A DNA stretch of 64,000 bases from Nakamurella lactea DSM 19367 (GTDB lineage Bacteria > Actinomycetota > Actinomycetes > Mycobacteriales > Nakamurellaceae): contig NZ_AUFT01000016.1 of NCBI RefSeq assembly GCF_000426645.1, positions 62,001-126,000 on the forward strand. Direction: 5' to 3'. A program made the position numbers and the translations under genes. Of the stretch, positions 1 through 64,000 are shown in pieces. Position 1 is the stretch's first letter. Every line of letters begins with the position of its first letter. The notes below the pieces were generated by a model. The model saw only the letters and a list, made by a program, of their open reading frames with translations, was not told where the DNA came from and did not search any database.

Positions 1-2
1 CG

Positions 3-2405
3 ATCGCGAAGGCCCGCCGGCTGGTGGCCCAGATGACGTTGGACGAGAAGATCGTGTTCTGCCACGGGGCGCCGGCGACCCAGGGTTTCACCGGCAGCAT
101 CCCGGCCAATACCCGGCTCAACATCCCTGCACTGCGGATGGCCGACGGACCCAGCGGTGTCGGCAACGGATCGGTAGGGGTCACCCAGTGGCCCGACTCG
201 AAATCGCTGGCCGCGACCTGGGATGTCGCCGCCGCCACCGCCTATGGCCGGGCGTACGGCGCCGAGCAGGCCGGGAAAGGGCACAACTTCGCGCTGGCCC
301 CGTGCATCAACATTCTGCGGTTGCCGTATTGGGGCCGGTCATTCGAGACCTACACCGAGGACCCATATCTCAATGGTGAGCTGGCGGCCAACACGATCAG
401 CGGCATCCAGTCCAACTACGTGATCGCGACCGTCAAGCACTTCGCGGCCAACAATCAGGAGACCCTGCGCAACTCGATCGACGTCGTCGTTTCGCAGCGG
501 GCGCTGCAGGAGTTGTACTTCCCCGGCTTCCGGGCCGCCGTGCAGCACGGCGGCGTCGGCGCGGTGATGACGTCCTACAACAAGGTCAACGGGACCTGGG
601 CCAGCGAGAACCGCGGCAACGTGCAGGAAACCTTGCGGGAGACGTGGGGTTTCGACGGCATCACCATGTCGGACTGGGGCGGAACGCACAGTACGGTGCA
701 GACCGCGAAGGCGGGTTCCGACATCGAGATGCCGCGCGACAGCTATCTCGGTGACGCGCTGAAGGCGGCCGTGCTGGACGGTTCCGTCAGCGAGGACACC
801 GTCGACTCGATGGTGGTACATGTGCTCACCGCCATGTTCAGGGTCGGCCTGTTCGACCATCCGCTTCCCGACCCGACAACCGTGGTGGACAAGGTGGTCA
901 GTTCACCGGAGCATCTCGAACTCGCCCGCAAGCTGTCGGTCGAAGGCAGCGTCCTGCTCAGGAACCGGGGCGGCGCGCTGCCGTTCCGTCGGCCGAGATC
1001 GATCGCGGTCATCGGTGACGCGGCAGATGCCGGAGCACAGACGCACGGCGGCGGATCCGGCAGTGTCAACGCCAACGGCACCGTCGTCACCCCCTTGGCG
1101 GGCATCACCGCCAGGGCCGGCCGGATTCCGGTCAGCTACAGCCAGGGCACCCTCGGTATCCAGGCGCTGCCGATCGTCCCGGCCTCGGCGTTCGGCAGCG
1201 GCCTGACCGCGACGTACTACGCCTCAACGGATCTCAGTGGAACTCCGCTGGCAACCGAGACCGTGCCGAACCTGGACATCCGGAGCACCCCGGCTCCGGT
1301 GGCCGCGGAGACGGATGGGTGGTCGGCGAGTTACGTGGGTACGTTCACCGCCGAAACCGCCGGCGGGTACCGCTTCTCGCTGCAGGCCGGCGGCGTCACC
1401 ACCCTCACCATCGACGGGCAGCTGTTGCTCACCTTCCGCACCGGCGCCGAGTCGGTGCAGAATGCGCTGGTGACCCTCACCGCCGGGGCACACGACTTCG
1501 CCATCAGCTACGTCTCGGCGACGCCGGTCCCCGGCGGTCGGGTGCCGCGCACCTCGTTGCACCTGGGATATCAGGTCGGCTATGACGAACTGCACGCGGC
1601 AGCGGCCGCGGCCGCTGCCGCGGCAGACGTGGCTGTGGTGGTCGTCGCGGACATCACCAGTGAGGGGATGGACCGTTCGACGTTGAGTCTGCCGGCCGAT
1701 CAGGACGCACTGATCAGCGCCGTCGCAGCGGCGAATCCGCGGACGGTGGTGGTGCTGAACACCTCCGGCGCGGTGCTGATGCCGTGGCTGACGGACGTCG
1801 ACGGCGTGATCGCCAACTGGTATGCCGGGCAGGAACAGGGGAATGCGATCGCCGAGATGTTGTTCGGTGACAAGGAACCCGGCGGTCGGCTGCCGGAGAC
1901 CTTCCCGGCGTCCGACGACCAAGGGCCGGCGAAGACCACCGTCGAGTTCCCCGGCGATGGGGTGCAGGTCTATTACGACGAGGATCTGGCGATCGGTTAC
2001 CGCTGGCACACCAGCTCCGGTGAGAAACCGCTGTTCCCCTTCGGGTTCGGGCTCTCGTACACCACGTTCCTGACGACCAGGCTGCGCCTGTCGACGACGA
2101 AGTCCGGTCTGCGGGCATCGGTCGAGGTCCGCAACACCGGTCGCCGAACGGGATCCGAGGTGGTTCAGCTGTATGTCACCATGCCCGAGGCGGCCGGCGA
2201 ACCCTCGCACCAGCTGAAGGCGTTCTCGAAGGTCACGTTGCATGCCGGGAAGAGCACCACGGTGCACCTTGACGTTCCCCGGGAATCGCTGGCCGTTTGG
2301 CAGAACTCCGGCAACGGCTGGGTGGTGCTGCCCGGGGTCTACGGCGTCGAGGTCGGGAACTCGTCGACGAATCTGCCGCTCCGGAGCCAGATCCGGGTCA
2401 GGTAG
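3..2405 (+). CDS. GH3 family beta-glucosidase with PA14 insert (5' end outside window)
   Basis: Glycoside hydrolase family 3 enzyme that releases terminal beta-linked sugars; the start lies upstream of the window because the frame is open from base 3 through LVAQMTLDEK, the usual family N-terminus. Counting from the in-frame GTG at 24: KHFAANNQE substrate-pocket motif, nucleophile Asp217 in MSDWGG, a PA14 carbohydrate-binding domain at about 389-515 inserted into the second alpha/beta domain, the likely acid/base Glu547 in SEGMDR just after it, and a C-terminal fibronectin-III-like domain from about 690. This order is that of PA14-containing GH3 beta-glucosidases. Followed by a terminator and a convergent ABC operon. 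Substrate (cellobiose, other beta-glucosides or xylosides) cannot be fixed from sequence. Confidence 0.93.
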   Translation: MAKARRLVAQMTLDEKIVFCHGAPATQGFTGSIPANTRLNIPALRMADGPSGVGNGSVGVTQWPDSKSLAATWDVAAATAYGRAYGAEQAGKGHNFALAPCINILRLPYWGRSFETYTEDPYLNGELAANTISGIQSNYVIATVKHFAANNQETLRNSIDVVVSQRALQELYFPGFRAAVQHGGVGAVMTSYNKVNGTWASENRGNVQETLRETWGFDGITMSDWGGTHSTVQTAKAGSDIEMPRDSYLGDALKAAVLDGSVSEDTVDSMVVHVLTAMFRVGLFDHPLPDPTTVVDKVVSSPEHLELARKLSVEGSVLLRNRGGALPFRRPRSIAVIGDAADAGAQTHGGGSGSVNANGTVVTPLAGITARAGRIPVSYSQGTLGIQALPIVPASAFGSGLTATYYASTDLSGTPLATETVPNLDIRSTPAPVAAETDGWSASYVGTFTAETAGGYRFSLQAGGVTTLTIDGQLLLTFRTGAESVQNALVTLTAGAHDFAISYVSATPVPGGRVPRTSLHLGYQVGYDELHAAAAAAAAAADVAVVVVADITSEGMDRSTLSLPADQDALISAVAAANPRTVVVLNTSGAVLMPWLTDVDGVIANWYAGQEQGNAIAEMLFGDKEPGGRLPETFPASDDQGPAKTTVEFPGDGVQVYYDEDLAIGYRWHTSSGEKPLFPFGFGLSYTTFLTTRLRLSTTKSGLRASVEVRNTGRRTGSEVVQLYVTMPEAAGEPSHQLKAFSKVTLHAGKSTTVHLDVPRESLAVWQNSGNGWVVLPGVYGVEVGNSSTNLPLRSQIRVR

Positions 2406-2416
2406 CCGGACAGATG

Positions 2417-2447
2417 CGGGGCGCCGGACGACCCTTCCGGTGCCCCG
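2417..2447. terminator. Bidirectional hairpin terminator
   Basis: CGGGGCGCCGG (2417-2427) pairs with CCGGTGCCCCG (2437-2447) with one G-T wobble and a 9-nt loop. It sits just after the GH3 stop and before the convergent ABC permease stop, so it can serve both. No U-tract, as is common in high-GC actinobacteria. Confidence 0.7.
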
Positions 2448-2508
2448 TATCCCCGGGCCCGTCATCCCATGCCGGCGAGATCGGCGGACGGAAGCACTGG
2501 CCGAGACT

Positions 2509-3321
2509 TCAGGCGTCCCGGACGGTGAACACCGACCAGCCGATCAGCAGTGCCGCCGCCGCCCAGGCGGCCAGCACGCCGAGGCCGGACCATGGGCCGA
2601 TCGGCATCTGGTCGAGCCCGACGGTGTCCTGGATCGCCAGGCCCGCATTCATCGGCGCAATCTGCTGAAGGTGCCGGTGCCAGTCGGGATTGGTGACCAG
2701 ACCGACCATGATCGGGAACAGGTAGAGCAGACCGAGCACGATGCCGATAGCGGTTGCCGCATCCCGGACCGCGGTCGCGACGCCCAGGCTGAGCAGCGCC
2801 ACCAGGGCGAGGTAGAGCACCGAGCCGAGTACTGCCCGCAGGGTCGGGCCATCTCCGAGACCTAGCAGCTGGGTGCCGTGCTCGGCGGTGAAGCCGTTGC
2901 CGGGCAACAGGAGGCGGCCGGTCAGCCAGGATCCGAGCGCCGCCGGTATCCCGGCGGCGAGCACCACAGCCGTCAGTAGCGCGGCCTTGGCTGCCAGCAC
3001 GGTGGTCCGGCCCGTGGTGGCGGTCAGGGTGCTGCGAATCATCCCGGAGCCGTACTCGCCGCCGACCATCAGCACCGCGAAGATCGCGATCGTCGCCTGC
3101 CCGAGGGCGAAGCCGGCGAGACCGGACCGGGCCGGATCCTGCTGGCAACCGGCCGACCCGCAGCTGACGGCGCCGGCGATGCCCGCGCTCAGCCCGACGG
3201 TCAGCAGCACGGTCAGGATCAGCAACGTCGCCGGCCCGGGGACCGTGCGCAGCTTCGTCCATTCGGAGTGCAGCGCCCGAAGTAGTTCCGGGCCCGGCCG
3301 GCTGCCGGTCGCGGCCGTCAT
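2509..3321 (-). CDS. ABC-2 type transporter permease
   Basis: Membrane subunit of an ABC exporter, 270 aa. It starts with a cytoplasmic SEWTKLRTV motif typical of actinobacterial ABC-2 permeases, followed by about six hydrophobic segments; GGEYGSGMIRSTL between segments is the family's coupling region. The start chosen is the ATG at 3321 because it overlaps the stop of the upstream permease (ATGA); a longer frame running to 3522 would bury itself in that gene. Third gene of the operon ATPase, permease with extracellular domain, permease. Likely partner of the 3318-4880 permease in a heterodimeric exporter. Substrate unknown. Confidence 0.9.
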   Translation of the reverse strand: MTAATGSRPGPELLRALHSEWTKLRTVPGPATLLILTVLLTVGLSAGIAGAVSCGSAGCQQDPARSGLAGFALGQATIAIFAVLMVGGEYGSGMIRSTLTATTGRTTVLAAKAALLTAVVLAAGIPAALGSWLTGRLLLPGNGFTAEHGTQLLGLGDGPTLRAVLGSVLYLALVALLSLGVATAVRDAATAIGIVLGLLYLFPIMVGLVTNPDWHRHLQQIAPMNAGLAIQDTVGLDQMPIGPWSGLGVLAAWAAAALLIGWSVFTVRDA

Positions 3322-4880
3322 GCCGCGGCGTCGCGTCGTCGCAGCGAGACGGCGGCGAGCGCCAGCGCCAGCGCCGTCCACCCGCAGAGCACCGCGAAAC
3401 CGCCCAAGGGGGACAGCGGGAAGTAGCCGCTGGACGGCAGGTAGGTGGCGTCCACCTGCTGGTAGACCGGGGTGGACTGCTGGATGGCGAACCCGGCCGC
3501 CGGCGTCACCCGCAGCAGCCACTGCGCCGCGCCGCTGGGCAGCACCGAGGCAACCGCCAGGACGTACGGCAGTACGACCAGCACGACCGTGATGGTGACC
3601 GCACCGACGGCCCGCCGCAGCAGGGTGCCGACGGCCAGTGCGAACACGGAGGAGACCGCCAGCAGCGCAGCGGTTCCGGCGATCACCCGTAGGTCCGTCT
3701 GCCAGGAGACCGGCATCACGTTCACGCCGTTGGCGCGGCGGATCGCTCCGACGATCCAGAAGGTCAGCGCCGAAGTGATCACCCCGACGACGAAGGTGAC
3801 GACGCCGATCACCAGGGCCTTGGCGGCCAACAGCTGTCCGCGTTGTGGTCGGGCGGCGAGGGTGGTGCGGATCAGACCCCTGCGGTACTCGGAGGTGATG
3901 AACACCGAACCGAGCACCATCACCACGATCAGCCCGGCGAACACCCCGGCAAGGCTGCGCTCGACGGTGTTGCCCTCCGGGCCGGCGACAGCGGGGGCGA
4001 TGTCGCCGGAGCCGGTGATCGTGAACGTCCCGTTCGCCTCGGTGAAGCCGGCGTTCGGGGTCGGGCCCGGGCCACCGTCGTCACCACCCACTTGGGTGTC
4101 CGCCCAGTCACCGGCCCCACCGTTGACGGCCACGTTGTCGAAGGCAGCGATCGCCTGGCTGGCCTCGGAGTTGGTCTCCGTTCCGCCGAACCGCTGCACC
4201 GTGACTGTGTGATCGGGCGAGGTGACGAACATGCCGATCTGCACGGTGCCAGGGAACGGGATGGTCGCCGTCCCGACCGCGTTCCAGCTGACGCCGTCCG
4301 CCGAGTCGTAACCGGCGATGGTGTCGCCGCTGCGGGTCAACCGCAGCCAGCGCGGTGCCGTCGAGGGCGCCGCCGCGTCGCCCGTGGTGCCGGCCGCGTC
4401 GGCGGTGAAGTCGTACTGCCAGCGCACCCCGTGCCCGCCGGTCAGCATGACCGCGGCGTACCGCGAACCCTCGGTGAGATCGGCCTTGACGATCAGTCCG
4501 GCCTTTGCCCACGGCTCCGGAGCCGCACCGTCACCGGTCAACGACGAGACCCGCGCGGTGACGGTGCCGTCGCCGGGGAGATCCTGGTGGACGAAAGTGA
4601 ACCGATCGGTCACCGACTGGCCGTTCGGGCCGACGGGTGGGATGTGAACAGCGCAGGGCTGTCCGTCCGGTCCGGCGCACTCCCGCTTGCTGCCGGTCGC
4701 GGAGAGCGCGCCCACTGCGAAGGTAACCAGACCGGCGACCAGCAGGGCGACCAACCAGCCGCGGACGGTCCGGAACTTGGTCCACTCCGACTTCAGCAGC
4801 GCGCCGAAGCCGGCCCGGCCGGCCGGAGCTGCCGAGCGGAATGGCGCGTCCAGCATGGCCTCGTCCGATGGCCGGGTCAT
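3318..4880 (-). CDS. ABC-2 type permease with large extracytoplasmic beta-sandwich (DUF1349-like) domain
   Basis: 520-aa ABC exporter permease. SEWTKFRTVRGW precedes the first membrane helix (about 40-60); the next ~260 residues are hydrophilic and extracytoplasmic, reading like a concanavalin/DUF1349-type beta-sandwich (WAKAGLIV, YAAVMLTGG, WLRLTRSGD, YDSADGVSW, IGMFVTS). Five further helices follow (from about 305). Its ATG overlaps the ATPase stop by 4 nt and its own stop overlaps the next permease start, so the three are translationally coupled. The domain fold is inferred from short motifs; a ligand- or carbohydrate-sensing role for it is inference, supported by the neighbouring two-component system. 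Confidence 0.85.
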   Translation of the reverse strand: MTRPSDEAMLDAPFRSAAPAGRAGFGALLKSEWTKFRTVRGWLVALLVAGLVTFAVGALSATGSKRECAGPDGQPCAVHIPPVGPNGQSVTDRFTFVHQDLPGDGTVTARVSSLTGDGAAPEPWAKAGLIVKADLTEGSRYAAVMLTGGHGVRWQYDFTADAAGTTGDAAAPSTAPRWLRLTRSGDTIAGYDSADGVSWNAVGTATIPFPGTVQIGMFVTSPDHTVTVQRFGGTETNSEASQAIAAFDNVAVNGGAGDWADTQVGGDDGGPGPTPNAGFTEANGTFTITGSGDIAPAVAGPEGNTVERSLAGVFAGLIVVMVLGSVFITSEYRRGLIRTTLAARPQRGQLLAAKALVIGVVTFVVGVITSALTFWIVGAIRRANGVNVMPVSWQTDLRVIAGTAALLAVSSVFALAVGTLLRRAVGAVTITVVLVVLPYVLAVASVLPSGAAQWLLRVTPAAGFAIQQSTPVYQQVDATYLPSSGYFPLSPLGGFAVLCGWTALALALAAVSLRRRDAAA

Positions 4881-5809
4881 GACGCCGATTCCTGGGTCGC
4901 GGCCGCGACGAATTCGACGGAATCCCTGGTGAGTTCCATGTACGCCTCTTCCAGACTGGCGCGGTGCGCGCTCACCTCGGCGAACGGCACGGAGTTGCGG
5001 GTCAGCACGGCCACGATGGCCTCGGCGGCCAGCCCGGAGACGGTCAACGTCCCGGCGTCGGAGCTGCTGACCGTCGCGCCGGCCCCGGCGAGCACGGCTG
5101 TCGCCTCCGACCTGGCAGCGGTGCGCACGGTGACCCGGCCGCCGGAGGCCTCGCCGATCAGCTCAGCGACACTGGTGTCCGCGACCAGCCGCCCCCGGCC
5201 GATCACCACCAGATGCGTTGCGGTGTCCTGTAATTCGCTCATCAGATGGCTGGACACGAGTACCCCGCGACCCTGTCCGGCCAGCGACCGCAGCAGTCCG
5301 CGCATCCAGACGATGCCCTCCGGGTCGAGCCCGTTGAACGGTTCGTCCAGCATCAGCACCGGCGGATCGCCGAGCATGGCCGCGGCCAGGCCGAGTCGCT
5401 GTCGCATGCCCAGCGAGTAGCCGCCGGCCCGGCGCCTGGCCGCGGTCTGCAGGCCCGCCTGCTCGATCACCTCGTCGACCCGCCGGACGCCAAGGCCCTG
5501 CGAATGCGCCAGCCACAGCAGATGGTTGCGACCGGTGCGACTCGGCTGCAGCGCGGCTGCGTCCAGCAACGAGCCGAGGTGGGTCAGCGGTCGGTGCAGG
5601 CTCCGGTACGGTCGCCCGGTCACCAACGCGGTGCCCTCGTCGACCGCGTCCAGCCCGAGGATCACCCGCATGGTGGTCGATTTGCCGGCACCGTTCGGCC
5701 CGACGAAGCCGGTGATCTGGCCGGGCCGGACAGCGAACGTCAGCCCGTCCAGTGCCTGGGTCGAGCCGAATCGTTTGCGCAGCCCGATGACTTCGATACT
5801 GGGTTCCAT
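4877..5809 (-). CDS. ABC transporter ATP-binding protein
   Basis: 310-aa cytoplasmic ATPase of the DrrA/CcmA-like exporter class. Walker A GPNGAGKST near residue 38, signature YSLGMRQRLGLAAAM, Walker B PVLMLDEPFNGLDPEG, switch His in SSHLMSELQ, then a C-terminal extension usual for exporter ATPases. The start is the ATG at 5809 (MEPSIEVIGLRKRF), the canonical family N-terminus; the frame stays open further upstream only because the DNA is GC-rich. First gene of the three-gene operon, divergent from the sensor kinase gene, with a 154-bp shared promoter region. Confidence 0.95.
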   Translation of the reverse strand: MEPSIEVIGLRKRFGSTQALDGLTFAVRPGQITGFVGPNGAGKSTTMRVILGLDAVDEGTALVTGRPYRSLHRPLTHLGSLLDAAALQPSRTGRNHLLWLAHSQGLGVRRVDEVIEQAGLQTAARRRAGGYSLGMRQRLGLAAAMLGDPPVLMLDEPFNGLDPEGIVWMRGLLRSLAGQGRGVLVSSHLMSELQDTATHLVVIGRGRLVADTSVAELIGEASGGRVTVRTAARSEATAVLAGAGATVSSSDAGTLTVSGLAAEAIVAVLTRNSVPFAEVSAHRASLEEAYMELTRDSVEFVAAATQESAS

Positions 5810-5920
5810 TCCGACAACGCTAGGCAGCCGGGCCGGCCCGGTCGTCACCCCTGGGAGCCATCTTTCGGTCACTGCCGCGAGCGACCAGGGTGCCCGGGCG
5901 GCTCGGGCGCGGGCGGGGTT

Positions 5921-5938
5921 GTCCCTGACGCGAGGGAC
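5921..5938. promoter_or_regulatory. Inverted repeat, candidate response-regulator operator
   Basis: GTCCCT-GACGCG-AGGGAC is a perfect 18-bp inverted repeat in the divergent region between the ABC ATPase and the histidine kinase. Size and position suit a NarL-type dimer (autoregulation and control of the ABC operon). Binding is inferred. Confidence 0.4.
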
Positions 5939-5963
5939 GCGGATCGGCGCCGGAACCGACAGA

Positions 5964-7178
5964 ATGACCATCATGGACGCTGCGCCCGGAGGCTCACTGC
6001 GGTGGGAATCGCTGTCGCACCGTGCGCCCACGATCCCGCACGCCGTTCCGATCGGTGCGGTGTTGCTGGCAATGGCCGCGGTGATCGAGGCGACCGCGCG
6101 CACCGTCGGCCCCGGGGTGCGACCGTTGTTCGTGCTGCTGGTCGCGCTGCTCGCGCTGTGCAGCACCCTGCCGTTGGCCATGCTGGCGGCGACCGGGTCG
6201 GCGGTGCTGATCGTCGGGTCGGCAGTGGTCTCGATGGTGCCGTTCGGCACCCTCACGGTGGCCAGCGTCGTCGCGCTGCTGTGCGCGATGTATCGATTGG
6301 GGCGCCGCGGATCCCGGCTGCCGGCCGGGGCACTGATCGTGCTGCTGCTGGTACCGGCGGTGCTGGCGATCGGGGTCGGTCTGGCGAACCGGGAGACCGA
6401 CGTGATCGCCGTCCTGGTGGCGGCGCTGGCGCCGTCGGCCTGTTGGGTCGGCACGCTCCACCGGTCGGGCCGGCAGACCCGGCAGTACTCGGCAGATCGG
6501 GATGCGGTGCTCGACACCCTGCTGGAACACGGCGTGCGCGGCGAGCGGGCCAGGATCGCGCGCGAGCTGCACGACGTTGTGGCCCACCACATCTCGATGA
6601 TCGCCGTGCAGGCCGAGACCGCCAGGCTGACGGTGCCGCAGTTACCGGCTGCCGGCGCGCAGCGGCTCTCCGCCATCGGGGATACCGCGCGGTCCGCGCT
6701 CACCGAGATGCGCCGGCTGCTCGGCGTGCTGCGCGAGGATGTCGGGACCGATGCTCCGCTGCGGCAGCCGCAGCCGGGCCTGCGGCAGCTCAACGAGTTG
6801 CTCGACGAAACCAGGGCGGCCTCCGGCTCGGGCGCCAGGCTGATCGTCGACGGCCGGCCGGACCCGCTGGACCCGGTGGTCGAGCTGGCCGCATTCCGGA
6901 TCGTCCAGGAGGCACTGACCAACGCCCGGCGGCACGCCCCCGGTGCTGCCGTCGACGTCGAACTGCACTACCGGGATGACGAACTGCGGCTGCGGATCCG
7001 GGACAACGGGCCGGGCCCGGGCGCGGCCGTGGGCGGCGCACCGCAGCAGGTCGGACTCGGTCTGGCCGGTATGCGCGAACGGGCGGCTGCGGTTGGTGGC
7101 CGGTTGCGCACCGGTCCGGCAACCGGTGGTGGCTTCCTGATCGAGGCCAGGTTGCCGGCCAGGGCGGAGCGGCTGTGA
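5964..7178 (+). CDS. Two-component sensor histidine kinase (HisKA_3/NarL partner type)
   Basis: 404-aa membrane kinase. The N-terminal ~150 residues hold several hydrophobic segments without an obvious sensor domain. The HisKA_3 dimerisation helix carries phospho-acceptor His203 in ARELHDVVAHHIS; the HATPase domain shows the N box VQEALTNARRHA and G box GLGLAGMRERA. This is the DesK/LiaS-like architecture paired with LuxR-type regulators. The ATG at 5964 is chosen because upstream codons lie in the divergent promoter; ATG 5973 is an alternative, and neither has a strong Shine-Dalgarno. The stop overlaps the regulator start (GTGA). The signal is unknown; the adjacent exporter is the probable target. 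Confidence 0.93.
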   Translation: MTIMDAAPGGSLRWESLSHRAPTIPHAVPIGAVLLAMAAVIEATARTVGPGVRPLFVLLVALLALCSTLPLAMLAATGSAVLIVGSAVVSMVPFGTLTVASVVALLCAMYRLGRRGSRLPAGALIVLLLVPAVLAIGVGLANRETDVIAVLVAALAPSACWVGTLHRSGRQTRQYSADRDAVLDTLLEHGVRGERARIARELHDVVAHHISMIAVQAETARLTVPQLPAAGAQRLSAIGDTARSALTEMRRLLGVLREDVGTDAPLRQPQPGLRQLNELLDETRAASGSGARLIVDGRPDPLDPVVELAAFRIVQEALTNARRHAPGAAVDVELHYRDDELRLRIRDNGPGPGAAVGGAPQQVGLGLAGMRERAAAVGGRLRTGPATGGGFLIEARLPARAERL

Positions 7179-7873
7179 CCGCCGTTGCCCCGGTGCGGAT
7201 CCTGGTGGCCGACGATCACCAGGTGGTTCGGGACGGGTTTGCCGGAATGCTCGACACCCAACCGGATTTCACCGTCGTCGGCGCCGCCGCCGACGGGGCG
7301 GACGCGGTGCGAAGGTCGGCGATCGTCCATCCCGACGTGGTGCTGATGGACGTCCGGATGCCGGGGGTCGATGGCATCCAGGCGACGCGTCAGCTCACCG
7401 CGGCGGACGGCGGACCGCGGGTGCTGATCCTGACCACCTTCGACCTGGACGAGTACGTGTACGACGCCCTGCAGGCGGGCGCGAGTGGCTTTCTGCTGAA
7501 AGATGTGACCGCCGAACGGCTTTTCGAGGCGGTCAGGGTGATCGCGGCCGGTGGAGCACTGCTTGCCCCGGACGTCACCCGGCGGCTGATCGCCGAATTC
7601 GCGCGGTCCCGGCCGTTGCCCGGCCCGGACCGGCGGATCTCACCCGACCAGGGGGTGGCCGCGCTGACACCGCGGGAGACCGAGGTGCTGCTGCTGGTCG
7701 CCGAAGGTCTGTCCAACCCGGAGATCGCCGGCCGACTGGTGGTGACCGAGGAAACCGTCAAGACCCACGTCAGCCGGATGCTGGGCAAGCTGGGACTGCG
7801 CGACCGCACCCAGGCCGTCATCCGCGCGTACGAGTCCGGGTTGGTGATCGCCGGTCGCCGCGACCAGCGGTGA
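7175..7873 (+). CDS. Response regulator, NarL/LuxR family
   Basis: 232-aa DNA-binding regulator. The receiver domain has the acidic pocket (VADDH), phospho-Asp59 in LMDVRMPG, the conserved Thr in LTTFD and Lys in LLKDV. A LuxR-type HTH follows from about residue 160 (LTPRETEVLLLVAEGLSNPEIA, then TVKTHVSRMLGKLGLRDR). The GTG start overlaps the kinase stop by 4 nt, so kinase and regulator are co-translated. Likely controls the divergent exporter operon and its own promoter. Confidence 0.96.
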   Translation: MTAVAPVRILVADDHQVVRDGFAGMLDTQPDFTVVGAAADGADAVRRSAIVHPDVVLMDVRMPGVDGIQATRQLTAADGGPRVLILTTFDLDEYVYDALQAGASGFLLKDVTAERLFEAVRVIAAGGALLAPDVTRRLIAEFARSRPLPGPDRRISPDQGVAALTPRETEVLLLVAEGLSNPEIAGRLVVTEETVKTHVSRMLGKLGLRDRTQAVIRAYESGLVIAGRRDQR

Positions 7874-7907
7874 TACGAATCGGACAACGCGGCACGGAGT
7901 CAGCGCC

Positions 7908-8768
7908 TCAGCTCTCGGTAGGGGCGTGAGCCCCAGCGGCCTCGTCGCCGGGGTCGAGAAAGGTCGGTCGGATGGACGGTGGGATCGGGCCCTTGATCCG
8001 CCGGCCCTGCTGCGTCTCTTCCCAGGCGTGCGTCAGCACCCCGACGGCTCGCGCCAGGACGAACAGTCCTCGAGCCAGCGGCGCCGGGAACCCCAGTTCG
8101 GCGTAGATCACCGCGGTGGCAGCGTCGACGTTCATCGGAATGGGCGTACTTCGGCCCCGATTGAGCACGATCTCCACCGCTCGGGCCGCGCGCAGGTACT
8201 GCCCGCCGACCACTTCGTTGTCGACAGCGACATCGACCAGACCGAGCAAAGGGTCGCGCCGCGGGTCGACCGGATGGAATCGGTGCCCGAAGCCGGGCAG
8301 GTACCGCGAACGTTGCTGCCACCGCGCGACGACCTCCGCGGCGACACCCAACACCTGCTCGTCGGTGGCGTCACCGGCGGGGACCTCGGCGCAGATTTCG
8401 GTCAGCAGTTCCACACATTGCTGACCTGCGCCACCATGCACATCGCCGAGCAGATTGATGCCGTTTGCCACGGCGCTGTTGAGGCCGACCCCGCAGGTGG
8501 CCGTCATCCGGGCGACCGCGATGGACGGTGCGTGGGGGCCGTGGTCGACGGAGGCCACCAGGGCGGCCTCCATCAGCGCTGTCTGCTCGGGACTGGGCAG
8601 ATCGCCGCGCAACATCAGCCAGATCACCGAACCGAAGCCGGCCGACCCGATGAGTTCCTGCACCGGATGGCCCCGCAGCTCTATGACGCCGGGTTCGATG
8701 CGGGAGATCGAGGTGGCCCACCAATCGGCCACCTCGTCGCGGGTTGTCGTGGATCGTTCGTCAGCCAT
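7908..8768 (-). CDS. Citrate synthase-fold CoA lyase (citryl-CoA lyase-like)
   Basis: 286-aa protein of the citrate synthase superfamily, shorter than true citrate synthase (~370-430 aa) and resembling citryl-CoA lyases. Active-site landmarks are retained: a His in VHGGAGQQ, a second His in PGFGHRFHPVDPR and an Asp in NVDAATAVIYAELGFP. Known relatives cleave a 3-hydroxy-3-carboxyacyl-CoA to acetyl-CoA plus a 2-oxoacid, or run the reverse. It lies 7 bp behind a CaiB-type CoA-transferase, which could make its CoA-ester substrate. The ATG at 8768 is preferred (GAAAG upstream, family-like MADERSTTT); an ATG at 8810 would overlap the transferase. The actual substrate is unknown. Confidence 0.82.
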   Translation of the reverse strand: MADERSTTTRDEVADWWATSISRIEPGVIELRGHPVQELIGSAGFGSVIWLMLRGDLPSPEQTALMEAALVASVDHGPHAPSIAVARMTATCGVGLNSAVANGINLLGDVHGGAGQQCVELLTEICAEVPAGDATDEQVLGVAAEVVARWQQRSRYLPGFGHRFHPVDPRRDPLLGLVDVAVDNEVVGGQYLRAARAVEIVLNRGRSTPIPMNVDAATAVIYAELGFPAPLARGLFVLARAVGVLTHAWEETQQGRRIKGPIPPSIRPTFLDPGDEAAGAHAPTES

Positions 8769-8775
8769 CGCGTAC

Positions 8776-9978
8776 TCAATTCTTTCGGTGTCCTGCCTCG
8801 GGCCGGGCATTTTTCCATCGATTCAGCAGCCCCGGTAAGCAGGCATTGTGCTCACCCAGTAATGGTGGTGGCGAGGTGGGATGCAGCGGCTCGCCGTTGT
8901 ACAGCACGCCGCTGCCGAATACTCGCAGTGCCCGTCCGGATGCGTCAGGGAACGGGAGCTCACTGATGAACTGCCGATGTTTCAGCTGTTCGGAATCGAC
9001 GGCCTGTGGGACGGTGAAGATCCTGGCAGCGGGCACACCATCGGCATTCAGAACGCGTTCCCACTCCAGCGCAGTTCGACTGCGTAATGCCGCATTCAGT
9101 TCGGTGTTCAGCGCGTCCCGGTTGTGTTTACGCGCTTCCCTGCCGGCGAAACGGACATCGGTGAGTAGGTCCACCCTGCCGATATGGCGGCAGAGCGTCT
9201 CGAACTGACCCTGTTGATTGGCAGCGATGTTCAACGGGCCGTCGGCCGCGTCGAAGGTACCCGACGGTGCCGCGGTGGCGTTCTGATTACCCATCGGCTC
9301 GGGAGGCAACCCGCTGATGAGGTAATTGGAGACCGCCCAGCCCATCGCGGACATCGACGCTTCCAACATGGAGACATCGAGAAAGGCGCCCAACCCGTCC
9401 CTCTGCCGGCCGTTGAGCGCCGCGGTGATGGCAAGCGCCGCAGCCAAACCGCCCAAGGTGTCGCAGATCGGAAAGCCGATCCGCAATGGCGCGGTCTCGA
9501 TGCTGCCGGTGACGCTCATCATTCCGGACAGGCCCTGGATCACCTGGTCGTAAGCCGGGGCCTGGCTCATCGGTCCCTGCTGCCCGAAGCCGGTGATGGC
9601 ACAGTAGACAAGTCCCGGGTTCAGTCTCTGCAGACGCGGCCAGTCGAACCCGAGTCGGGCGAGTACGCCGGCCCGGAAGTTCTCCAGCAGCACGTCGGCG
9701 TTACGGATCATCTCCTCGAATGTCGCCCGGCCGGCGGGATCCTTGAGGTCGAGTTCGATCGACTTCTTTCCGGCATTCTGGGCGAGGAACGATGCACCGA
9801 TCCCGGCCCGGTTGAGCTCCTCTTCGGGGCCCAGCTGCCTGGCGAGGTCACCGTGGCGGGGCAATTCGACCTTGACGACCTCGGCGCCCAGCAACATCAA
9901 TTGATAGCTGCAGTGGGGTCCGGCGAGGACGTTGGTCAGGTCGAGCACCCGGGTGCCGGTGAGGGGTCGATCGTGCAT
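8776..9978 (-). CDS. CaiB/BaiF (class III) CoA-transferase
   Basis: 400-aa family III CoA-transferase, which moves CoA between carboxylic acids through an aspartyl-CoA anhydride. N-terminal LTGTRVLDLTNVLAGPHCSY is the family signature; the catalytic Asp is D144 in APAYDQVIQG; VKVELPRHGD and ENFRAGVL are also conserved. The start is the ATG at 9978 because AAGGAG lies 7 nt upstream; the in-frame ATG at 10005 lacks this. The arrangement with the CoA lyase gene suggests acid activation then cleavage. The donor and acceptor acids cannot be read from sequence. Confidence 0.92.
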   Translation of the reverse strand: MHDRPLTGTRVLDLTNVLAGPHCSYQLMLLGAEVVKVELPRHGDLARQLGPEEELNRAGIGASFLAQNAGKKSIELDLKDPAGRATFEEMIRNADVLLENFRAGVLARLGFDWPRLQRLNPGLVYCAITGFGQQGPMSQAPAYDQVIQGLSGMMSVTGSIETAPLRIGFPICDTLGGLAAALAITAALNGRQRDGLGAFLDVSMLEASMSAMGWAVSNYLISGLPPEPMGNQNATAAPSGTFDAADGPLNIAANQQGQFETLCRHIGRVDLLTDVRFAGREARKHNRDALNTELNAALRSRTALEWERVLNADGVPAARIFTVPQAVDSEQLKHRQFISELPFPDASGRALRVFGSGVLYNGEPLHPTSPPPLLGEHNACLPGLLNRWKNARPEAGHRKN

Positions 9979-10035
9979 TCGCCTGCTCCTTCTGCGGTTC
10001 CGCATCAGCAGATGCGTCGCGCGCCTGGGTGAAGC

Positions 10036-10851
10036 TCAGATGGACGAGCCGAGAGGATGCTCGAATCCACGTTCGGACAGTCGTGAAGACACCTCGATCA
10101 GTTCGGCGGTGAACTCGACGATTCGCTCATCGGTGAATCGCACCGTCGGCCCGCTGAGCGCGATGGCTGCGACGACCGACCCCGAGCGTCCGATAATCGG
10201 TACTGCGACTGCGGACAGGCCATCCTCACGTTCGCCGTGACTGATCGCGCTGCCTTGTGCCGCGGCATCGTCGATCCATTCGCGGAGTCGTTTCACATGT
10301 GCGTCGCCGTACGGCGAGCTCCGGGCGATCCGGGCGAGCAAATGGGGTCCGGCATCACGGAGCAGCACCTTTGCCGACGCGCCTCCCCAGAGCGGTAGCT
10401 CGTCGCCGATGTGAACGACGTGACGGAGTGGCTGCGGGCTCTCCTGCTGCGCGATGCAGACCCGGTAGATGTCGCGAACCATATAGACGTTGACGGTTTC
10501 GCGCGCCCGGGACGCCAGTTCACGCATCGCCCGCTGGGTCTCCAGTGGAAGCTCCCAGCTCCGTTGGGCCAAGTAAGCCCATCGCCACAAGCCGGGCCCC
10601 GCCATATAACCACTCGATGTGGACCACAGCAATCCGCTGTGGTCCAACTCCTGGGCCAGCCGAATGGCCGTCGTCTTGGCCAGGCCGGTGACCTCGACGA
10701 TGTCCCTGATGGTGATGAACGGCCGATCCTCGGTGAGGAGTGCAAGGATGTCCAGGGCGCGTTGAACACTTCGTACCCCGGTGGCCTTCTCTGCCAGGAC
10801 GGCTTGATCCGCTCGTCCATTCTGCGGAGCTGCTTTCACGACGCCTCCCAT
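10036..10851 (-). CDS. IclR family transcriptional regulator
   Basis: 271-aa regulator: winged HTH at about 25-85 (SVQRALDILALL, TIRDIVEVTGLAKTTAIRLAQEL) and a C-terminal effector-binding GAF-like domain (WGGASAKVLLRDAG, SAVAVPIIGRSGSVVAAIALSGP). The start is the ATG at 10851, preceded by AGGAAAC; the frame runs upstream into the intergenic region but the longer product would exceed family length. Transcribed with the CoA-transferase and lyase, and divergent from the dehydrogenase/Liv operon, so it is the likely pathway-specific switch for both arms. Candidate operators lie in its own gene and in the divergent promoter. Confidence 0.95.
   Translation of the reverse strand: MGGVVKAAPQNGRADQAVLAEKATGVRSVQRALDILALLTEDRPFITIRDIVEVTGLAKTTAIRLAQELDHSGLLWSTSSGYMAGPGLWRWAYLAQRSWELPLETQRAMRELASRARETVNVYMVRDIYRVCIAQQESPQPLRHVVHIGDELPLWGGASAKVLLRDAGPHLLARIARSSPYGDAHVKRLREWIDDAAAQGSAISHGEREDGLSAVAVPIIGRSGSVVAAIALSGPTVRFTDERIVEFTAELIEVSSRLSERGFEHPLGSSI
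10620..10646. promoter_or_regulatory. Long inverted repeat inside the iclR-like gene
   Basis: TGGACCACAGC (10620-10630) and GCTGTGGTCCA (10636-10646) are perfect inverted copies 5 nt apart, inside the regulator's coding region. The outer TGGACC half-site recurs in the divergent promoter at 10996-11009. It may be an internal operator, or chance from the codons in this stretch. Confidence 0.35.
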
Positions 10852-10995
10852 GTTTCCTGTTGATTCCAGTGATGCTGCAGTACCCGGGTCAATGCTGTCC
10901 GAATACTGTTGCCGAGCGGTTCCATATCGGTAATTTTCGCGGACCCCTTGCCAGGAGGACGCCCGCAATCGTAGGTTACATCCAGTCCGTACGGC

Positions 10996-11009
10996 GGTCC
11001 AGTTGGACC
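10996..11009. promoter_or_regulatory. Candidate IclR operator
   Basis: GGTCCAGTTGGACC is a 14-bp inverted repeat with 6-bp perfect arms, 28 bp before the aldehyde dehydrogenase ATG in the 186-bp iclR/dehydrogenase divergent region. IclR proteins commonly bind such short palindromes; assignment is by position only. Confidence 0.45.
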
Positions 11010-11037
11010 ACGCAACGGTTTCATTGGGAGAGTGAAG

Positions 11038-12516
11038 ATGCTCGAAGAGATCCTGTCGTCCGGGGCGGGGGACGCCGTGACCAGCGTCCCGGCACTATTG
11101 GCAGGGTCGTGGCTGCTGGACGGGCCGACGGCGGATCGGACGGGACCGTACCTGCGTCGAGTGGTCAGCCGGACGCGGGTCGCCAATGCCGGCGACGTCG
11201 AAGTGGCGGCCCGGTTCGCCAGGACTGCCGCAGCCGCGGTGGCCGGTCTCTCCCCGGCTACCCGGGCAGAGGTCCTGGACCGGGCCGCGCGGTTGGCCCA
11301 GGAGCACCGCGACGCATTGGGCCGGCTGATCGCCAGGGAACTCGGAAAACCGGTGAAGGACGGTCGTGGCGAGATCACCAGGGTCGCCGAAACCTTCTCC
11401 ATCTGCGCCGCGGAAGCCCGGCGGATCGGCGGCGAGAACCTGCCGGTCGCCGGATGGGCCCGAGGGGCCGGCAACACGGCGTTGACCTACCACGCCCCGG
11501 TGGGCGTCGCCTTGGCCATCACGCCGTTCAACGCTCCGGCAAATCTGTTGGCGCACAAGCTCGGAGCATCGTTTGCGGCAGGCAACACCACCATCGTCAA
11601 ATCGCCACCGCAGGCGCCGGCCACCACCGCTGCCGTTGTCGCGCTGTTGCTCGAGGCGGGCGCGCCGATGAGTGCGGTTCAGCTGTTGCACGGCGGCGGT
11701 GACGTCGGTGCACTGCTGTGCGCGGCGCCCGAGGTCGGCGTCATCAGCTTTACCGGCAGCGCTGCCACCGGTGAGGCCGTCGCCCGCGCCGCCGGAGCCA
11801 AGCGCCTGGTACTGGAACTCGGTGGCAACGCCGCCACCATAGTGTGCGAGGACGCCGACATCGGGGCCGCCGCGGCGACCTGCGCCCGTACCGGCTACAC
11901 CAACTCGGGTCAGAGCTGCATCTCGGTGCAGCGGGTGTACGTGCAGCGGTCGCGATTCGACGAATTCCTGCAAGCCTTCACTGCCGAGGTCGGGGCGCTA
12001 CGGGTCGGCGATCCGATGGACCCGGACACCGACGTCGGATCGATGGTGGATGAGGCGGCCGCGCAACGGGTGGTCGACTGGACTGCGCAGGCCGTCTCCG
12101 ACGGTGCGCAGGTACTGCTGGGCGGCACCCGCGACGGGGCGACCGCGACTCCCACTGTCCTGGCGAATCCACCGGCCACCGCGACCGCGGTTACCGAAGA
12201 GGTGTTCGGCGCGCTGGTCAGCGTGCTCCCCTTCGACGATTTCGACGAGGTTGTCACTGCCTGCAACAACAGCAGGTACGGCCTGCAGGCGGGTCTGTTC
12301 ACCCGCGACATCGGTCGGATTGTCGGTGCCTGGCGGGATCTGGAGGTCGGCTCGCTGATCGTCAACGGCTCGTCCAATTTCCGGTTGGATCATCTGCCGT
12401 TCGGCGGTGTGAAGTCCTCCGGCTTCGGGCGGGAATCGCCGCGCTGGATGATCGATGACTACACCGTGATCAAGACTCTGGTGTTGCGCGGCATGTCGGT
12501 GTGGGGCCAGGGCTGA
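11038..12516 (+). CDS. NAD(P)-dependent aldehyde dehydrogenase
   Basis: 492-aa aldehyde dehydrogenase superfamily enzyme oxidising an aldehyde to its acid (or acyl-CoA). Visible features: NAD-binding region around ITPFNAPANLLAHK, general base Glu260 in LELGGNAA, catalytic Cys294 in NSGQSCISVQR, and the C-terminal FGGVKSSGFGRE oligomerisation motif. Two in-frame starts exist, GTG 11032 and ATG 11038; the ATG is preferred because GGGAGA sits 6 nt before it. First gene of a long operon (dehydrogenase, alcohol dehydrogenase, ThDP enzyme, Liv transporter). Resembles the lactaldehyde/glycolaldehyde dehydrogenase group; exact substrate unknown. Confidence 0.93.
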   Translation: MLEEILSSGAGDAVTSVPALLAGSWLLDGPTADRTGPYLRRVVSRTRVANAGDVEVAARFARTAAAAVAGLSPATRAEVLDRAARLAQEHRDALGRLIARELGKPVKDGRGEITRVAETFSICAAEARRIGGENLPVAGWARGAGNTALTYHAPVGVALAITPFNAPANLLAHKLGASFAAGNTTIVKSPPQAPATTAAVVALLLEAGAPMSAVQLLHGGGDVGALLCAAPEVGVISFTGSAATGEAVARAAGAKRLVLELGGNAATIVCEDADIGAAAATCARTGYTNSGQSCISVQRVYVQRSRFDEFLQAFTAEVGALRVGDPMDPDTDVGSMVDEAAAQRVVDWTAQAVSDGAQVLLGGTRDGATATPTVLANPPATATAVTEEVFGALVSVLPFDDFDEVVTACNNSRYGLQAGLFTRDIGRIVGAWRDLEVGSLIVNGSSNFRLDHLPFGGVKSSGFGRESPRWMIDDYTVIKTLVLRGMSVWGQG

Positions 12517-12532
12517 TGAAGGGCCGACGCGG

Positions 12533-13528
12533 ATGAGAGCCGTGGCTCTGCGCAGCCCTGGTCAGGTGACGGTGCTCGAGGACTGGCCGGAGCCGACCGG
12601 CGGCCCCGAGGATGTCGTCGTCGCCGTCCGCGGTGTCGGCGTGTGCGGGTCCGATCTCTCGGTTGTCCGCGGGCACCGTCGGGTACCCCGGATGCCGTGG
12701 GTCCTGGGACACGAGGCCATGGGCGAGGTGATCGCCGTCGGCGGTTCCGTCGCGGACCGGCATGTCGGCCAGCGAGTGGTGATCGAGCCGAACTACGCCT
12801 GTCTGAACTGCCCGCGATGCCGAGTGGGTGCGACTGCGACCTGTTCTCGGCGCCGGATCCCGGGAATGTCCGAGCCGGGGCTGCTGGCCGAACGTATCGC
12901 AGTCCCGGCGCGGTTCTCCTGGCCGGTACCCGCGGATTGGTGCGACGACGACGTGATCTGCATCGAGCCGCTGGCGGTGGCGATGTCGGCGGTCGCCCGG
13001 TCGGGTGCCACGTCCGGCCAGCAGGCGCTGGTCATCGGTGCCGGCGCGCAGGGGCTGCTGGTCGTCCTGGCATTGCTGAGGGTGGGTGTCGAGCCCTACG
13101 TGGTGGACCCGCAACCCGGCAGGATGGCTCTCGCCGGTGAGCTCGGCGGGCACGACGGCGATGCACTCGACGCGCCGGAGGGCTTCCGCCTGATCTTCGA
13201 AACTGCCGGCGTACCAGCTGCTCTCGAGCTGGCGATGGCCAAGGCGCTGCCCGATGCGCACCTCGCGCTGATCGGCCAGTGCATGACCCCGGTTCCGTTG
13301 TCGACCTTCGAACTGGTCCGGCGGCGACTGACGTTGCAAGGCTGCCTGATCTACGACCATCCCGAGGGCTTCGCCGCCACCATCGCCGCGGTGAAGTCCG
13401 AGAACCTCGAACCCGGCCGGGTGGTACGGGCCCACTTCTCGATGAATCAGGCAGCCCAGGCGTTCCGGGCCGCGGCCGCCGCACCCGGTAAGTCCTGCAT
13501 CACGTTGACCGAAGGGCAGAACACATGA
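12533..13528 (+). CDS. Zinc-dependent alcohol dehydrogenase (MDR superfamily)
   Basis: 331-aa medium-chain dehydrogenase/reductase. The catalytic zinc ligands are in VGVCGSD and LGHEAMGE; the structural zinc loop has four Cys in YACLNCPRC and ATC. The Rossmann NAD motif is GAGAQGLLVV. Similar to sorbitol/threonine dehydrogenase-type polyol or hydroxyacid dehydrogenases. Starts 16 bp after the aldehyde dehydrogenase and its stop overlaps the next start (ATGA), so it is co-expressed. Probably oxidises the alcohol that feeds the aldehyde dehydrogenase or reduces a pathway aldehyde. Confidence 0.92.
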   Translation: MRAVALRSPGQVTVLEDWPEPTGGPEDVVVAVRGVGVCGSDLSVVRGHRRVPRMPWVLGHEAMGEVIAVGGSVADRHVGQRVVIEPNYACLNCPRCRVGATATCSRRRIPGMSEPGLLAERIAVPARFSWPVPADWCDDDVICIEPLAVAMSAVARSGATSGQQALVIGAGAQGLLVVLALLRVGVEPYVVDPQPGRMALAGELGGHDGDALDAPEGFRLIFETAGVPAALELAMAKALPDAHLALIGQCMTPVPLSTFELVRRRLTLQGCLIYDHPEGFAATIAAVKSENLEPGRVVRAHFSMNQAAQAFRAAAAAPGKSCITLTEGQNT

Positions 13529-15333
13529 CGACGACCACCACCGCGAGCGCCACCACCGCAATCGGCACCACAACTGACGAAACGACTGCCGGCGCGACCG
13601 CAGCGGAGGCGCTGGTGCGCCAACTCGAGTCCTACGGGGTCGAGTACATCTTCGGCACCTGTGGACACACCAACATCGCTCTACTCGCCGCCTTGGACCG
13701 CAGCTCGATCGAGTTCGTCATCGCCAGGCACGAGCAGGCAGCAGCGCATGCCGCGGACGGATATGCCCGGGCCAGCGGCAAGACCGGGGTGCTGTTGATG
13801 CACGTCGGGCCTGGCATGATGAACGCCGTCACCGGGGTCGCCACGGCCGCCATGGACTCGGTACCGCTGGTCGCCATCGCCGGCGACATCCCTTCCTATT
13901 TCCATGGTCGGCACCCCCACCAGGAGGTCAACCTCCACGCCGATGCGGACCAGGCCGCGATCTACGCGCCATTCGTGAAGCGGGTCTGGCGGGTGCAGCG
14001 GGCAGAGGACCTGCTGCGGTTCGCCGAGCGAGCCTTCTGGACAGCGACCACCGGGCGCCCAGGTGCCGTCCTGCTCAACGTGCCGATGGACCTGTTCTCC
14101 CGGGCACTCCCGGATGATCAGGCCGCACCGTTGCCCTTGGTACAACACGACAGTGCCCCCGGTCTGCCGGACTCGGTTGCGACCAGGATCGCCGCAGCGC
14201 TGGCCGGCGCCCAGCGGCCGTTGGTCTACCTGGGTGGCGGCGTGCGGGACGCAGCGGCGCGCACAGCACTGCTACGGATCGTCGAGCACCTGGACATCCC
14301 GGTCGCCCATTCCCTGATGGCCAAGGGTGCACTTCCCGACGAACACCCACTGCTGCTGGGAATGCCAGGATTCTGGGGACTGGAGGTGACCAACGACTAT
14401 GCCCGGAACGCGGATGTGGTGCTGGCCCTGGCGACCCGGTTCGCCGAAACGGACGCCAGCTCCTGGAATCCGAAATTCACCTGGAGTTTTCCGCCGTCCC
14501 GGCTGATCCAGATCGATATCGACCCTGCAGAGATCGGCCGCAACTATCCTGTCGAGATCGGCGCCGTCGCGGATGTGGGCCAAGCCCTGCAGTCACTGGC
14601 CGGGGCGGTCGAGGCAGTCGCGCCGGAGCCGATCGATCGACTAGAACTGCGCGAGACGATCCGGGTGGCCCGCAGCGAGCTTTTCGCGGCCAGTCGCGAG
14701 CGTGGCAGCAGTGACCAGTTCCCGCTGCGGCCGGAACGGATCCTGCGCGACCTGCGGGACGTGCTGCCGGCGGACTCGATCCTGGTGACGGACGTGGGCT
14801 GGAACAAGAACGGTGTGGCGCAGTGCTATTCGCTGCCAGCAGCCGGCCGTTTCATCACTCCGGGTGGCGCGTCCACCATGGGATTCGGCCCGGCCGCGGC
14901 GATCGGCGTACAGATCGCCAGCCCCGGTCGGACCGTCGTCGCGCTGGTCGGTGACGGCGGCATGAGTGCCGCTCTGCCGGCCATCCCGATGGCGGTGGAA
15001 CTTGGCGTGCCGGTGATCTTCGTGGTGATGAACAACCGCGCCCACGGCACCATCGCCGACCTGCAGCAGACATTCTTCGGACGGAGCTACGGCTGTGAGT
15101 TCCGAGATCCCGAAGGGCGGCCGTACAGCCCGGACTTTGCGGCGCTGGGCCGTTCGTGCGGAGCGGACGGCTATCTGATCGCCAGTCCTGATGACCTCCG
15201 CAGCGCCCTCAGTACCGCACTGCACTCGGCCCGACCGGCAGTGCTGGACGTCCCGATGGTCAATGAAAAGGTGCCAACTCCTGGGCACTGGAACATCACG
15301 GACATCTATCAAGGTGTTTTCGATCAATCATAA
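13525..15333 (+). CDS. Thiamine diphosphate-dependent enzyme (acetolactate synthase-like)
   Basis: 602-aa ThDP enzyme of the acetolactate synthase/benzoylformate decarboxylase superfamily. The N-terminal PYR domain has the cofactor-activating Glu70 in ARHEQAAAHAADG; the central domain follows; the C-terminal PP domain has the Mg-ThDP motif starting GDGG (about 476) and ending NN (about 503). It opens with a Thr/Ala-rich low-complexity stretch of ~20 residues before AEALVRQLESYG, so translation might begin later, but the ATGA overlap supports the ATG at 13525. It could decarboxylate a 2-oxoacid or carboligate; the catabolic neighbourhood argues against biosynthetic IlvB. Confidence 0.9.
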   Translation: MTTTTTASATTAIGTTTDETTAGATAAEALVRQLESYGVEYIFGTCGHTNIALLAALDRSSIEFVIARHEQAAAHAADGYARASGKTGVLLMHVGPGMMNAVTGVATAAMDSVPLVAIAGDIPSYFHGRHPHQEVNLHADADQAAIYAPFVKRVWRVQRAEDLLRFAERAFWTATTGRPGAVLLNVPMDLFSRALPDDQAAPLPLVQHDSAPGLPDSVATRIAAALAGAQRPLVYLGGGVRDAAARTALLRIVEHLDIPVAHSLMAKGALPDEHPLLLGMPGFWGLEVTNDYARNADVVLALATRFAETDASSWNPKFTWSFPPSRLIQIDIDPAEIGRNYPVEIGAVADVGQALQSLAGAVEAVAPEPIDRLELRETIRVARSELFAASRERGSSDQFPLRPERILRDLRDVLPADSILVTDVGWNKNGVAQCYSLPAAGRFITPGGASTMGFGPAAAIGVQIASPGRTVVALVGDGGMSAALPAIPMAVELGVPVIFVVMNNRAHGTIADLQQTFFGRSYGCEFRDPEGRPYSPDFAALGRSCGADGYLIASPDDLRSALSTALHSARPAVLDVPMVNEKVPTPGHWNITDIYQGVFDQS

Positions 15334-15367
15334 GTCCATGACCCACGACCCCGAGGTGAGGAAACCC

Positions 15368-16582
15368 ATGCACAGTCTTCGCAATCCCCGTCGTAGCGCG
15401 GCGGTCGGTGTCGCTGCCGTATTGACCTTGTTGTTCGGTGCCTGCAGTGCTCCCGGAGCCTCCGAAAAGGCGGCCGACACGCCGGCCGATGCGGCGGCGG
15501 TATCCGGTTCGGACCAGGCGGGCTCGGCGTCGCCGGGTAGCACCGATCCGATCAAGATCGCCGTGGTGGACGCCCAGAGCGGGCAGCTCAGTTCGCTGGG
15601 TGCCTGGGAGTCCAAGGGAGCCAAGCTGGCCGTCGACGAGTGGAACAAGGCCGGCGGCGTCAACGGCCGACAGATTCAGCTCGATGTCTTCGACGACCAG
15701 GGCGACCCGACGGTCGGCACCAACATTGCCAAGAAGATCGCCAGCGAGGGCTATATCGCCATGATCGGGACCTCGGAGAGCGCCGTGACGCTGGCGATGG
15801 CGCCGGTCCTGGCAGAGGAGAAGATCCCGAACATCACCTCTGGGCAGTCGCCGGCCCTGGCTGAGCTCAAGACGTCCTTCCTGTTCCTCAACGGACCGAC
15901 CAGCGTTACCTATGACGAATCACTGGCCAAGCACATCGTGGACGAAAAGGGCATCAAGAAGATCGCGATGATCAGCAACAACGGTGGCTACGGCAAGGGC
16001 GAGCACGATGCCTTCCTTGCGGCGCTGTCCGCCCGTGGCGTCACGCCAGTGGCGGACCAGGTGGTCACCATGGAACAGAAGGACTTCAGCGCGGCGCTGA
16101 CGAAGATCCGGGAAGCGAATCCCGACCTGATTTTCATCGGCTCCGAGGAGGTCGAGGCGGGGTTGATCGTCAAGCAGGCACGTGATCTCGGCATCACGGT
16201 ACCGTTCGCGGGTGCAGCGCCCCAAGGGACTCCGGTGTACATCGACACCGCGGGTGCGAAGAATGTCGAAGGGACGATCGTGAGCTCGCCGTACCTGAGC
16301 AACGAGACGAGCGACGCCTCGAAGAAGTTCGCCGAGGCGTACAAGGCCGCCTACAACGAGACCGCCGAACTGCACGGTGCAAAGGCCTATGACGGAACGA
16401 ACATCTTCTTGACGGCCATGAAGACGAGTAACGGAGCGACGGGCAAGGCGCTCGCCGATGCCGTGCGGGCGACGAAATACAACGGTCTGCTCGGCGACTT
16501 CGCCTTCGACGAATCGGGTGTCGGCATCTTCGCCACCTCGATCGGTGTGATCAAGGACGGCAAGCTGGTGGCGGCCAGCTGA
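15368..16582 (+). CDS. Branched-chain amino acid-type ABC transporter substrate-binding lipoprotein
   Basis: 404-aa periplasmic-binding-protein type I (LivK/Peripla_BP_6) lipoprotein. A positively charged N-terminus, hydrophobic segment and LLFGACS lipobox mark a secreted lipoprotein anchored at Cys; Ala/Asp-rich linker follows, then the binding fold from about residue 60 (IKIAVVDAQSGQLSSLGAW). The ATG at 15368 is chosen for the GAGGTGAGG upstream. It lies 34 bp after the ThDP gene and before the Liv permeases. Family members bind amino acids, but also aromatic acids, urea or small carboxylates, so the ligand here is probably the island's substrate. Confidence 0.93.
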   Translation: MHSLRNPRRSAAVGVAAVLTLLFGACSAPGASEKAADTPADAAAVSGSDQAGSASPGSTDPIKIAVVDAQSGQLSSLGAWESKGAKLAVDEWNKAGGVNGRQIQLDVFDDQGDPTVGTNIAKKIASEGYIAMIGTSESAVTLAMAPVLAEEKIPNITSGQSPALAELKTSFLFLNGPTSVTYDESLAKHIVDEKGIKKIAMISNNGGYGKGEHDAFLAALSARGVTPVADQVVTMEQKDFSAALTKIREANPDLIFIGSEEVEAGLIVKQARDLGITVPFAGAAPQGTPVYIDTAGAKNVEGTIVSSPYLSNETSDASKKFAEAYKAAYNETAELHGAKAYDGTNIFLTAMKTSNGATGKALADAVRATKYNGLLGDFAFDESGVGIFATSIGVIKDGKLVAAS

Positions 16583-16617
16583 TCGTGAGGTGAGTAATCC
16601 GACCGTTGCGGCCGAGC

Positions 16618-16645
16618 GGGCCGGTCATCTGCGGATGGCCGGCCC
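16618..16645 (+). terminator. Intercistronic hairpin after the binding-protein gene
   Basis: GGGCCGGTCATC (16618-16629) and GATGGCCGGCCC (16634-16645) form a 12-bp stem with one G-T pair and a TGCG tetraloop, 36 nt after the binding-protein stop and 15 nt before the permease ATG. Such hairpins often stabilise or partially terminate the upstream message so the binding protein exceeds the membrane parts. Confidence 0.55.
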
Positions 16646-16660
16646 CAGGGACGGAGAATT

Positions 16661-17530
16661 ATGCAGGTGTTCTTTCAGACCATTGTCGGTGGCCTGAGTA
16701 TCGGCGCGATTTACGCCCTGGTCGCGATGGGGTTCTCGTTGGTGTATCGCACCATGGGGCTGGTGAACTTCGCGCACGGCAATGTCGTCATGATCGGCGC
16801 TTATGTCGCGTCGACGTTCTACATGACGACGCAGCTGCCGTTCGCGGTGTCGATGGTGATCGCGATCGTGGTGACGGGCCTGATCGGCGTCGTTATCGAA
16901 TGGGTGCTGCGGCCGCTGGAGAATCGTGACTTCGACCTGATGCTCATCGGTACCATCGGTTTCGGCATTGTCCTGGAGGCGTTGGCGACGATCATCTGGG
17001 GCGCAACCGGGCGGGCGGTTCCCTCGCCGGTACCGGCCGAACCGCTGAACCTGCTCGGAATCCGGGTGCGTACGTACAACCTGGTGGTACTCGGGATCGC
17101 AGCCGTCGCGATGATCCTGCTGATGCTCTTTCTGCAGCGGACCAAGCGTGGTTCGGCGATGCAAGCGGTCGCCATGGACTACGAGGCGGCGACGGCGGTC
17201 GGTATCCACGTCGGCCGCAGCAACGCCATCGCGTTCGCGATCGGCGCTGGGCTGGCGGCCCTCGCCGGTGGATTGGTCGGACCGTTGCTGTACGTCAGCC
17301 CGGCAATGGGCGGAACCCTTGGCATCAAAGGGTTCGCCGCTGCCATCCTCGGCGGATTCGGCAGTATCCCGGGTGCGATCGTCGGCGGGTTGGCCATCGG
17401 ATTGCTCGACGGGTTCGCCGCCGGCCAATTCCAGGGGTACTCCGAGGTCGTGGTCTTTTTGGTTTTCACCGCCCTGATCATGATCAGACCGACCGGCATC
17501 TTCGGTGAAAGAACGGTGAATCGCGCATGA
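16661..17530 (+). CDS. livH: LivH-type ABC transporter permease
   Basis: 289-aa inner-membrane permease with about eight hydrophobic segments and family motifs GLSIGAIYALVAMGFSLVY at the start, NFAHGNVVMIGAY, and ILGGFGSIPGAIVGGL near the C-terminus. GGAG sits 5 nt before the ATG. Its stop overlaps the LivM-LivG start (ATGA). Forms the translocation channel together with the LivM domain of the next protein. Confidence 0.95.
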   Translation: MQVFFQTIVGGLSIGAIYALVAMGFSLVYRTMGLVNFAHGNVVMIGAYVASTFYMTTQLPFAVSMVIAIVVTGLIGVVIEWVLRPLENRDFDLMLIGTIGFGIVLEALATIIWGATGRAVPSPVPAEPLNLLGIRVRTYNLVVLGIAAVAMILLMLFLQRTKRGSAMQAVAMDYEAATAVGIHVGRSNAIAFAIGAGLAALAGGLVGPLLYVSPAMGGTLGIKGFAAAILGGFGSIPGAIVGGLAIGLLDGFAAGQFQGYSEVVVFLVFTALIMIRPTGIFGERTVNRA

Positions 17531-19365
17531 GATATCGTCTGGTCGTCCTTGCGCTGGCGGCCGTCGCGGCCTGGGTGTTGCCGTACGGCCTCAGCCTGTA
17601 CGCCATTCACGTGGTGGATGTCGCCATTGTCTTTGCCATCCTCGCGATCGGCATGGGCCTGGTGATGGGTATCGCCGGACAGATCAACCTCGCCCAGGTA
17701 GCGTTCTTCGGCGTCGGGGCCTATATGACCGCGGTCCTGACCACCCACGTCGGGATGGGCTTCTGGACCGCGGCCGTACTGTCGGTGATCGGGACCGCAG
17801 TGGTCGGGCTGTTGGTGGGAACACCCGCGCTGCGAATGCAATCGCACTACCTTGGAATCGTCACGCTGGGTCTGGCTGTCGCATTCGTCAGCTGGGCCAC
17901 CAACTCCCCGCTGGCCGGCGGCGCCTCCGGAATATCCGGGATACCCGCGCCGACGTTGTTCGGGCTGGACCTGTCGAGCGAATACCTGTTCTATTACTTC
18001 GAGTTGATCGTCTTCGCCTGCGCCCTGGCGTTCGGGATGTTCATCGTGCGAATGCCGCTGGGCCGTCGCATGCGGGCCATGCGGGACGACGCCCTCGCCG
18101 CCGGGGCGGTAGGCGCCGAGGTCCGGAGCCTGCGGATGGCAGCGTTCGCCCTGGCAAGTGTGTACGGCGGCCTCGCTGGGGTGCTCTATGCCGGTCTGAT
18201 CAGGTACGTGGCGCCGGAAACCTTCAGCATTGCCAACATGTTCCTGCTGTTGGCGATGGTCATCATCGGTGGTCGGCACAGCCTGGTCGGCTGTGTCGTC
18301 GGGGCACTGGGGCTGTCGCTGCTGCGGGAGGCATTGGTGGATGTGTCGACCTATGCGCAGTTGGCGTACGGCGCCGTGGTGGCGCTCACTGTCGTGTTCG
18401 CGCCGAACGGACTGGCCGGCTTGCCCGGCCGGGTCCGATCGGCGTGGGGTCGTCGCCGGCCCGACAAGGCGGCCGTCCTCGGCGACTTCCAGCCGTACGA
18501 ACCGGCATCTCCGGACGTCGTGGGGGGACCGGACCGGGACGACTGGATCCTGGATGTGCGGGGGGTCGGCAAACGCTTCCGTGGGCTGATCGCCTTGCAG
18601 GACGTGTCATTTCAGGTTCGGGCCGGCGAGATCCGCGGCATCGTCGGACCCAATGGGTCCGGCAAGACCACACTGTTCAACGTCATCAGCGGGCTGTACA
18701 AGCCGAGCAGCGGGCAGGTGATCTTCGCCGGAAAACCCGCGACGGGCCGGCCGCCACATCAACTGGCGCACGCCGGCATGGCCCGGACGTTCCAGAACCT
18801 GCGACTGTTCCACCTCATGTCGGTGCGCGAGAACGTCCTGGTCGGCCTGGACCGTAGCCGGATCCGGAGTATCTGGCGCTACCTGTTGTGGCCGATCGGC
18901 GTCTTCCGTGACGACCGCGAGATGCACCGGGCCGGCGATGAATTGCTGGCCCGGTTCGGACTGGTCGATTTCGCGCCGGCCGCACCCCGCTCGCTGCCGT
19001 ACGGCACCCAGCGCCGGGTGGAGATCGCGCGGGCGATGGCCGGCCGGCCCCGGCTGTTGTTGCTGGACGAGCCGGCGGCCGGACTCAACGGCGAGGAAGT
19101 CAGGCAGCTAGGTGAGATCGTGCGGTCCATCCGGGCGAGCGGAGTCACCGTCATCATCATCGAGCACAACATGGGCCTGGTGATGTCGATGTGCGAACGG
19201 ATCACCGTGCTGGCCAGTGGATCCGTGATCGCCGAGGGAACTCCCGCCGAAGTGTCCAGAACGCCAGAGGTGATCGAGGCCTACCTCGGAGACGCGGAAG
19301 TCAATGACAATTTCTCCGCCGAGGACGAGCTGCCCCCCGCGACAGTATTGGACGCGACCCCGTGA
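17527..19365 (+). CDS. livM/livG: LivM-LivG fusion: permease plus ATP-binding protein
   Basis: 612-aa fusion. Residues 1-~305 are a LivM permease (GQINLAQVAFFGVGAYMTA, VGTPALRMQSHYLGIVTLGL, IGGRHSLVGCVVGALG). After a short linker, residues ~340-600 are a LivG ATPase: Walker A GPNGSGKTT, Q-loop ARTFQNLRLF, signature PYGTQRRVEIARAMA, Walker B LLLLDEPAAGLN, switch His in IEHNM. The two are normally separate genes; here no stop separates them. The GTGA overlap with livF indicates translational coupling. The fusion ties one ATPase to one permease half. Confidence 0.95.
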   Translation: MRYRLVVLALAAVAAWVLPYGLSLYAIHVVDVAIVFAILAIGMGLVMGIAGQINLAQVAFFGVGAYMTAVLTTHVGMGFWTAAVLSVIGTAVVGLLVGTPALRMQSHYLGIVTLGLAVAFVSWATNSPLAGGASGISGIPAPTLFGLDLSSEYLFYYFELIVFACALAFGMFIVRMPLGRRMRAMRDDALAAGAVGAEVRSLRMAAFALASVYGGLAGVLYAGLIRYVAPETFSIANMFLLLAMVIIGGRHSLVGCVVGALGLSLLREALVDVSTYAQLAYGAVVALTVVFAPNGLAGLPGRVRSAWGRRRPDKAAVLGDFQPYEPASPDVVGGPDRDDWILDVRGVGKRFRGLIALQDVSFQVRAGEIRGIVGPNGSGKTTLFNVISGLYKPSSGQVIFAGKPATGRPPHQLAHAGMARTFQNLRLFHLMSVRENVLVGLDRSRIRSIWRYLLWPIGVFRDDREMHRAGDELLARFGLVDFAPAAPRSLPYGTQRRVEIARAMAGRPRLLLLDEPAAGLNGEEVRQLGEIVRSIRASGVTVIIIEHNMGLVMSMCERITVLASGSVIAEGTPAEVSRTPEVIEAYLGDAEVNDNFSAEDELPPATVLDATP

Positions 19366-20135
19366 GCGAGCGTGCGAACGAACCATCAACCCTGAGCGAG
19401 CGTGCGAACCAACCATCAAACGTGAGCGGTGAACTGATCATCGAAGGACTGAGCGTCCACTACGGCGGCGTCACCGCGGTCCGATCAGTGAGCCTGCGCG
19501 TGGCTGCCGGCCAATCCGTCGGCCTGATCGGCGCCAACGGTGCCGGCAAGTCCTCGACGTTGCGGGCGCTCATGGCGCTGGTGCCCCGCGCCGCGACAGC
19601 AGTCCGATTCGGCGACGTCGACCTGATGCGGGTCCGGGCCAACGACATGGTCCGGCACGGTATCGGATATGTGCCCGAAGGACGACATGTCTTCCCCGGA
19701 CTTCCGGTCGAGAAGAATCTGATGCTCGGCGCTTATGCGCAGCGGTGGAACGAACAGGTCCGGGACACGCTGGCCGAGGTGTATGAAATCTTCCCGGTGT
19801 TGGCCGAAATGCGTCGGCGACTTGCCGGGGCACTGTCCGGTGGCCAGCAGCAGATGCTGGCGATCGGCCGGGCATTGATGGCGCGTCCCCGGCTGCTGCT
19901 CCTGGACGAGCCGTCGATGGGTCTGTCGCCCAAGCTGATCGAGGACATCCTGGCAGTTCTGCAACGATTGAGCCGCGAGGGAATGAGCATTCTGCTGGTC
20001 GAGCAGAACGCCAAGCTGACCTTCGAGGCGACCACCGAATGCCTGGTCATGGAGAACGGCGAGGTCGCGATGCAGGGCGCTTCACAGGAATTGCGCCGCG
20101 ATCCCCGGGTCCGGAAGGTCTACCTCGGCCTTTGA
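19362..20135 (+). CDS. livF: LivF-type ABC transporter ATP-binding protein
   Basis: 257-aa second ATPase of the Liv importer. Walker A GANGAGKSS, signature LSGGQQQMLAIGRALM, Walker B LLLLDEPSMGLSP, switch EQNAKLTF, and the C-terminal VYLGL ending typical of LivF. The GTG at 19362 overlaps the previous stop, but the first 20 residues are encoded by a tandem repeat with no family counterpart; the GTG at 19422 (MSGELIIEGLSVHYGG) gives the standard length and could be the true start. Last gene of the operon, followed by a strong hairpin. Confidence 0.95.
   Translation: MSERANEPSTLSERANQPSNVSGELIIEGLSVHYGGVTAVRSVSLRVAAGQSVGLIGANGAGKSSTLRALMALVPRAATAVRFGDVDLMRVRANDMVRHGIGYVPEGRHVFPGLPVEKNLMLGAYAQRWNEQVRDTLAEVYEIFPVLAEMRRRLAGALSGGQQQMLAIGRALMARPRLLLLDEPSMGLSPKLIEDILAVLQRLSREGMSILLVEQNAKLTFEATTECLVMENGEVAMQGASQELRRDPRVRKVYLGL
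19363..19422 (+). repeat. 30-bp tandem repeat at the livF start
   Basis: Two 30-bp units (19363-19392, 19393-19422), each beginning TGAGCGAGCGTGCGAAC and containing AACCATCAA, differ at only a few positions; a third, partial TGAGCG follows. The repeat encodes SERANEPSTL SERANQPSNV and creates several in-frame start-like codons. Confidence 0.9.
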
Positions 20136-20301
20136 CCCGGATCCGCGGGTAGGCCGGTGTGCCCGGCGGTGTCCGCACGGCGCCGGTCCGGCAAGAGATA
20201 TCACGCTTCGGTGCCTTCCCCCCAAGCCGGCCGAACGGATCCGCGCACTGCGCCCGTTCCGGCAACGGGCAGACCCCAGTATCCCTTAACTCGACAACGG
20301 A

Positions 20302-20330
20302 GCGGCCCCGGCAGCTGATGCCGGGGCCGC
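20302..20330. terminator. Bidirectional hairpin terminator
   Basis: GCGGCCCCGGCA (20302-20313), loop GCTGA, TGCCGGGGCCGC (20319-20330): a perfect 12-bp stem between the convergent livF and ThuA-like genes. Confidence 0.8.
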
Positions 20331-20349
20331 ACCTTGGTGGCATGCATTG

Positions 20350-21367
20350 TCAACGGCAGAATGGGGTCTTTCCCATGGCCGACTCGATGCCTCCGAGCAA
20401 CAGCTTCTGGAATTCGAGGGCGCCCGGGTAGGAACTATCGGTGAAGATCTTGGCGTCGTGACCCATGGTGGTCAGCCACGCCCGACCGCCGTCGTAGTAC
20501 TGGCACCAGGTGGTCGGATGGAAGTCACCGTGTCCGGGGTGACCGGGCCCGTCGTTGCTGCCTGGGGCCATGGTCTTTTCGTCAACCGCGGTGAGAAAAC
20601 GAACCTTTGAAGGGAACGGGACCAGGTTGTACCACTCGTCACTGAATGTCCAGCGGCTCGGCAGACCTGCGGTGGACACGTCCCGTCGGTCCAGGGTCTG
20701 CACGGTGGCCTCTTGGTTGTGCCCGTGGTCGTAGTAGTTCGTGCCGCCGAGCAGACCTTCGTACCATGGCCAGTTGTACTCGGTGCCGAACGCGTTGTGC
20801 ACGCCGACGAACCCGCCACCGCCGCGAATGTATTGGCGCAACGACGTCTGCGCCGCATCGTCGAGGGTGTCACGGGAGGTACTGTAGAAGATCACCGCGT
20901 TGTATGGGAAAAGTCGGCCCGGAGACGACAACCGAGTGACATCTTCCGTGTAGTCGACGCTGAAGCCATGCTCCTGGCCCATCTTGATGATGGCGTTTTG
21001 TACCACGTTCTTGTCGGTCAAACGGGGGATTGAGTCCGGGCGCTAGGGCCGGGCCCAGATTGGCATGGCGCGGACCGGCCGTGCGGGTGTAGAGCAGGAC
21101 CCGGTAGCCCTCGGACGTATCGAAGTTGTGCCAGTCGTGATAGCACTTGGGATCCGTGCCACGGCAGACGCCGTAGTCGGGGTCTCCGAGATTCTGGGCG
21201 CCCTTGTCCCTGTGCTGGACGGCGGGCTGGGCCGCGGGCAGGGCGGTAGGTTCCGATCGCACCGCTGCACCCGGCAGCCCACTGACCAGCATCAGTCCGG
21301 CTGCCACGATCGCCGTGGCGCCGGCGCTGAACAGCACCGGCATGATCGTTCTCGAACGCTTCTTCAT
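20350..21367 (-). pseudogene. ThuA-like secreted protein, interrupted by a single-base frameshift
   Basis: ThuA-type (trehalose-utilisation/glutamine-amidotransferase-like fold) exported protein split between two frames. The first part starts at ATG 21367 (AAAGGAT upstream) with a signal peptide (MKKRSRTIMPVLFSAG) and reaches YRVLLYTRTAGPRHANLGPAL, the ThuA N-terminal strand. The second frame continues TDKNVVQNAIIKMGQEHGFS and runs with family motifs VIFYST, GGGFVGVHNAF, HPGHGDFHPTTW and MGHDAKIF to the stop at 20350. The switch is near 21018-21028, at runs of five C and three T on the coding strand; removing one base there rejoins the frames. It is either a real recent mutation or a sequencing error. 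Lies downstream of pqqB. Confidence 0.8.
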
Positions 21368-21406
21368 GCGGAGATCCTTTCGTCGGGGCCCTTCTGATGG
21401 TCCGCT

Positions 21407-21428
21407 AGGTGGACTTTCTGATCCACCT
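21407..21428. promoter_or_regulatory. Inverted repeat between pqqB and the ThuA-like gene
   Basis: AGGTGGA (21407-21413) and TCCACCT (21422-21428) are perfect inverted 7-mers with an 8-nt spacer. It could end pqqB transcription or act as an operator for the ThuA-like gene; nothing distinguishes the two. Confidence 0.35.
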
Positions 21429-21507
21429 GAAGGTATTCGAATCATAACCACGGGTGAGTCGCAGCACAATGCTTTCGAGGGCGCGAATTCCTGTATCCGC
21501 GAAGTCC

Positions 21508-22374
21508 TCAAAGCTGAATGAGGCCGGCCTCCGGCGCAACATCGGCGCCGACGGCTGTCAACAGTTCATGTTCTGGCGCGTCCGGGTGTGCCAATGGATT
21601 GGTGTTGTTCAGATGTGTATAGGTGTAACGCGGACCGGATATGTCCCGGATCAGTGGCAGCGTTGCCTCGATAGGTAAGTGACCCATGCTCGAAGCCGGC
21701 CGATCGAGGCCGGTGCGCCGGGCCATCTCGTCGGAATGGAAGAAGGTACCGTCCAGGACCACCAGGTCCGCGTCGGCGATGATGGCGGCAAATCGGGGCG
21801 GCCACAGCGCCAGACACGGTGCGTACACCAGCACCCGGTCGTCAGCAGCTCCGACGACGCGATAACCGATCACCCAATCCTGCGATTCACCTTCCTGCGC
21901 GTACCGGGGCCGCTTGGCGCTGCACAAGAATGCTGTGGCGGTCAGCCCGCCGTCGAGCTCGAAGGGGACGCCGCAGCTGATCGTGCGCCAGTCGACGGTG
22001 CTGTAGTTGCCGATTACCTGGGCGGCCGGGATAGCTGCGAGTACCGGCCGTGTCCCGTACACGGCAAGCTGATCGGCCTCGCGGAGAGTGAAAAGGCCGA
22101 GCGTGTGATCGAGCTCCGCGCTGGTGAACAGGACGCCGCGGATCGGGCTGACGCGAAGCCCTTGGCTGGGCGTCAGCTCCGGTGCATTGAGCAATTGGGT
22201 CCGCAGGTCGGGCGAGGTGTTGAGCAGGTACCAGGCGGAGCCGTCACCGCTGACCGCCAGGCAGTCTTGAGTACGTGCGGTGCCCTCGCGCCGTGCTCGG
22301 GTGCATCCTTCGCAGGCGCAGTTCCATTGCGGCAGGCCGCCACCGGCCGCCGTGCCGAGGAACCGAACTCTCAC
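21508..22374 (-). CDS. pqqB: Pyrroloquinoline quinone biosynthesis protein PqqB
   Basis: 288-aa metallo-beta-lactamase-fold protein required for PQQ formation (proposed to hydroxylate the Glu-Tyr intermediate). Diagnostic features: GTAAGGGLPQWNCACEGC at the N-terminus with the paired Cys typical of PqqB, LLNTSPDLRTQLL, the modified metal-site region TSAELDHTLGLFTLRE, and THLNNTNPL near the C-terminus. Usual length is about 300 aa. Its ATG overlaps the pqqD-pqqE stop (ATGA). Last biosynthetic gene of the operon pqqA-pqqC-pqqDE-pqqB. Confidence 0.96.
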   Translation of the reverse strand: MRVRFLGTAAGGGLPQWNCACEGCTRARREGTARTQDCLAVSGDGSAWYLLNTSPDLRTQLLNAPELTPSQGLRVSPIRGVLFTSAELDHTLGLFTLREADQLAVYGTRPVLAAIPAAQVIGNYSTVDWRTISCGVPFELDGGLTATAFLCSAKRPRYAQEGESQDWVIGYRVVGAADDRVLVYAPCLALWPPRFAAIIADADLVVLDGTFFHSDEMARRTGLDRPASSMGHLPIEATLPLIRDISGPRYTYTHLNNTNPLAHPDAPEHELLTAVGADVAPEAGLIQL

Positions 22375-23777
22375 CGCATTCGCCGGGGTACTGCTTGGGC
22401 AGGCTGCAGCTGTGGGACGAGCGTCGCGGCCACCCGCTCATGGTGCGGAGACAGGGTGCATACCGGGTCGGTGGCCGCCGGATCGCCGACGAGCTGGTAC
22501 GCCTGACAGCGGCAGCCGCCGAAGTCCACCTCTCGCAGGGCGCAACTCTGGCAAGGTTCCGGCATCCAGGCGGTCCCCCGGAAACGGTTGAATGCCGGTG
22601 ATTCGTACCAGATCTCGGACAACGGGGCTTCCAGGGTGCTGGGTATCTGTATGTCAGGTAGTTGTGCCGCCGCTAGGCAGGGTAGGGCATCGCCGTTGGG
22701 TGCGACCACCAGTTGCCGGCTGCCCCAGCCGTCCATGCAGGGCTTCGGGGTGTTGGTGTGATAGTCGGCGGCGATGTGCACGATTTCCATCCGGTCGCCG
22801 AATCGCTGTCGAGCGGTGATCGCATCCAGCGTCGCGGCCTGGACCTGTTCGGCCGTCGGCATGAGCGCGGCTCGGTTCCGCAGGGCCCAGCCATAGAACT
22901 GGGTGTGTGCCAGTTCGACTCGATCGGCGCCGAGAGATGCTGCCATTTCGACGATCTCGAGCAGCCTGCCGACGTTTCCACGGTGCAGCACGGCGTTGAC
23001 GGACAGCGGCAGACCGGACTCCTTCACCTTGGCGGCGACAGCGAGCTTGCGCTCGTGTGCGCGGAGCCCGGCGACCTGGTCGGCCTCGGCCTGCCGGTCG
23101 TCCTGTACGGAGAGTTGGAAATGATCCAGCCCGGCGTCGATCAACGCGCCGAGTCGATCAACTGCCAGCGGGATGCCGCTGGTGATCAGGTTGATGTACA
23201 TGCCGAGTTGGTGGGCATGGCCGACGAGTGTCTCCAGATCGCGGCGCAACAGCGGTTCGCCGCCGGAGAAGTGCACCTGCAGGACCCCTATGTCCCGGGC
23301 CTGATCGAGAACCCGGCACCAGGCGTCGGTATCCAACTCGGCGTGGTAACTGGCCAGGTTCAGCGGGTTCGCACAATAGGTACAGTGCAACGGGCACCGA
23401 TAGGTCAATTCCGCAAGCAGGCCCAACGGCGCCGGCGAGCGGGCGGACGCGCCGGGTCGGTGGATCTCGGGCGCCGTATTGACCGGCGTTCCCGTGCCGT
23501 CGAAGGTGATCAGCCGCCGCTCGGTGAGATCGTCGAGCAGGTGTTGGATGTCTGAGTCGGTCACGCCCTCGTAGGTCTGCCCGAGCAGGCCGACGATGTC
23601 TGTGGCGGTCCGGATCCCGTCGCAGCGGGCGAGGATGGCGCCGGCAGACTCGTTGAGCAGCAGCACTCCCTCTGGGTACAGCAAGGCGAACGTGCTGCGC
23701 ACCGAGTCGTGGACCAACCGGACTCCGCGCCGTAGTCCCGGCACACCGACCCTGCTCCCCGCGTCAGCGCTGATCAT
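22371..23777 (-). CDS. pqqE: PqqD-PqqE fusion (peptide chaperone plus radical SAM enzyme)
   Basis: 468-aa fusion. Residues ~1-105 are PqqD-like (RRGVRLVHDSVRSTFALLYP, LNESAGAILARCDG), the chaperone that presents PqqA. Residues ~125-468 are PqqE, which forms the C-C bond between Glu and Tyr of PqqA: radical SAM motif CPLHCTYC, GGEPLLRRDL, and a C-terminal SPASM region with Cys in PCMDG, PCLAAAQ, CQSCALRE, FGGCRC and PVC. The ATG at 23777 follows GAGGG and is 7 bp past the pqqC stop; upstream open frame is shadow. PqqD and PqqE are often separate; the fusion guarantees 1:1 stoichiometry. Confidence 0.95.
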   Translation of the reverse strand: MISADAGSRVGVPGLRRGVRLVHDSVRSTFALLYPEGVLLLNESAGAILARCDGIRTATDIVGLLGQTYEGVTDSDIQHLLDDLTERRLITFDGTGTPVNTAPEIHRPGASARSPAPLGLLAELTYRCPLHCTYCANPLNLASYHAELDTDAWCRVLDQARDIGVLQVHFSGGEPLLRRDLETLVGHAHQLGMYINLITSGIPLAVDRLGALIDAGLDHFQLSVQDDRQAEADQVAGLRAHERKLAVAAKVKESGLPLSVNAVLHRGNVGRLLEIVEMAASLGADRVELAHTQFYGWALRNRAALMPTAEQVQAATLDAITARQRFGDRMEIVHIAADYHTNTPKPCMDGWGSRQLVVAPNGDALPCLAAAQLPDIQIPSTLEAPLSEIWYESPAFNRFRGTAWMPEPCQSCALREVDFGGCRCQAYQLVGDPAATDPVCTLSPHHERVAATLVPQLQPAQAVPRRMR

Positions 23778-23784
23778 TGTGCCC

Positions 23785-24501
23785 TCACGCTTCCGGTGCG
23801 CTCGGTCGTGCCGAGGTGGTGCCCGCGTAGTCGATGGCGTCCAGCATTCCGCCGAGCACGTCGCATTTGAAGGCGAGCGCCGACAGCGCGGCATCCTGGG
23901 CGGGCCTGGTCACGCAGTGGTCCAGGACCAGGCCAAGGGTGTAGTGACTGTCCTGCCGAGCCAGCGGAATGCGCTTCGCGAAATACCCGAGGCCTGCTGG
24001 CTTGATCCACTCGTAGTGCAGCTCCCATGCGCTCACCCGATCGGTCATCAGCTGCGGGGAAAACATTTCGGTGAGCGCGGCGGCAACCGCCTCGATCCAT
24101 GGCCGTGTCTGACAGAAGTGCAAGTAGCCATCGACGGCGAAGCGGGTGCCCCGCACCACATGTCGCTCGTCGCGAACCTCTTCTGCGCTGAGCCCGACGG
24201 CCTCGGCGAGGGCCAGCCAGTCGTGCAGACCGCCCTCGCCCGCGCCATTTCCGTCGTGGAAGGTGACGCGGGCGAGCCAGTCCCTACGTATTTGCTCGTC
24301 CGGGCAGTTGGAGATGATCGCTGCATTCTTTCGGGCCAGCCGACTCTGGTAGTACCAGCGGTTCGCCACCCAGCGACGGATGTCATCGGCGCTCGCCTGG
24401 CCGGCATGCAACCGCAGGTGAAAGGGATGGCTGTCCCAGTACCGTGAGCGCAGCTCAGACAGCGCCGCGGCGAACCGGTCCCGGTTCAGCGGCGCGTCCA
24501 C
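23785..24501 (-). CDS. pqqC: Pyrroloquinoline-quinone synthase PqqC
   Basis: 238-aa cofactorless oxidase that performs the final ring closure and oxidation to PQQ. Haem-oxygenase-like all-helical protein; diagnostic stretches are YWDSHPFHLRLHAG, RRWVANRWYYQSRL, HDGNGAGEGGLHDWL, ELHYEWIKPAGLGYF and LGLVLDHC. Starts with GTG at 24501 (VDAPLNRDRF), whose codons overlap the 3' end of pqqA by 16 nt. Length matches the family (~240-250 aa). Confidence 0.97.
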   Translation of the reverse strand: MDAPLNRDRFAAALSELRSRYWDSHPFHLRLHAGQASADDIRRWVANRWYYQSRLARKNAAIISNCPDEQIRRDWLARVTFHDGNGAGEGGLHDWLALAEAVGLSAEEVRDERHVVRGTRFAVDGYLHFCQTRPWIEAVAAALTEMFSPQLMTDRVSAWELHYEWIKPAGLGYFAKRIPLARQDSHYTLGLVLDHCVTRPAQDAALSALAFKCDVLGGMLDAIDYAGTTSARPSAPEA

Positions 24502-24644
24502 GGACCGGAGTCCCCCGCGTAGGCAGTGACTTCGGGGCGGGTCGGGATCGATTCGACCTTGGGGGGTGACCAGGTGCGTCGGGCCGACTCGGCTGACGTC
24601 CTCGGCGGATCGTGCGGTGCCGGCGGGTTCAGGGTGGATGCCAC
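24486..24644 (-). CDS. pqqA: PQQ precursor peptide PqqA
   Basis: 52-aa ribosomal precursor. It starts with GTG at 24644, with AAGGAG 6 nt upstream. The C-terminal half contains TWSPPKVESIPTRPEVTAYA: the W..P.V....PEVTAY pattern of PqqA, with crosslinked residues Glu38 and Tyr42 in the E-x3-Y spacing that PqqE joins. The N-terminal ~24 residues are rich in Pro/Ala and longer than in classic 23-39-residue PqqAs. It overlaps pqqC by 16 nt and heads the operon, as in other bacteria. Identification rests on motif plus position and is strong. Confidence 0.9.
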   Translation of the reverse strand: MASTLNPPAPHDPPRTSAESARRTWSPPKVESIPTRPEVTAYAGDSGPWTRR

Positions 24645-24935
24645 AATGATCTCCTTCAGTCGCGCGGACCGCTACGTGGACTGTGCGGGCCGTCTAGAGG
24701 ATTTTGACAAGATACCCCCGACTGTCCCAGGCAGGCAAGGGTTCGGCGAATGTGGTTGCTCCAATTGGCCAAAGGGTATTGAGTCGCAGCCAATTCCGGA
24801 CTACGTTCGGACCATCCAATGGCAATGCGGTACCGCCTGATGGATCGCGCCGCGATTCGTCAGCCTGGGCCGTTGCAAACACCGCATGCAAGCCGGTCCG
24901 ATCAGTCACCAATCGCTTGGAGAAATGGAGCCAGC
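24645..24935. promoter_or_regulatory. Divergent promoter region of pqqA and the PQQ dehydrogenase
   Basis: A 291-bp region, noticeably less GC-rich than its flanks, separates pqqA from the dehydrogenase. It contains TTGACA at 24706-24711 and several CCAAT repeats (CCAATTGG, CCAATTCC, CCAATGG). No gene is visible. Cofactor and enzyme genes are probably co-regulated from here; I cannot assign a -10 with confidence. Confidence 0.4.
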
Positions 24936-27089
24936 ATGTCGAACATCCAGCGCAGGGATCTACTGAAAGGTGCTGCGGTCACGGTCGTCGGCGCCGTCCT
25001 GGTGCCCTCAGTCGGGGCCGGGGTGGCCGACGCGGCAGCACCGGCGCCCACCGGTGCCGGTCCACATCACCACCGGGATCACCGCGGGCGCACCCCGAGC
25101 TTCTCGACACCCGGAGGGGCCGACTTTCCCAAGGTCAGTGGCAATCTCGGGAACCAGAACTACTCCGGTCTGGCCGGAATTCACCGCGGCAACATTCGTC
25201 GACTCAAGGGTGCGTGGGTCAACCGGATCGAGGGCGGCATCAACACGGGTACCAATCAGAGCACGCCGGTGGCGGTCGACGGCGTGCTGTTCATCGAGTC
25301 GGCCTTCGGCAACGTCTTCGCCGTCGACGGCGTCACCGGCGTCACCAAATGGGAGTACCGCCAAACCCGTGGCAGCCTGACCCGGCGGGGGGTGGGCGTG
25401 GGCGACGGCAAGGTCTTCACCCACGGCAACGGCAACTGGATCATCGCACTGGACCAGGAGACGGGCGCGGTGGTCTGGGAGAAGCAGATCAACGGCTACG
25501 GAAACATGGAGAAGGTTGCGATCACGTACCACGATGGCATCCTGTACTGCGGCACGGCAGATGGCGACCGCGGTGCTGCGCTGGCGGTCGACGCCGGCAA
25601 CGGCGAGCTGATCTGGCACTTCTGGGGAACCCCGGGTCCCGGTGAGATCGGCAACGACACCTGGGAAGGCGACTCGTACCTCCGGGGCGGCGCGACACCG
25701 TGGCAACACTGCGCGATCGACCCCGAACTTGGCCTGGTGTACTGGACGTTCGGAAATGCACGCGGCTCGCGTTCATCACAGGACGGCTCGGAACGCGGTG
25801 GGATGAACTTGTTCTCGAGTTCGATCGTTGCGATGGATCTGAAGACCGGCAAGTACAGATGGCACTTCCAATCGGTGCATCACAACATCTGGGACATGGA
25901 CAACGAGATGCCGCCGGTGCTGGCGGACGTGAAGATCCACGGACGGAAACGAAAGATTGTCGTCTACGGGAGCAAGTCCGGCATGTACTACATCCTGGAT
26001 CGTACCGACGGCTCCGCTCCGCTGGGAATCGACGAGGTTCCGGTTCCGCAGGACGCGCGGCAGAAGACCTGGCCGACCCAGCCGTTCCCACGCCAGGGGA
26101 CCTGGACCGAACATCGGATCGTCGATCAGCCACTCGGTACCTCGATACCCGGCGACCCGAATCGGGCAGTCCCCAACTACGTGCAGGGGGCGCTCTACGA
26201 CCCGCATTGGGACATCCCGATCCTGTCGACTCCGGGCCACGGTGGGGGCGCGTGCTGGAATCACCATTCGTACAGCCACAGCACGGGTCTGGTGTACACC
26301 GGATTCGGGTACGTCGCTGCCGCTCACGATCTGGTCGAACGGAGCAACGGTTTGCGGCCGCCGGGTGAATATCAAACCGGTGGAATCGTCGCGGTTGATC
26401 CGCGCAAGAACACGGTCAAGTGGAAGAAGCGGATGCCTTATTCGCTGGCCCACGGGAACGGGATCTTGAACACTGCGAGCGATGTGCTGTTCATCGGGCA
26501 GCCGGACGGGAACCTGCTCTGCCTTGACGCCCGCAATGGCCATGAGATCTGGCGCTGGCAGTGCGGAGCAGCGATCAGCGCCAGCCCCATCATGTACGAG
26601 GTCGATGGCGAGCAGTACCTGGCGATGTACGCCGGCGGGACCGGCACGCCCTATGGCGACTCTGCTCCGCGTGGAGACTTCCTGTGGGCGTTCAAGATCG
26701 GCGGGAAGCTCGGGCCGGCGCCGACGCCGCCACCGCCGGTGATCCGCCGGCCTGTTTCCGGGGACCCGGTGGAAGGGAGCGCCGTCAACAACACGGTGGT
26801 ACTCGCACGTACTTACAACTCGAATACCGGAGAGGTCGGAAATGAGGAGTCAACGTCCGTCAACGGAATGGCTCCCACCCATCTGCGGGTACCGAAGGGT
26901 ACAACGGTGACCTTCGTGAATCCATCGGACAACGTGCACGAGCACGGCGCGACCCAATTCTTCGAGGGCTTGTTCGACATCAAGTTGCAACCGGGGCAAT
27001 CCTTCACCTATCGGTTCAACAAGAGAGGTGAGTACTTCTTCAACGACTGCTTCGATCCACGCCCGACCGGGAAGGTCGAGGTGTACTGA
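24936..27089 (+). CDS. Exported PQQ-dependent dehydrogenase with C-terminal cupredoxin domain
   Basis: 717-aa quinoprotein. N-terminal QRRDLLKG followed by a hydrophobic stretch and ADAAAPA looks like a Tat signal. The eight-bladed propeller is of the methanol/ethanol dehydrogenase class: TNQSTPVAVDGVLF, repeated W-docking motifs (VVWEKQ, ELIWHF, IWRWQC), and HHNIWDMDNEMPP containing the conserved Asp. The last ~100 residues (from about 618) form a cupredoxin-like domain: FVNPSDNVHEHG and FNDCFDPRPTGKVEVY supply His, Cys and further ligands for copper. No haem CxxCH motif, so the copper domain may take electrons instead. The ATG at 24936 follows GGAG. Substrate unknown. Confidence 0.92.
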   Translation: MSNIQRRDLLKGAAVTVVGAVLVPSVGAGVADAAAPAPTGAGPHHHRDHRGRTPSFSTPGGADFPKVSGNLGNQNYSGLAGIHRGNIRRLKGAWVNRIEGGINTGTNQSTPVAVDGVLFIESAFGNVFAVDGVTGVTKWEYRQTRGSLTRRGVGVGDGKVFTHGNGNWIIALDQETGAVVWEKQINGYGNMEKVAITYHDGILYCGTADGDRGAALAVDAGNGELIWHFWGTPGPGEIGNDTWEGDSYLRGGATPWQHCAIDPELGLVYWTFGNARGSRSSQDGSERGGMNLFSSSIVAMDLKTGKYRWHFQSVHHNIWDMDNEMPPVLADVKIHGRKRKIVVYGSKSGMYYILDRTDGSAPLGIDEVPVPQDARQKTWPTQPFPRQGTWTEHRIVDQPLGTSIPGDPNRAVPNYVQGALYDPHWDIPILSTPGHGGGACWNHHSYSHSTGLVYTGFGYVAAAHDLVERSNGLRPPGEYQTGGIVAVDPRKNTVKWKKRMPYSLAHGNGILNTASDVLFIGQPDGNLLCLDARNGHEIWRWQCGAAISASPIMYEVDGEQYLAMYAGGTGTPYGDSAPRGDFLWAFKIGGKLGPAPTPPPPVIRRPVSGDPVEGSAVNNTVVLARTYNSNTGEVGNEESTSVNGMAPTHLRVPKGTTVTFVNPSDNVHEHGATQFFEGLFDIKLQPGQSFTYRFNKRGEYFFNDCFDPRPTGKVEVY

Positions 27090-27183
27090 GCAGGTCGGCT
27101 CTCGCGAGTCTTCAACCGGCTCTGTGACCGATGCCGGCAACTCCGCCCGAGGGTGGGCCGGTCGGCACCCGGCACCAGCAGCC

Positions 27184-27218
27184 CCGGCCCGAATGGGAGC
27201 ATTCCCCATTCGGGCCGG
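27184..27218 (+). terminator. Strong hairpin terminator
   Basis: CCGGCCCGAATGGG (27184-27197) and CCCATTCGGGCCGG (27205-27218) form a perfect 14-bp stem with a 7-nt loop, 95 bp after the PQQ dehydrogenase stop. No U-tract. The rest of 27090-27366 shows no gene. Confidence 0.75.
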
Positions 27219-27366
27219 TGGCGTGGGTGGAAGCTGAGCGGGGCCCGTACTGCCCGAACGCGGTCTTCCATGGCTTGCCGCCCGACAGTGGGCTGGTGGC
27301 CGCTCGTGCCGGTCGCTGACGGCCTCGATCTCCCGCAGGGTGGATGCGACCGCTACGGTCGGAGGC

Positions 27367-27927
27367 ATGGTTATCGAACCGGATAGCATCCAGCCGGACA
27401 CGAAGGACTGGACCTGGGTACTGGACCGCAGTTGCCCGGAATGCGGGTTCGACCCTGGTTCCGTCAGCCGCGGGAACCTGGCGGGCCGGATCGCCGCGGC
27501 CCTGGAGCCCTGGCCCGCCCTGTTGGCGGCGGATTCCTGCGCGGTGCGGCCGCAACCGTCGACCTGGTCGAGACTCGAGTACGGCGCGCATGTGCGGGAG
27601 GTGACGCAGCTGATGCGCCGGCGGCTCGAGCAGATCCTGACCGAGGACGACGCCAGGTTCGCGAACTGGGATCAGGACGTCGCCGCGGTCGAAGGTCAAT
27701 ACGGTCTGCAGAACCCGCGGGACGTGGCGGCCGGCATCGTCAGCGGCGGCGCCGCACTGGTGACGGCGTTCGGCTCGGTCCCGGCGGACGCCTGGGAACG
27801 ACAGGGGGTGCGCAGCAACGGATCACGGTTCACCGCCTACACGCTCGGGGTGTACGCGCTGCACGATCTGGCGCACCACGTCTGGGACGTGACCGACGGA
27901 GTGCCGACCCCCGACGGACCGGCATGA
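27367..27927 (+). CDS. DinB-like / mycothiol-dependent isomerase superfamily protein
   Basis: 186-aa four-helix-bundle protein. [20 protein letters not shown] at the N-terminus is characteristic of an actinobacterial DinB-like group. Metal-ligand His candidates are in YGAHVREV and in [10 protein letters not shown] near the C-terminus. The ATG at 27367 matches family starts, though GGAGG is only 1 nt away; the GTG at 27340 is an alternative. The stop overlaps the following aminotransferase start (ATGA). The family includes thiol-dependent S-transferases, but no reaction can be assigned. Confidence 0.8.
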
Positions 27928-29132
27928 CCACCGCGTTGCCGAACCCGTTGCAGCAGCTGACGGCTGCGCAGTTGCGGCAGCGGACCAGCGCCAAGTGGCG
28001 GGAGTTCCCCGCCGACGTGCTGCCGATGTGGGTGGCCGAGATGGACGTGCTGCCGGCCGAGCCGGTCCAGCGGGCGTTGATCGGAGCCATCCGGGCCGGC
28101 GACACCGGCTACGCCCACGGCACCGGATACGCGGAAGCGTTGCGGGACTTCGCGTCCCGGCGTTGGGGATGGGAAGGGTTGGCCGTTGAGCTGACCACCG
28201 TCGTCCCGGACGTGATGCTCGGCGTTGTCGAGATGCTGCGGCTGGTCACCGATCCCGGTGACTGCGTGGTGGTGAACAGTCCGGTGTATCCGCCGTTCTA
28301 CGCGTTCGTCAGGAGCTCGGGACGGCGGGTCGTCGAGGCACCGCTGAACGGCGCTCACCGGGTCGACCTCGACGCGCTGGCCGCGGCCTTCGAACGGGCC
28401 GGCAGGAGCGGCGGTCGGGCTGCCTATCTGTTGTGCAATCCGCACAATCCGACCGGGACGGTGCACACTGCCACCGAACTCGCCGCGGTCGCGGCGCTGG
28501 CCGCCGAGCACGGCGTGCGGGTGGTGGCCGACGAGATCCACGCCCCGTTGGTGTTGCCGGGCGCCGACTTCGTGCCGTACCTGAGTGTGCCCGGCGGCGA
28601 CGACGGACTGTCCCTGATGTCCGCGTCCAAGGGCTGGAACCTGGCCGGGCTGAAGGCCGCCGTCGCGGTGGCCGGGCCGCGGTCCGCCGCCGACCTGGCC
28701 AGGGTGCCGGAGGAGGTGAGCCACGGCGTCAGCCACCTCGGGATGATCGCCCACACGGCGGCCCTGCGGGACGGCGGCGACTGGCTCGACGCGCTGCTGG
28801 CCGGTCTGGACCGGAACCGGTCGCGGCTCGCGGAACTGCTCGCCGAGCACCTGCCGACGGTCGGATATCGCCCGCCGGAGGCCACCTTCCTGGCCTGGCT
28901 GGACTGCACCGCGCTCGGGGTTGACGAAGGACCGGCGGCGGAACCGGGTTTGGTGACCCTGAGCGTCGGCGCAGCAGCGATGTTCCTGCAGCGGGCCAAG
29001 GTTGCGGTGAGTGCCGGCGCCGCGTTCGGCAGTGGCGGTGCCGGGCACATTCGGCTCAACTACGCGACTTCCACCGAATTGCTGACCGAGGGTATTCGCC
29101 GGATGGGCCGGGCAGCGCGGGAGCTCGACTGA
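27924..29132 (+). CDS. PLP-dependent C-S lyase / aminotransferase (MalY/PatB family)
   Basis: 402-aa fold-type I PLP enzyme. N-terminal [10 protein letters not shown] is the MalY/PatB signature, [18 protein letters not shown] follows, cofactor contacts are CNPHNPTG and [10 protein letters not shown], the Schiff-base Lys is in [12 protein letters not shown], and the C-terminal Arg is in HIRLNYAT. Such enzymes cleave cystathionine or related thioethers (cystathionine beta-lyase activity) and may help methionine metabolism. Starts by ATGA overlap with the DinB-like gene; ends before the convergent ogt. Confidence 0.93.
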
Positions 29133-29141
29133 CGCCGGACC

Positions 29142-29762
29142 TCAGGCTGCGGACTCCAGGGCGAGCAGTGCGACCTTGGCCGCCGGTCCACCGGCATAGC
29201 CGCCCGGCGTTCCGTCGGAGCGCACCACCCGGTGACAGGGGACCACCACCGGCAACGGATTGGTGGCGCAGGCGCTGCCGACTGCGCGCACGGCTCGTGG
29301 GTTGCCGACCACGGCGGCCACGTCCCGGTAGGTCTCGGTGTGGCCGTAGCCGATGTCCGGCAGGTGCTGCTGCACCAACCGGCGGAATCCGCTGGACAGC
29401 GAGAAGTCCAGTGCCAGATCGAATCCGGTCCGCCGGCCGGCGAAGTACTCCTCGAGCTGACGGGCGGCCGCATCGAGTCGGCCGGGAGACCGCAGGATCC
29501 GCGGGCTGAGTCGATCGGCCAGCGCCTGCAACACCGCGTCGAACCCTTCGCGTCGGTACGCGATGCGCACCAGGCCGCGCTCGGTGCCGGCCAGCAGCAA
29601 TGGTCCGACCGGCGAGTCGACGACGGTATAGGCGACGTCCAGAATCCCCGTGGTGTCGGCGATATCGGCCAGCTGTCGGCGCAGGGCGGCGAGTTCGGTG
29701 GCGGTCGGCTCGGTCAGGGAGGCGAGCCGACCGGCGATCGGTTCGCCGGTGGTCTGGTTCAT
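29142..29762 (-). CDS. ogt: Methylated-DNA-protein-cysteine methyltransferase
   Basis: 206-aa suicide alkyltransferase that repairs O6-methylguanine. The acceptor Cys is in PVVVPCHRVVRSDG, followed by GGYAGGPAAKVALLALE. The HTH is around TYRDVAAVVGNPRAVRAVGSA. A ~60-residue N-terminal part precedes the catalytic domain. Its ATG overlaps the stop of the sigma-factor gene, so the two are coupled. Linking a repair enzyme to a sigma factor suggests alkylation-stress control. Confidence 0.95.
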   Translation of the reverse strand: MNQTTGEPIAGRLASLTEPTATELAALRRQLADIADTTGILDVAYTVVDSPVGPLLLAGTERGLVRIAYRREGFDAVLQALADRLSPRILRSPGRLDAAARQLEEYFAGRRTGFDLALDFSLSSGFRRLVQQHLPDIGYGHTETYRDVAAVVGNPRAVRAVGSACATNPLPVVVPCHRVVRSDGTPGGYAGGPAAKVALLALESAA

Positions 29763-30268
29763 CGTGGTGCTCCCTTCGATGCTGCACCGCCGCGGGTGAC
29801 GGTGGTGCGTAGCTTCTTGATCCCGTCGGCGGCCGCCCGCCGGGCCGCATCGGTGCTGCCGCCCAGCTCTTCGGCCACGCCGGCGTACGGCAGGCCGCCC
29901 AGGTAGTGGTAGGCAACGGCCATCCGCTGCCGGTCCGGCAGCGCGGCAACGGCCTGCCAGATCTCCTGCTCGTCGACCCGGTCCGGCAGCCCGATCGTCG
30001 ACTCGGTGTCCGGTACCGCCTCGATCGGGGTGGCCCGGCGTTGCCGGCTTCGGATGATGTCGATCGCCTTCCGGTGCGCCACCGTCACCAGCCAGGCCTG
30101 CATGTTGGTCGCCGCCGGCAGTTCCGGGTAGCTGCGCAGGGCGGCCAGGAAGACTTCCGACCAGGCGTCATCGGCGTCAGGTCCCGGGCCGAGAACGGCC
30201 CGGCAGACGCGTAACACGGTGCTGCCGTGCTGGTCGACGACCGTTTCGAACGGCGGTTTGGTGTCCAT
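29759..30268 (-). CDS. RNA polymerase sigma factor, ECF-like
   Basis: 169-aa sigma-70 family protein with only regions 2 and 4. Region 2: LGPGPDADDAWSEVFLAALR and AWLVTVAHRKAIDIIRSR. Region 4: ALPDRQRMAVAYHYLGGLPY and VAEELGGSTDAARRAAADGI. The ATG at 30268 is used (GTG 30271 immediately before is also possible). No anti-sigma gene is adjacent; ogt overlaps its stop. It could direct transcription of ogt and other repair genes, which is inference from the coupling. Confidence 0.92.
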   Translation of the reverse strand: MDTKPPFETVVDQHGSTVLRVCRAVLGPGPDADDAWSEVFLAALRSYPELPAATNMQAWLVTVAHRKAIDIIRSRQRRATPIEAVPDTESTIGLPDRVDEQEIWQAVAALPDRQRMAVAYHYLGGLPYAGVAEELGGSTDAARRAAADGIKKLRTTVTRGGAASKGAPR

Positions 30269-30304
30269 CACTCTGCAGACGTCACCGCCGGGCAGAACGT
30301 GAGA

Positions 30305-30472
30305 TCAGCTGGGGGTCCCGCTCTTCTTCTTCTGCGTGAGCCAACCCCAGGCGGCCGTCACCAGGAACAGCACGATCCCGATCACCGCCAGCCACAGCAG
30401 GCCCTTGACCACGAAGCCGATGACTCCCATGCCGAGCCAGAGGACCAGGAGAACCAGAATGATGAGGATCAT
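30305..30472 (-). CDS. Small hydrophobic membrane protein
   Basis: 55 aa. It begins MILIILVLLVLWLGMGVIGF, has a Lys-Gly break, then a second helix LLWLAVIGIVLFLVTAAWGW and a basic tail TQKKKSGTPS. Two transmembrane helices in a hairpin with a cytoplasmic Lys-rich end. GGGGAG lies right before the ATG at 30472. Short hydrophobic proteins like this are widespread in actinobacteria without known function. Lies between the sigma factor and the divergent amidohydrolase. Confidence 0.75.
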   Translation of the reverse strand: MILIILVLLVLWLGMGVIGFVVKGLLWLAVIGIVLFLVTAAWGWLTQKKKSGTPS

Positions 30473-30553
30473 CTCCCCAGTATGGCCCCAGCACGGCCGA
30501 TTCCGAATGCGCCGGACCGGACTCGGCTGAGGCCGCCGCAGTATTCTCGTGCG

Positions 30554-31738
30554 ATGGCGGCGAACCCCGCGTCCGGGCCGGTCGCGGTCCGCGGATCATG
30601 GTTGTTCGACGGCACCGGATCGCCGTTGATCGCCGACCCGGTGGTGGTCGTCGCCGGCGGTGTGATCACCGGCATCGGGTTCGCCGGGCCGGCACCGGCC
30701 GGCGTCCCGGTGATCGACCTGCCGGGCGCGACCCTGCTGCCCGGCCTGATCGACCTACACGTCCATCTTGCCTTCGACGCCGGCCCGGATCCGGTCGCTG
30801 CGCTGGCCGACAGGGACGACGACGCTGCGCTGGCGGCCATGGTGCTGGCCGGCCGGAATGCGCTGCGCGGCGGCGTCACCACCGTCCGCGACCTGGGCGA
30901 TCGCGGCTACCTCGCCCTGCAGTTGCGTGGCCGGCCGGACCTGCCGACGATCCTGGCCGCCGGCCCGCCGCTGACCACCCCTGGCGGGCACTGCTATTAC
31001 CTCGGTGGCGTGGTCGAGCCCACCGAACCCGCCATCCGCCGCGCCGTCGCCGAGCATGCGGACCGCGGCGTCGACGTGGTCAAGGTGATGGCCAGTGGCG
31101 GAACGCTGACCCCGGGCACCCGACAGGAGCTGGCCCAGTTCGACGCGGCGCTGCTGCGGGCCGCGGTCGACGAGGCCCACCGCCGCGGCCTTCCGCTGGT
31201 CGCGCACGCCCACGCGGTGCCGGCCATCGACAACGCGGTCGCGGCCGGAGTCGACGGGATCGAACACTGCAGCTTCTGGACCGCCGGCGGCAACGCGGCG
31301 TCCGACGAGCAGATCGCCGCGATCGTCGCCGCCGGCATCTTTGTCGGTGCGACCCTCGGGCAGGTGTCGATACCCGGCGTGGCGCCGCCCGCGGAAGTGA
31401 TGCGCAGGCTGCCGCAGATCATCGACATCCATCGCCGGTTGTACGCCGCGGGCGCCAGAACGGTCGTCGGGACCGACGGCGGGATCGGGCCGACGAAGCC
31501 GCACGATGTGCTGCGAACTGCGCCGGACATGTTGCGCGGCATCGGGTTCAGCCCGGCGGAGGCGCTGCGGACGATCACCTCGGTGGCCGCCGGGGTGTTG
31601 GGTCTTGACCGGCGGAAGGGAACTCTGGCCGTGGGTCACGACGCCGACCTGCTCGCCGTCGACGGCGACCCGCTTGCCGATCCCACTGCGCTGCAACGGG
31701 TCCGGCAGGTATTCATCGGCGGACGTCCGGTGCGATGA
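30554..31738 (+). CDS. Amidohydrolase family protein
   Basis: 394-aa metal-dependent hydrolase of the imidazolonepropionase/Xaa-Pro dipeptidase-like amidohydrolase group. LLPGLIDLHVHLAFDAGP gives the first metal His pair; VKVMASGG carries the Lys ligand, VAHAHAVPAI and GIEHCSF the later His ligands, and VGTDGGIG the catalytic Asp; GHDADLLAVDGDPL is the usual C-terminal return to the beta-sandwich. The ATG at 30554 gives the standard N-terminus (VRGSWLFDGTG). Cytoplasmic, monocistronic, substrate unknown. Confidence 0.9.
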   Translation: MAANPASGPVAVRGSWLFDGTGSPLIADPVVVVAGGVITGIGFAGPAPAGVPVIDLPGATLLPGLIDLHVHLAFDAGPDPVAALADRDDDAALAAMVLAGRNALRGGVTTVRDLGDRGYLALQLRGRPDLPTILAAGPPLTTPGGHCYYLGGVVEPTEPAIRRAVAEHADRGVDVVKVMASGGTLTPGTRQELAQFDAALLRAAVDEAHRRGLPLVAHAHAVPAIDNAVAAGVDGIEHCSFWTAGGNAASDEQIAAIVAAGIFVGATLGQVSIPGVAPPAEVMRRLPQIIDIHRRLYAAGARTVVGTDGGIGPTKPHDVLRTAPDMLRGIGFSPAEALRTITSVAAGVLGLDRRKGTLAVGHDADLLAVDGDPLADPTALQRVRQVFIGGRPVR

Positions 31739-31801
31739 CGGGCGACGGGCCCGGCGCAGACCGGAACCTCGCCGCTGCCCGGTGGGCGTGGCCGGCCGCC
31801 G

Positions 31802-32566
31802 TCAGACCGGTTGTTCGCCGTCCGATACGCCCGACGCGGCGGCGTCGGCTCCCTCGGGTGATCCGGCCGCCTCGTCGACCGTAGGCGCCGTGAGCACCAC
31901 GCAGCAACGACCGGCGGCCGGCGCCAGCCTGGCCTGCAGTCGACGTCCGGCGAGCGAGCCGCTCATCGCGGTGAGCAGCGACAGGTTCATCCCGCACACC
32001 AGGGCGGGGTGCTCGCCGGCCAGCGAATGGAACGGACAGTTCGCCAGCACGATCCGGTCGTCCTCCCGGCGCGGCTCGTAGCCGTTGTCCTGCAGTACCT
32101 TCGTCGCGACCGCCAACGCGCGGTCCGGCGAGTCGGCCGACCCGTCGGCACCGTCGACCATCGCCTGGCCTGCGGCGGTGGCCGCGCGGTGCAGGGTGTC
32201 GGCAACCGGTTCGCCGGTGCGGGTGGACTCGGAGATCGCCTCCGCCATCATCCGGCCGGCCAGTTCGTACTCCCGGTCCGGCAGCGAGACCGAGATGTCC
32301 CGCTGCGTCCGGTGGTAGAGCTTGGCGGTCCGGCCGGCGCCCGGCCCGGTGCGCCCGGTCGTCCTGGCGTAGCCGGACTCCAGCAGACCGTCTGCCTCGA
32401 GCCGATCGAGGTGGAACTTCGCCCGGTGCTGGGCGATGCCGACCGCGTCGGCGGCCTGGTCCCGGCTCACCGGCCCGGGTTGTGCGCAGACGAAAAGGTA
32501 CAACTGGCGGCGCACCTGGTCGGCCAGCGCGCCGATCCCCGAGACGTCCTGCTCGAACGTGCCCAT
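31802..32566 (-). CDS. HTH transcriptional regulator with Cys motif (ArsR/SufR-like)
   Basis: 254-aa regulator. Winged HTH at about 15-70 (RRQLYLFVCAQPGPVSRDQA, GIAQHRAKFHLDRLEADGLL), then a helical region and a C-terminal part with CPFHSLAGEHPALVCGMN and GRCCVVL: Cys-x13-Cys plus later Cys, reminiscent of SufR-type Fe-S or metal-binding regulators. The ATG at 32566 has GAGAGGG 9 nt upstream; ATG 32575 and GTG 32584 are alternatives. Divergent from folE over a promoter carrying inverted repeats. It is a paralogue of the regulator at 39363-40166. Ligand is inferred, not proven. Confidence 0.85.
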   Translation of the reverse strand: MGTFEQDVSGIGALADQVRRQLYLFVCAQPGPVSRDQAADAVGIAQHRAKFHLDRLEADGLLESGYARTTGRTGPGAGRTAKLYHRTQRDISVSLPDREYELAGRMMAEAISESTRTGEPVADTLHRAATAAGQAMVDGADGSADSPDRALAVATKVLQDNGYEPRREDDRIVLANCPFHSLAGEHPALVCGMNLSLLTAMSGSLAGRRLQARLAPAAGRCCVVLTAPTVDEAAGSPEGADAAASGVSDGEQPV

Positions 32567-32621
32567 CCTCGTCATCCCTCTCACCGGCGGTGCCGCAACG
32601 GGTCTCTTACGGACAATTCGC

Positions 32622-32672
32622 TTGACGTTACATTCCCACCGGGTCTAACGTCGACTGTACTACCCGTTAGAC
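32622..32672 (+). promoter_or_regulatory. folE promoter with overlapping operator repeats
   Basis: -35 TTGACG (32622-32627) and -10 TAACGT (32646-32651) are spaced by 18 bp. GTCTAACG (32643-32650) and CGTTAGAC (32665-32672) are perfect inverted 8-mers with centres 22 bp apart; GACGTTA (32624-32630) is an inverted copy of TAACGTC (32646-32652), again 22 bp apart. Three half-sites spaced by about two helical turns overlap the promoter, as expected for a repressor, presumably the divergent HTH protein. Confidence 0.6.
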
Positions 32673-32700
32673 GGTATTACCCCTCACCAGGAGGCGCTTC

Positions 32701-33327
32701 ATGCCCGTCGATGTTGTTCAGCAGGTCAGCTACCCAGACTTCCAGCACGGTCGGCCGCGGCCGGCGGTCGACCTGGCGGCGGCCGCCCGCGCCGCCCGCG
32801 ACTTCCTGCAGGCGCTCGGCGTCGACTGCGACGCTCCCGGAACCCTGAAGAGCCCGCAGCGGATGGCCGAGGCCTACGCCGAGCTGCTCACCCCGCGGCC
32901 GTTCGAACTCACCACCTTCCCCAACGACGAGGGGTACGACGAGCTCGTCGTGGTGCGCTCGATCCCGGTGCAGTCGGTGTGCGAGCACCACCTGCTCCCG
33001 TTCACCGGTGTCGCCCACGTCGGGTACCTGCCGGGAGAGCGGATCCTCGGGCTGTCGAAATTCGCCAGGGTGGTAGAGATGTTCGCCCGCCGCCCGCAGG
33101 TGCAGGAGCGGCTCACCCAGCAGATCGCCCAGTGGCTCGACGACCGGCTGGCCCCCAGCGGAGTCGGCGTGGTCATCGACGCCGAGCACAGCTGCATGAC
33201 ACAGCGCGGCGTGCGGGCCACCGGGGCCGTCACCAGGACGTCGGCGCTGTTCGGGGTACTGCGCGCGGTGCCGTCGTCCCGGGCCGAGTTCCTGGCCGCG
33301 ATCGGCTCAGAAGGCGTCGCGCGGTAG
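32701..33327 (+). CDS. folE: GTP cyclohydrolase I
   Basis: 208-aa enzyme converting GTP to dihydroneopterin triphosphate, first step of tetrahydrofolate synthesis. Zinc ligands Cys94 and His97 (VCEHHLLPF) and Cys165 (SCMTQRGVR) are present, with GYLPGERILGLSKFAR. AGGAGG 6 nt before the ATG is a near-perfect Shine-Dalgarno. No other folate gene is nearby, so this may be a regulated or second copy rather than the folate-operon copy; its divergent partner is a Cys-containing HTH regulator. Confidence 0.97.
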   Translation: MPVDVVQQVSYPDFQHGRPRPAVDLAAAARAARDFLQALGVDCDAPGTLKSPQRMAEAYAELLTPRPFELTTFPNDEGYDELVVVRSIPVQSVCEHHLLPFTGVAHVGYLPGERILGLSKFARVVEMFARRPQVQERLTQQIAQWLDDRLAPSGVGVVIDAEHSCMTQRGVRATGAVTRTSALFGVLRAVPSSRAEFLAAIGSEGVAR

Positions 33328-33398
33328 CCCAACGATCGCGAAGTAGGCACACTCGGGGATAGTCCCCAGCATCAGCGCACAGAATCAGGGAGAACGAG

Positions 33399-34610
33399 AT
33401 GGCGACGAATCCGGGTTGCATTGTGGTAGGCGCCGGCCTGGCGGCCGCGAACGTGGTGGAGAGCCTGCGGGACAACGGATTCGACGGCTCGATCACCCTG
33501 ATCGGCGACGAACTCGACCGGCCGTACGAGCGGCCGCCGCTGTCCAAGGACTTCTTGCAGGGCAAGGCCGACCGCGACTCGGTCTTCGTGCACGGGCAGA
33601 GTTGGTACACAGACCACGACATCACCGCCCGGTTCGGCGACACCGTCGCCTCGATCGACCGGGCCGCGCAGACCGTCACCCTGGCGACCGGCGACACCCT
33701 TGAGTACCGACAGCTGGTGCTGGCCACCGGATCCAGCCCGCGCCGGCTGGACGTCCCGGGTGCGGAGCTGGCCGGGGTGCACACCCTGCGCCGGATCGGC
33801 GACAGCGAGCAGCTCAGGGCGGGCTTCACCGACGGCGCGCGGGTGGTGCTGATCGGCGCCGGCTGGATCGGGCTGGAACTGGCGGCCGCGGCCAGGCTGG
33901 CCGGCTGCGCCGTGACCGTGCTCGAGTTCGCGCCGCTGCCGCTGCAACGGGTATTGGGCGACGAGCTGGCCGGCTACTTCGCCGAGCTGCACCGCGCCCA
34001 TCAGGTCGACCTGCGGCTGGGCATCGGCGTCACCGAGATCGTCGGCAGCGGCGGGACGGTCACCGGCGTGCGGGCCGGCGACGAGTTGTTCGACGCGGAC
34101 CTGGTGGTGGTCGGGGTCGGGGCGAAACCGAACACCGAGCTGGCGAAGGCGGCCGGTCTCGAGGTCGACAACGGCGTGTTGGTCGACGAGCGGCTGCGGA
34201 CCTCGGACCCTCGGATCTGGGCGGTCGGCGATGTCGCGAGCGCGACGAATACCGCGCTGGGCCGGCGGATCCGGGTCGAGCACTGGGACAACGCGATCAG
34301 GCAGGGCAAGCTCGCCGGGTCGGTGATCGCCGGCGGCTCCGGTTCCTTCGATTGGCAGCCCTACTTCTACACCGACCAGTTCGACCTCGGGATGGAGTAC
34401 GTCGGCTACGCGGACGCCGCCGACCAGGTGGTGATCCGCGGCGACAAGAGCACCGGTGAGTTCATCGCCTTCTGGGTGAACGACGGCACCGTGCGGGCCG
34501 CGATGAACGTCAACATCTGGGACGTCAACGACGACCTGCGGGCGCTGACCGGACGACAGATTGCCGCGGATCGGTTGGCCGACACCGGCATTCCGCTCAC
34601 CGAGCTCTGA
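33399..34610 (+). CDS. FAD-dependent NAD(P)H:ferredoxin-type reductase
   Basis: 403-aa flavoprotein of the oxygenase-coupled ferredoxin reductase family. FAD motif VVGAGLAAANVVESL, PYERPPLSKDFL, NAD motif LIGAGWIGLELAAAA, second FAD motif IWAVGDVAS, and VEHWDNAIRQGKLAG. Such enzymes pass electrons from NAD(P)H to a [2Fe-2S] or other small ferredoxin; a bacterial-type ferredoxin gene lies at 39014. GGGAGA precedes the ATG. Its end overlaps the convergent 34597-35031 gene by 14 nt. Confidence 0.92.
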   Translation: MATNPGCIVVGAGLAAANVVESLRDNGFDGSITLIGDELDRPYERPPLSKDFLQGKADRDSVFVHGQSWYTDHDITARFGDTVASIDRAAQTVTLATGDTLEYRQLVLATGSSPRRLDVPGAELAGVHTLRRIGDSEQLRAGFTDGARVVLIGAGWIGLELAAAARLAGCAVTVLEFAPLPLQRVLGDELAGYFAELHRAHQVDLRLGIGVTEIVGSGGTVTGVRAGDELFDADLVVVGVGAKPNTELAKAAGLEVDNGVLVDERLRTSDPRIWAVGDVASATNTALGRRIRVEHWDNAIRQGKLAGSVIAGGSGSFDWQPYFYTDQFDLGMEYVGYADAADQVVIRGDKSTGEFIAFWVNDGTVRAAMNVNIWDVNDDLRALTGRQIAADRLADTGIPLTEL

Positions 34611-35031
34611 CGGTCGGCTCCTGCTCTTGGAACAGACCGGCGCGCATGCCCACCGGCTGCTGCCAGAGCTCGGGGCCGGGCTCCGGCTCCGGGGTCGGGG
34701 CGGCTCCGGACTGCCGCAGCGGAGCCGGGCCGCGCGGAACCCGGACCGGGCTGCTGCCGCCGGGTCCGTTGTAGACCCACAGTCCGTTTTCCGGGTCGGG
34801 GGCGGCGTCCAACGCCGCCTGGACCCCGGGCGCCCGCCGGAACCGCAGCCAGCTCTCGTCATCGGCGAACACGAATTCCACCAGGGTGCCCCAGTCCCTG
34901 ACCACCCACGACCACTCCCGGGCGCCGTGCGTCACCGCCGCCTCGACCAGCCCCTCGCCGTACGCGCGGCGCCAGCTCGCGGCGTTCCACCGCGGGCCAT
35001 CGGCGACCTCGATCGTCCAGACCTCCACCAT
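34597..35031 (-). CDS. Hypothetical protein
   Basis: 144 aa beginning MVEVWTIEVADGPRWNAASW, with REWSWVVRDWGTLVEFVFAD and WLRFRRAPGVQAALDAAPDP, ending in a Pro-rich tail. No signal peptide, membrane helix or known motif that I recognise. The ATG at 35031 gives a compact, Trp-rich start; a longer frame upstream would run antisense into the next gene. Convergent with the ferredoxin reductase and divergent from the disulfide oxidoreductase. Confidence 0.7.
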   Translation of the reverse strand: MVEVWTIEVADGPRWNAASWRRAYGEGLVEAAVTHGAREWSWVVRDWGTLVEFVFADDESWLRFRRAPGVQAALDAAPDPENGLWVYNGPGGSSPVRVPRGPAPLRQSGAAPTPEPEPGPELWQQPVGMRAGLFQEQEPTVRAR

Positions 35032-35139
35032 TCGATTGTGCGCCGCCGCGACCGGCCCGACAAGGGGCACCGGACGCCCGGACGAGTAGGTTCGAGGCTG
35101 CCGTCCCGGGGGAATCCGCCGCAGAAACGAGGTCGATCG

Positions 35140-36618
35140 ATGAGTGAGCAGACCGAGTACGACGTGATCGTCATCGGCGCCGGGCCGGTCGGCGAGAACG
35201 TCGCCGATCGCGCCGTGCAGGGCGGCTTGTCGGCGGTGATCGTGGAACATCAGTTGGTCGGCGGTGAATGCTCCTACTGGGCCTGCACGCCGTCGAAGGC
35301 GTTGCTGCGTCCCGGTTCGGTCCGGCGCGCCGCGCTGTCCGTACCCGGCGCCCGGGAAGCGGTGACCGGTGGGGTCGATGCGCAGGCGGTATTCGCGCGG
35401 CGGAACGAGCTGGTCGCCGACTGGCACGACGACGGCCAGGTCGGCTGGCTCGACGGGGCCGGGATCGACCTGCACCGCGGGCACGGCCGGCTCACCGGTG
35501 TCCGCACCGTCGAGGTGCTGGCCGGCGACGACCCGGCCGGGACCGTCACCCTGACGGCTCGGCACGCGGTGGCGATCTGCACCGGTACCACGGCGACGGT
35601 GCCCGACATTCCGGGCCTGGCCGAGATCGGCGTCTGGACCAGCAGGGAGGCGACCAGCGCCCAGTACGTGCCCGACCGGCTCGCCGTGATCGGCGGCGGC
35701 GTGGTCGCCGCCGAGATGGCCACCGTCTTTGCCGGCCTTGGCAGCGCCGTCACCCTGCTGCTGCGTGGCGGTCTGCTGGACCGGCTGGAACCGTTCGCCG
35801 GCGACCTGGTCGCCGCCTCATTGGAAAGCGCCGGGGTGACGATCCGGCGCGGCGTCGGGGTCGCCCGGGCCGAGCGGGTGGCACCGCCGGCCGGAGACGG
35901 CAGCCCGCACGGTACGGTCCGGCTGACCCTGGATAACGGCGAAACCCTTGACGTGGACGAGGTTCTGGCGGCCACCGGACGCAGTGCCAGCAGCCGGGGG
36001 ATGGGCCTGCAGTCGGTGGGCCTGTCCGACGGGTCATGGCTCACGGTCGACGACACCATGCGGGTGCTGGATACCGACGGCTCGGTGCTGGGGGACGGCT
36101 GGCTGTACGCGGTGGGCGACATCAACCACCGGGTGCTGCTCACCCATCAGGGCAAGTACCAGGCCAGAGCGGCCGGCGATGTGATCGCCGCCCGGGCGAA
36201 AGGCGGTGTGGTGCACGACGATCCGTGGGGATCGCACGTCGCCACCGCCGACCACGCAGCGGTGCCCCAGGTGGTGTTCACCGATCCGGAGATCGGCAGC
36301 GTCGGGCTGACCGCAGCCGAGGCACAGCGGGCCGGACTTCCGGTGCGGGTCATCGACTACCAGATCGGTGACGTGGCCGGCGCCGCACTGCACGCCAAGG
36401 GTTACACCGGACAGGCCAGGATGGTGGTCGACACCGACCGCGAGGTGATCGTCGGCGTCACCCTGGTCGGCCCGGATGTCGGCGAGTTGATCCACGCGGC
36501 CACCGTGGCAGTGGTCGGCGAGGTGCCGATATCCCGTCTGTGGCACGCGGTTCCGTCGTACCCGACGATCAGTGAGATCTGGCTCCGGCTGTTGGAGACC
36601 TACGGCCGCCCGACCTGA
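35140..36618 (+). CDS. Pyridine nucleotide-disulfide oxidoreductase (Lpd/mercuric reductase-like)
   Basis: 492-aa FAD flavoprotein. FAD motif VIVIGAGPVGENVADRA, redox-active pair in GGECSYWACTPSKALL (C-x4-C as in dihydrolipoamide dehydrogenase), NAD motif IGGGVVAAEMATVFAGLG, GWLYAVGDIN, and the C-terminal His-Glu pair in WHAVPSYPTISE. Substituted residues between the Cys differ from genuine Lpd (usually GGTCxNxGC), so it is probably a quinone- or disulfide-reductase of unknown substrate. The ATG at 35140 fits the family start; GAGG is about 8 nt upstream. Confidence 0.9.
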   Translation: MSEQTEYDVIVIGAGPVGENVADRAVQGGLSAVIVEHQLVGGECSYWACTPSKALLRPGSVRRAALSVPGAREAVTGGVDAQAVFARRNELVADWHDDGQVGWLDGAGIDLHRGHGRLTGVRTVEVLAGDDPAGTVTLTARHAVAICTGTTATVPDIPGLAEIGVWTSREATSAQYVPDRLAVIGGGVVAAEMATVFAGLGSAVTLLLRGGLLDRLEPFAGDLVAASLESAGVTIRRGVGVARAERVAPPAGDGSPHGTVRLTLDNGETLDVDEVLAATGRSASSRGMGLQSVGLSDGSWLTVDDTMRVLDTDGSVLGDGWLYAVGDINHRVLLTHQGKYQARAAGDVIAARAKGGVVHDDPWGSHVATADHAAVPQVVFTDPEIGSVGLTAAEAQRAGLPVRVIDYQIGDVAGAALHAKGYTGQARMVVDTDREVIVGVTLVGPDVGELIHAATVAVVGEVPISRLWHAVPSYPTISEIWLRLLETYGRPT

Positions 36619-36645
36619 CCACCCCCCGAGGTAGCGGGAAGTTGC

Positions 36646-36678
36646 CGGGACACGCCGAGCGGCGCCAGGCGTGTCCCG
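36646..36678. terminator. Bidirectional hairpin terminator
   Basis: CGGGACACGCC (36646-36656) and GGCGTGTCCCG (36668-36678) form a perfect 11-bp stem with an 11-nt loop between two convergent genes. Confidence 0.8.
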
Positions 36679-36688
36679 AAGGTTTGCG

Positions 36689-37753
36689 CTACTTGGTGGG
36701 GGAGGCGGACTGCAGGGTGGCGATGTCGATCACAAATCGGTAGCGGACGTCGCTGGCGACCACCCGGTCGTAGGCGACGTCCACCTCATCGGCGCCGATC
36801 ACCTCGATCTCGGCGCCCAGCCCGTGCTCGGCGCAGAAGTCCAGCATCTCCTGGGTCTCGGCGATGCCGCCGATGTTGGAGCCGGCCATCGAGCGGTTGA
36901 ACTTCTCCAGCGACGATGCCCGGTACGAATCGGGATCGCTCGGCGCGCCGACGTGCACCAGCGCGCCGTTCAGCCGCAACAGCGACAGGTAGGCGTCCAC
37001 GTCCAGGTTCGCCGACACCGTGTTCAGGATCAGGTCGAAGGTGCCGGCCAGGTCCGTGAAGGTCTGCGGGTCAGCGGTGGCGTAGTAGTGCGCGGCACCG
37101 AACAGCCGGCCGTCGTCGACCTTGGCCAGCGTCTGGCTGAGCACGGTCACCTCGGCCCCGAGGGCGGCAGCGATCTTCACCCCCATGTGCCCGAGGCCGC
37201 CCAGCCCGATCACCGCGACCCGCTTGCCCGGCCCGGCGCCCCAGCGGCGCAGCGGGGAGTAGGTGGTGATGCCGGCGCACAGCAGTGGCGCCGCCACATC
37301 CAGGGCCACCCCCTGGGGGATCGAGAGCACGAAATTCTCGTCACAGACGATCTGTCCGCTGTACCCGCCGTAGGTCACCGCGCCGTCGTAGTCACGGCTG
37401 TTGTAGGTGCCCACCGCGCCCTTGAGGCAGTGCTGCTCGAAGCCGGCCAGGCAGTTCCCGCACTCCCGGCAGGAATCGACCAGGCAGCCGATACCGACCC
37501 GGTCGCCGACCCGATGCCTGGTGACCTGACTGCCGACCGCGCTCACCACGCCGGCGATCTCGTGGCCGGGGACCATCGGGAAGGTCGCCTTGCCCCACTC
37601 CTGGCGGATCTGGTGGATGTCGGAATGGCAGATGCCGGCGTAGGCGATGTCGATCACCACGTCGTTCGGCCGGGGATCCCGGCGTTCGATCGTGCTGCGG
37701 ACGAACTTTTCGCCCGGCGTCTCGGTGACCAGGGCGGCAACGGCGATAGGCAT
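36689..37753 (-). CDS. Zinc-dependent NAD(P) alcohol dehydrogenase (CAD/YahK-like)
   Basis: 354-aa MDR enzyme of the cinnamyl-alcohol-dehydrogenase-like group, which usually reduces aldehydes with NADPH. Catalytic zinc: [10 protein letters not shown] and VPGHEIAG; structural zinc: four Cys in DSCRECGNC and EQHC; cofactor motif [26 protein letters not shown] is typical of the group. Starts with ATG at 37753. Alone on this strand, divergent from a small cupin gene. Probably detoxifies aldehydes. Confidence 0.94.
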
Positions 37754-37947
37754 GGCGTTCCGTTCGGAGAGTGGATCGGGAGTAGGTGTGGCAACGGCAG
37801 TGGGCGCGGTCAGCCTGCTGCCGGTGGAGGAGCCCGGAACAGGAGCTCCGCCGGCCGGCCGCTACCGCGGTCGGCCGGCGCGTTCTGTGTCACACTCAAG
37901 CCATCAGTGCTGCGCCGCGCTGCAGCGGCCGGCGGAAAGGCGCGATC

Positions 37948-38283
37948 ATGCAGTCGATCTCATTGCCGGAACTTGCCGAGGAGCATCTGACCATCGCCCG
38001 TCAGGCCAGCAGTGGCCGCAGCGCCAAGACCTTCTACGGCGGGCACCAGCGATCCCTGCGGCAGACCGTGGTGGCGCTCGCCGGCGGCCGCGGTTGTGCC
38101 GAGCACGAGAGTCCGTTCGAGGCCACCCTGCAGGTGATCAGCGGGAGCGTGGCGGTGGCCAGTGTCGGCGACAGCTGGCAGGGCAACGCCGGCGACCTGC
38201 TGATGCTGCCGCCGGCCCGGCACGATCTCACCGCGATCGACGACTGCGTCATGCTGCTCACCGTCTACGTCCGGCTGCAGTGA
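37948..38283 (+). CDS. Small cupin-fold protein
   Basis: 111-aa single-domain cupin. Beta-barrel motifs LRQTVVALAGGRGCAEHESP, EATLQVISGSVAVAS, GDLLMLPPARHDLTAIDDC. The metal ligands of classical cupins are only partly kept (one His in each motif). Begins MQSISLPELAEEHL. It has the same length and start as the cupin at 40741-41076, so the two are paralogues. GAAAGG precedes the ATG. Function unknown; similar proteins are annotated as LuxR-associated or stress cupins. Confidence 0.82.
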   Translation: MQSISLPELAEEHLTIARQASSGRSAKTFYGGHQRSLRQTVVALAGGRGCAEHESPFEATLQVISGSVAVASVGDSWQGNAGDLLMLPPARHDLTAIDDCVMLLTVYVRLQ

Positions 38284-38337
38284 GCCGCTGCACCGACCCG
38301 GTTGCGCCCGATGCACGGAGACCGGCGGCGCCGGGCC

Positions 38338-38946
38338 TCAGCGGGCCGGCGGAACGGTCGGGTCAAGGCTCAGCGGGCGGCGCCGCTGGTGCACCGTCAG
38401 GTACCGCAGGCCGTCGTCGCCGGCGCTGAACTGTCGCTGGGACCTGCCCGGCAGCCAGACCAGATCCCCTGGGGTCAGCGGGATCTCGCCGGTCTCGGTG
38501 GTCAGGGTCCCGGCGCCGGCGAGCACGTGCAGCAGCACGTCGAGGTCGGGTCCGCGGTGGGTGTCGATGCCGTCGCCGGCCGGCAACGACACGATGTTGG
38601 CGTCCAGATCGCGTTCGGCCATCTCGAGCTTGAACACCGCACCGGCGGCATCGGCGGCGCCCGCCACCTGGTCGGTGTTGCACAGCACCCTTGGCGGCGC
38701 CGCCGCCGTCAGCCGGCTGATCTGGATCCGCCACAGGGTCGGGCCGCGATCGAGGTATTCCCAGCCGTACCCCCCGGACCGGTCCCGTTCGAACTCGTCG
38801 TGCAGGTGCCTCGGGTCGTGGTTGTTGACTAGGACGAACGACTCACCGACCGCGAGGGTGTCGAACATCCCGAAAATGGCCGGATGCTTGTCCGGCTTCC
38901 GCAACGCCCGTACGTCAAGTTCCCGGCTGGATCGTGTCTCGGTCAT
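38338..38946 (-). CDS. DUF2249 plus cupin domain protein
   Basis: 202 aa. Residues ~8-75 match the DUF2249 pattern (ELDVRALRKPDKHPAIFGMF, GESFVLVNNHDPRHLHDEF, WEYLDRGPTLWRIQISR). Residues ~95-190 form a cupin barrel (GDGIDTHRGPDLDVLLHVLA, GDLVWLPGRS). DUF2249 proteins often accompany hemerythrin-like, nitrogen-oxide and redox genes; here the partners are ferredoxin and a Cys-motif HTH regulator, transcribed divergently from a shared operator. GAGGAG lies 6 nt before the ATG. Precise role unknown. Confidence 0.85.
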   Translation of the reverse strand: MTETRSSRELDVRALRKPDKHPAIFGMFDTLAVGESFVLVNNHDPRHLHDEFERDRSGGYGWEYLDRGPTLWRIQISRLTAAAPPRVLCNTDQVAGAADAAGAVFKLEMAERDLDANIVSLPAGDGIDTHRGPDLDVLLHVLAGAGTLTTETGEIPLTPGDLVWLPGRSQRQFSAGDDGLRYLTVHQRRRPLSLDPTVPPAR

Positions 38947-38979
38947 GAAGGCTCCTCTTCGGGTCGTGCGTGCTCTCTA

Positions 38980-39004
38980 TTTATACAAGTCATCTTTGTG
39001 TAAA
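38980..39004. promoter_or_regulatory. AT-rich palindromic operator over two divergent promoters
   Basis: TTTATACAA (38980-38988) and TTGTGTAAA (38996-39004) are inverted copies with one mismatch, in a strikingly AT-rich patch. The minus-strand -10 TATAAA (38980-38985) and a plus-strand -10 TAAACT (39001-39006) lie in its arms. The plus promoter would start at about the ferredoxin ATG (39014), giving a leaderless message. A bound dimer would block both promoters. Confidence 0.6.
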
Positions 39005-39013
39005 CTCAAGTTC

Positions 39014-39361
39014 ATGACCTATGTGATCGGGTTGCCCTGCGTCGACGTGATGGACCGGGCATGCGTGGAGGAATGTCCGGTGGACTGCATCTACGAGGGT
39101 GCCCGCACCCTGTACATCCACCCGGATGAGTGCGTCGACTGCGGCGCCTGCGAGCCGGTCTGTCCGGTGGACGCGATCTACTACGAGGACGACCTGCCGG
39201 AGCCGCTGCGTCCGTACCTGGCCGACAACGACAGGTTCTTCGCCGAACCGCTACCCGGGCGGGACGCCGCCCTTGGGTCGCCCGGCGGGGCCGCCCGGCT
39301 CGGTCCGACCGGCGTGGATACCGAGTTGGTGGCGGGGTTGCCGCCGCAGGGACAGGGCTGA
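39014..39361 (+). CDS. Bacterial-type ferredoxin (FdxA-like, 7Fe/8Fe)
   Basis: 115-aa electron carrier. MTYVIGLPCVDVMDRACVEE and CPVDCIYEG give the first cluster ligands; DECVDCGACEPVCPVDAIYY supplies the second [4Fe-4S] set; a Glu/Pro-rich tail of ~45 residues follows. Spacing in the first half (PC-x7-C-x3-C) suits a 7Fe [3Fe-4S][4Fe-4S] ferredoxin. No good Shine-Dalgarno precedes the ATG, consistent with leaderless translation. Followed after 1 nt by the regulator gene. It may partner the reductase at 33399. Confidence 0.95.
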   Translation: MTYVIGLPCVDVMDRACVEECPVDCIYEGARTLYIHPDECVDCGACEPVCPVDAIYYEDDLPEPLRPYLADNDRFFAEPLPGRDAALGSPGGAARLGPTGVDTELVAGLPPQGQG

Positions 39362-39362
39362 C

Positions 39363-40166
39363 GTGCGAACCGGCGCCGCCGGGAAACCCGGGGCTGACGA
39401 ACAACTCACGACCGGCGACGGCTGGCGGGTCGACGCCGCAGCGCCGGCGGCGCCGACCGGACGCCGGTTGCAGGTGCTGCAGGCGGTGCGCCGATCCGCC
39501 GAGCCGGTCCGGATCGCGGCACTTGCCGACACTCTCGGGCTGCACCCGAACACCGCCCGGTTCCACCTCGACGCGCTGGTCGCCGACGGCCTGCTGGAGC
39601 GGGTCAGCCTGCCGGTCGACGGTCCCGGCCGGCCGCCGCTGGCGTTCCGGGCCCCGGCCGGATTGGATCCGACCGGTCCCCGGCACTATCGGCTGCTCGC
39701 CGCGATGCTGGCCGGTGCCCTGGCCGGGCTGGACGATCCGGTCGCCGTCGCGACGGCCGCCGGCGCCGATTGGGGCCGCAAGCTGGCTACCGAAGTCGCG
39801 GGAGAGCCGTTACCCGACAACGCATCCGTCGACGAGCAGGTGGAGCTGCTGCTGCGCGTACTTGACGACCTCGGCTTCGCGCCGCAGCTGCGCCGGCCGC
39901 CGCCGACCAGGGGTGCCGCGACCGGCGGGCGGCGATTGGCCGGCACCGCCGGCGCCGACCGTGGGCGGGGTGCGGTGCGGGTCGGCCTTCGGCACTGCCC
40001 GTTCCTGGAACTGGCGAAGGAGCGTCCGGTGATCTGCGCCGTGCACCTCGGATTGATGCGGGGCGCCGCGGCGACCATCGGATCGGGCCTGTCGGTGCCG
40101 GAGCTGCTGCCGTTCGCCGAACCCGATGCCTGCGTCGCCCGGTTGACCGTCCCGCGATCACCATGA
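39363..40166 (+). CDS. HTH transcriptional regulator with Cys motif (paralogue)
   Basis: 267-aa regulator paralogous to that at 31802-32566. HTH at about 40-100 (RRLQVLQAVRRSAEPVRIAA, LGLHPNTARFHLDALVADGL), variable middle, then LRHCPFLELAKERPVICAVH (Cys-x12-Cys) and a later Cys in PDACVARL. The Cys pattern resembles SufR-like Fe-S sensors. GTG start 1 bp after the ferredoxin stop, so both are on one transcript from the AT-rich operator, suggesting autoregulation. Metal or cluster binding is inferred. Confidence 0.86.
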   Translation: MRTGAAGKPGADEQLTTGDGWRVDAAAPAAPTGRRLQVLQAVRRSAEPVRIAALADTLGLHPNTARFHLDALVADGLLERVSLPVDGPGRPPLAFRAPAGLDPTGPRHYRLLAAMLAGALAGLDDPVAVATAAGADWGRKLATEVAGEPLPDNASVDEQVELLLRVLDDLGFAPQLRRPPPTRGAATGGRRLAGTAGADRGRGAVRVGLRHCPFLELAKERPVICAVHLGLMRGAAATIGSGLSVPELLPFAEPDACVARLTVPRSP

Positions 40167-40283
40167 GTGCCGGAGCCGCCAAAGGTGCTCGCGCTGTTGA
40201 TCGGCGGCATCCTCGTCCTGACCGGCTGAGAGATTCTCCGGCACCGGCCGGTGTCCGGGGCGGACGAGAGGTGGTGGATCGCC

Positions 40284-40634
40284 ATGGTGCGACTGAAGCG
40301 GGCCTATGTGGACCCGGAGCCCGGTGACGGAACCAGGGTGCTGGTCGACCGGCTCTGGCCCCGTGGTCTGCGCAAGGACGCGGCGCACTTCGATGAGTGG
40401 CTCAAGGGCGTCGCCCCGTCGGACGAGTTACGGCAGTGGTACGGGCACCGGCCGGAGGCCTTCGACGAGTTCCGCGAGCGCTATCGGCACGAACTCGCGG
40501 AGCCGGATCGGGCGGCTGCGGTCGAGCAGCTGCGGACCCTCGCCGCTGCCGGCCCGCTGACCCTGCTGACGGCGACCAAACAGGCGGAGATCAGCCAGGC
40601 GGCCGTCCTGGTCGACCTGCTCAACCACGGATGA
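40284..40634 (+). CDS. DUF488 family protein
   Basis: 116 aa. RAYVDPEPGDGTRVLVDRLW, PRGLRKDAAHFDEWLKGVAP, LRQWYGHRPEAFDEFRERY and LTLLTATKQ are the DUF488 hallmarks. The family is small, cytoplasmic and uncharacterised, often near stress or uroporphyrin-related genes. Starts with ATG at 40284. Lies 117 bp after the regulator gene. Confidence 0.88.
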   Translation: MVRLKRAYVDPEPGDGTRVLVDRLWPRGLRKDAAHFDEWLKGVAPSDELRQWYGHRPEAFDEFRERYRHELAEPDRAAAVEQLRTLAAAGPLTLLTATKQAEISQAAVLVDLLNHG

Positions 40635-40647
40635 CCGGCGGCGACGC

Positions 40648-40661
40648 ACCGACCGGTCGGT
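40648..40661. promoter_or_regulatory. Perfect 14-bp palindrome before the second cupin
   Basis: ACCGACCGGTCGGT reads the same on both strands and lies 80-90 bp before the cupin ATG; a CCCAC/GTGGG hairpin follows at 40685-40698. A regulator site is plausible but short GC palindromes arise by chance. Confidence 0.3.
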
Positions 40662-40740
40662 CGGCCACCCTGGCACGATGCCTGCCCACATGCGTGGGTA
40701 CCCGGGCGTCGGGAGGCTCAGGACGATGAGGAGCGTTGCG

Positions 40741-41076
40741 ATGGAATCGATATCGTTGACGGAGTTGGCCGTCGAGCAACTGGCCGCGGCCCAACGGGTG
40801 GCGACCGGGCGCAGCGCCGTCACCGTCCTCGGTGGGCGCGGTCGGACCCTGCGGCAGATCGTCCTGGCCTTCGTCGCCGGCAAGGGGTTGGACGACCACG
40901 AGGCGCCGGGCGAGGCCACCCTGCAGGTGCTCAGGGGCCGGGTCCGGCTCGCGACCGAGGACGACAACTGGGAGGGCACCGCCGGTGACCTGCTGACGAT
41001 TCCCGCGCTGCGGCACAACCTCGAGGCGCTCGACGACTCGGTCGTGCTGCTGTCCGTGTCGGTCCCGCAGCGGTAG
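40741..41076 (+). CDS. Small cupin-fold protein (paralogue)
   Basis: 111-aa paralogue of the cupin at 37948-38283. It shares the opening (MESISLTELAVEQLAAAQ), LRQIVLAFVAGKG, EATLQVLRGRVRLA and GDLLTIPALRHNLEALDDSV. The ATG at 40741 is chosen because it aligns with the paralogue; ATG 40726 is an in-frame alternative. The His in the first cupin motif (DDHEAPG) is kept. Function unknown. Confidence 0.82.
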   Translation: MESISLTELAVEQLAAAQRVATGRSAVTVLGGRGRTLRQIVLAFVAGKGLDDHEAPGEATLQVLRGRVRLATEDDNWEGTAGDLLTIPALRHNLEALDDSVVLLSVSVPQR

Positions 41077-41093
41077 CCGACCGCGCCGAGTGC

Positions 41094-41147
41094 TTGACAC
41101 CGGGTGCGGTGCGACCTAGTGTCGGCGCGGTCAGTAATCGATTTCAG
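41094..41147 (+). promoter_or_regulatory. Promoter and LacI-type operator of the sugar ABC operon
   Basis: -35 TTGACA (41094-41099), 17-bp spacer, -10 TAGTGT (41117-41122). The start site would be near 41130; CAGTAATCGATTTCAG (41132-41147) immediately downstream has the central AATCGATT and flanks of a LacI-family operator (TGAAATCGATTACTG on the other strand). The same core precedes the glycosidase gene at 45553. Confidence 0.7.
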
Positions 41148-41203
41148 CGCAGAGGCCGATCGACCGGTCGCTGCGCGAGCGCAGGTGACGACCGGAGGGA
41201 GTC

Positions 41204-42769
41204 ATGAGCACCGCTGAGCCCCCGCTGCTGGAGATGCGCGGCATCGGCAAATCGTTCCCTGGAGTTGTTGCGCTGCAGGATGTCTCACTGACAGTTCGGC
41301 AGGGTGAGGTGGTCGCACTGCTCGGCGAGAACGGGGCCGGCAAATCGACCCTGATCAACGTGCTGTCCGGCGTCTTCCCCGGGTACGACGGCACCATCCT
41401 GATCGACGGCACGCCCGCACGCATCCACACCCCGACGGACGCCCAGCGCCTCGGCATCAGCACCATCCACCAGGAATTGAATCTCGTCCCGGACATGTCG
41501 GTCGCCGACAACATCTGGCTCGGCCGCGAACAGCGGGACGGCATCGGCCTGGTGAACCGGCGCAGCACCAACGCCTCGGCGAAGGCATTGCTCGAGCGGG
41601 TTGGGCTGACGATCAACCCGCGGCGGCCGGTCCGGCAGTTCCGGGTCGCCGAACAGCAGCTGATCGAGGTGGCCAAGGCGCTCTCGCTCAACACCAGGGT
41701 GCTGATCATGGACGAGCCGACCTCCGCCCTCGCCGACGCCGAAGTGCGCCGGCTGTTCCAGGTGATCCGGAGCCTGACCGCCGACGGGGTGGCGATCATC
41801 TACATCTCGCATCGGATCGAGGAACTGGAAGAGCTGGCCGACTCGGTCAACGTGCTGCGCGACGGACGGTGGATCGGGGCCCGTCCGATGGCCGGCGCTT
41901 CCCGCGACGAGCTGATCCGGATGATGGTCGGCAGATCGGTGGCCGACCTGCCGCGACGGATGCCGGAGGGTCGTCCGGCCGAGGCGGGGCCGCGGCTGCG
42001 GGTGCGGAACCTGAGCCTGCAGGGAGATTCCGTCAGCGGCCGGGTCGCTCTTCACCACATCGACCTTGACGTACACCCCGGCGAGATCGTCGGATTGGCC
42101 GGGCTGATGGGCGCGGGGCGGACCGAGACCCTTGAGTCGATCTTCGGCGCCTTCCCCGCGCGGGCGGTGACCGGCGAGATCCTGTTGGACGGCAAGCACT
42201 ATCAGCCGCAGTCGCCGAAGCACGCCATCGACAACGGGATCGTGCTGGTGGCCGAGGATCGCAAGCAACAGAGCCTGGTACTCGGGGCGACCGTCCGGTT
42301 CAACACCAGCCTGGCCGCGCTCGGCCGGTACCTGCGCTGGGGCTGGGTGCGCAACCGGGCCGAACGCGCAGCGGTCGTCACCGAGGTCCGGCGGCTGGGC
42401 GTGAAGACACCGAGCATCAACACCAGGATCAGCAACTTGTCCGGCGGCAATCAGCAGAAGGTGGTGCTGGCCAAGGGTCTGCTCACCCAGCCGACGGTCA
42501 TCCTGCTCGACGAGCCGACCAGAGGTATAGATATCGGCGCCAAGTCCGAGATTTACGAGCTGGTCAACGAACTCGCCGCCCAGGGGGTGGCCTTCCTGGT
42601 CGCCTCCTCGGAGCTCCCCGAACTGTTGCGGATGAGCGATCGGATCCTGGTGCTCTGCGAGGGCCGGGTCACCGCCGAGATGGACGCCGAGACCGCCGAC
42701 CAGGAGCAGATTCTCGAGGCCGCGATGGCACGCACCAGCGTGCTCGCGGGAGACGGAGGAGCCGCATGA
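41204..42769 (+). CDS. Sugar ABC transporter ATP-binding protein (RbsA/MglA-like)
   Basis: 521-aa tandem ATPase with two nucleotide-binding domains. N-terminal domain: Walker A GENGAGKST, signature FRVAEQQLIEVAKAL, Walker B VLIMDEPTSAL. C-terminal domain: degenerate Walker A-like GLMGAGRTE, LSGGNQQKVVLAKGL, ILLDEPTRGIDIGAK. This duplicated form belongs to the pentose/hexose importer class (CUT2). GGAGGGAG precedes the ATG. The ATGA overlap links it to the permease. Confidence 0.96.
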   Translation: MSTAEPPLLEMRGIGKSFPGVVALQDVSLTVRQGEVVALLGENGAGKSTLINVLSGVFPGYDGTILIDGTPARIHTPTDAQRLGISTIHQELNLVPDMSVADNIWLGREQRDGIGLVNRRSTNASAKALLERVGLTINPRRPVRQFRVAEQQLIEVAKALSLNTRVLIMDEPTSALADAEVRRLFQVIRSLTADGVAIIYISHRIEELEELADSVNVLRDGRWIGARPMAGASRDELIRMMVGRSVADLPRRMPEGRPAEAGPRLRVRNLSLQGDSVSGRVALHHIDLDVHPGEIVGLAGLMGAGRTETLESIFGAFPARAVTGEILLDGKHYQPQSPKHAIDNGIVLVAEDRKQQSLVLGATVRFNTSLAALGRYLRWGWVRNRAERAAVVTEVRRLGVKTPSINTRISNLSGGNQQKVVLAKGLLTQPTVILLDEPTRGIDIGAKSEIYELVNELAAQGVAFLVASSELPELLRMSDRILVLCEGRVTAEMDAETADQEQILEAAMARTSVLAGDGGAA

Positions 42770-43980
42770 CCGGGACCCCGCCCAGCAGGCCGAAGGCTCC
42801 GCCGGGATCGACTCCGGAGAACGGGGGAGCGGTCGTGCCACCGGCACCCGGCGCGCTGCGCCGGGCGCTGCCGCTGTTGGGATCGCTGCAGGGATACATC
42901 GGACTGGTGCTGATCCTGATCATCGGGATCTGGTCGCAGGGCGACCATTTCCTGTCCGTCGAGAACTTCACCAACGCGATCGGCTACTTCGCCCCGCGCG
43001 GCATCCTCGCGGTAGGGATGACCCTGGTGATCATCGCCGCCGGGATCGATCTGTCGGTCGGCGCCCTGCTCGCCGTCGGCGGCACCACCGCTGCGTGGCT
43101 GCTCACCGAGCAGAACTGGCCGGTGGTGGCGATCGTTCCGGTCTGCATGCTGGTCTGCGCCGTCTTCGGGCTGGTCAACGGCGCCGGGACCGCGCTGCTG
43201 AAGATCCAGTCGTTCGTCATGACGTTGGCGATGATGACGATTGCCAGGGGCATCGTCCGCGAGTTCAGCAACAACACCTCGATCGGTACGGTGCAGATCG
43301 ATGCCGCCGGCAACGTACTGCCCGGCTCGCAGCAGTTCCAGAAACTCGGTACCCCAGGGACATCGCTGTTCGACGTGCCGATCCTGGGGTATTTCCCGGT
43401 GCTCGCCCTGGTCGTGGTGGTCATCGTCTTCCAACTGATCCTGTCCAAGACCAAGTTCGGCCGGCACATCTACGCGGTCGGCGGGAACCCGACCGCGGCC
43501 CGGCTCTCCGGGGTCAACGTCACCGCCGTCACCATCGCGGTGTTCACCATCTCCGGAATGCTGGCCGGGCTCGCCGGACCGATCAACGCCGCCTACAACG
43601 CCTCCGCCGACCCGGTGGCCGGCATGGGTTACGAACTGGACGCGATTGCCGCGGTGGTGATCGGCGGCGCCAGCCTGATGGGTGGGCGGGGCAGCGTCGT
43701 CGGCACCTTCATCGGCGCCCTCATCCTGACACTGTTGGACAACGTGTTGGGGCTCAACCAGTTCAGTGCGAACTGGCAGATGATTATCAAGGGCATCATC
43801 GTCATTCTGGCGGTGGTGATTCAGCGTCCGGAACTGTTCTCCGACCTGGCCGCCTGGCTCAAACGCACGTTCCGCCGCGAAGACGGCGGGGCCGAGGCGA
43901 CCGCATCCGCCACCGACCCGTTGGCCGGGGATGTCAAGAGCCCGTCCGAGGAGGTGCCAGACCGCGATCGGGCCAGGTGA
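42766..43980 (+). CDS. Sugar ABC transporter permease (RbsC-like)
   Basis: 404-aa membrane protein of the RbsC family, about ten helices, with GMTLVIIAAGIDLSVGALLA and YELDAIAAVVIGGASLMGGRGS, both diagnostic for CUT2 permeases. Pro/Gly-rich cytoplasmic N-terminus (~35 residues) and an acidic/basic C-terminal tail extend beyond the core. Expected to work as a homodimer with the preceding ATPase and the following binding lipoprotein. Confidence 0.95.
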   Translation: MTGTPPSRPKAPPGSTPENGGAVVPPAPGALRRALPLLGSLQGYIGLVLILIIGIWSQGDHFLSVENFTNAIGYFAPRGILAVGMTLVIIAAGIDLSVGALLAVGGTTAAWLLTEQNWPVVAIVPVCMLVCAVFGLVNGAGTALLKIQSFVMTLAMMTIARGIVREFSNNTSIGTVQIDAAGNVLPGSQQFQKLGTPGTSLFDVPILGYFPVLALVVVVIVFQLILSKTKFGRHIYAVGGNPTAARLSGVNVTAVTIAVFTISGMLAGLAGPINAAYNASADPVAGMGYELDAIAAVVIGGASLMGGRGSVVGTFIGALILTLLDNVLGLNQFSANWQMIIKGIIVILAVVIQRPELFSDLAAWLKRTFRREDGGAEATASATDPLAGDVKSPSEEVPDRDRAR

Positions 43981-44026
43981 GCCCACGCACCGCCTGTCCA
44001 AACAGCACGTCCGTCATTCACCGGTC

Positions 44027-44054
44027 ACCACAGCATCGTCACCACAGCATCGTC
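44027..44054 (+). repeat. 14-bp tandem duplication upstream of the binding-protein gene
   Basis: ACCACAGCATCGTC occurs twice head to tail (44027-44040, 44041-44054), directly before the Shine-Dalgarno of the next gene. Could adjust mRNA structure or be a slippage product. Confidence 0.9.
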
Positions 44055-44071
44055 ACAACAAGGGAGTCGTG

Positions 44072-45265
44072 ATGCAGAGAAAGAAACTCGCCATCCTCGG
44101 AGCAGTCGCCGCCGCCACCGCGCTGGTGCTGTCGGCCTGTAGCACCAACGCCGACAGCGGCAGCAGCACGCCGCCGGCCGCCACCAGCGCGGCCGACACC
44201 GCCGCCGCCACCAGCGAGGCCGCCACCAGCGAGGCCGCCACCAGCGCGGCCGACACCGCCGGTGCCGAGTCGAGTGCCGCGGACACCGCCGGCAGCGAAT
44301 CGAGCGCCGCCGACACCGCCGGCAGTGCCGACGCGTCCGCCAGCGGCGCGGCCGGCGGCCCGATGACGTCGGTCGATCTGCCGAAGAAGGACAAGTACGT
44401 CATCGGCTATTCGCAGTCGAACAACGCCGAGCCCTACCGCGCCCAGCTCAACAAGCAGCTGCAGTACTACGTTGCCCAGCACCCGGAGCTGGAGCTGCTG
44501 CCGATCTCCGATGCGGCGCAGGACAGCTCCAAGCAGGTGAGTCAGGTGCAGCAGTTCATTTCGCAGAAGGTCGACATCCTGATCGTCTCGCCGAACGAGG
44601 CCGACCCGCTGACCCCGCCGGTCGAGCAGGCCTGCAAGGCCGGCATCAAGGTGATCATCCTCGATCGCACCGTCAACACCGACTGCATCACCGCCTTCAT
44701 CGGCGGCGACAACGTGGCGGCCGGCAAGGCGGCCGGCGAGCTCGCGGCCAAGCTGCTGCCGGACGGCGGCAATGTGGCCGAGCTGCAGGGCATCCTGTCC
44801 AACCAGCCGCAGATCGACCGCAACCAGGGCTTCGCCGACGGCATCTCGTCGAACCCGAAGATCAAGATCGTTGAGCATCAGGAAGCCAAGTGGCTCAAGG
44901 AGGACGCCACCAAGATCATGCAGCAGTGGCTGCAGGGCGGCACCAAGATCGACCTGGTCTACGCGCAGAACGACCCGATGGCGCTCGGCGCCTACCTGGC
45001 CGCGGCCGGCGCCGGTAAGCAGAAGGAGATCAAGTTCATCGGCACCGACGGTCTGGCCATTCCGGACGGCGGTATCCGGGCCGTGCAGCAGGGACAGTTG
45101 GCCGGCACCTTCATCTACCCGACAGGTGCCGCGGAGGCCGTAGACACCATCATGAAGATGGTTGGTGGCGAAGAGTTCTCGGCCAAGCAGGTGTTGCCGG
45201 TCACCGCGGTGACCCCGGAGAACGCCGACGAGCTCTACAAGAAGTACGACTTCTCGAACAAGTGA
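44072..45265 (+). CDS. Sugar-binding lipoprotein (RbsB-like)
   Basis: 397-aa Peripla_BP_4 protein. Signal peptide MQRKKLAILGAVAAATALVL with lipobox LSAC; then an unusual ~80-residue Ala/Ser/Thr/Asp linker of repeats (ATSEAATSEA, SSAADTAGSE); binding fold from about residue 107 (YVIGYSQSNNAEPYRAQLNK). Retained sugar-contact regions include ISPN-like VSPNEADPL, DRTVNTD and QNDPMALGAYLAA. GGGAG is 5-6 nt before the ATG. The linker may span a thick cell wall. Ligand probably a furanose or pentose, by family and context only. Confidence 0.93.
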   Translation: MQRKKLAILGAVAAATALVLSACSTNADSGSSTPPAATSAADTAAATSEAATSEAATSAADTAGAESSAADTAGSESSAADTAGSADASASGAAGGPMTSVDLPKKDKYVIGYSQSNNAEPYRAQLNKQLQYYVAQHPELELLPISDAAQDSSKQVSQVQQFISQKVDILIVSPNEADPLTPPVEQACKAGIKVIILDRTVNTDCITAFIGGDNVAAGKAAGELAAKLLPDGGNVAELQGILSNQPQIDRNQGFADGISSNPKIKIVEHQEAKWLKEDATKIMQQWLQGGTKIDLVYAQNDPMALGAYLAAAGAGKQKEIKFIGTDGLAIPDGGIRAVQQGQLAGTFIYPTGAAEAVDTIMKMVGGEEFSAKQVLPVTAVTPENADELYKKYDFSNK

Positions 45266-45287
45266 TTCCTCGGTAGTCCGGGGTTCC

Positions 45288-45333
45288 GTCATCCCCGTCG
45301 CCGGCAGCCCGATCGCCGCGCGGCGGGGATGAC
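45288..45333 (+). terminator. Terminator of the sugar ABC operon
   Basis: GTCATCCCCGTCG (45288-45300) pairs with CGGCGGGGATGAC (45321-45333), with one G-T pair and a 20-nt loop. It sits 23 bp after the binding-protein stop. Confidence 0.7.
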
Positions 45334-45352
45334 GCGTGCCGCTCGCACGGGG

Positions 45353-45456
45353 GTGGGATGTGGTGGCTCTGCCCGTCCGGAGGTCACCGAGACGTCGCAA
45401 AGGTGTGGGATGTGGTCGCTCTGCCCGTCCGGAGGTCACCGAGACGTCGTAAACGG
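45353..45456 (+). repeat. 52-bp direct repeat, two copies
   Basis: Copy 1 (45353-45404) and copy 2 (45405-45456) both read GTGGGATGTGGT then CTCTGCCCGTCCGGAGGTCA and CCGAGACGTCG, differing at about five positions, mainly at the ends. No spacer, so not a CRISPR. Function unknown. Confidence 0.9.
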
Positions 45457-45552
45457 CGGGATCGGGAGCGACCGGGCGCCACGCCCAGTGGTCGCCGTGA
45501 CGCATCTGGGGGACAGGTCTTGTGATCGGCAGTCCGGCGTGCTTCGGTAGAC

Positions 45553-45568
45553 GAGAAATCGATTGCTC
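45553..45568. promoter_or_regulatory. LacI-type operator of the glycosidase gene
   Basis: GAGAAATCGATTGCTC is a 16-bp near-palindrome (one mismatched pair) with the same AATCGATT core as the ABC operon operator, 27 bp before the ATG. Confidence 0.65.
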
Positions 45569-45595
45569 ACAGCGATTCGGTCCCGGAGGACAGCA

Positions 45596-48500
45596 ATGGC
45601 GCACTCCTACCTGAACACGTCCCGGCTCAAGACGGCCCGCCGCTACCCGTCCCGTCGCAAGAGTCCGCTGGTGCTGGTGACGGCGGTGGTCACCGCGGTG
45701 GCGCTGGCCGTGCCCGCCACCGCGAGTGCCGGCACCGGCGCGGCGCCCGCTGCCCAGCAGGCGTCGGCCCACCAAGGATCGGCCCGACAAGCATCCCTGC
45801 AGCAGGCGGCCGCCGAGTACGCGGCGCAGCATCCCGCCGGCGCCGACGCCCGGCCGGATGCCAAGGGCCCGACCGGATGGGACACCTACCGGCAGCTGGA
45901 CAGGGTGGACGAGATCACCACCGGGGTGCAGACCCACCAGTTCTCCAGCTTCGACCGCACCGGCGGCAATGACGATGGCTTCGGCGGCACCTACAGCTGC
46001 CTGCGCACCATCGCCGAGGGCTGCGTGCTCGCCGAACGGTCCGGGCCCGGCGAGATCGACTCGATCTGGTTCACCAGGGACAACGGCGACATCACCAACA
46101 CCGGCAACATCAGGATCGACCTGGACGGGAAGACCGTGCTGGACGCCAAGATCCAGGACATCGTCGACGGCAAGCTCGGCGCCCCGTTCGTCTATCCGCT
46201 GGTGGCCAACGCCGACCAGAGCAGCGGTGGCGTGTACATCAAGGTGCCGATGTCCTACCGCAGCTCGATGCGGGTCACCACCACCAAGAATCCGCTGTTC
46301 TACCACGTCACCTACCGCACCTTCGCCGACGCCGTCGGCGTCAGCACCTACGACCCGGCCGACAAGGCAGCCGACGTGGTGGCCGCGGCAAAGACCTGGG
46401 GCAGCAAGGATCCCAAGCCGGCGGCCGCTCACCCCAGGACCGTCACCGACGGCTTCACGCTGAAGCCGGGCCAGCGGACAACGCTGGCGAATCTGAAGGG
46501 CTCCGGCTCGATCGACGAGGTCAAGCTGGAGATCCCGCAGATCGTCGGCCCGAAGCCGCTCCCGCTGATCAGCGACGACGGTCGGGCGCACAAGGGGAGC
46601 AGCACCTTCACCGTCGCGATCGATCCGGCCAACGCCGGGGTCAAGCTCACCCGTCGGTTCGACGCGAACTCCAACCACCAGGTGGCCGACATCTACGTCG
46701 ACGGTAAGAAAGTCGGCCAGTGGCCGGCCACCGACGACGGCGCCGGCTTCTGGTCGTACCAGACCGTGACACTGCCGGCCGCCGCCACCGCCGGCAAGTC
46801 GAGCATCACCGTGAAGAACGAGTTCGTCTCGGCCAGCATCGACTGGAACGAGTTCCGCTATTGGGTGGACTCTGTCGTTGCCGGCCAGGACAAGCGCACC
46901 GACGAACTCGACGTCGGCACCTCGACCGCTGCGGTCGCCAGCGAGCAGGCACACGACTACGCGATCGTCGGCCAGACCTGGACCGGCACGCCGAACCAGA
47001 CCGACCGGCCCACCGACACAGACGACCCGAAGATCCTGGCGTCCAACGAGTTGCTCCGCGACGTGATGGTCAGGGTCAGCTTCGACGGCGCCAGGACCGT
47101 CGAGTCCCCGCTGGGCGAGTTCTTCGGCTCCGGGCTGACCGAGAGCACGGTGAAGGCGATGTTCTACAAGGTCGACACCGCGCCGGACGGCTGGTACACG
47201 AGTTGGTGGCCGATGCCGTTCGCCGGCAAGGCAACCGTGGAACTGGTGAACAACTCGGATCAGACGATCAGCACCGGGAGATCCTCGGTCACCTCGCACG
47301 CCGACCCGCAGATCGGTAGCGAACTGCGCCGCAGCGACGCCAGGATCGGCTACTTCAACGCCAGCCACCACCGCGCCGACACCGTCGACGGGCAGGACTG
47401 GCTGTTCCTGGACACCGCCGGCAAGGGCAAGTTCGTCGGCGTCAGCCACACCATGCGCGGGCACATCACCAGCGGCAACATCCGCGACTACCTTGAGGGT
47501 GACGAGCGCAGCTACGCCGACGGTTCCCGATCGCCGGCGCTGCACGGCACCGGCACCGAAGACTTCTACGAGTCCGGCTGGTACTTCAACCGGCGGGAGT
47601 TCAGCAACCCGATGAACGGCCTGTCGGCGATGCCGACCAAGTCCTACGGCTGCGAATTCCAGTGCGACGCACCGTATCGGCTGATGATCGGCGATGCGGT
47701 GGCGTTCAACGACGGGCTGACGTTCGGCATCGAGCACGGCCCGGTCGACAACGAGCCGGCCGAGTACTCCTCGACCGCGTACTGGTACGGATTCGCCGAC
47801 CAACCGGCCGCCAGGATCACCGACCAGGTCGATGTCGGCGACACCAGCAGCGAGCAGGCGCACCGGTACACCGGCGGGACCGCCCCGACCACCAGGACCG
47901 AGACCTTCGAGGGCGATCACGACGCCGAGCCGGTCACCGCGAGTGTCGAAGAGAGCACCGAGCCGGTGAGCTTCACCCTCGGGATCGACCCGCACAATGC
48001 CGGCGTCACCCTGCAGCGAATGTCGCTGCAGAGCAACGACTATCAGTCGGCCGCCGTCTCGGTGAACGGCGAGCCCGCCGGGACCTGGCTGCAGCCGCTG
48101 GGCAACCAGACCCACCAGTGGCTGGACGACTCCTTCCAGCTGGATCCTGCGCTGACCGCCGGCCGTGACCGGCTCACCATCACCGTGACCCCGACCGCGG
48201 GATCGCCGGCCTGGAGCGCCGCGTCGTACCAGGCGATCTCGCTGGTCGATCGCAAGGCCGACCACAGCAAACCGGGTGCGATCGACGGCCTGGTGGCCAT
48301 CGGCACCGACAGCAATAGCAACCGGTTGTCCTGGCAGGCGGCCACCGACGATGTGGCTGTTCATCACTACCTGGTCTACGGGTCCACCGACCGGCACTTC
48401 CGTCCGTCGACCACGACCCTGGTCGGTAGTCCGACGCTGTCCTCGTTCACCCACACCGGCCTCGGTCTCGGGCAGACCTGGTACTACCAGGTGCGTGCGG

Positions 48501-50548
48501 TGGACAGCTCGGGCAACACCGGCAAGCTCTCCGCGACTGTGCACGCCACCACCGGCGACACCCTCGGGATCGAGGGAGAGTCGTTGCTGCCGGCGGTGAG
48601 TAGCACCGCGGATGTGGTGGCACAGGGCAACTGCTGCGGTGTCACCTGGTCCGGCAACCAGCAGCTGTGGTTCCAGGGCACCAAGACCGGCGACACCGTG
48701 ACGCTGAAGTTCCAACTCGCCCAGGCCGGCACCTTCGACCTGTCCGCCGTGCTCACCAAGGCCCCGGACTACGCCATCGCCCAGCTGGCCATCGACGGCA
48801 AGAACCTCGGCGAGCCGATCGACGGCTACCAGGCAGCCGGGGTGGCCGCCGTCGGGCACGACCTCGGCAGCGCGACCCTGGCCAAGGGCGAGCACACCCT
48901 CACCCTGACGGCCACCGGCAAGAACGCCGCCGCGACCAGCTACATGATCGGCCTCGACGTTCTCGAACTGCACCTGCAGGGCCGGTCCGGGGCCACGGTG
49001 ACCTCGTACTCGCACACCGCAACCGTGGTGAACGCCGGCGACCGGCAACGGGTCTACGACCCTTCGGTCGGGGAGAGCGGGCCGTGGTATTTCAACGACC
49101 ACACCTTCGTCCAGGGGCCGGACAACTCCTGGCACCTGTTCGGTATCACCCACGCCGAGCCGGCCGACCCGCTCAACGAGAACTTCTTCGGCCACGCCAG
49201 CGCGACCAGCCTGACCCAAGCGCAGTACACCAAGCAGGACCCGGTGATCCAGGCCGACCCGACCCTCGGCGAGAAGCATGTCTGGGCGCCGTATGTGCTG
49301 CAGGACAACGGAACCTACTACATGTACTACTCGGCCGGGCTCGACGACAACCACGACGCCTATCAGATCCGGCTGGCCACCTCCACCGACCTGACGCACT
49401 GGACAAAGCGCGTCGAGCCGCTGTTCACCGATGGCTACGACGCCCGTGACCCGATGGTGCTGCGGGTCGGAAACCAGTGGGTCATGTACTACACAGCCAA
49501 CTCAACCCCGACCGGCGGCAACCACCAGGTCGCCTATCGCACCAGCTCCGACCTGATCCATTGGGGCGCGAAGAACGTCGCCTTCACCCACCCGGCCGTC
49601 GGCACCTTCGGTGGCCCGACCGAGTCGCCGTTCGTGGTGGCCAAGGACGGCTGGTACTACCTGTTCATCTGTTGCGACAAGAGCTACACGGACACCAGGG
49701 TGTACAAGAGCCGCGACCCGCTGAACTTCGACATCTCGCAGCTAGCTGGCCATGTCGACGCGCACGCCGCCGAGGTCGTCAAGGACACCGACGGGACGTA
49801 CTACGTCAGCGGCGCGGGCTGGGGGATGGGCGGCGTCTACCTGCGCCCGCTCAACTTCAACGGCACCGAGGTGACGGCCGGGAAGACGGTGCAGACCAGT
49901 AACTATCGGGCAACGGTGCAGACATCGCCGACCACTGCGATCACCTCGATGGACGTGGCCGACGGCTCCGGCGGTTGGCGGTCGGTACTGAACGACGACT
50001 ACCGGGCGACCGCGCCATATCTCGGGGTGAGCAACTTCGGCAATACGGACACCACCGGCCCGGCGGCATCGGTGACCGTGGCCGGCAGTCGAATCACGCT
50101 GGGCGGCATCCCGCTCGGTGACGAGCCGGTGACCGCCGACTGGACTCTCGACTTCGGCCGGGCCTCGTTCGGCAACACCATCGTCACCCACGTCACCGGG
50201 CCGACCACCGGCCCGGTCTGGGAGGCCTCGATGACGTTCGACGGCACGGGCAGCCGGATCGGCGACAATGCCGACCCGGACCGGAGCGTCGGCGACGTCC
50301 ACGGATTCGGAGCCTGGACCCAGAGCACCGGCAGCAACGCCAGCGTCGCCGTCGGCTACCGGGCCGGATCCGCGTTCGGCAGCGACAACACCTACTACGC
50401 AGGCTCCGGTGCCGTCGTCTGGCAGCCGCTGTGGCAGCCGGGCGGCCGCGGTTGGGCGCAGGGTGATCATCCGCTCGGCAGTTGGCGGGTGGCCGCCAGT
50501 CCGATCGGCGGCGACGATCTGCTCGGTGCCGCGCTCCTCGGCGGCTGA
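45596..50548 (+). CDS. Secreted multidomain glycosidase: GH172 (DUF2961) plus five-bladed-propeller glycosidase
   Basis: 1650 aa. Signal peptide ending near PATASAG (~44). From about 92 to 740 DUF2961/GH172: [56 protein letters not shown]. Beta-sandwich 790-880; fibronectin III 891-988 (ITW-like [14 protein letters not shown]); carbohydrate-binding-like module 990-1135; from about 1150 to 1425 a GH32/GH43/GH117-like propeller ([39 protein letters not shown]); C-terminal beta-sandwich to 1650. GGAGGA precedes ATG 45596. GH172 members cleave difructose anhydrides or D-arabinan; no anchor motif is visible at the C-terminus. Shares operators with the upstream sugar importer. Confidence 0.85.
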
Positions 50549-50796
50549 GCCGGCCGTCGGCACCCCTGGCTGCGGGGCGGCGCGGATGTCACCCACTCGG
50601 GCGCTGTGGACCGTGTGAACCGCGCACTGCCTGGCGGCGGTACGGCCCGCGGGTAGGACGAACTCGGCAGATGGCTGACAGCGGTCGCGGTGTGCTGCGG
50701 ATTCGTCCAGGATGGGAGGTACCAGCCGATGACCGCCCGGAGCGGGCTCTCCGGCCGGGTGGGCGATGCCGGCAACTGAGCACGAGAAGGCGACGG

Positions 50797-51729
50797 ATGG
50801 GCGACAGCACAACGATTCCACTGGGTGAGACGCTGCGACGCCGGGCCGTCGTGCTGGACGGAGGATTGGCCACCCTGGTCGAGAAGCACGGCCACGACCT
50901 GAGTTCGGCCCTGTGGTCGGCCAGACTGCTGCGCGACGACCCGGGCGCGCTGCAGCGGGCGCATGCCGAGTTCTACGCGGCCGGAGCCGAGGTCGCGATC
51001 ACCGCCTCCTACCAGGCGTCCTTCGACGGGTTCGCCGCCGCCGGCATCGATGCGGCCGAGGCGGAACTGTTGCTGCGGCGCAGTTGTGACGCCGCCGATG
51101 CCGCCCGATCGGGGATCGACGACGGCCGCGACCGGTGGGTCGCCGCGTCCGTCGGCCCCTACGGCGCCGCCCAGGCGGACGGCTCCGAGTACACCGGCGA
51201 CTACGGGCTGACGGTGCGGCAGCTGCGGCAGTGGCACCGTCCGCGGCTGCAGGTCTTGATGCAGGCGGTGGCCGACGGCCGCGCCGATCTGCTGGCCGTG
51301 GAGACCATCCCGTCCTCCGCGGAGGCCGAGGCCGTGCTGGCCGAACTCGACGGCTCCGGTATCCCTGCCTGGCTGTCACTGACCTGCGCGGACGGCCGGA
51401 CCAGGACGGGCGAGCCCGCGGCCGAGGCGTTCGCGCTGGCGTCCGGGATCGACGAGGTGATCGCGGTCGGCGTCAACTGCTGTCCCGCCGACGACATCGC
51501 CGAGCTGGCAGCCGCCGCGGTGCGGGCCAGCGGCCGACCGGCCGTCGTCTATCCCAACAGCGGCGAGCTATGGGATGCGCAGGCACGTGCCTGGACCGGA
51601 GCGGCGACGATCGACCTGGCGCTGGTCGCTGGCTGGCCGGCCGCCGGGGCCGCGTTGATCGGTGGGTGCTGCCGGGTGCCGCCGAGCACCATCTCGGCGA
51701 TCTCCGAGCTGCTCGGGACCGCCGCCTGA
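50797..51729 (+). CDS. mmuM: Homocysteine S-methyltransferase
   Basis: 310-aa zinc methyltransferase making methionine from homocysteine, with S-methylmethionine or SAM as donor in characterised relatives. VVLDGGLATLVEKHG at the start, ITASYQASFDGF, the zinc ligands Cys in VGVNCCPAD and Cys-Cys in IGGCCRVPP. GAGAAGG lies before the ATG at 50797. The 248-bp leader is structured and includes short G/C-rich hairpins; I could not match it convincingly to a SAM riboswitch. Confidence 0.94.
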   Translation: MGDSTTIPLGETLRRRAVVLDGGLATLVEKHGHDLSSALWSARLLRDDPGALQRAHAEFYAAGAEVAITASYQASFDGFAAAGIDAAEAELLLRRSCDAADAARSGIDDGRDRWVAASVGPYGAAQADGSEYTGDYGLTVRQLRQWHRPRLQVLMQAVADGRADLLAVETIPSSAEAEAVLAELDGSGIPAWLSLTCADGRTRTGEPAAEAFALASGIDEVIAVGVNCCPADDIAELAAAAVRASGRPAVVYPNSGELWDAQARAWTGAATIDLALVAGWPAAGAALIGGCCRVPPSTISAISELLGTAA

Positions 51730-51912
51730 CCCGGGCCGGTCGGACCGTCGGTTGGACCGTTGGACCTTCGGTGGGACCGTCGGTTCCGAAGCGGGCGGGG
51801 CTGCCCGCGGCCGGGTCAGGTCAGGAGCGGCGAGGTCACGAAGCTGTCAAGAATGGCGCCGGTCCGGCGCGCTGGACCGGGTGCCGCGGGAACGCTGTGC
51901 ACACTGGGACGT

Positions 51913-53382
51913 ATGAGTGAGCGAAGCGGGCTCCGCCCACCCTTGCCTGGCTCGGCTCGTCCGAGCACTGCCGGCCGGCTGGTCGCCGGGCTGACGGTCG
52001 TCCTGCTGCTGGCCGGATGCACCGCCGCCGGCGCCGGTGACGACGGCGCGGCGGCCGTCGTCACCCACACGGTCACCGCCGGCACGGCCGCTGACGACAC
52101 GGCCGCTGACGACACCGCCGCTGACGGCGCCGGCCCCGCCGCCGAGGTGGAGTTGCCCACCCCGCCGACGGGAGCCGCCGGCGGTATCACCGTGGTGGCG
52201 CCGCCGGCCGCGGACGACGGCGCCGGCGACCCGGCGACGACCGGGTCGGGTCCGGCCGCATCGGCTTCGACGGATCCGGCCGCAGCGTCGCAGTCCAGGC
52301 CGTCAGCCACCAAGACCACCGCGCCGGCCAAGCCCGTCGCACCCAAGGTCAAGATCGCCGTCAGCCCCGGACAGGGCGCGACGAAGGTGTCGCCGCTGCA
52401 GAAGATCACCGTCTCCTCCCGCGGCGGGCTGCTGGAGAACGTCAAGGTGATCAATCCCGAGGGCAAGACCGTCTATCACGGGTACAAGATCCATCGGAAC
52501 AACTGGAGCGTCGACCCCGAACTGGGATTCGACCGCAAGTACCGGGTGGTCGTCGACTCGAAGAAGTCCGACGGGCAGCTGCAGCGGGACGAGGCGGTTT
52601 TCACCACGCTGCCGGCCAAGGCCAGGCTGACGGCGAGCATCTTCCCGTCGAACAACAAGCGGGTCGGCGTCGGTCAGCCGGTGCAGATCACCTTCAGTGA
52701 ACCGATCCGCGGGGCCGCGGCCAAGGCCGCCGTCGAGAAGATGATCACCGTCAAGACCCAGTTCCACCAGATCGGCAAGTTCCGGTGGTTCAGCGACACC
52801 GAGGTCCGTTGGCGGCCGAAGAACTACTTCGCGCCGAACAGCAGCGTTCAGGTGACGGTCAAGATCTACGGCAAGCAGATCTCCGGCGGTCTCTACGGCG
52901 GCCAGGACGCGTCGAGCCGATTCGTGGTGTCCCGCTCGATGATCAGCACGGTGGACGCGGCGACGCACGAGATGGCGGTCCGGGTCAACGGCAAGGTGGT
53001 CAAGCAGATTCCGGTGTCGCTGGGCAACGACAAGTACCCGACCTACAACGGCGTGCACGTGGTCACCGAGCGGCTGCCGACCCACCTGATGGACTCCTCC
53101 ACCTGGGGACTGACGGGCGCCGGCGCCTATCGGACCAGGGTCAAGTGGGCGACCCGGATCTCCAATACCGGTGAGTTCGTGCACGGCGCGCCGTGGTCGG
53201 TCTACGCCCAGGGCAACTCGAACGTCTCGCACGGCTGCATCAACATGACCGATGCCGCAGCGAAGTGGTTCATGACGAGCTCACTGCCCGGTGACGTGGT
53301 GATCGTCAAGAACAGCAAGGGATCCACCCTGCAGAGCTGGGACGGCTACGGCGACTGGAACCTGTCCTGGGCGAAGTACTGA
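51913..53382 (+). CDS. L,D-transpeptidase lipoprotein
   Basis: 489-aa cell-wall enzyme forming 3-3 peptidoglycan crosslinks. Basic N-terminus, hydrophobic segment and lipobox LLAGC. An Ala/Asp/Thr/Pro-rich linker (~45-150, with repeated ADDTA), two Ig-like domains (VKIAVSPGQGATKVSPLQK; ARLTASIFPSNNKRVGVGQP), then the YkuD domain with HGAPWSVYAQGNSNVSHGCI and catalytic Cys442. The arrangement matches mycobacterial LdtMt2-type enzymes. ATG 51913 begins MSERSG, reminiscent of the SER repeat at the livF start. Confidence 0.95.
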   Translation: MSERSGLRPPLPGSARPSTAGRLVAGLTVVLLLAGCTAAGAGDDGAAAVVTHTVTAGTAADDTAADDTAADGAGPAAEVELPTPPTGAAGGITVVAPPAADDGAGDPATTGSGPAASASTDPAAASQSRPSATKTTAPAKPVAPKVKIAVSPGQGATKVSPLQKITVSSRGGLLENVKVINPEGKTVYHGYKIHRNNWSVDPELGFDRKYRVVVDSKKSDGQLQRDEAVFTTLPAKARLTASIFPSNNKRVGVGQPVQITFSEPIRGAAAKAAVEKMITVKTQFHQIGKFRWFSDTEVRWRPKNYFAPNSSVQVTVKIYGKQISGGLYGGQDASSRFVVSRSMISTVDAATHEMAVRVNGKVVKQIPVSLGNDKYPTYNGVHVVTERLPTHLMDSSTWGLTGAGAYRTRVKWATRISNTGEFVHGAPWSVYAQGNSNVSHGCINMTDAAAKWFMTSSLPGDVVIVKNSKGSTLQSWDGYGDWNLSWAKY

Positions 53383-53436
53383 CCACCGACCACCGACCGC
53401 CGGCGGGGTGCTGACCGGCAACGGCGCCGGGGCCGA

Positions 53437-55290
<1,854 letters not shown>

Positions 55291-55344
55291 CGCTGTCTCC
55301 TGGGCGAACACGGCATTGGTCACTGCGGTCGACTCTATAGGGCG

Positions 55345-55361
55345 ATCGGGTGACACCCGAT
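55345..55361. promoter_or_regulatory. Palindrome in the fadD/CDF divergent promoter
   Basis: ATCGGGT-GAC-ACCCGAT is a perfect 17-bp inverted repeat about 55 bp before the fadD ATG. TetR-type fatty-acid regulators use sites like this; the regulator is not in the window. Confidence 0.4.
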
Positions 55362-55490
55362 GGTGATGGACGGTCCGGAGTTCGTGAACACCGCGATCGT
55401 CCGTCATCATCTACGGATGAGCGATCGGCAGCGAGCGAACGGCGGCACCGATCGGGGCGCCTTGGCCAGGAACGAGCGGAAGGCGTACCG

Positions 55491-56444
55491 ATGAGCACCG
55501 AGGGTGGGACCAAGGCGATCATCGCCGCACTGCTGGCCAATGCCGGGATCGCGATCACCAAGTTCATCGCGTACCTGATCTCCGGCTCGTCGTCGATGCT
55601 GGCCGAGTCCGTGCACTCGCTGGCCGACTCGGGCAACCAGATCCTGCTGCTGATCGGCGGGAAGCGGGCCAAGCGGGCCGCCACCGCCGAGCACCCGTTC
55701 GGCTTCGGCCGCGAGCGGTACGTCTACGCCTTCCTGGTGGCGATCATCCTGTTCAGCGTCGGCGGGGTGTTCTCCATCTACGAGGGCGTGCACAAGCTGC
55801 AGCACCCGGAGCCGATCACCACCGCGTGGCTGCCGATCGCGGTGCTGCTGATCGCGATCTGCCTGGAGAGCTTCTCGCTGCGGACGGCGTTGCGGGAGTC
55901 AAGGGCCTACCGCAAGGACATCTCGATCCTGGCCTTCGTCCGCCGGCACAAGTCGCCGGAGCTGCCGGTGATCGTGCTGGAGGACATCGCCGCGCTGGCC
56001 GGCCTGGTGCTGGCGCTGATCGGCGTGGTGATCGCGGTGATCACCGGCAACGGTGTCTGGGACGGCGCCGGCACGGTGGCGATCGGGGTGCTGCTGATCA
56101 TCGTGGCCTTGGTGCTCGGGGTGGAGATGAAGTCGCTGCTGATCGGTGAGGGGGCCAGCCCGGCCGACCTGGCCAAGATCAGGGCGGCCGCCGAGTCGAC
56201 CGACGAGATCGACTCGATCATCCACATGAAGTCGCTGTACCTGGGGCCGGACGAGATCCTGGTCGCGATGAAGGTGGCGGTGCCGAAGGACGCCGGGGCG
56301 CCGGAGATCGCCGCCGCCATCGACGCCGTCGAGGTGCGGATCCGGTCGGCCGTGCCGGCCGCAACGGTGATCTACATCGAACCGGACATCAAACGGGCAG
56401 CGGAGGCCCTGCCGGCCGCGGAATCGACGATGCCGGCGACGTAA
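55491..56444 (+). CDS. Cation diffusion facilitator family transporter
   Basis: 317-aa divalent-metal/proton antiporter. SGSSSMLAESVHSLADSGNQ carries the first transport-site residues (Ser/His/Asp), GFGRERYVYAFLVAIILF the second helix, then VLEDIAALAGLVLALIGVV provides the E-D pair of helix V in place of the usual H/D-x3-D. Six helices and a C-terminal cytoplasmic domain (VEVRIRSAVPAATVIYIEPD). ATG at 55491. Metal could be Zn, Mn or Fe. Confidence 0.93.
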   Translation: MSTEGGTKAIIAALLANAGIAITKFIAYLISGSSSMLAESVHSLADSGNQILLLIGGKRAKRAATAEHPFGFGRERYVYAFLVAIILFSVGGVFSIYEGVHKLQHPEPITTAWLPIAVLLIAICLESFSLRTALRESRAYRKDISILAFVRRHKSPELPVIVLEDIAALAGLVLALIGVVIAVITGNGVWDGAGTVAIGVLLIIVALVLGVEMKSLLIGEGASPADLAKIRAAAESTDEIDSIIHMKSLYLGPDEILVAMKVAVPKDAGAPEIAAAIDAVEVRIRSAVPAATVIYIEPDIKRAAEALPAAESTMPAT

Positions 56445-56453
56445 CGTTGGGTC

Positions 56454-56795
56454 ATGTTGATCGCCTTCTCCGTGTCCCCGTCCGGTGCCGCCGATGCAGA
56501 TGGCTCGGTGTCCGACGCCGTCGCCGATGCCGTCCGGGTGGTGCGGGAGTCGGGCCTGCCGAACCGCACCGACGCCATGTTCACCACCATCGAGGGGGGC
56601 TGGGACGAGTGCATGGACGTCGTCAAACGCGCCTGCGCGGCGGTTGGCGAGCACTCCGGCCGGGTCGGGCTCGTCCTCAAGGCCGACATCCGACCAGGGC
56701 ACACCGGGGAATTGGACGGCAAGGTCGCGCGGCTCGAGGCCGCGCTCGCGGCGAAGCTGCACGGCAAGGACGGGGCTGACGCGCCGCCGTCATGA
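56454..56795 (+). CDS. Thiamine-binding (MTH1187/YkoF-like, DUF77) protein
   Basis: 113-aa small alpha/beta protein. LIAFSVSPSG, AVRVVRESGLPNRTDAMFTTIEGG (split here for length) and GRVGLVLKADIRPG are DUF77 features; relatives bind thiamine or related ligands. Starts 9 bp after the CDF stop and overlaps the next start (ATGA). Confidence 0.87.
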   Translation: MLIAFSVSPSGAADADGSVSDAVADAVRVVRESGLPNRTDAMFTTIEGGWDECMDVVKRACAAVGEHSGRVGLVLKADIRPGHTGELDGKVARLEAALAAKLHGKDGADAPPS

Positions 56796-57376
56796 GCCGG
56801 ACCGATGTGGCGGCGACCATCGCCGCGGTGCGGGCGGCGATGGCCGCCACTCCGCGGGAGAACTTCCTTCGGGCCGAGCAGGTCGGCCTGGCCGGCGTCG
56901 ACGGGCCGCTGCCGATCGGCGCGGGACAGACGAACTCCCAGCCCCGGACCGTGTTCGACATGCTGACCGCTCTGCGGGTGCACCCTGGCCAACGGGTGCT
57001 GGACGTCGGTGCCGGCTCCGGCTGGACCACGGTGCTGTTGGCCAGGCTGGTCGGGGAGACCGGCACGGTGATCGGGGTGGAACGGATTCCGGAGCTGGCC
57101 GCCTGGGGCGCCGGCAACGTCGCGGCGGCCGGGCTGGGTTGGGCCCGTCTGCAGGCGGCCGAACCGGGCGTGCTGGGTCGCCCGCAGGACGGGCCCTACC
57201 AGCGCATCCTGGTCTCGGCGGAGGCGCGGCAGGTGCCCGGCGAACTGCTTGAGCAGCTCGCTGAGCACGGCGTGATGGTGATTCCGGTGGACGGGCATCT
57301 GTTGCGGGTCAGGCCCGGCCACCGCGACGCCGACCTCGGCCGCTACACCTTCGTGCCGCTGGTCTCGGGCGCCTGA
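56792..57376 (+). CDS. Protein-L-isoaspartate O-methyltransferase-like protein
   Basis: 194-aa SAM-dependent methyltransferase of the Pcm family. LPIGAGQTNSQPRTVFDML is the family's substrate motif; RVLDVGAGSGWTTVLLARL is SAM motif I; GVERIPELAAW follows; VMVIPVDG is the late strand. Repairs isoaspartyl residues in known members. Coupled by ATGA to the DUF77 gene. Confidence 0.9.
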   Translation: MSRTDVAATIAAVRAAMAATPRENFLRAEQVGLAGVDGPLPIGAGQTNSQPRTVFDMLTALRVHPGQRVLDVGAGSGWTTVLLARLVGETGTVIGVERIPELAAWGAGNVAAAGLGWARLQAAEPGVLGRPQDGPYQRILVSAEARQVPGELLEQLAEHGVMVIPVDGHLLRVRPGHRDADLGRYTFVPLVSGA

Positions 57377-57396
57377 CTCCGTTGCCGGAACGGCAA

Positions 57397-57432
57397 CCGG
57401 CGCCGCCATCGGGGAAACGATGGCGGCGCCGG
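57397..57432. terminator. Bidirectional hairpin terminator
   Basis: CCGGCGCCGCCATCG (57397-57411), loop GGGAAA, CGATGGCGGCGCCGG (57418-57432): a perfect 15-bp stem between convergent pcm-like and sod genes. Confidence 0.88.
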
Positions 57433-57451
57433 GAGCGGACAACCCGAGCGG

Positions 57452-58078
57452 TCAGCCCGGCAGGATGAGCCCCGCCGTCTTGGTCCGCGCGGCGGTGAAC
57501 CGGGCGGTGACGTCAGCCCAGTTGACGATGTTCCACCAGGCCTTGACGTAGTCGCCCTTCACGTTCTGGTAATCCAGGTAGAAGGCGTGCTCCCACATGT
57601 CCAGCAGCAGGATCGGCACCTGGGCGGCCGGCAGGTTTCCCTGCTGGTCGAACAGCTGCATGATGTTGAGGCGCTCGCCAAGGGTGTCCCAGACCAGCAT
57701 CGACCAACCGGAGCCCTGGATCGCATTCGCGTTGGCGTTGAACTGGTTGCGGAAGCCGTCGAACGATCCGAAGAACTCGTCGATCGCCGCGCCCAGCTCG
57801 CCATCCGGCTTGTCGCCACCGTCCGGGGACATGTTCGGCCAGAAGATCGAGTGGTTGATGTGCCCGCCGAGGTGGAACGCCAGGTTCTTCTCCAGCAGGT
57901 TGACGGTGCCGAACGAATCCTTCTCCCGCGCCTCGGCCATCTGGTCCAGCGCGCCGTTCGCACCGGTCACGTAGGCGGCGTGGTGCTTGTCGTGGTGCAG
58001 CTCCATGATCTTGCCGGAGATGTGCGGCTCGAGTGCACCGTAGTCGTAGGGCAGATCGGGAAGGGTGTAAACAGCCAT
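57452..58078 (-). CDS. sodA: Superoxide dismutase [Fe/Mn]
   Basis: 208-aa Fe/Mn SOD. Metal ligands: His in [13 protein letters not shown], His in [13 protein letters not shown], and Asp/His in [14 protein letters not shown]. The [10 protein letters not shown] and [11 protein letters not shown] stretches are usual for actinobacterial enzymes; Gln near the active site suggests Mn. Lacks a signal peptide. The ATG at 58078 is preceded by AGGAGG. In the 175 bp up to the pmt gene no other gene is seen. Confidence 0.97.
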
Positions 58079-58253
58079 CGTTTGAGGGCCTCCTTGGGCT
58101 CGACGAGACGTGGAAGAGGTTGTTCCTACCTGTCTTGTGCCCGACCCTACCCGCGGCCAAACCGCCCGGCAGTGGGAGGTTGTTCACCACCGGATCACTT
58201 GACCTCCAGCGCCGTTGAGGTGCTACCGCCCGCAGGTGCCGCTCCCCGTCAGA

Positions 58254-60095
58254 TCAGCCCCAGGACGGGATCCAGGTTTCCATCCGCAGGTGCTCGGGGG
58301 TGATCGGGACGCCGTTGAGGATGGGCCAGAGCCAGATGAAGTTGGCCACCACCAGGCCGACGTACAACGCGACCACGCCGAGCGAGAGCATGCGTCTCTC
58401 CACGCCGAATCGTCTGCTGCCCAAGATGTCTCCGAGCATCAGCACGATGCCGAGGATCAGGAACGGGGCGAACGGGGTGGCGTAGAAAAAGTACATCTGC
58501 CGGTCGAGGTTGACGAACCAGGGCAGGTAGCCGGCGCCGTAGCCGACCAGCACGGCCATGTACCGCCAGTCGAGGCGGCCGATGGCCCGCCACAGCGCCC
58601 AGCCGAGCACGAACAGCGCGATCCACCACATCATCGGGGTGCCGATCAAGAAGATCCGCCGGACGCAGTTCTGCACCCCGTCGCCGCAGCCGGGCGCCGG
58701 TGCGTCGGCCGGCGCGTAGTAGAGCACCGGCCGGGTACCCATCGGCCAGGTCCAGGGTTTGGACTCCCACGGGTGCCGGTCGGCCGGGTTGGTCGGGGTG
58801 AGCAGGTTGGAGTGGAAGTCGAGCATCTTCCAGGTCCACTGCCACAGCGTGTTGTGCCAGAGGTTGGCGATCGAGTGCAGGGTCTGCGAGTCCCAGTCCT
58901 GGGTGTCGGCGACGTAGTTGCTGCGGGCCCACCCGGAGACGCTGCGGAACCAGGCCCACCAGGACGCGATGTAGGTGCCGATGCCGATCACCACGTACGA
59001 CCACAGGGAGGGCAGCAGGTCCCGGCGGACGGTGCCGAGGACGGGACGGCGGACCCCGGCCTCGCGGCGGGCCAGGATGTCCCAGATGATCGACATCACC
59101 CCGAAGAAGGCGATCCAGTAGATCCCTGACCACTTGATCGAGGTGGCCAGGCCGAGCGTCAGCCCGGTGCCGAACCGCCACCAACGGGCGCCGAGCTTGA
59201 TGCCGTACGGGCTGTCAAGGCCGGGCGCGCCTTCGGCGACCGCCCTGGCCAACCGGTCCCGGACCTGCGCCCGGTCCACCAGCAAGCAGGCAAAAGCGGC
59301 CAACACGAACAGTTCCTGGAACACGTCCAGCAGCGCGACCCTGGCGTTCACGTGGCTGACGCCGTCGCAGATCAACAGGATGCCGGCGATGCCGCCGAGC
59401 AGGGTCGAGCCGGTCAGCCGGCGGGCTACCCTGATGATCAGCAGGATGCAGATGGTGCCGGCCACCGCGGAGGCGAACCGCCAGCCGAAACCGTTGTAGC
59501 CGAACAGCATCTCGCCGATCGCGATCAGCTGTTTGCCCAGCGGCGGGTGCACCACCAGCCCGTAGGCGGGGTTCTCCTCGATGCCGCCGAGTCGGGTCAT
59601 CTCATAGGCGTTCAGTGCGTAGTACTTCTCGTCGAAGATCGGCGTCCCACCGTCGGTGATGGCGCCGAGGTTCCAGAACCGGACCACCGCGCCGATGGCG
59701 GTGATCACCGCCGTGACGATCCAGCCGCGCAGCCGGTCGGTGGGCGGGGCGGGCTGACGGAACCGGCGCCGGCCGACCGGCCGCTCCAGCGGCGGCACCT
59801 CACCGACCGCGACCACGTCGGAGCGGTCGGGCCGTTCGTCGACGTCGTCGTACCGGGCGGACGGCCGGTGCAGCAGCAGCGGACCGTCGAGGTCCTCGTT
59901 GCCGTCGCCGTCGCCGAGCGGCCGGTCCAGTACGGCCAGCGCGGTCACAGCGACCGGGCTCGGGTCCGCCGCGCCGGGTTCGGCGCCTTCGTGTCGCTTT
60001 GTCAGGGACACCACCCGCTCGGTGGGGGTGCCGTCATCCCAGGGGTTGCCGACCGGATCGGCGCTGTGTTCGTCCCCGGGACCAGAACCATGCAT
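58254..60095 (-). CDS. Protein O-mannosyltransferase (GT39, PMT family)
   Basis: 613-aa membrane glycosyltransferase that transfers mannose from polyprenyl phosphate to Ser/Thr of exported proteins. The first ~120 residues are a hydrophilic, disordered cytoplasmic tail. Then PIFDEKYYALNAYEM with the catalytic Asp-Glu, VVHPPLGKQLIAIGEMLFG, and about eleven hydrophobic segments; the C-terminal region has WPILNGVPI and ends MRMETW-like HLRMETWIPSWG. Starts at ATG 60095, 23 bp from the divergent rsmI, as often found in actinobacteria. Confidence 0.95.
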   Translation of the reverse strand: MHGSGPGDEHSADPVGNPWDDGTPTERVVSLTKRHEGAEPGAADPSPVAVTALAVLDRPLGDGDGNEDLDGPLLLHRPSARYDDVDERPDRSDVVAVGEVPPLERPVGRRRFRQPAPPTDRLRGWIVTAVITAIGAVVRFWNLGAITDGGTPIFDEKYYALNAYEMTRLGGIEENPAYGLVVHPPLGKQLIAIGEMLFGYNGFGWRFASAVAGTICILLIIRVARRLTGSTLLGGIAGILLICDGVSHVNARVALLDVFQELFVLAAFACLLVDRAQVRDRLARAVAEGAPGLDSPYGIKLGARWWRFGTGLTLGLATSIKWSGIYWIAFFGVMSIIWDILARREAGVRRPVLGTVRRDLLPSLWSYVVIGIGTYIASWWAWFRSVSGWARSNYVADTQDWDSQTLHSIANLWHNTLWQWTWKMLDFHSNLLTPTNPADRHPWESKPWTWPMGTRPVLYYAPADAPAPGCGDGVQNCVRRIFLIGTPMMWWIALFVLGWALWRAIGRLDWRYMAVLVGYGAGYLPWFVNLDRQMYFFYATPFAPFLILGIVLMLGDILGSRRFGVERRMLSLGVVALYVGLVVANFIWLWPILNGVPITPEHLRMETWIPSWG

Positions 60096-60118
60096 GACGA
60101 CGATCGTAGGGTGACCGG

Positions 60119-60973
60119 ATGAGTACCAGTGCGCAGTCGGGCCGATTGGTGCTCGCCGGCACCCCGTTGGGGCGGGTCTCGGACGCCTCGGCCGGGCTGA
60201 TCGAGGCGCTGCGCACCGCCGACGTGATCGCCGCCGAGGACACCAGGCGGCTGCACCGGCTGGCCGCCGACCTCGGCGTTCCGCTGTCCGCGTCGATCGT
60301 CTCGTACTACGAGTCGGTGGAGCAGGCCAGGATCCCGCGGCTGCTGGAGCGGATCGCCGACGGTGCGACGGTGGTGCTGGTGACCGACGCCGGGATGCCC
60401 AGCGTGTCCGACCCCGGCTACCGGCTGGTGGCCGCCGCCGCCGAGGCGGGGCTGACGGTCACCGCCGTGCCCGGCCCGAGCGCGGTGCTGACGGCGCTGG
60501 CGCTGTCCGGGTTGCCCAGCGACCGGTTCACCTTCGAGGGCTTCCCGCCGCGCAAGCCGGGGGAGCGCCGCCGGGCGCTGGCCGCGCTGGCCGACGAGCG
60601 GCGGACCATGGTGTTCTTCGAGTCGGTGCACCGCATCGAGGAGTGCCTGACCGCGATGGTCGAGGCATTCGGCGCCGACCGGCCGGCCGCATTGTGCCGG
60701 GAACTGACCAAGACCTATGAGCAGGTTCGCCGCGGCACCCTGGCCGAACTGGCCGCCGGCGCCGGCGACGTCCGCGGCGAGGTGACCCTGGTGATCGCCG
60801 GCAACACCGCGGCGGCCGTCACCCCCGACGCGGTGGCGCTGGCCGCCGAGGTCGCCGAACTGGTCGCCACCGGCTCGTCCCGCCGGGACGCGGTGGACAC
60901 GGTGGCCGCGCGGTACTCGTTGCCCCGCCGGACCGTCTATTCGGCCGCCACGGCCGCTCGGTCCCGGGACTGA
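60119..60973 (+). CDS. rsmI: 16S rRNA (cytidine(1402)-2'-O)-methyltransferase
   Basis: 284-aa SAM-dependent enzyme. LVLAGTPLGRVSDASAG, AEDTRRLHRLA, VSYYE, VTDAGMPSVSDPGYRLV and FEGFPPRKPGERRRALA are RsmI signatures; the C-terminal helical domain is present. Divergent from PMT. Ends before a hairpin. Confidence 0.96.
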   Translation: MSTSAQSGRLVLAGTPLGRVSDASAGLIEALRTADVIAAEDTRRLHRLAADLGVPLSASIVSYYESVEQARIPRLLERIADGATVVLVTDAGMPSVSDPGYRLVAAAAEAGLTVTAVPGPSAVLTALALSGLPSDRFTFEGFPPRKPGERRRALAALADERRTMVFFESVHRIEECLTAMVEAFGADRPAALCRELTKTYEQVRRGTLAELAAGAGDVRGEVTLVIAGNTAAAVTPDAVALAAEVAELVATGSSRRDAVDTVAARYSLPRRTVYSAATAARSRD

Positions 60974-60996
60974 CGCCAAGGTGCGCAAGGCCACCA

Positions 60997-61030
60997 GTGG
61001 TTCGCAAGCCGACTTCGCCCTGCGAACCAC
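60997..61030 (+). terminator. Hairpin after rsmI
   Basis: GTGGTTCGCA (60997-61006) and TGCGAACCAC (61021-61030) form a perfect 10-bp stem with a 14-nt loop, 23 bp past the rsmI stop; a terminator is the simplest reading. Confidence 0.55.
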
Positions 61031-61075
61031 GAGTTGTCCTGCGAGGCCGGCGGCGCCGGTCGCTACGGTGGAGGG

Positions 61076-61852
61076 GTGAACTTCTGGCAATGGGCCGGCA
61101 GCTACTGGTGGCTGGTCTTCCCTCTCAGCGGCGTGGTCGGTGGCTGGATCGGTGGCGTCGCCAAGTACAACGAGAAGCGCCGCCAGGACAAGATCGAGAT
61201 GCTCCGGCTGAAGAGTGCGGGAAAGGCGGCCGCGGTCGAGCAGAAGCAGACCAGGGACAGCCAGATCGACCGGGCGCTGGCCGCCCACGACGAGGTGAAC
61301 CGGCGCTGGTTCGACTACGAGATCGACATCGCCACGCTGATCGATTTCCCGATGATGATCGACATGCGCGAACCGCTCACGGTCGACTTCCACCGGGCCA
61401 AGCGGGTCGCCGATTCGTTGCGCCCGACGTCAAGGGAGGAATTGCACGACCCGGCCGTCTTCACCGAGTACCGGGATGCGGTGCGCGACTACGAGGTCGC
61501 CTTCGACATCGCCGAACGGGAGGCGAAACGCCGCCGCCGCACCGGGTTCAGCGACTCCGAACGTGAGTCGTTGGAACGGGCCCGCAAGCTGGTGTCGATC
61601 GCCGCCGACTCGGCCGCCACCCCCGCCGAACGGCAGGCCGCCTACCGCAAGGCGCGCAGTGAGCTGGACGGCTTGATCGTGCTGCCGGACGCCGCGATGG
61701 CCGAGATCGAGCGCCGGATCGCCGGCGCCATCGAGTCCGGGATCCCGACTGCCGGCAGCCAGGCTCCGTCGGCCGGGAGTGTGGCTCTCGGTCGGAACGG
61801 TGCGACAGATCTGAAGAGCCCGAATCCTGAATCAGCACCGAAGGAGCCGTAG
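61076..61852 (+). CDS. Hypothetical membrane-anchored coiled-coil protein
   Basis: 258 aa. Starts at GTG 61076 (MNFWQWAGSYWWLVFPLSGV), one N-terminal transmembrane helix, then a charged helical region rich in Lys/Arg/Glu (KYNEKRRQDKIEMLRLKSAG) and helices with DYEVAFDIAEREAKRRRR. Ends in a disordered Ser/Pro tail. I recognise no enzyme motif. GGAGG precedes the GTG closely. Its stop is followed immediately by the YqeY gene, so they are probably co-transcribed. Confidence 0.82.
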   Translation: MNFWQWAGSYWWLVFPLSGVVGGWIGGVAKYNEKRRQDKIEMLRLKSAGKAAAVEQKQTRDSQIDRALAAHDEVNRRWFDYEIDIATLIDFPMMIDMREPLTVDFHRAKRVADSLRPTSREELHDPAVFTEYRDAVRDYEVAFDIAEREAKRRRRTGFSDSERESLERARKLVSIAADSAATPAERQAAYRKARSELDGLIVLPDAAMAEIERRIAGAIESGIPTAGSQAPSAGSVALGRNGATDLKSPNPESAPKEP

Positions 61853-62320
61853 ATGTCAGCCCTGAAGGACAAGATCCGTGCCGACCTGACCGCCGCGATG
61901 AAGGCCCGAGACACCCTGGTCACCGGCACCCTGCGGATGACGCTGGCCGCGCTCACCAACGAAGAGGTGGCCGGCGCGCAGGCCAGGGAGCTGACCGATC
62001 CGGACGTGATCCGGGTGCTGGCCCGCGAGGTGAAGAAGCGCAACGAGTCGGCGCAGGTGTACGCCGGCGCCGGCCGGCAGGAACTCGCGGACAAGGAGCT
62101 GGCCGAGGCCGAGGTGATCTCCGGGTATCTGCCGCAGCAGCTCGCCGATGAAGAACTGGCTGAGCTGGTGCGCGCCGCGGTGGCCGAGGTGGCCGACGGG
62201 GGTGACGCTCCCTCGATGAAGCAGATGGGCCAGGTGATCAAGGCCGTCCAGGCCAAGGCCGCCGGACGGGCGGACGGATCGAGGATCTCCGCCGCGGTCA
62301 AGGCGGCGCTGGCCGGCTGA
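61853..62320 (+). CDS. GatB/YqeY domain protein
   Basis: 155-aa helical protein. LKDKIRADLTAAMKARDTLV, GTLRMTLAALTNEEV, KKRNESAQVYAGAGRQELAD, EAEVISGYLPQQL and GQVIKAVQAKAAGRADGSRI are YqeY hallmarks. Related to the tRNA-binding tail of GatB, but the function is not established. AAGGAG with 6-nt spacing before the ATG. Confidence 0.95.
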   Translation: MSALKDKIRADLTAAMKARDTLVTGTLRMTLAALTNEEVAGAQARELTDPDVIRVLAREVKKRNESAQVYAGAGRQELADKELAEAEVISGYLPQQLADEELAELVRAAVAEVADGGDAPSMKQMGQVIKAVQAKAAGRADGSRISAAVKAALAG

Positions 62321-62368
62321 CGCCCCTCAGGCGTAGCGGGGTTGTCCCGGCCAGTCGCTCGCCCCGGG

Positions 62369-62380
62369 CTGACGCGTCAG
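62369..62380. promoter_or_regulatory. Palindrome between yqeY and encapsulin
   Basis: CTGACGCGTCAG is a 12-bp perfect palindrome in the 119-bp gap between the convergent genes. Could contribute to termination; no longer stem is visible. Confidence 0.25.
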
Positions 62381-62439
62381 GGTGACGGTTTCTGGCTGCC
62401 CGGATCGCGCCATCTCGCCCCGTCCGCACCGATCGTCGG

Positions 62440-63252
62440 TCAGCCGGCGGGTCCGGCGGTCAGCGGCACGCTGGACTCGGCGGTGAAGGCCAGGAAGGTC
62501 ATCGATTCCTGTAGGTACAGCTCGATCCGCTCGGGGTCGTGCGACAGGTAGCCGATCGACAGGTCCTGGCCGAGCTGCAGCTGGTAGTCCCCGCCGCGGG
62601 TGGACAGCAGCAACGCCCCGTCGATGGCCGGTGCCCAGATCACGTCGCCGTCGTGCAGCATCCGGGTCAGGTGGTCGCGGATCGGGTAGCCGTGATCGGT
62701 GGTCTCGGCGACCGCGGTGTACAGGTTCGCCGACAGCAGCAGGTTGTAGGGCCCGTCGACCCCGGCCAGCCGCAACGCGCTCACCGCCCTGGCGATGGCG
62801 TCGGGCAGCTCCCGGACGTCCGACGGGAGTGGCAGCGGCGCGTTCGAGCTGCCGGGTGCGATGCCGCCGATGCCGGCCGCCGCCAGGCCGTGGAAGATCG
62901 CGTGGTCCTCGGCGAAGGCGATCCGGGTCGCGGCATCCTTGACCGGTTGCCAGTCGGAATCCTGGGCGCCCCGTTCGACATCGTCAACCGCGTCGCGGGC
63001 GACGGTGAACGGCATCCGCAGCTCGATCAGCGGCTGGACGTCGCGCTGCCGGACGATCACCTCGCCGGGTGGCGTGTCGAGCCGGCGCAGGTGCCCGGTG
63101 CCGACAGCCGACAACTCGGTGCCGGCCGGTCCGACGACGTCCACCACCCGGCGGCCGGCCAGGTTGCGGACGAAGGTACGGCGGGCCTCCTCCTCGATCT
63201 GGGCCCAGGCCGGGTCCGAGATCGGGGCGAGTTCGCGATGCAGGTTGTTCAT
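62440..63252 (-). CDS. Encapsulin shell protein (family 1)
   Basis: 270-aa HK97-fold nanocompartment protein. NNLHRELAPISDPAWAQIEE at the N-terminus, RTFVRNLAGRRVVDVVGPAG, RQRDVQPLIELRMPFTVARD and the C-terminal IGYLSHDPERIELYLQESM mark it as linocin M18/encapsulin. Self-assembles into a protein shell of 60 or more subunits. The ATG overlaps the DyP stop by 4 nt (ATGA), coupling shell and cargo. Length is normal. Confidence 0.97.
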   Translation of the reverse strand: MNNLHRELAPISDPAWAQIEEEARRTFVRNLAGRRVVDVVGPAGTELSAVGTGHLRRLDTPPGEVIVRQRDVQPLIELRMPFTVARDAVDDVERGAQDSDWQPVKDAATRIAFAEDHAIFHGLAAAGIGGIAPGSSNAPLPLPSDVRELPDAIARAVSALRLAGVDGPYNLLLSANLYTAVAETTDHGYPIRDHLTRMLHDGDVIWAPAIDGALLLSTRGGDYQLQLGQDLSIGYLSHDPERIELYLQESMTFLAFTAESSVPLTAGPAG

Positions 63253-64000
63253 GGTGGTCCGCTCCTGTTCAGGCTGCCGATACCCAGTGATCCGTCTGCC
63301 GGGGTGTCCTCGACGCCCGGCTGGTCGTCCAGGAAGTCGGCGGTGGGCACGAAGAACAACGAGCCCGTCACCGCCGTCGAGAAGTCGAGGATCCGGTCGT
63401 AGTTGCCGGGCGGTTCGCCGATGAACATCCGTTGCAGCATCAGCTCGATGACATCGGGGGTGGCCGCGTAGCCGATGAAGTAGGTGCCGAACTCGGCGGC
63501 GCCGACGGCGCCGAAGACCATGTTGTCCCGGACGATCTGCCGCTCGGTGCCGTCCGGGTCGGTGATGGTGTTCAGCGCGACGTGCGAGTTGGCCGGCTTC
63601 AGCTCGTCGGGCAGTTCGATGTCCTCGAGCTTCGTCCGGCCGATCACCCGCTGCTGCTCCTCGATCGACAGCGCGTTCCAGGTGTTGAGGTCGTGCAGGT
63701 ACTTCTGCACGATGACGTAGCTGCCGCCGGCGAAGTCCGGGTCCTCGTCGCCGATGGTCACCGCCGCAGCTGCGTCGGCGCCCTGCGGGTTCTCCGTCCC
63801 GTCGACGAAGCCGAGCAGGTCGCGTTCGTCGAAATAGCTGAAACCGTGTACCTCGTCGACGATCTCGCCGATGCCGGCCAGCCGACGGCCGATCTGGCCG
63901 GCCAGTTCGAAGCAGAGATCCAGGCGTTCTGCGCGCAGGTGGAACAGTAGGTCTCCCGGCGTCGCGACCGCACTGTGTCGGGTGCCGGTCAGCGCCCGGA
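63249..64000 (-). CDS. DyP-type peroxidase with encapsulin-targeting peptide (5' end outside window)
   Basis: Dye-decolorising haem peroxidase, C-terminal 250 residues. FVDGTENPQGA carries the catalytic Asp motif; GGSYVIVQKYLHDLNTWNAL, NSHVALNT (proximal region) and LGIGSLNRS are conserved. The extreme C-terminus DGSLGIGSLNRSGPP contains the known cargo-loading peptide that docks DyP inside encapsulin. The frame is open from the right edge of the window, so the start is missing. Cargo and shell are adjacent and overlap. Confidence 0.97.
   Translation of the reverse strand, partial: RALTGTRHSAVATPGDLLFHLRAERLDLCFELAGQIGRRLAGIGEIVDEVHGFSYFDERDLLGFVDGTENPQGADAAAAVTIGDEDPDFAGGSYVIVQKYLHDLNTWNALSIEEQQRVIGRTKLEDIELPDELKPANSHVALNTITDPDGTERQIVRDNMVFGAVGAAEFGTYFIGYAATPDVIELMLQRMFIGEPPGNYDRILDFSTAVTGSLFFVPTADFLDDQPGVEDTPADGSLGIGSLNRSGPP

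What the first reader, a model, noticed from the sequence alone, without database searches (positions are those of the whole stretch)
45596..50548. 1650-residue fusion of GH172 with a second, propeller-type glycosidase
GH172 (DUF2961) members act on difructose anhydrides and on D-arabinan. Here one is joined through FnIII and CBM-like modules to a GH32/43/117-like propeller. The two activities in series could degrade a fructan/difructose anhydride or mycobacterial-type arabinan, with products taken up by the neighbouring CUT2 transporter. I do not know a described enzyme with this layout.
Basis: partly seen in the sequence, partly recalled or inferred. Interest (0 to 1): 0.7.

Follow-up and report, generated by a model that had tools for sequence, protein, structure and literature searches.

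The report
Two-enzyme fusion predicted to digest D-arabinan
A bacterium of the genus Nakamurella carries a gene for one very large, probably secreted protein that joins two sugar-cutting enzymes, and comparison with related genomes suggests that together they dismantle the unusual D-arabinose polymer of mycobacterial-type cell walls, the second one by an activity still to be tested.

Summary
Window 45596-50548 (+) encodes 1650 aa: DUF2961/GH172 (E 1e-63), two repeated modules, a weak FnIII, a CBM-like module, and a GH43/GH32-type propeller with a C-terminal domain. The proposed catalytic acids are present in both halves. Full-length orthologues occur in N. endophytica (71%), N. aerolata (65%) and Isoptericola cucumis.

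The propeller belongs to a conserved family for which I found no characterised member. Of 80 relatives fetched, 48 have a GH172 in the same locus (31/34 Nocardia, 17/46 others), and fusions in two domain orders recur in other phyla. 27 of 80 lie near an L-fucose/D-arabinose-type isomerase; the 26 such genomes tested all carry GH183 endo-D-arabinanase genes and none has GH116, the only exo-beta-D-arabinofuranosidase family I found described (confounded, 25 of 26 being Nocardia).

Best reading: an extracellular exo-alpha-D-arabinofuranosidase (GH172) fused to a second D-arabinan enzyme, perhaps exo-beta-D-arabinofuranosidase, releasing D-arabinose for the adjacent CUT2 importer.

The parts
45596..50548 (+). 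whole fusion ORF, 1650 aa
45596..45733 (+). putative Sec signal peptide, residues 1-46 (basic n-region, hydrophobic core, ATASA motif)
   Evidence: read by eye; no signal-peptide program was available
45848..46555 (+). N-terminal part of GH172 (residues about 85-320), with the [13 protein letters not shown] motif
   Evidence: alignment to 4kq7 residues 12-63, weak on its own (12.3 bits; 1.7 bits); N125 and D127 in 8 of 8 rows of A3
46571..47005 (+). inserted module (residues 326-470), a diverged duplicate of residues 756-890; jelly-roll-like is my guess
   Evidence: 30% identity over 102 aligned columns, E 1e-11
47054..47788 (+). DUF2961 domain of GH172 (487-731), proposed acid/base E634 and nucleophile E655
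47861..48265 (+). second copy of that module (756-890)
   Evidence: boundaries approximate
48287..48544 (+). FnIII-like module (898-983)
   Evidence: Pfam fn3 below cut-off in the window protein, over it in the relative L043 (31.7 of 25)
48566..48979 (+). CBM6/MiXBM-like module (991-1128)
   Evidence: 7ehg E 2.3e-12; CBM_6 at E 1.4e-4, below cut-off, in orthologue L042
49004..49864 (+). GH43/GH32-like propeller (1137-1423), candidate triad D1168, D1285, E1343
49871..50545 (+). C-terminal domain (1426-1650) of no named family
   Evidence: no Pfam match there; aligned among 6 relatives
41204..42769 (+). CUT2 sugar ABC transporter ATP-binding protein
   Evidence: XylG/RbsA-like, below equivalog cut-offs
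42766..43980 (+). CUT2 permease
   Evidence: RbsC-like, below cut-off
44072..45265 (+). CUT2 substrate-binding lipoprotein (PF13407); start taken at M48 of the called ORF
   Evidence: RbsB 116.7 and YtfQ 112.4 bits, both far below equivalog cut-offs

Best explanation
A secreted bifunctional D-arabinan hydrolase. The GH172 half is a retaining exo-alpha-D-arabinofuranosidase that removes alpha-D-Araf from chain ends. The CBM-like and FnIII modules hold the enzyme on the polymer or position the second domain. The GH43/GH32-like propeller removes another furanose linkage that blocks GH172, most likely the beta-D-Araf caps of mycobacterial-type arabinan. Free D-arabinose is imported by the adjacent CUT2 transporter, and GH183 endo-D-arabinanases encoded elsewhere in the genome open the polymer. 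Shown: architecture, orthologues, presence of the proposed catalytic acids, gene linkage. Inferred: secretion, every activity, the substrate, the order of action, the transported sugar.
For: GH172: DUF2961 far over cut-off, Glu pair in 8 of 8 rows, profile matches to solved 8ah3 (DG02479, which I take to be DgGH172c of D. gadei, HMPREF9455_02479), 7v1v (alphaFFase1) and 8ic8 (exo-alpha-D-arabinofuranosidase). Propeller: D1285 and E1343 in 60 of 60 rows. Linkage: 48 of 80 propeller loci hold GH172. In Labedaea CUT2 SBP, GH172, FucI, propeller and FGGY follow on one strand; in Rugosimonospora the two halves are separate genes flanking what look like the CUT2 genes. GH172-propeller fusions in other phyla have two orders, and the fused state needs 5 changes on a quick tree of 60 rows, at least 2 forced by starred branches. 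D-arabinose signature: in 394 genomes of the class, 17 of 17 with this FucI also have GH172 (36 of 394 overall; hypergeometric 3e-20, kinship ignored) and 13 of 17 have GH183 (64 of 394 overall); D. gadei grown on D-arabinan makes a predicted fucose isomerase as its most abundant carbohydrate-active enzyme (PMC10115798, passage). Genus: the 3 genomes with the fusion are among the 4 of 17 with DUF4185 (Fisher 0.006), one of the 3, G008, only at the very cut-off. CUT2 SBP homologue in 7 of the 8 loci holding a GH172 at least 50% identical to the window's and in no other of the 80.
Against: No activity was tested and no fold could be predicted. The window genome has no FucI over the family cut-off (nearest relative 24% identical) and the fusion loci hold neither FucI nor FGGY. 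29 of 46 non-Nocardia propeller loci show none of GH172, FucI or FGGY. In the class sample only 4 of 394 genomes have the propeller, and the 3 besides our own have neither GH172 nor GH183. None of 17 FucI-centred loci has a propeller. A GH95 gene lies beside the N. aerolata fusion, which would fit an L-fucose glycan. The window genome also has GH116 genes. By profile the GH172 half scores higher with alphaFFase1 (92.5 bits) than with ExoMA1 (59.8), and the residue aligned with subsite Trp267 of alphaFFase1 is Asp.
Confidence: 0.55

Rival explanations
1. The fusion attacks both polymers of arabinogalactan: GH172 removes alpha-D-Araf and the propeller is a beta-D-galactofuranosidase that trims galactan; CUT2 imports galactofuranose as well as arabinose.
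For: A GH43_31 enzyme and the founder of GH182 hydrolyse mycobacterial-type galactan (PMC10115798, section 7 and passages). The SBP scores nearly as well with YtfQ, the galactofuranose binder (112.4 bits), as with RbsB (116.7), both far below cut-off.
Against: Propeller genes in most of the Nocardia loci and in Labedaea lie with FucI and FGGY, which fit D-arabinose rather than galactose; I did not search for galactose genes.
Confidence: 0.15
2. Fructan or difructose-anhydride hydrolase: GH172 acts as alphaFFase1, the propeller as a GH32 beta-fructofuranosidase.
For: GH172 includes alphaFFase1 (PMC8605356, passages), which outscores ExoMA1 with our profile; the propeller domain also passes the GH32N cut-off (34.4 against 22.1 bits).
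Against: FucI and FGGY neighbours of relatives do not fit fructose. I saw no fructan gene in the window neighbourhood, but did not search for fructan families one by one.
Confidence: 0.07
3. L-fucose (or other FucI substrate) glycan degradation, not arabinan.
For: FucI is named for L-fucose; a GH95 gene adjoins the fusion in N. aerolata.
Against: With that GH95 protein as query, a hit in 1 of the 80 propeller loci (itself) and 0 of the 17 FucI loci. Genomes with this FucI have GH172 in 17 of 17 and GH183 in 13 of 17.
Confidence: 0.08
4. Only the GH172 half is catalytic; the propeller is a binding or scaffolding module, or acts on an unrelated glycan.
For: Propellers without any GH172 in the locus in Verrucomicrobiota, Clostridia, Streptomyces and others (29 of 46 non-Nocardia loci without any partner); 3 of 4 propeller genomes of the class sample without GH172 or GH183.
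Against: RDP and TESP acids in 60 of 60 rows across phyla; repeated fusion and linkage to GH172.
Confidence: 0.15

Closest known systems
GH172 exo-alpha-D-arabinofuranosidases (DgGH172a/c, NocGH172, ExoMA1) and alphaFFase1
   Same: DUF2961 domain; catalytic Glu pair 21 residues apart (E634/E655 here, E270/E291 in alphaFFase1, E233/E254 in DgGH172c)
   Different: inserted module, signal-peptide-like start, fusion to a second hydrolase; Asp at the Trp267 position (YLEGDER in place of WWGEGND)
GH43/GH32/GH130/GH137-type five-bladed propellers
   Same: Pfam GH43 match for 60 of 60 members, GH32N for 52, GH130 for 46 (E up to 0.001); D and E aligned with those of a GH43 arabinanase; best profile match in the PDB 5mui/5mt2, named only Beta-galactosidase and recalled by me as the GH137 domain of BT0996
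   Different: a separate group, members 40-58% identical to the window's outside the orthologues, with NDHT, RDP, TESP and HAxE motifs; the window domain reaches no NCBIfam cut-off; no activity assigned in anything I found
Microbacterium arabinogalactanolyticum D-arabinan cluster (PMC10509167, passages and section 10)
   Same: GH172, GH183 and GH116 are all present in the window genome
   Different: there the genes are clustered, the exo-enzymes lack signal sequences and the SBP is SBP_bac_8; here the exo-enzyme has a signal-like start, is fused, and lies beside a CUT2 (PF13407) transporter, with GH183 and GH116 on other contigs

Membership tests
GH172 | DUF2961 domain over the curated cut-off | tested here: met
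   215 bits against 27
GH172 | catalytic Glu pair (E270/E291 of alphaFFase1) | tested here: met
   E634/E655, 8 of 8 rows; assignment of the pair from PMC8605356 passages
GH172 | oligomer with the active site shared between protomers | not testable with these tools
   structure prediction off
GH172 | hydrolysis of alpha-D-Araf or alpha-D-Fruf | not testable with these tools
   needs an assay
GH43 | PF04616 over its cut-off | tested here: met
   43.9 bits whole protein, 49.6 domain alone, cut-off 32.2; GH32N is also over its cut-off (34.4 of 22.1), so this does not single out GH43
GH43 | Asp/Asp/Glu catalytic triad | tested here: inconclusive
   D1285 and E1343 align with the GH43 arabinanase; D1168 is placed by motif only and its conservation (59 of 59 rows that reach it) is biased by the scan pattern NDHT
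GH43 | five-bladed propeller, inverting mechanism | not testable with these tools
   no model; needs a structure and NMR of products
GH116 exo-beta-D-arabinofuranosidase | GH116 catalytic domain (DUF608) | tested here: not met
   no such match in the window protein
Known D-arabinan cluster | GH183 in the genome | tested here: met
   2 matches over cut-off in G000, a third below it; none in the window itself
Known D-arabinan cluster | D-arabinose isomerase (FucI type) and kinase in the cluster | tested here: not met
   no FucI over cut-off in G000; FucI and FGGY queries gave no hit in the window
CUT2 sugar importer | ATPase, permease and PF13407 binding protein in a row | tested here: met

The most novel reading that the evidence does not exclude
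The propeller founds a second family of exo-beta-D-arabinofuranosidases, unrelated to GH116, that supplies the missing cap-removing step in Nocardia and relatives and has been fused to GH172 several times, giving one secreted enzyme that strips both alpha- and beta-D-Araf from mycobacterial-type arabinan.
Probability: 0.25. Interest if true: 0.75.

Novelty: new variant of a known kind. Interest (0 to 1): 0.55.

Why it matters
The two papers I could consult describe the first sets of enzymes that cut D-arabinan, from 2023, and call for more as tools for the cell wall of mycobacteria and relatives. This work adds a candidate family for one of the steps, links it to known ones by gene context in several phyla, and points to an extracellular strategy (secreted exo-enzymes plus CUT2) unlike the intracellular one proposed for Microbacterium. 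Each half can be expressed and assayed separately with substrates that those papers used.

Tried and rejected
Frameshift or misassembly as the source of the fusion: rejected, orthologues have the same layout and end. GH117: only a weak PDB match (3r4y, E 0.0017), not pursued. FucI or FGGY beside the window gene: not found. L087's apparent 1574-aa fusion: rejected, the two domains lie in different frames. Promoter/terminator scan between SBP and fusion: nothing found, uninformative in a high-GC genome. Absence of GH116 where the propeller is present, as proof of function: weakened, because the window genome has both and because I did not measure how common GH116 is in Nocardia without the propeller. 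GH183 in 26 of 26 is weakened by the fact that Nocardia have D-arabinan of their own (PMC10509167, section 10).

Selection effects: the 80 loci are the best 80 of 187 and 34 are Nocardia; the scan required one of two motifs, so conservation of NDHT and W(H/N)(L/M)FGIT is partly by construction; 59 of 81 tblastn-derived propeller sequences were kept as non-redundant for A2, with the window as the 60th row. Searches used 26 of the 27 loci with FucI over 50% identity; L102, a 4.6-kb contig, was left out. Flanks were at most 10 kb and 22 of the 80 loci are shorter than 14 kb, so absence of a partner is a lower bound on linkage. Genes were called by my own GC-frame script, which missed some (for example the ATPase and SBP of L028/L041). 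Gene names marked 'by eye' rest on the first 50-75 residues printed. One of the ten proteins was a filler stretch without a gene; it had no match.

Papers: PMC10509167 abstract, outline, passages and section 10; PMC10115798 passages and section 7; PMC8605356 passages; PMC10145562 one passage; all others only as search listings. Recalled, from no call: the catalytic residues of the GH43 arabinanase 1wl7, MiXBM as xanthan-binding, 5mui/5mt2 as GH137 of BT0996, 3r4y as GH117, GH76 as alpha-1,6-mannanases, CUT2 as monosaccharide importers.
Full report
What is there. The + strand ORF 45596-50548 encodes 1650 residues. Its codon pattern is that of a gene (GC at positions 1, 2, 3 of 0.61, 0.51, 0.91), and the 1786-aa ORF on the opposite strand is a high-GC shadow. 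Pfam finds DUF2961 (GH172) at 487-731 and Glyco_hydro_43 at 1211-1366, both over their cut-offs, and a sub-threshold fn3 at 898-983. In the PDB the protein matches 4kq7, 8ah3 and 7v1v (GH172 part), 7ehg MiXBM (residues 1017-1125) and GH43 arabinanases. Two modules, 326-470 and 756-890, are diverged copies of each other (30% over 102 columns, E 1e-11); the first lies between the N-terminal part of GH172 and its DUF2961 domain. By eye the N-terminus is a signal peptide.

Is it real and recurrent? In 81 related genomes the whole length is found in 3: our own, G008 (71%) and G005 (65%), all three among the 17 genomes of the genus. A scan of named genomes returned the same two loci, on contigs of the same lengths, as N. 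endophytica and N. aerolata, and added Isoptericola cucumis. A fourth Nakamurella genome, G015, keeps only a short 3' remnant of the gene, beside ORFs that by eye are the same homocysteine methyltransferase and YkuD genes as in the window, so the gene was probably lost there by deletion.

Catalytic residues. The Glu pair of GH172 is E634 and E655, invariant in 8 of 8 homologues. In alphaFFase1 the equivalents are the acid/base E270 and nucleophile E291 (PMC8605356 passages). The residue at the Trp267 position (a -1/+1 subsite residue there) is Asp here, whereas the 4 fused GH172s of other phyla have WWGEG. In the propeller, D1285 and E1343 are present in 60 of 60 rows and align with the D and E of a GH43 arabinanase; D1168 is present in 59 of 59 rows that reach it, but the scan selected for that motif.

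What the propeller is. Its family is compact: outside the orthologues, members are 40-58% identical to the window's, across phyla. Each of 60 members matches Pfam GH43, 52 GH32N and 46 GH130. The window domain reaches the cut-off of no NCBIfam model; for the other 59 members the call gives only E-values. The best PDB profile match, 5mui/5mt2, pairs blades out of register, so I file the domain only as a propeller of the GH43/GH32/GH130/GH137 kind.

Gene context of the propeller. Of 80 loci, 48 contain GH172 (31 of 34 Nocardia; 17 of 46 others, in Actinomycetota, Planctomycetota, Acidobacteriota, Bacillota, Sumerlaeota, Bacteroidota and one unplaced MAG); 27 contain FucI at over 50% identity and 28 such an FGGY kinase. 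For scale, one search lists 58 DUF2961 places in 394 whole genomes of the class, so a GH172 within 10 kb by chance is expected in far fewer than 1 of 80. Pfam confirms both domains in one frame in L042 (GH172 then propeller), L068 and L104 (propeller then GH172), L098 and L099 (GH172 then propeller). On a quick tree of 60 propellers the fused label needs 5 changes, at least 2 of them forced by well-supported branches. In Rugosimonospora (L043) the two halves are separate genes on either side of genes that look like the CUT2 set, and in Labedaea (L082) SBP, GH172, FucI, propeller and FGGY follow one another. These look like the unfused state of the window's arrangement.

Link to D-arabinose. 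In 394 genomes of the class, 17 have this FucI, 36 GH172 and 64 GH183; all 17 FucI genomes have GH172 (hypergeometric 3e-20) and 13 have GH183 (2.5e-8). These P values ignore kinship: the 17 come from 5 genera, 12 of them from one. Around those 17 FucI genes, GH172 lies in 11 loci, GH183 in 8, GH116 in 1 and the propeller in 0. [quoted passage not shown] gadei on D-arabinan (PMC10115798), and the Microbacterium cluster holds a putative isomerase and kinase (PMC10509167). In Nakamurella, the 3 genomes with the fusion are among the 4 of 17 with DUF4185, although one of them only just meets the cut-off. A distant FucI relative occurs in 7 of 17, all 3 fusion genomes included, over the cut-off in 3 of the 7. 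N. aerolata also carries a GH76-GH172 fusion and a GH116 close to a DUF4185. GH76 is a family of alpha-1,6-mannanases (general knowledge), which would suit lipoarabinomannan.

Which linkage does the propeller cut? GH116 is the only exo-beta-D-arabinofuranosidase family that I found described (PMC10509167). Of 27 propeller loci with FucI, 26 genomes were searched: GH116 in 0 of 26, GH183 in 26 of 26. That leaves the beta-cap step without an enzyme unless the propeller, or something unknown, does it. The inference is weak: 25 of the 26 are Nocardia, which have D-arabinan themselves, and the window genome itself has GH116 genes. I give it 0.25.

Results against. The window genome has no FucI over the cut-off. 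29 of 46 non-Nocardia propeller loci show none of the partners; the neighbours of such loci that I looked at by eye (23 loci) mostly look unrelated to sugar use. In the class sample the propeller is in 4 of 394 genomes and the 3 others have neither GH172 nor GH183. A GH95 gene adjoins the N. aerolata fusion. GH172 sequence alone does not separate arabinosidase from fructosidase.

Verdict. A real, conserved fusion and a new combination of known kinds. The substrate class is moderately supported, the propeller's activity is open. Library searches for GH172 with D-arabinan, DUF2961, D-arabinofuranosidase and GH172 with GH43 listed no paper whose title, abstract start or passages seen describe such a fusion; most subscription papers and CAZy itself could not be searched.

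Noticed in passing
L030:5867-10195 (-), genome G005 (N. aerolata): 1443-aa fusion of GH76 with GH172; the part after GH76 aligns with window residues 75-317 and 474-1150, so it carries the later modules too. Another two-enzyme GH172 protein, which would suit lipoarabinomannan.
   Followed up: partly
L140 about 9330-9510 (-), genome G015: Short 3' remnant of the fusion gene beside what by eye are the same homocysteine methyltransferase and YkuD genes as in the window; looks like loss by deletion.
   Followed up: partly
L039:8174-9337 (-), window genome contig C1: Second GH172 of the window genome, 53-57% identical to most GH172s of the Nocardia propeller loci, near ORFs that by eye look like a two-permease sugar transporter.
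   Followed up: partly
L132:9104-13035 (+), window genome contig C17: GH183 (DUF4185) gene followed by a SBP_bac_1/SBP_bac_8-type binding protein and a permease, reminiscent of the Microbacterium D-arabinan cluster.
   Followed up: partly
L164-L180: 17 FucI loci from 5 genera (12 from one): GH172 in 11, GH183 in 8, GH116 in 1, propeller in 0; putative D-arabinan clusters of another make-up.
   Followed up: partly
L133:9334-13741, window genome contig C15: Distant FucI relative (below cut-off) and an enolase-type dehydratase near another CUT2-like transporter (by eye); a possible alternative route for D-arabinose or L-fucose.
   Followed up: no
window 44039-49399 (-): 1786-aa open frame antisense to the SBP and fusion genes; an effect of high GC, not a gene.
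   Followed up: yes
3 of 60 members of alignment A2: Propellers whose C-terminal part matches Tectonin, a different partner from GH172.
   Followed up: no
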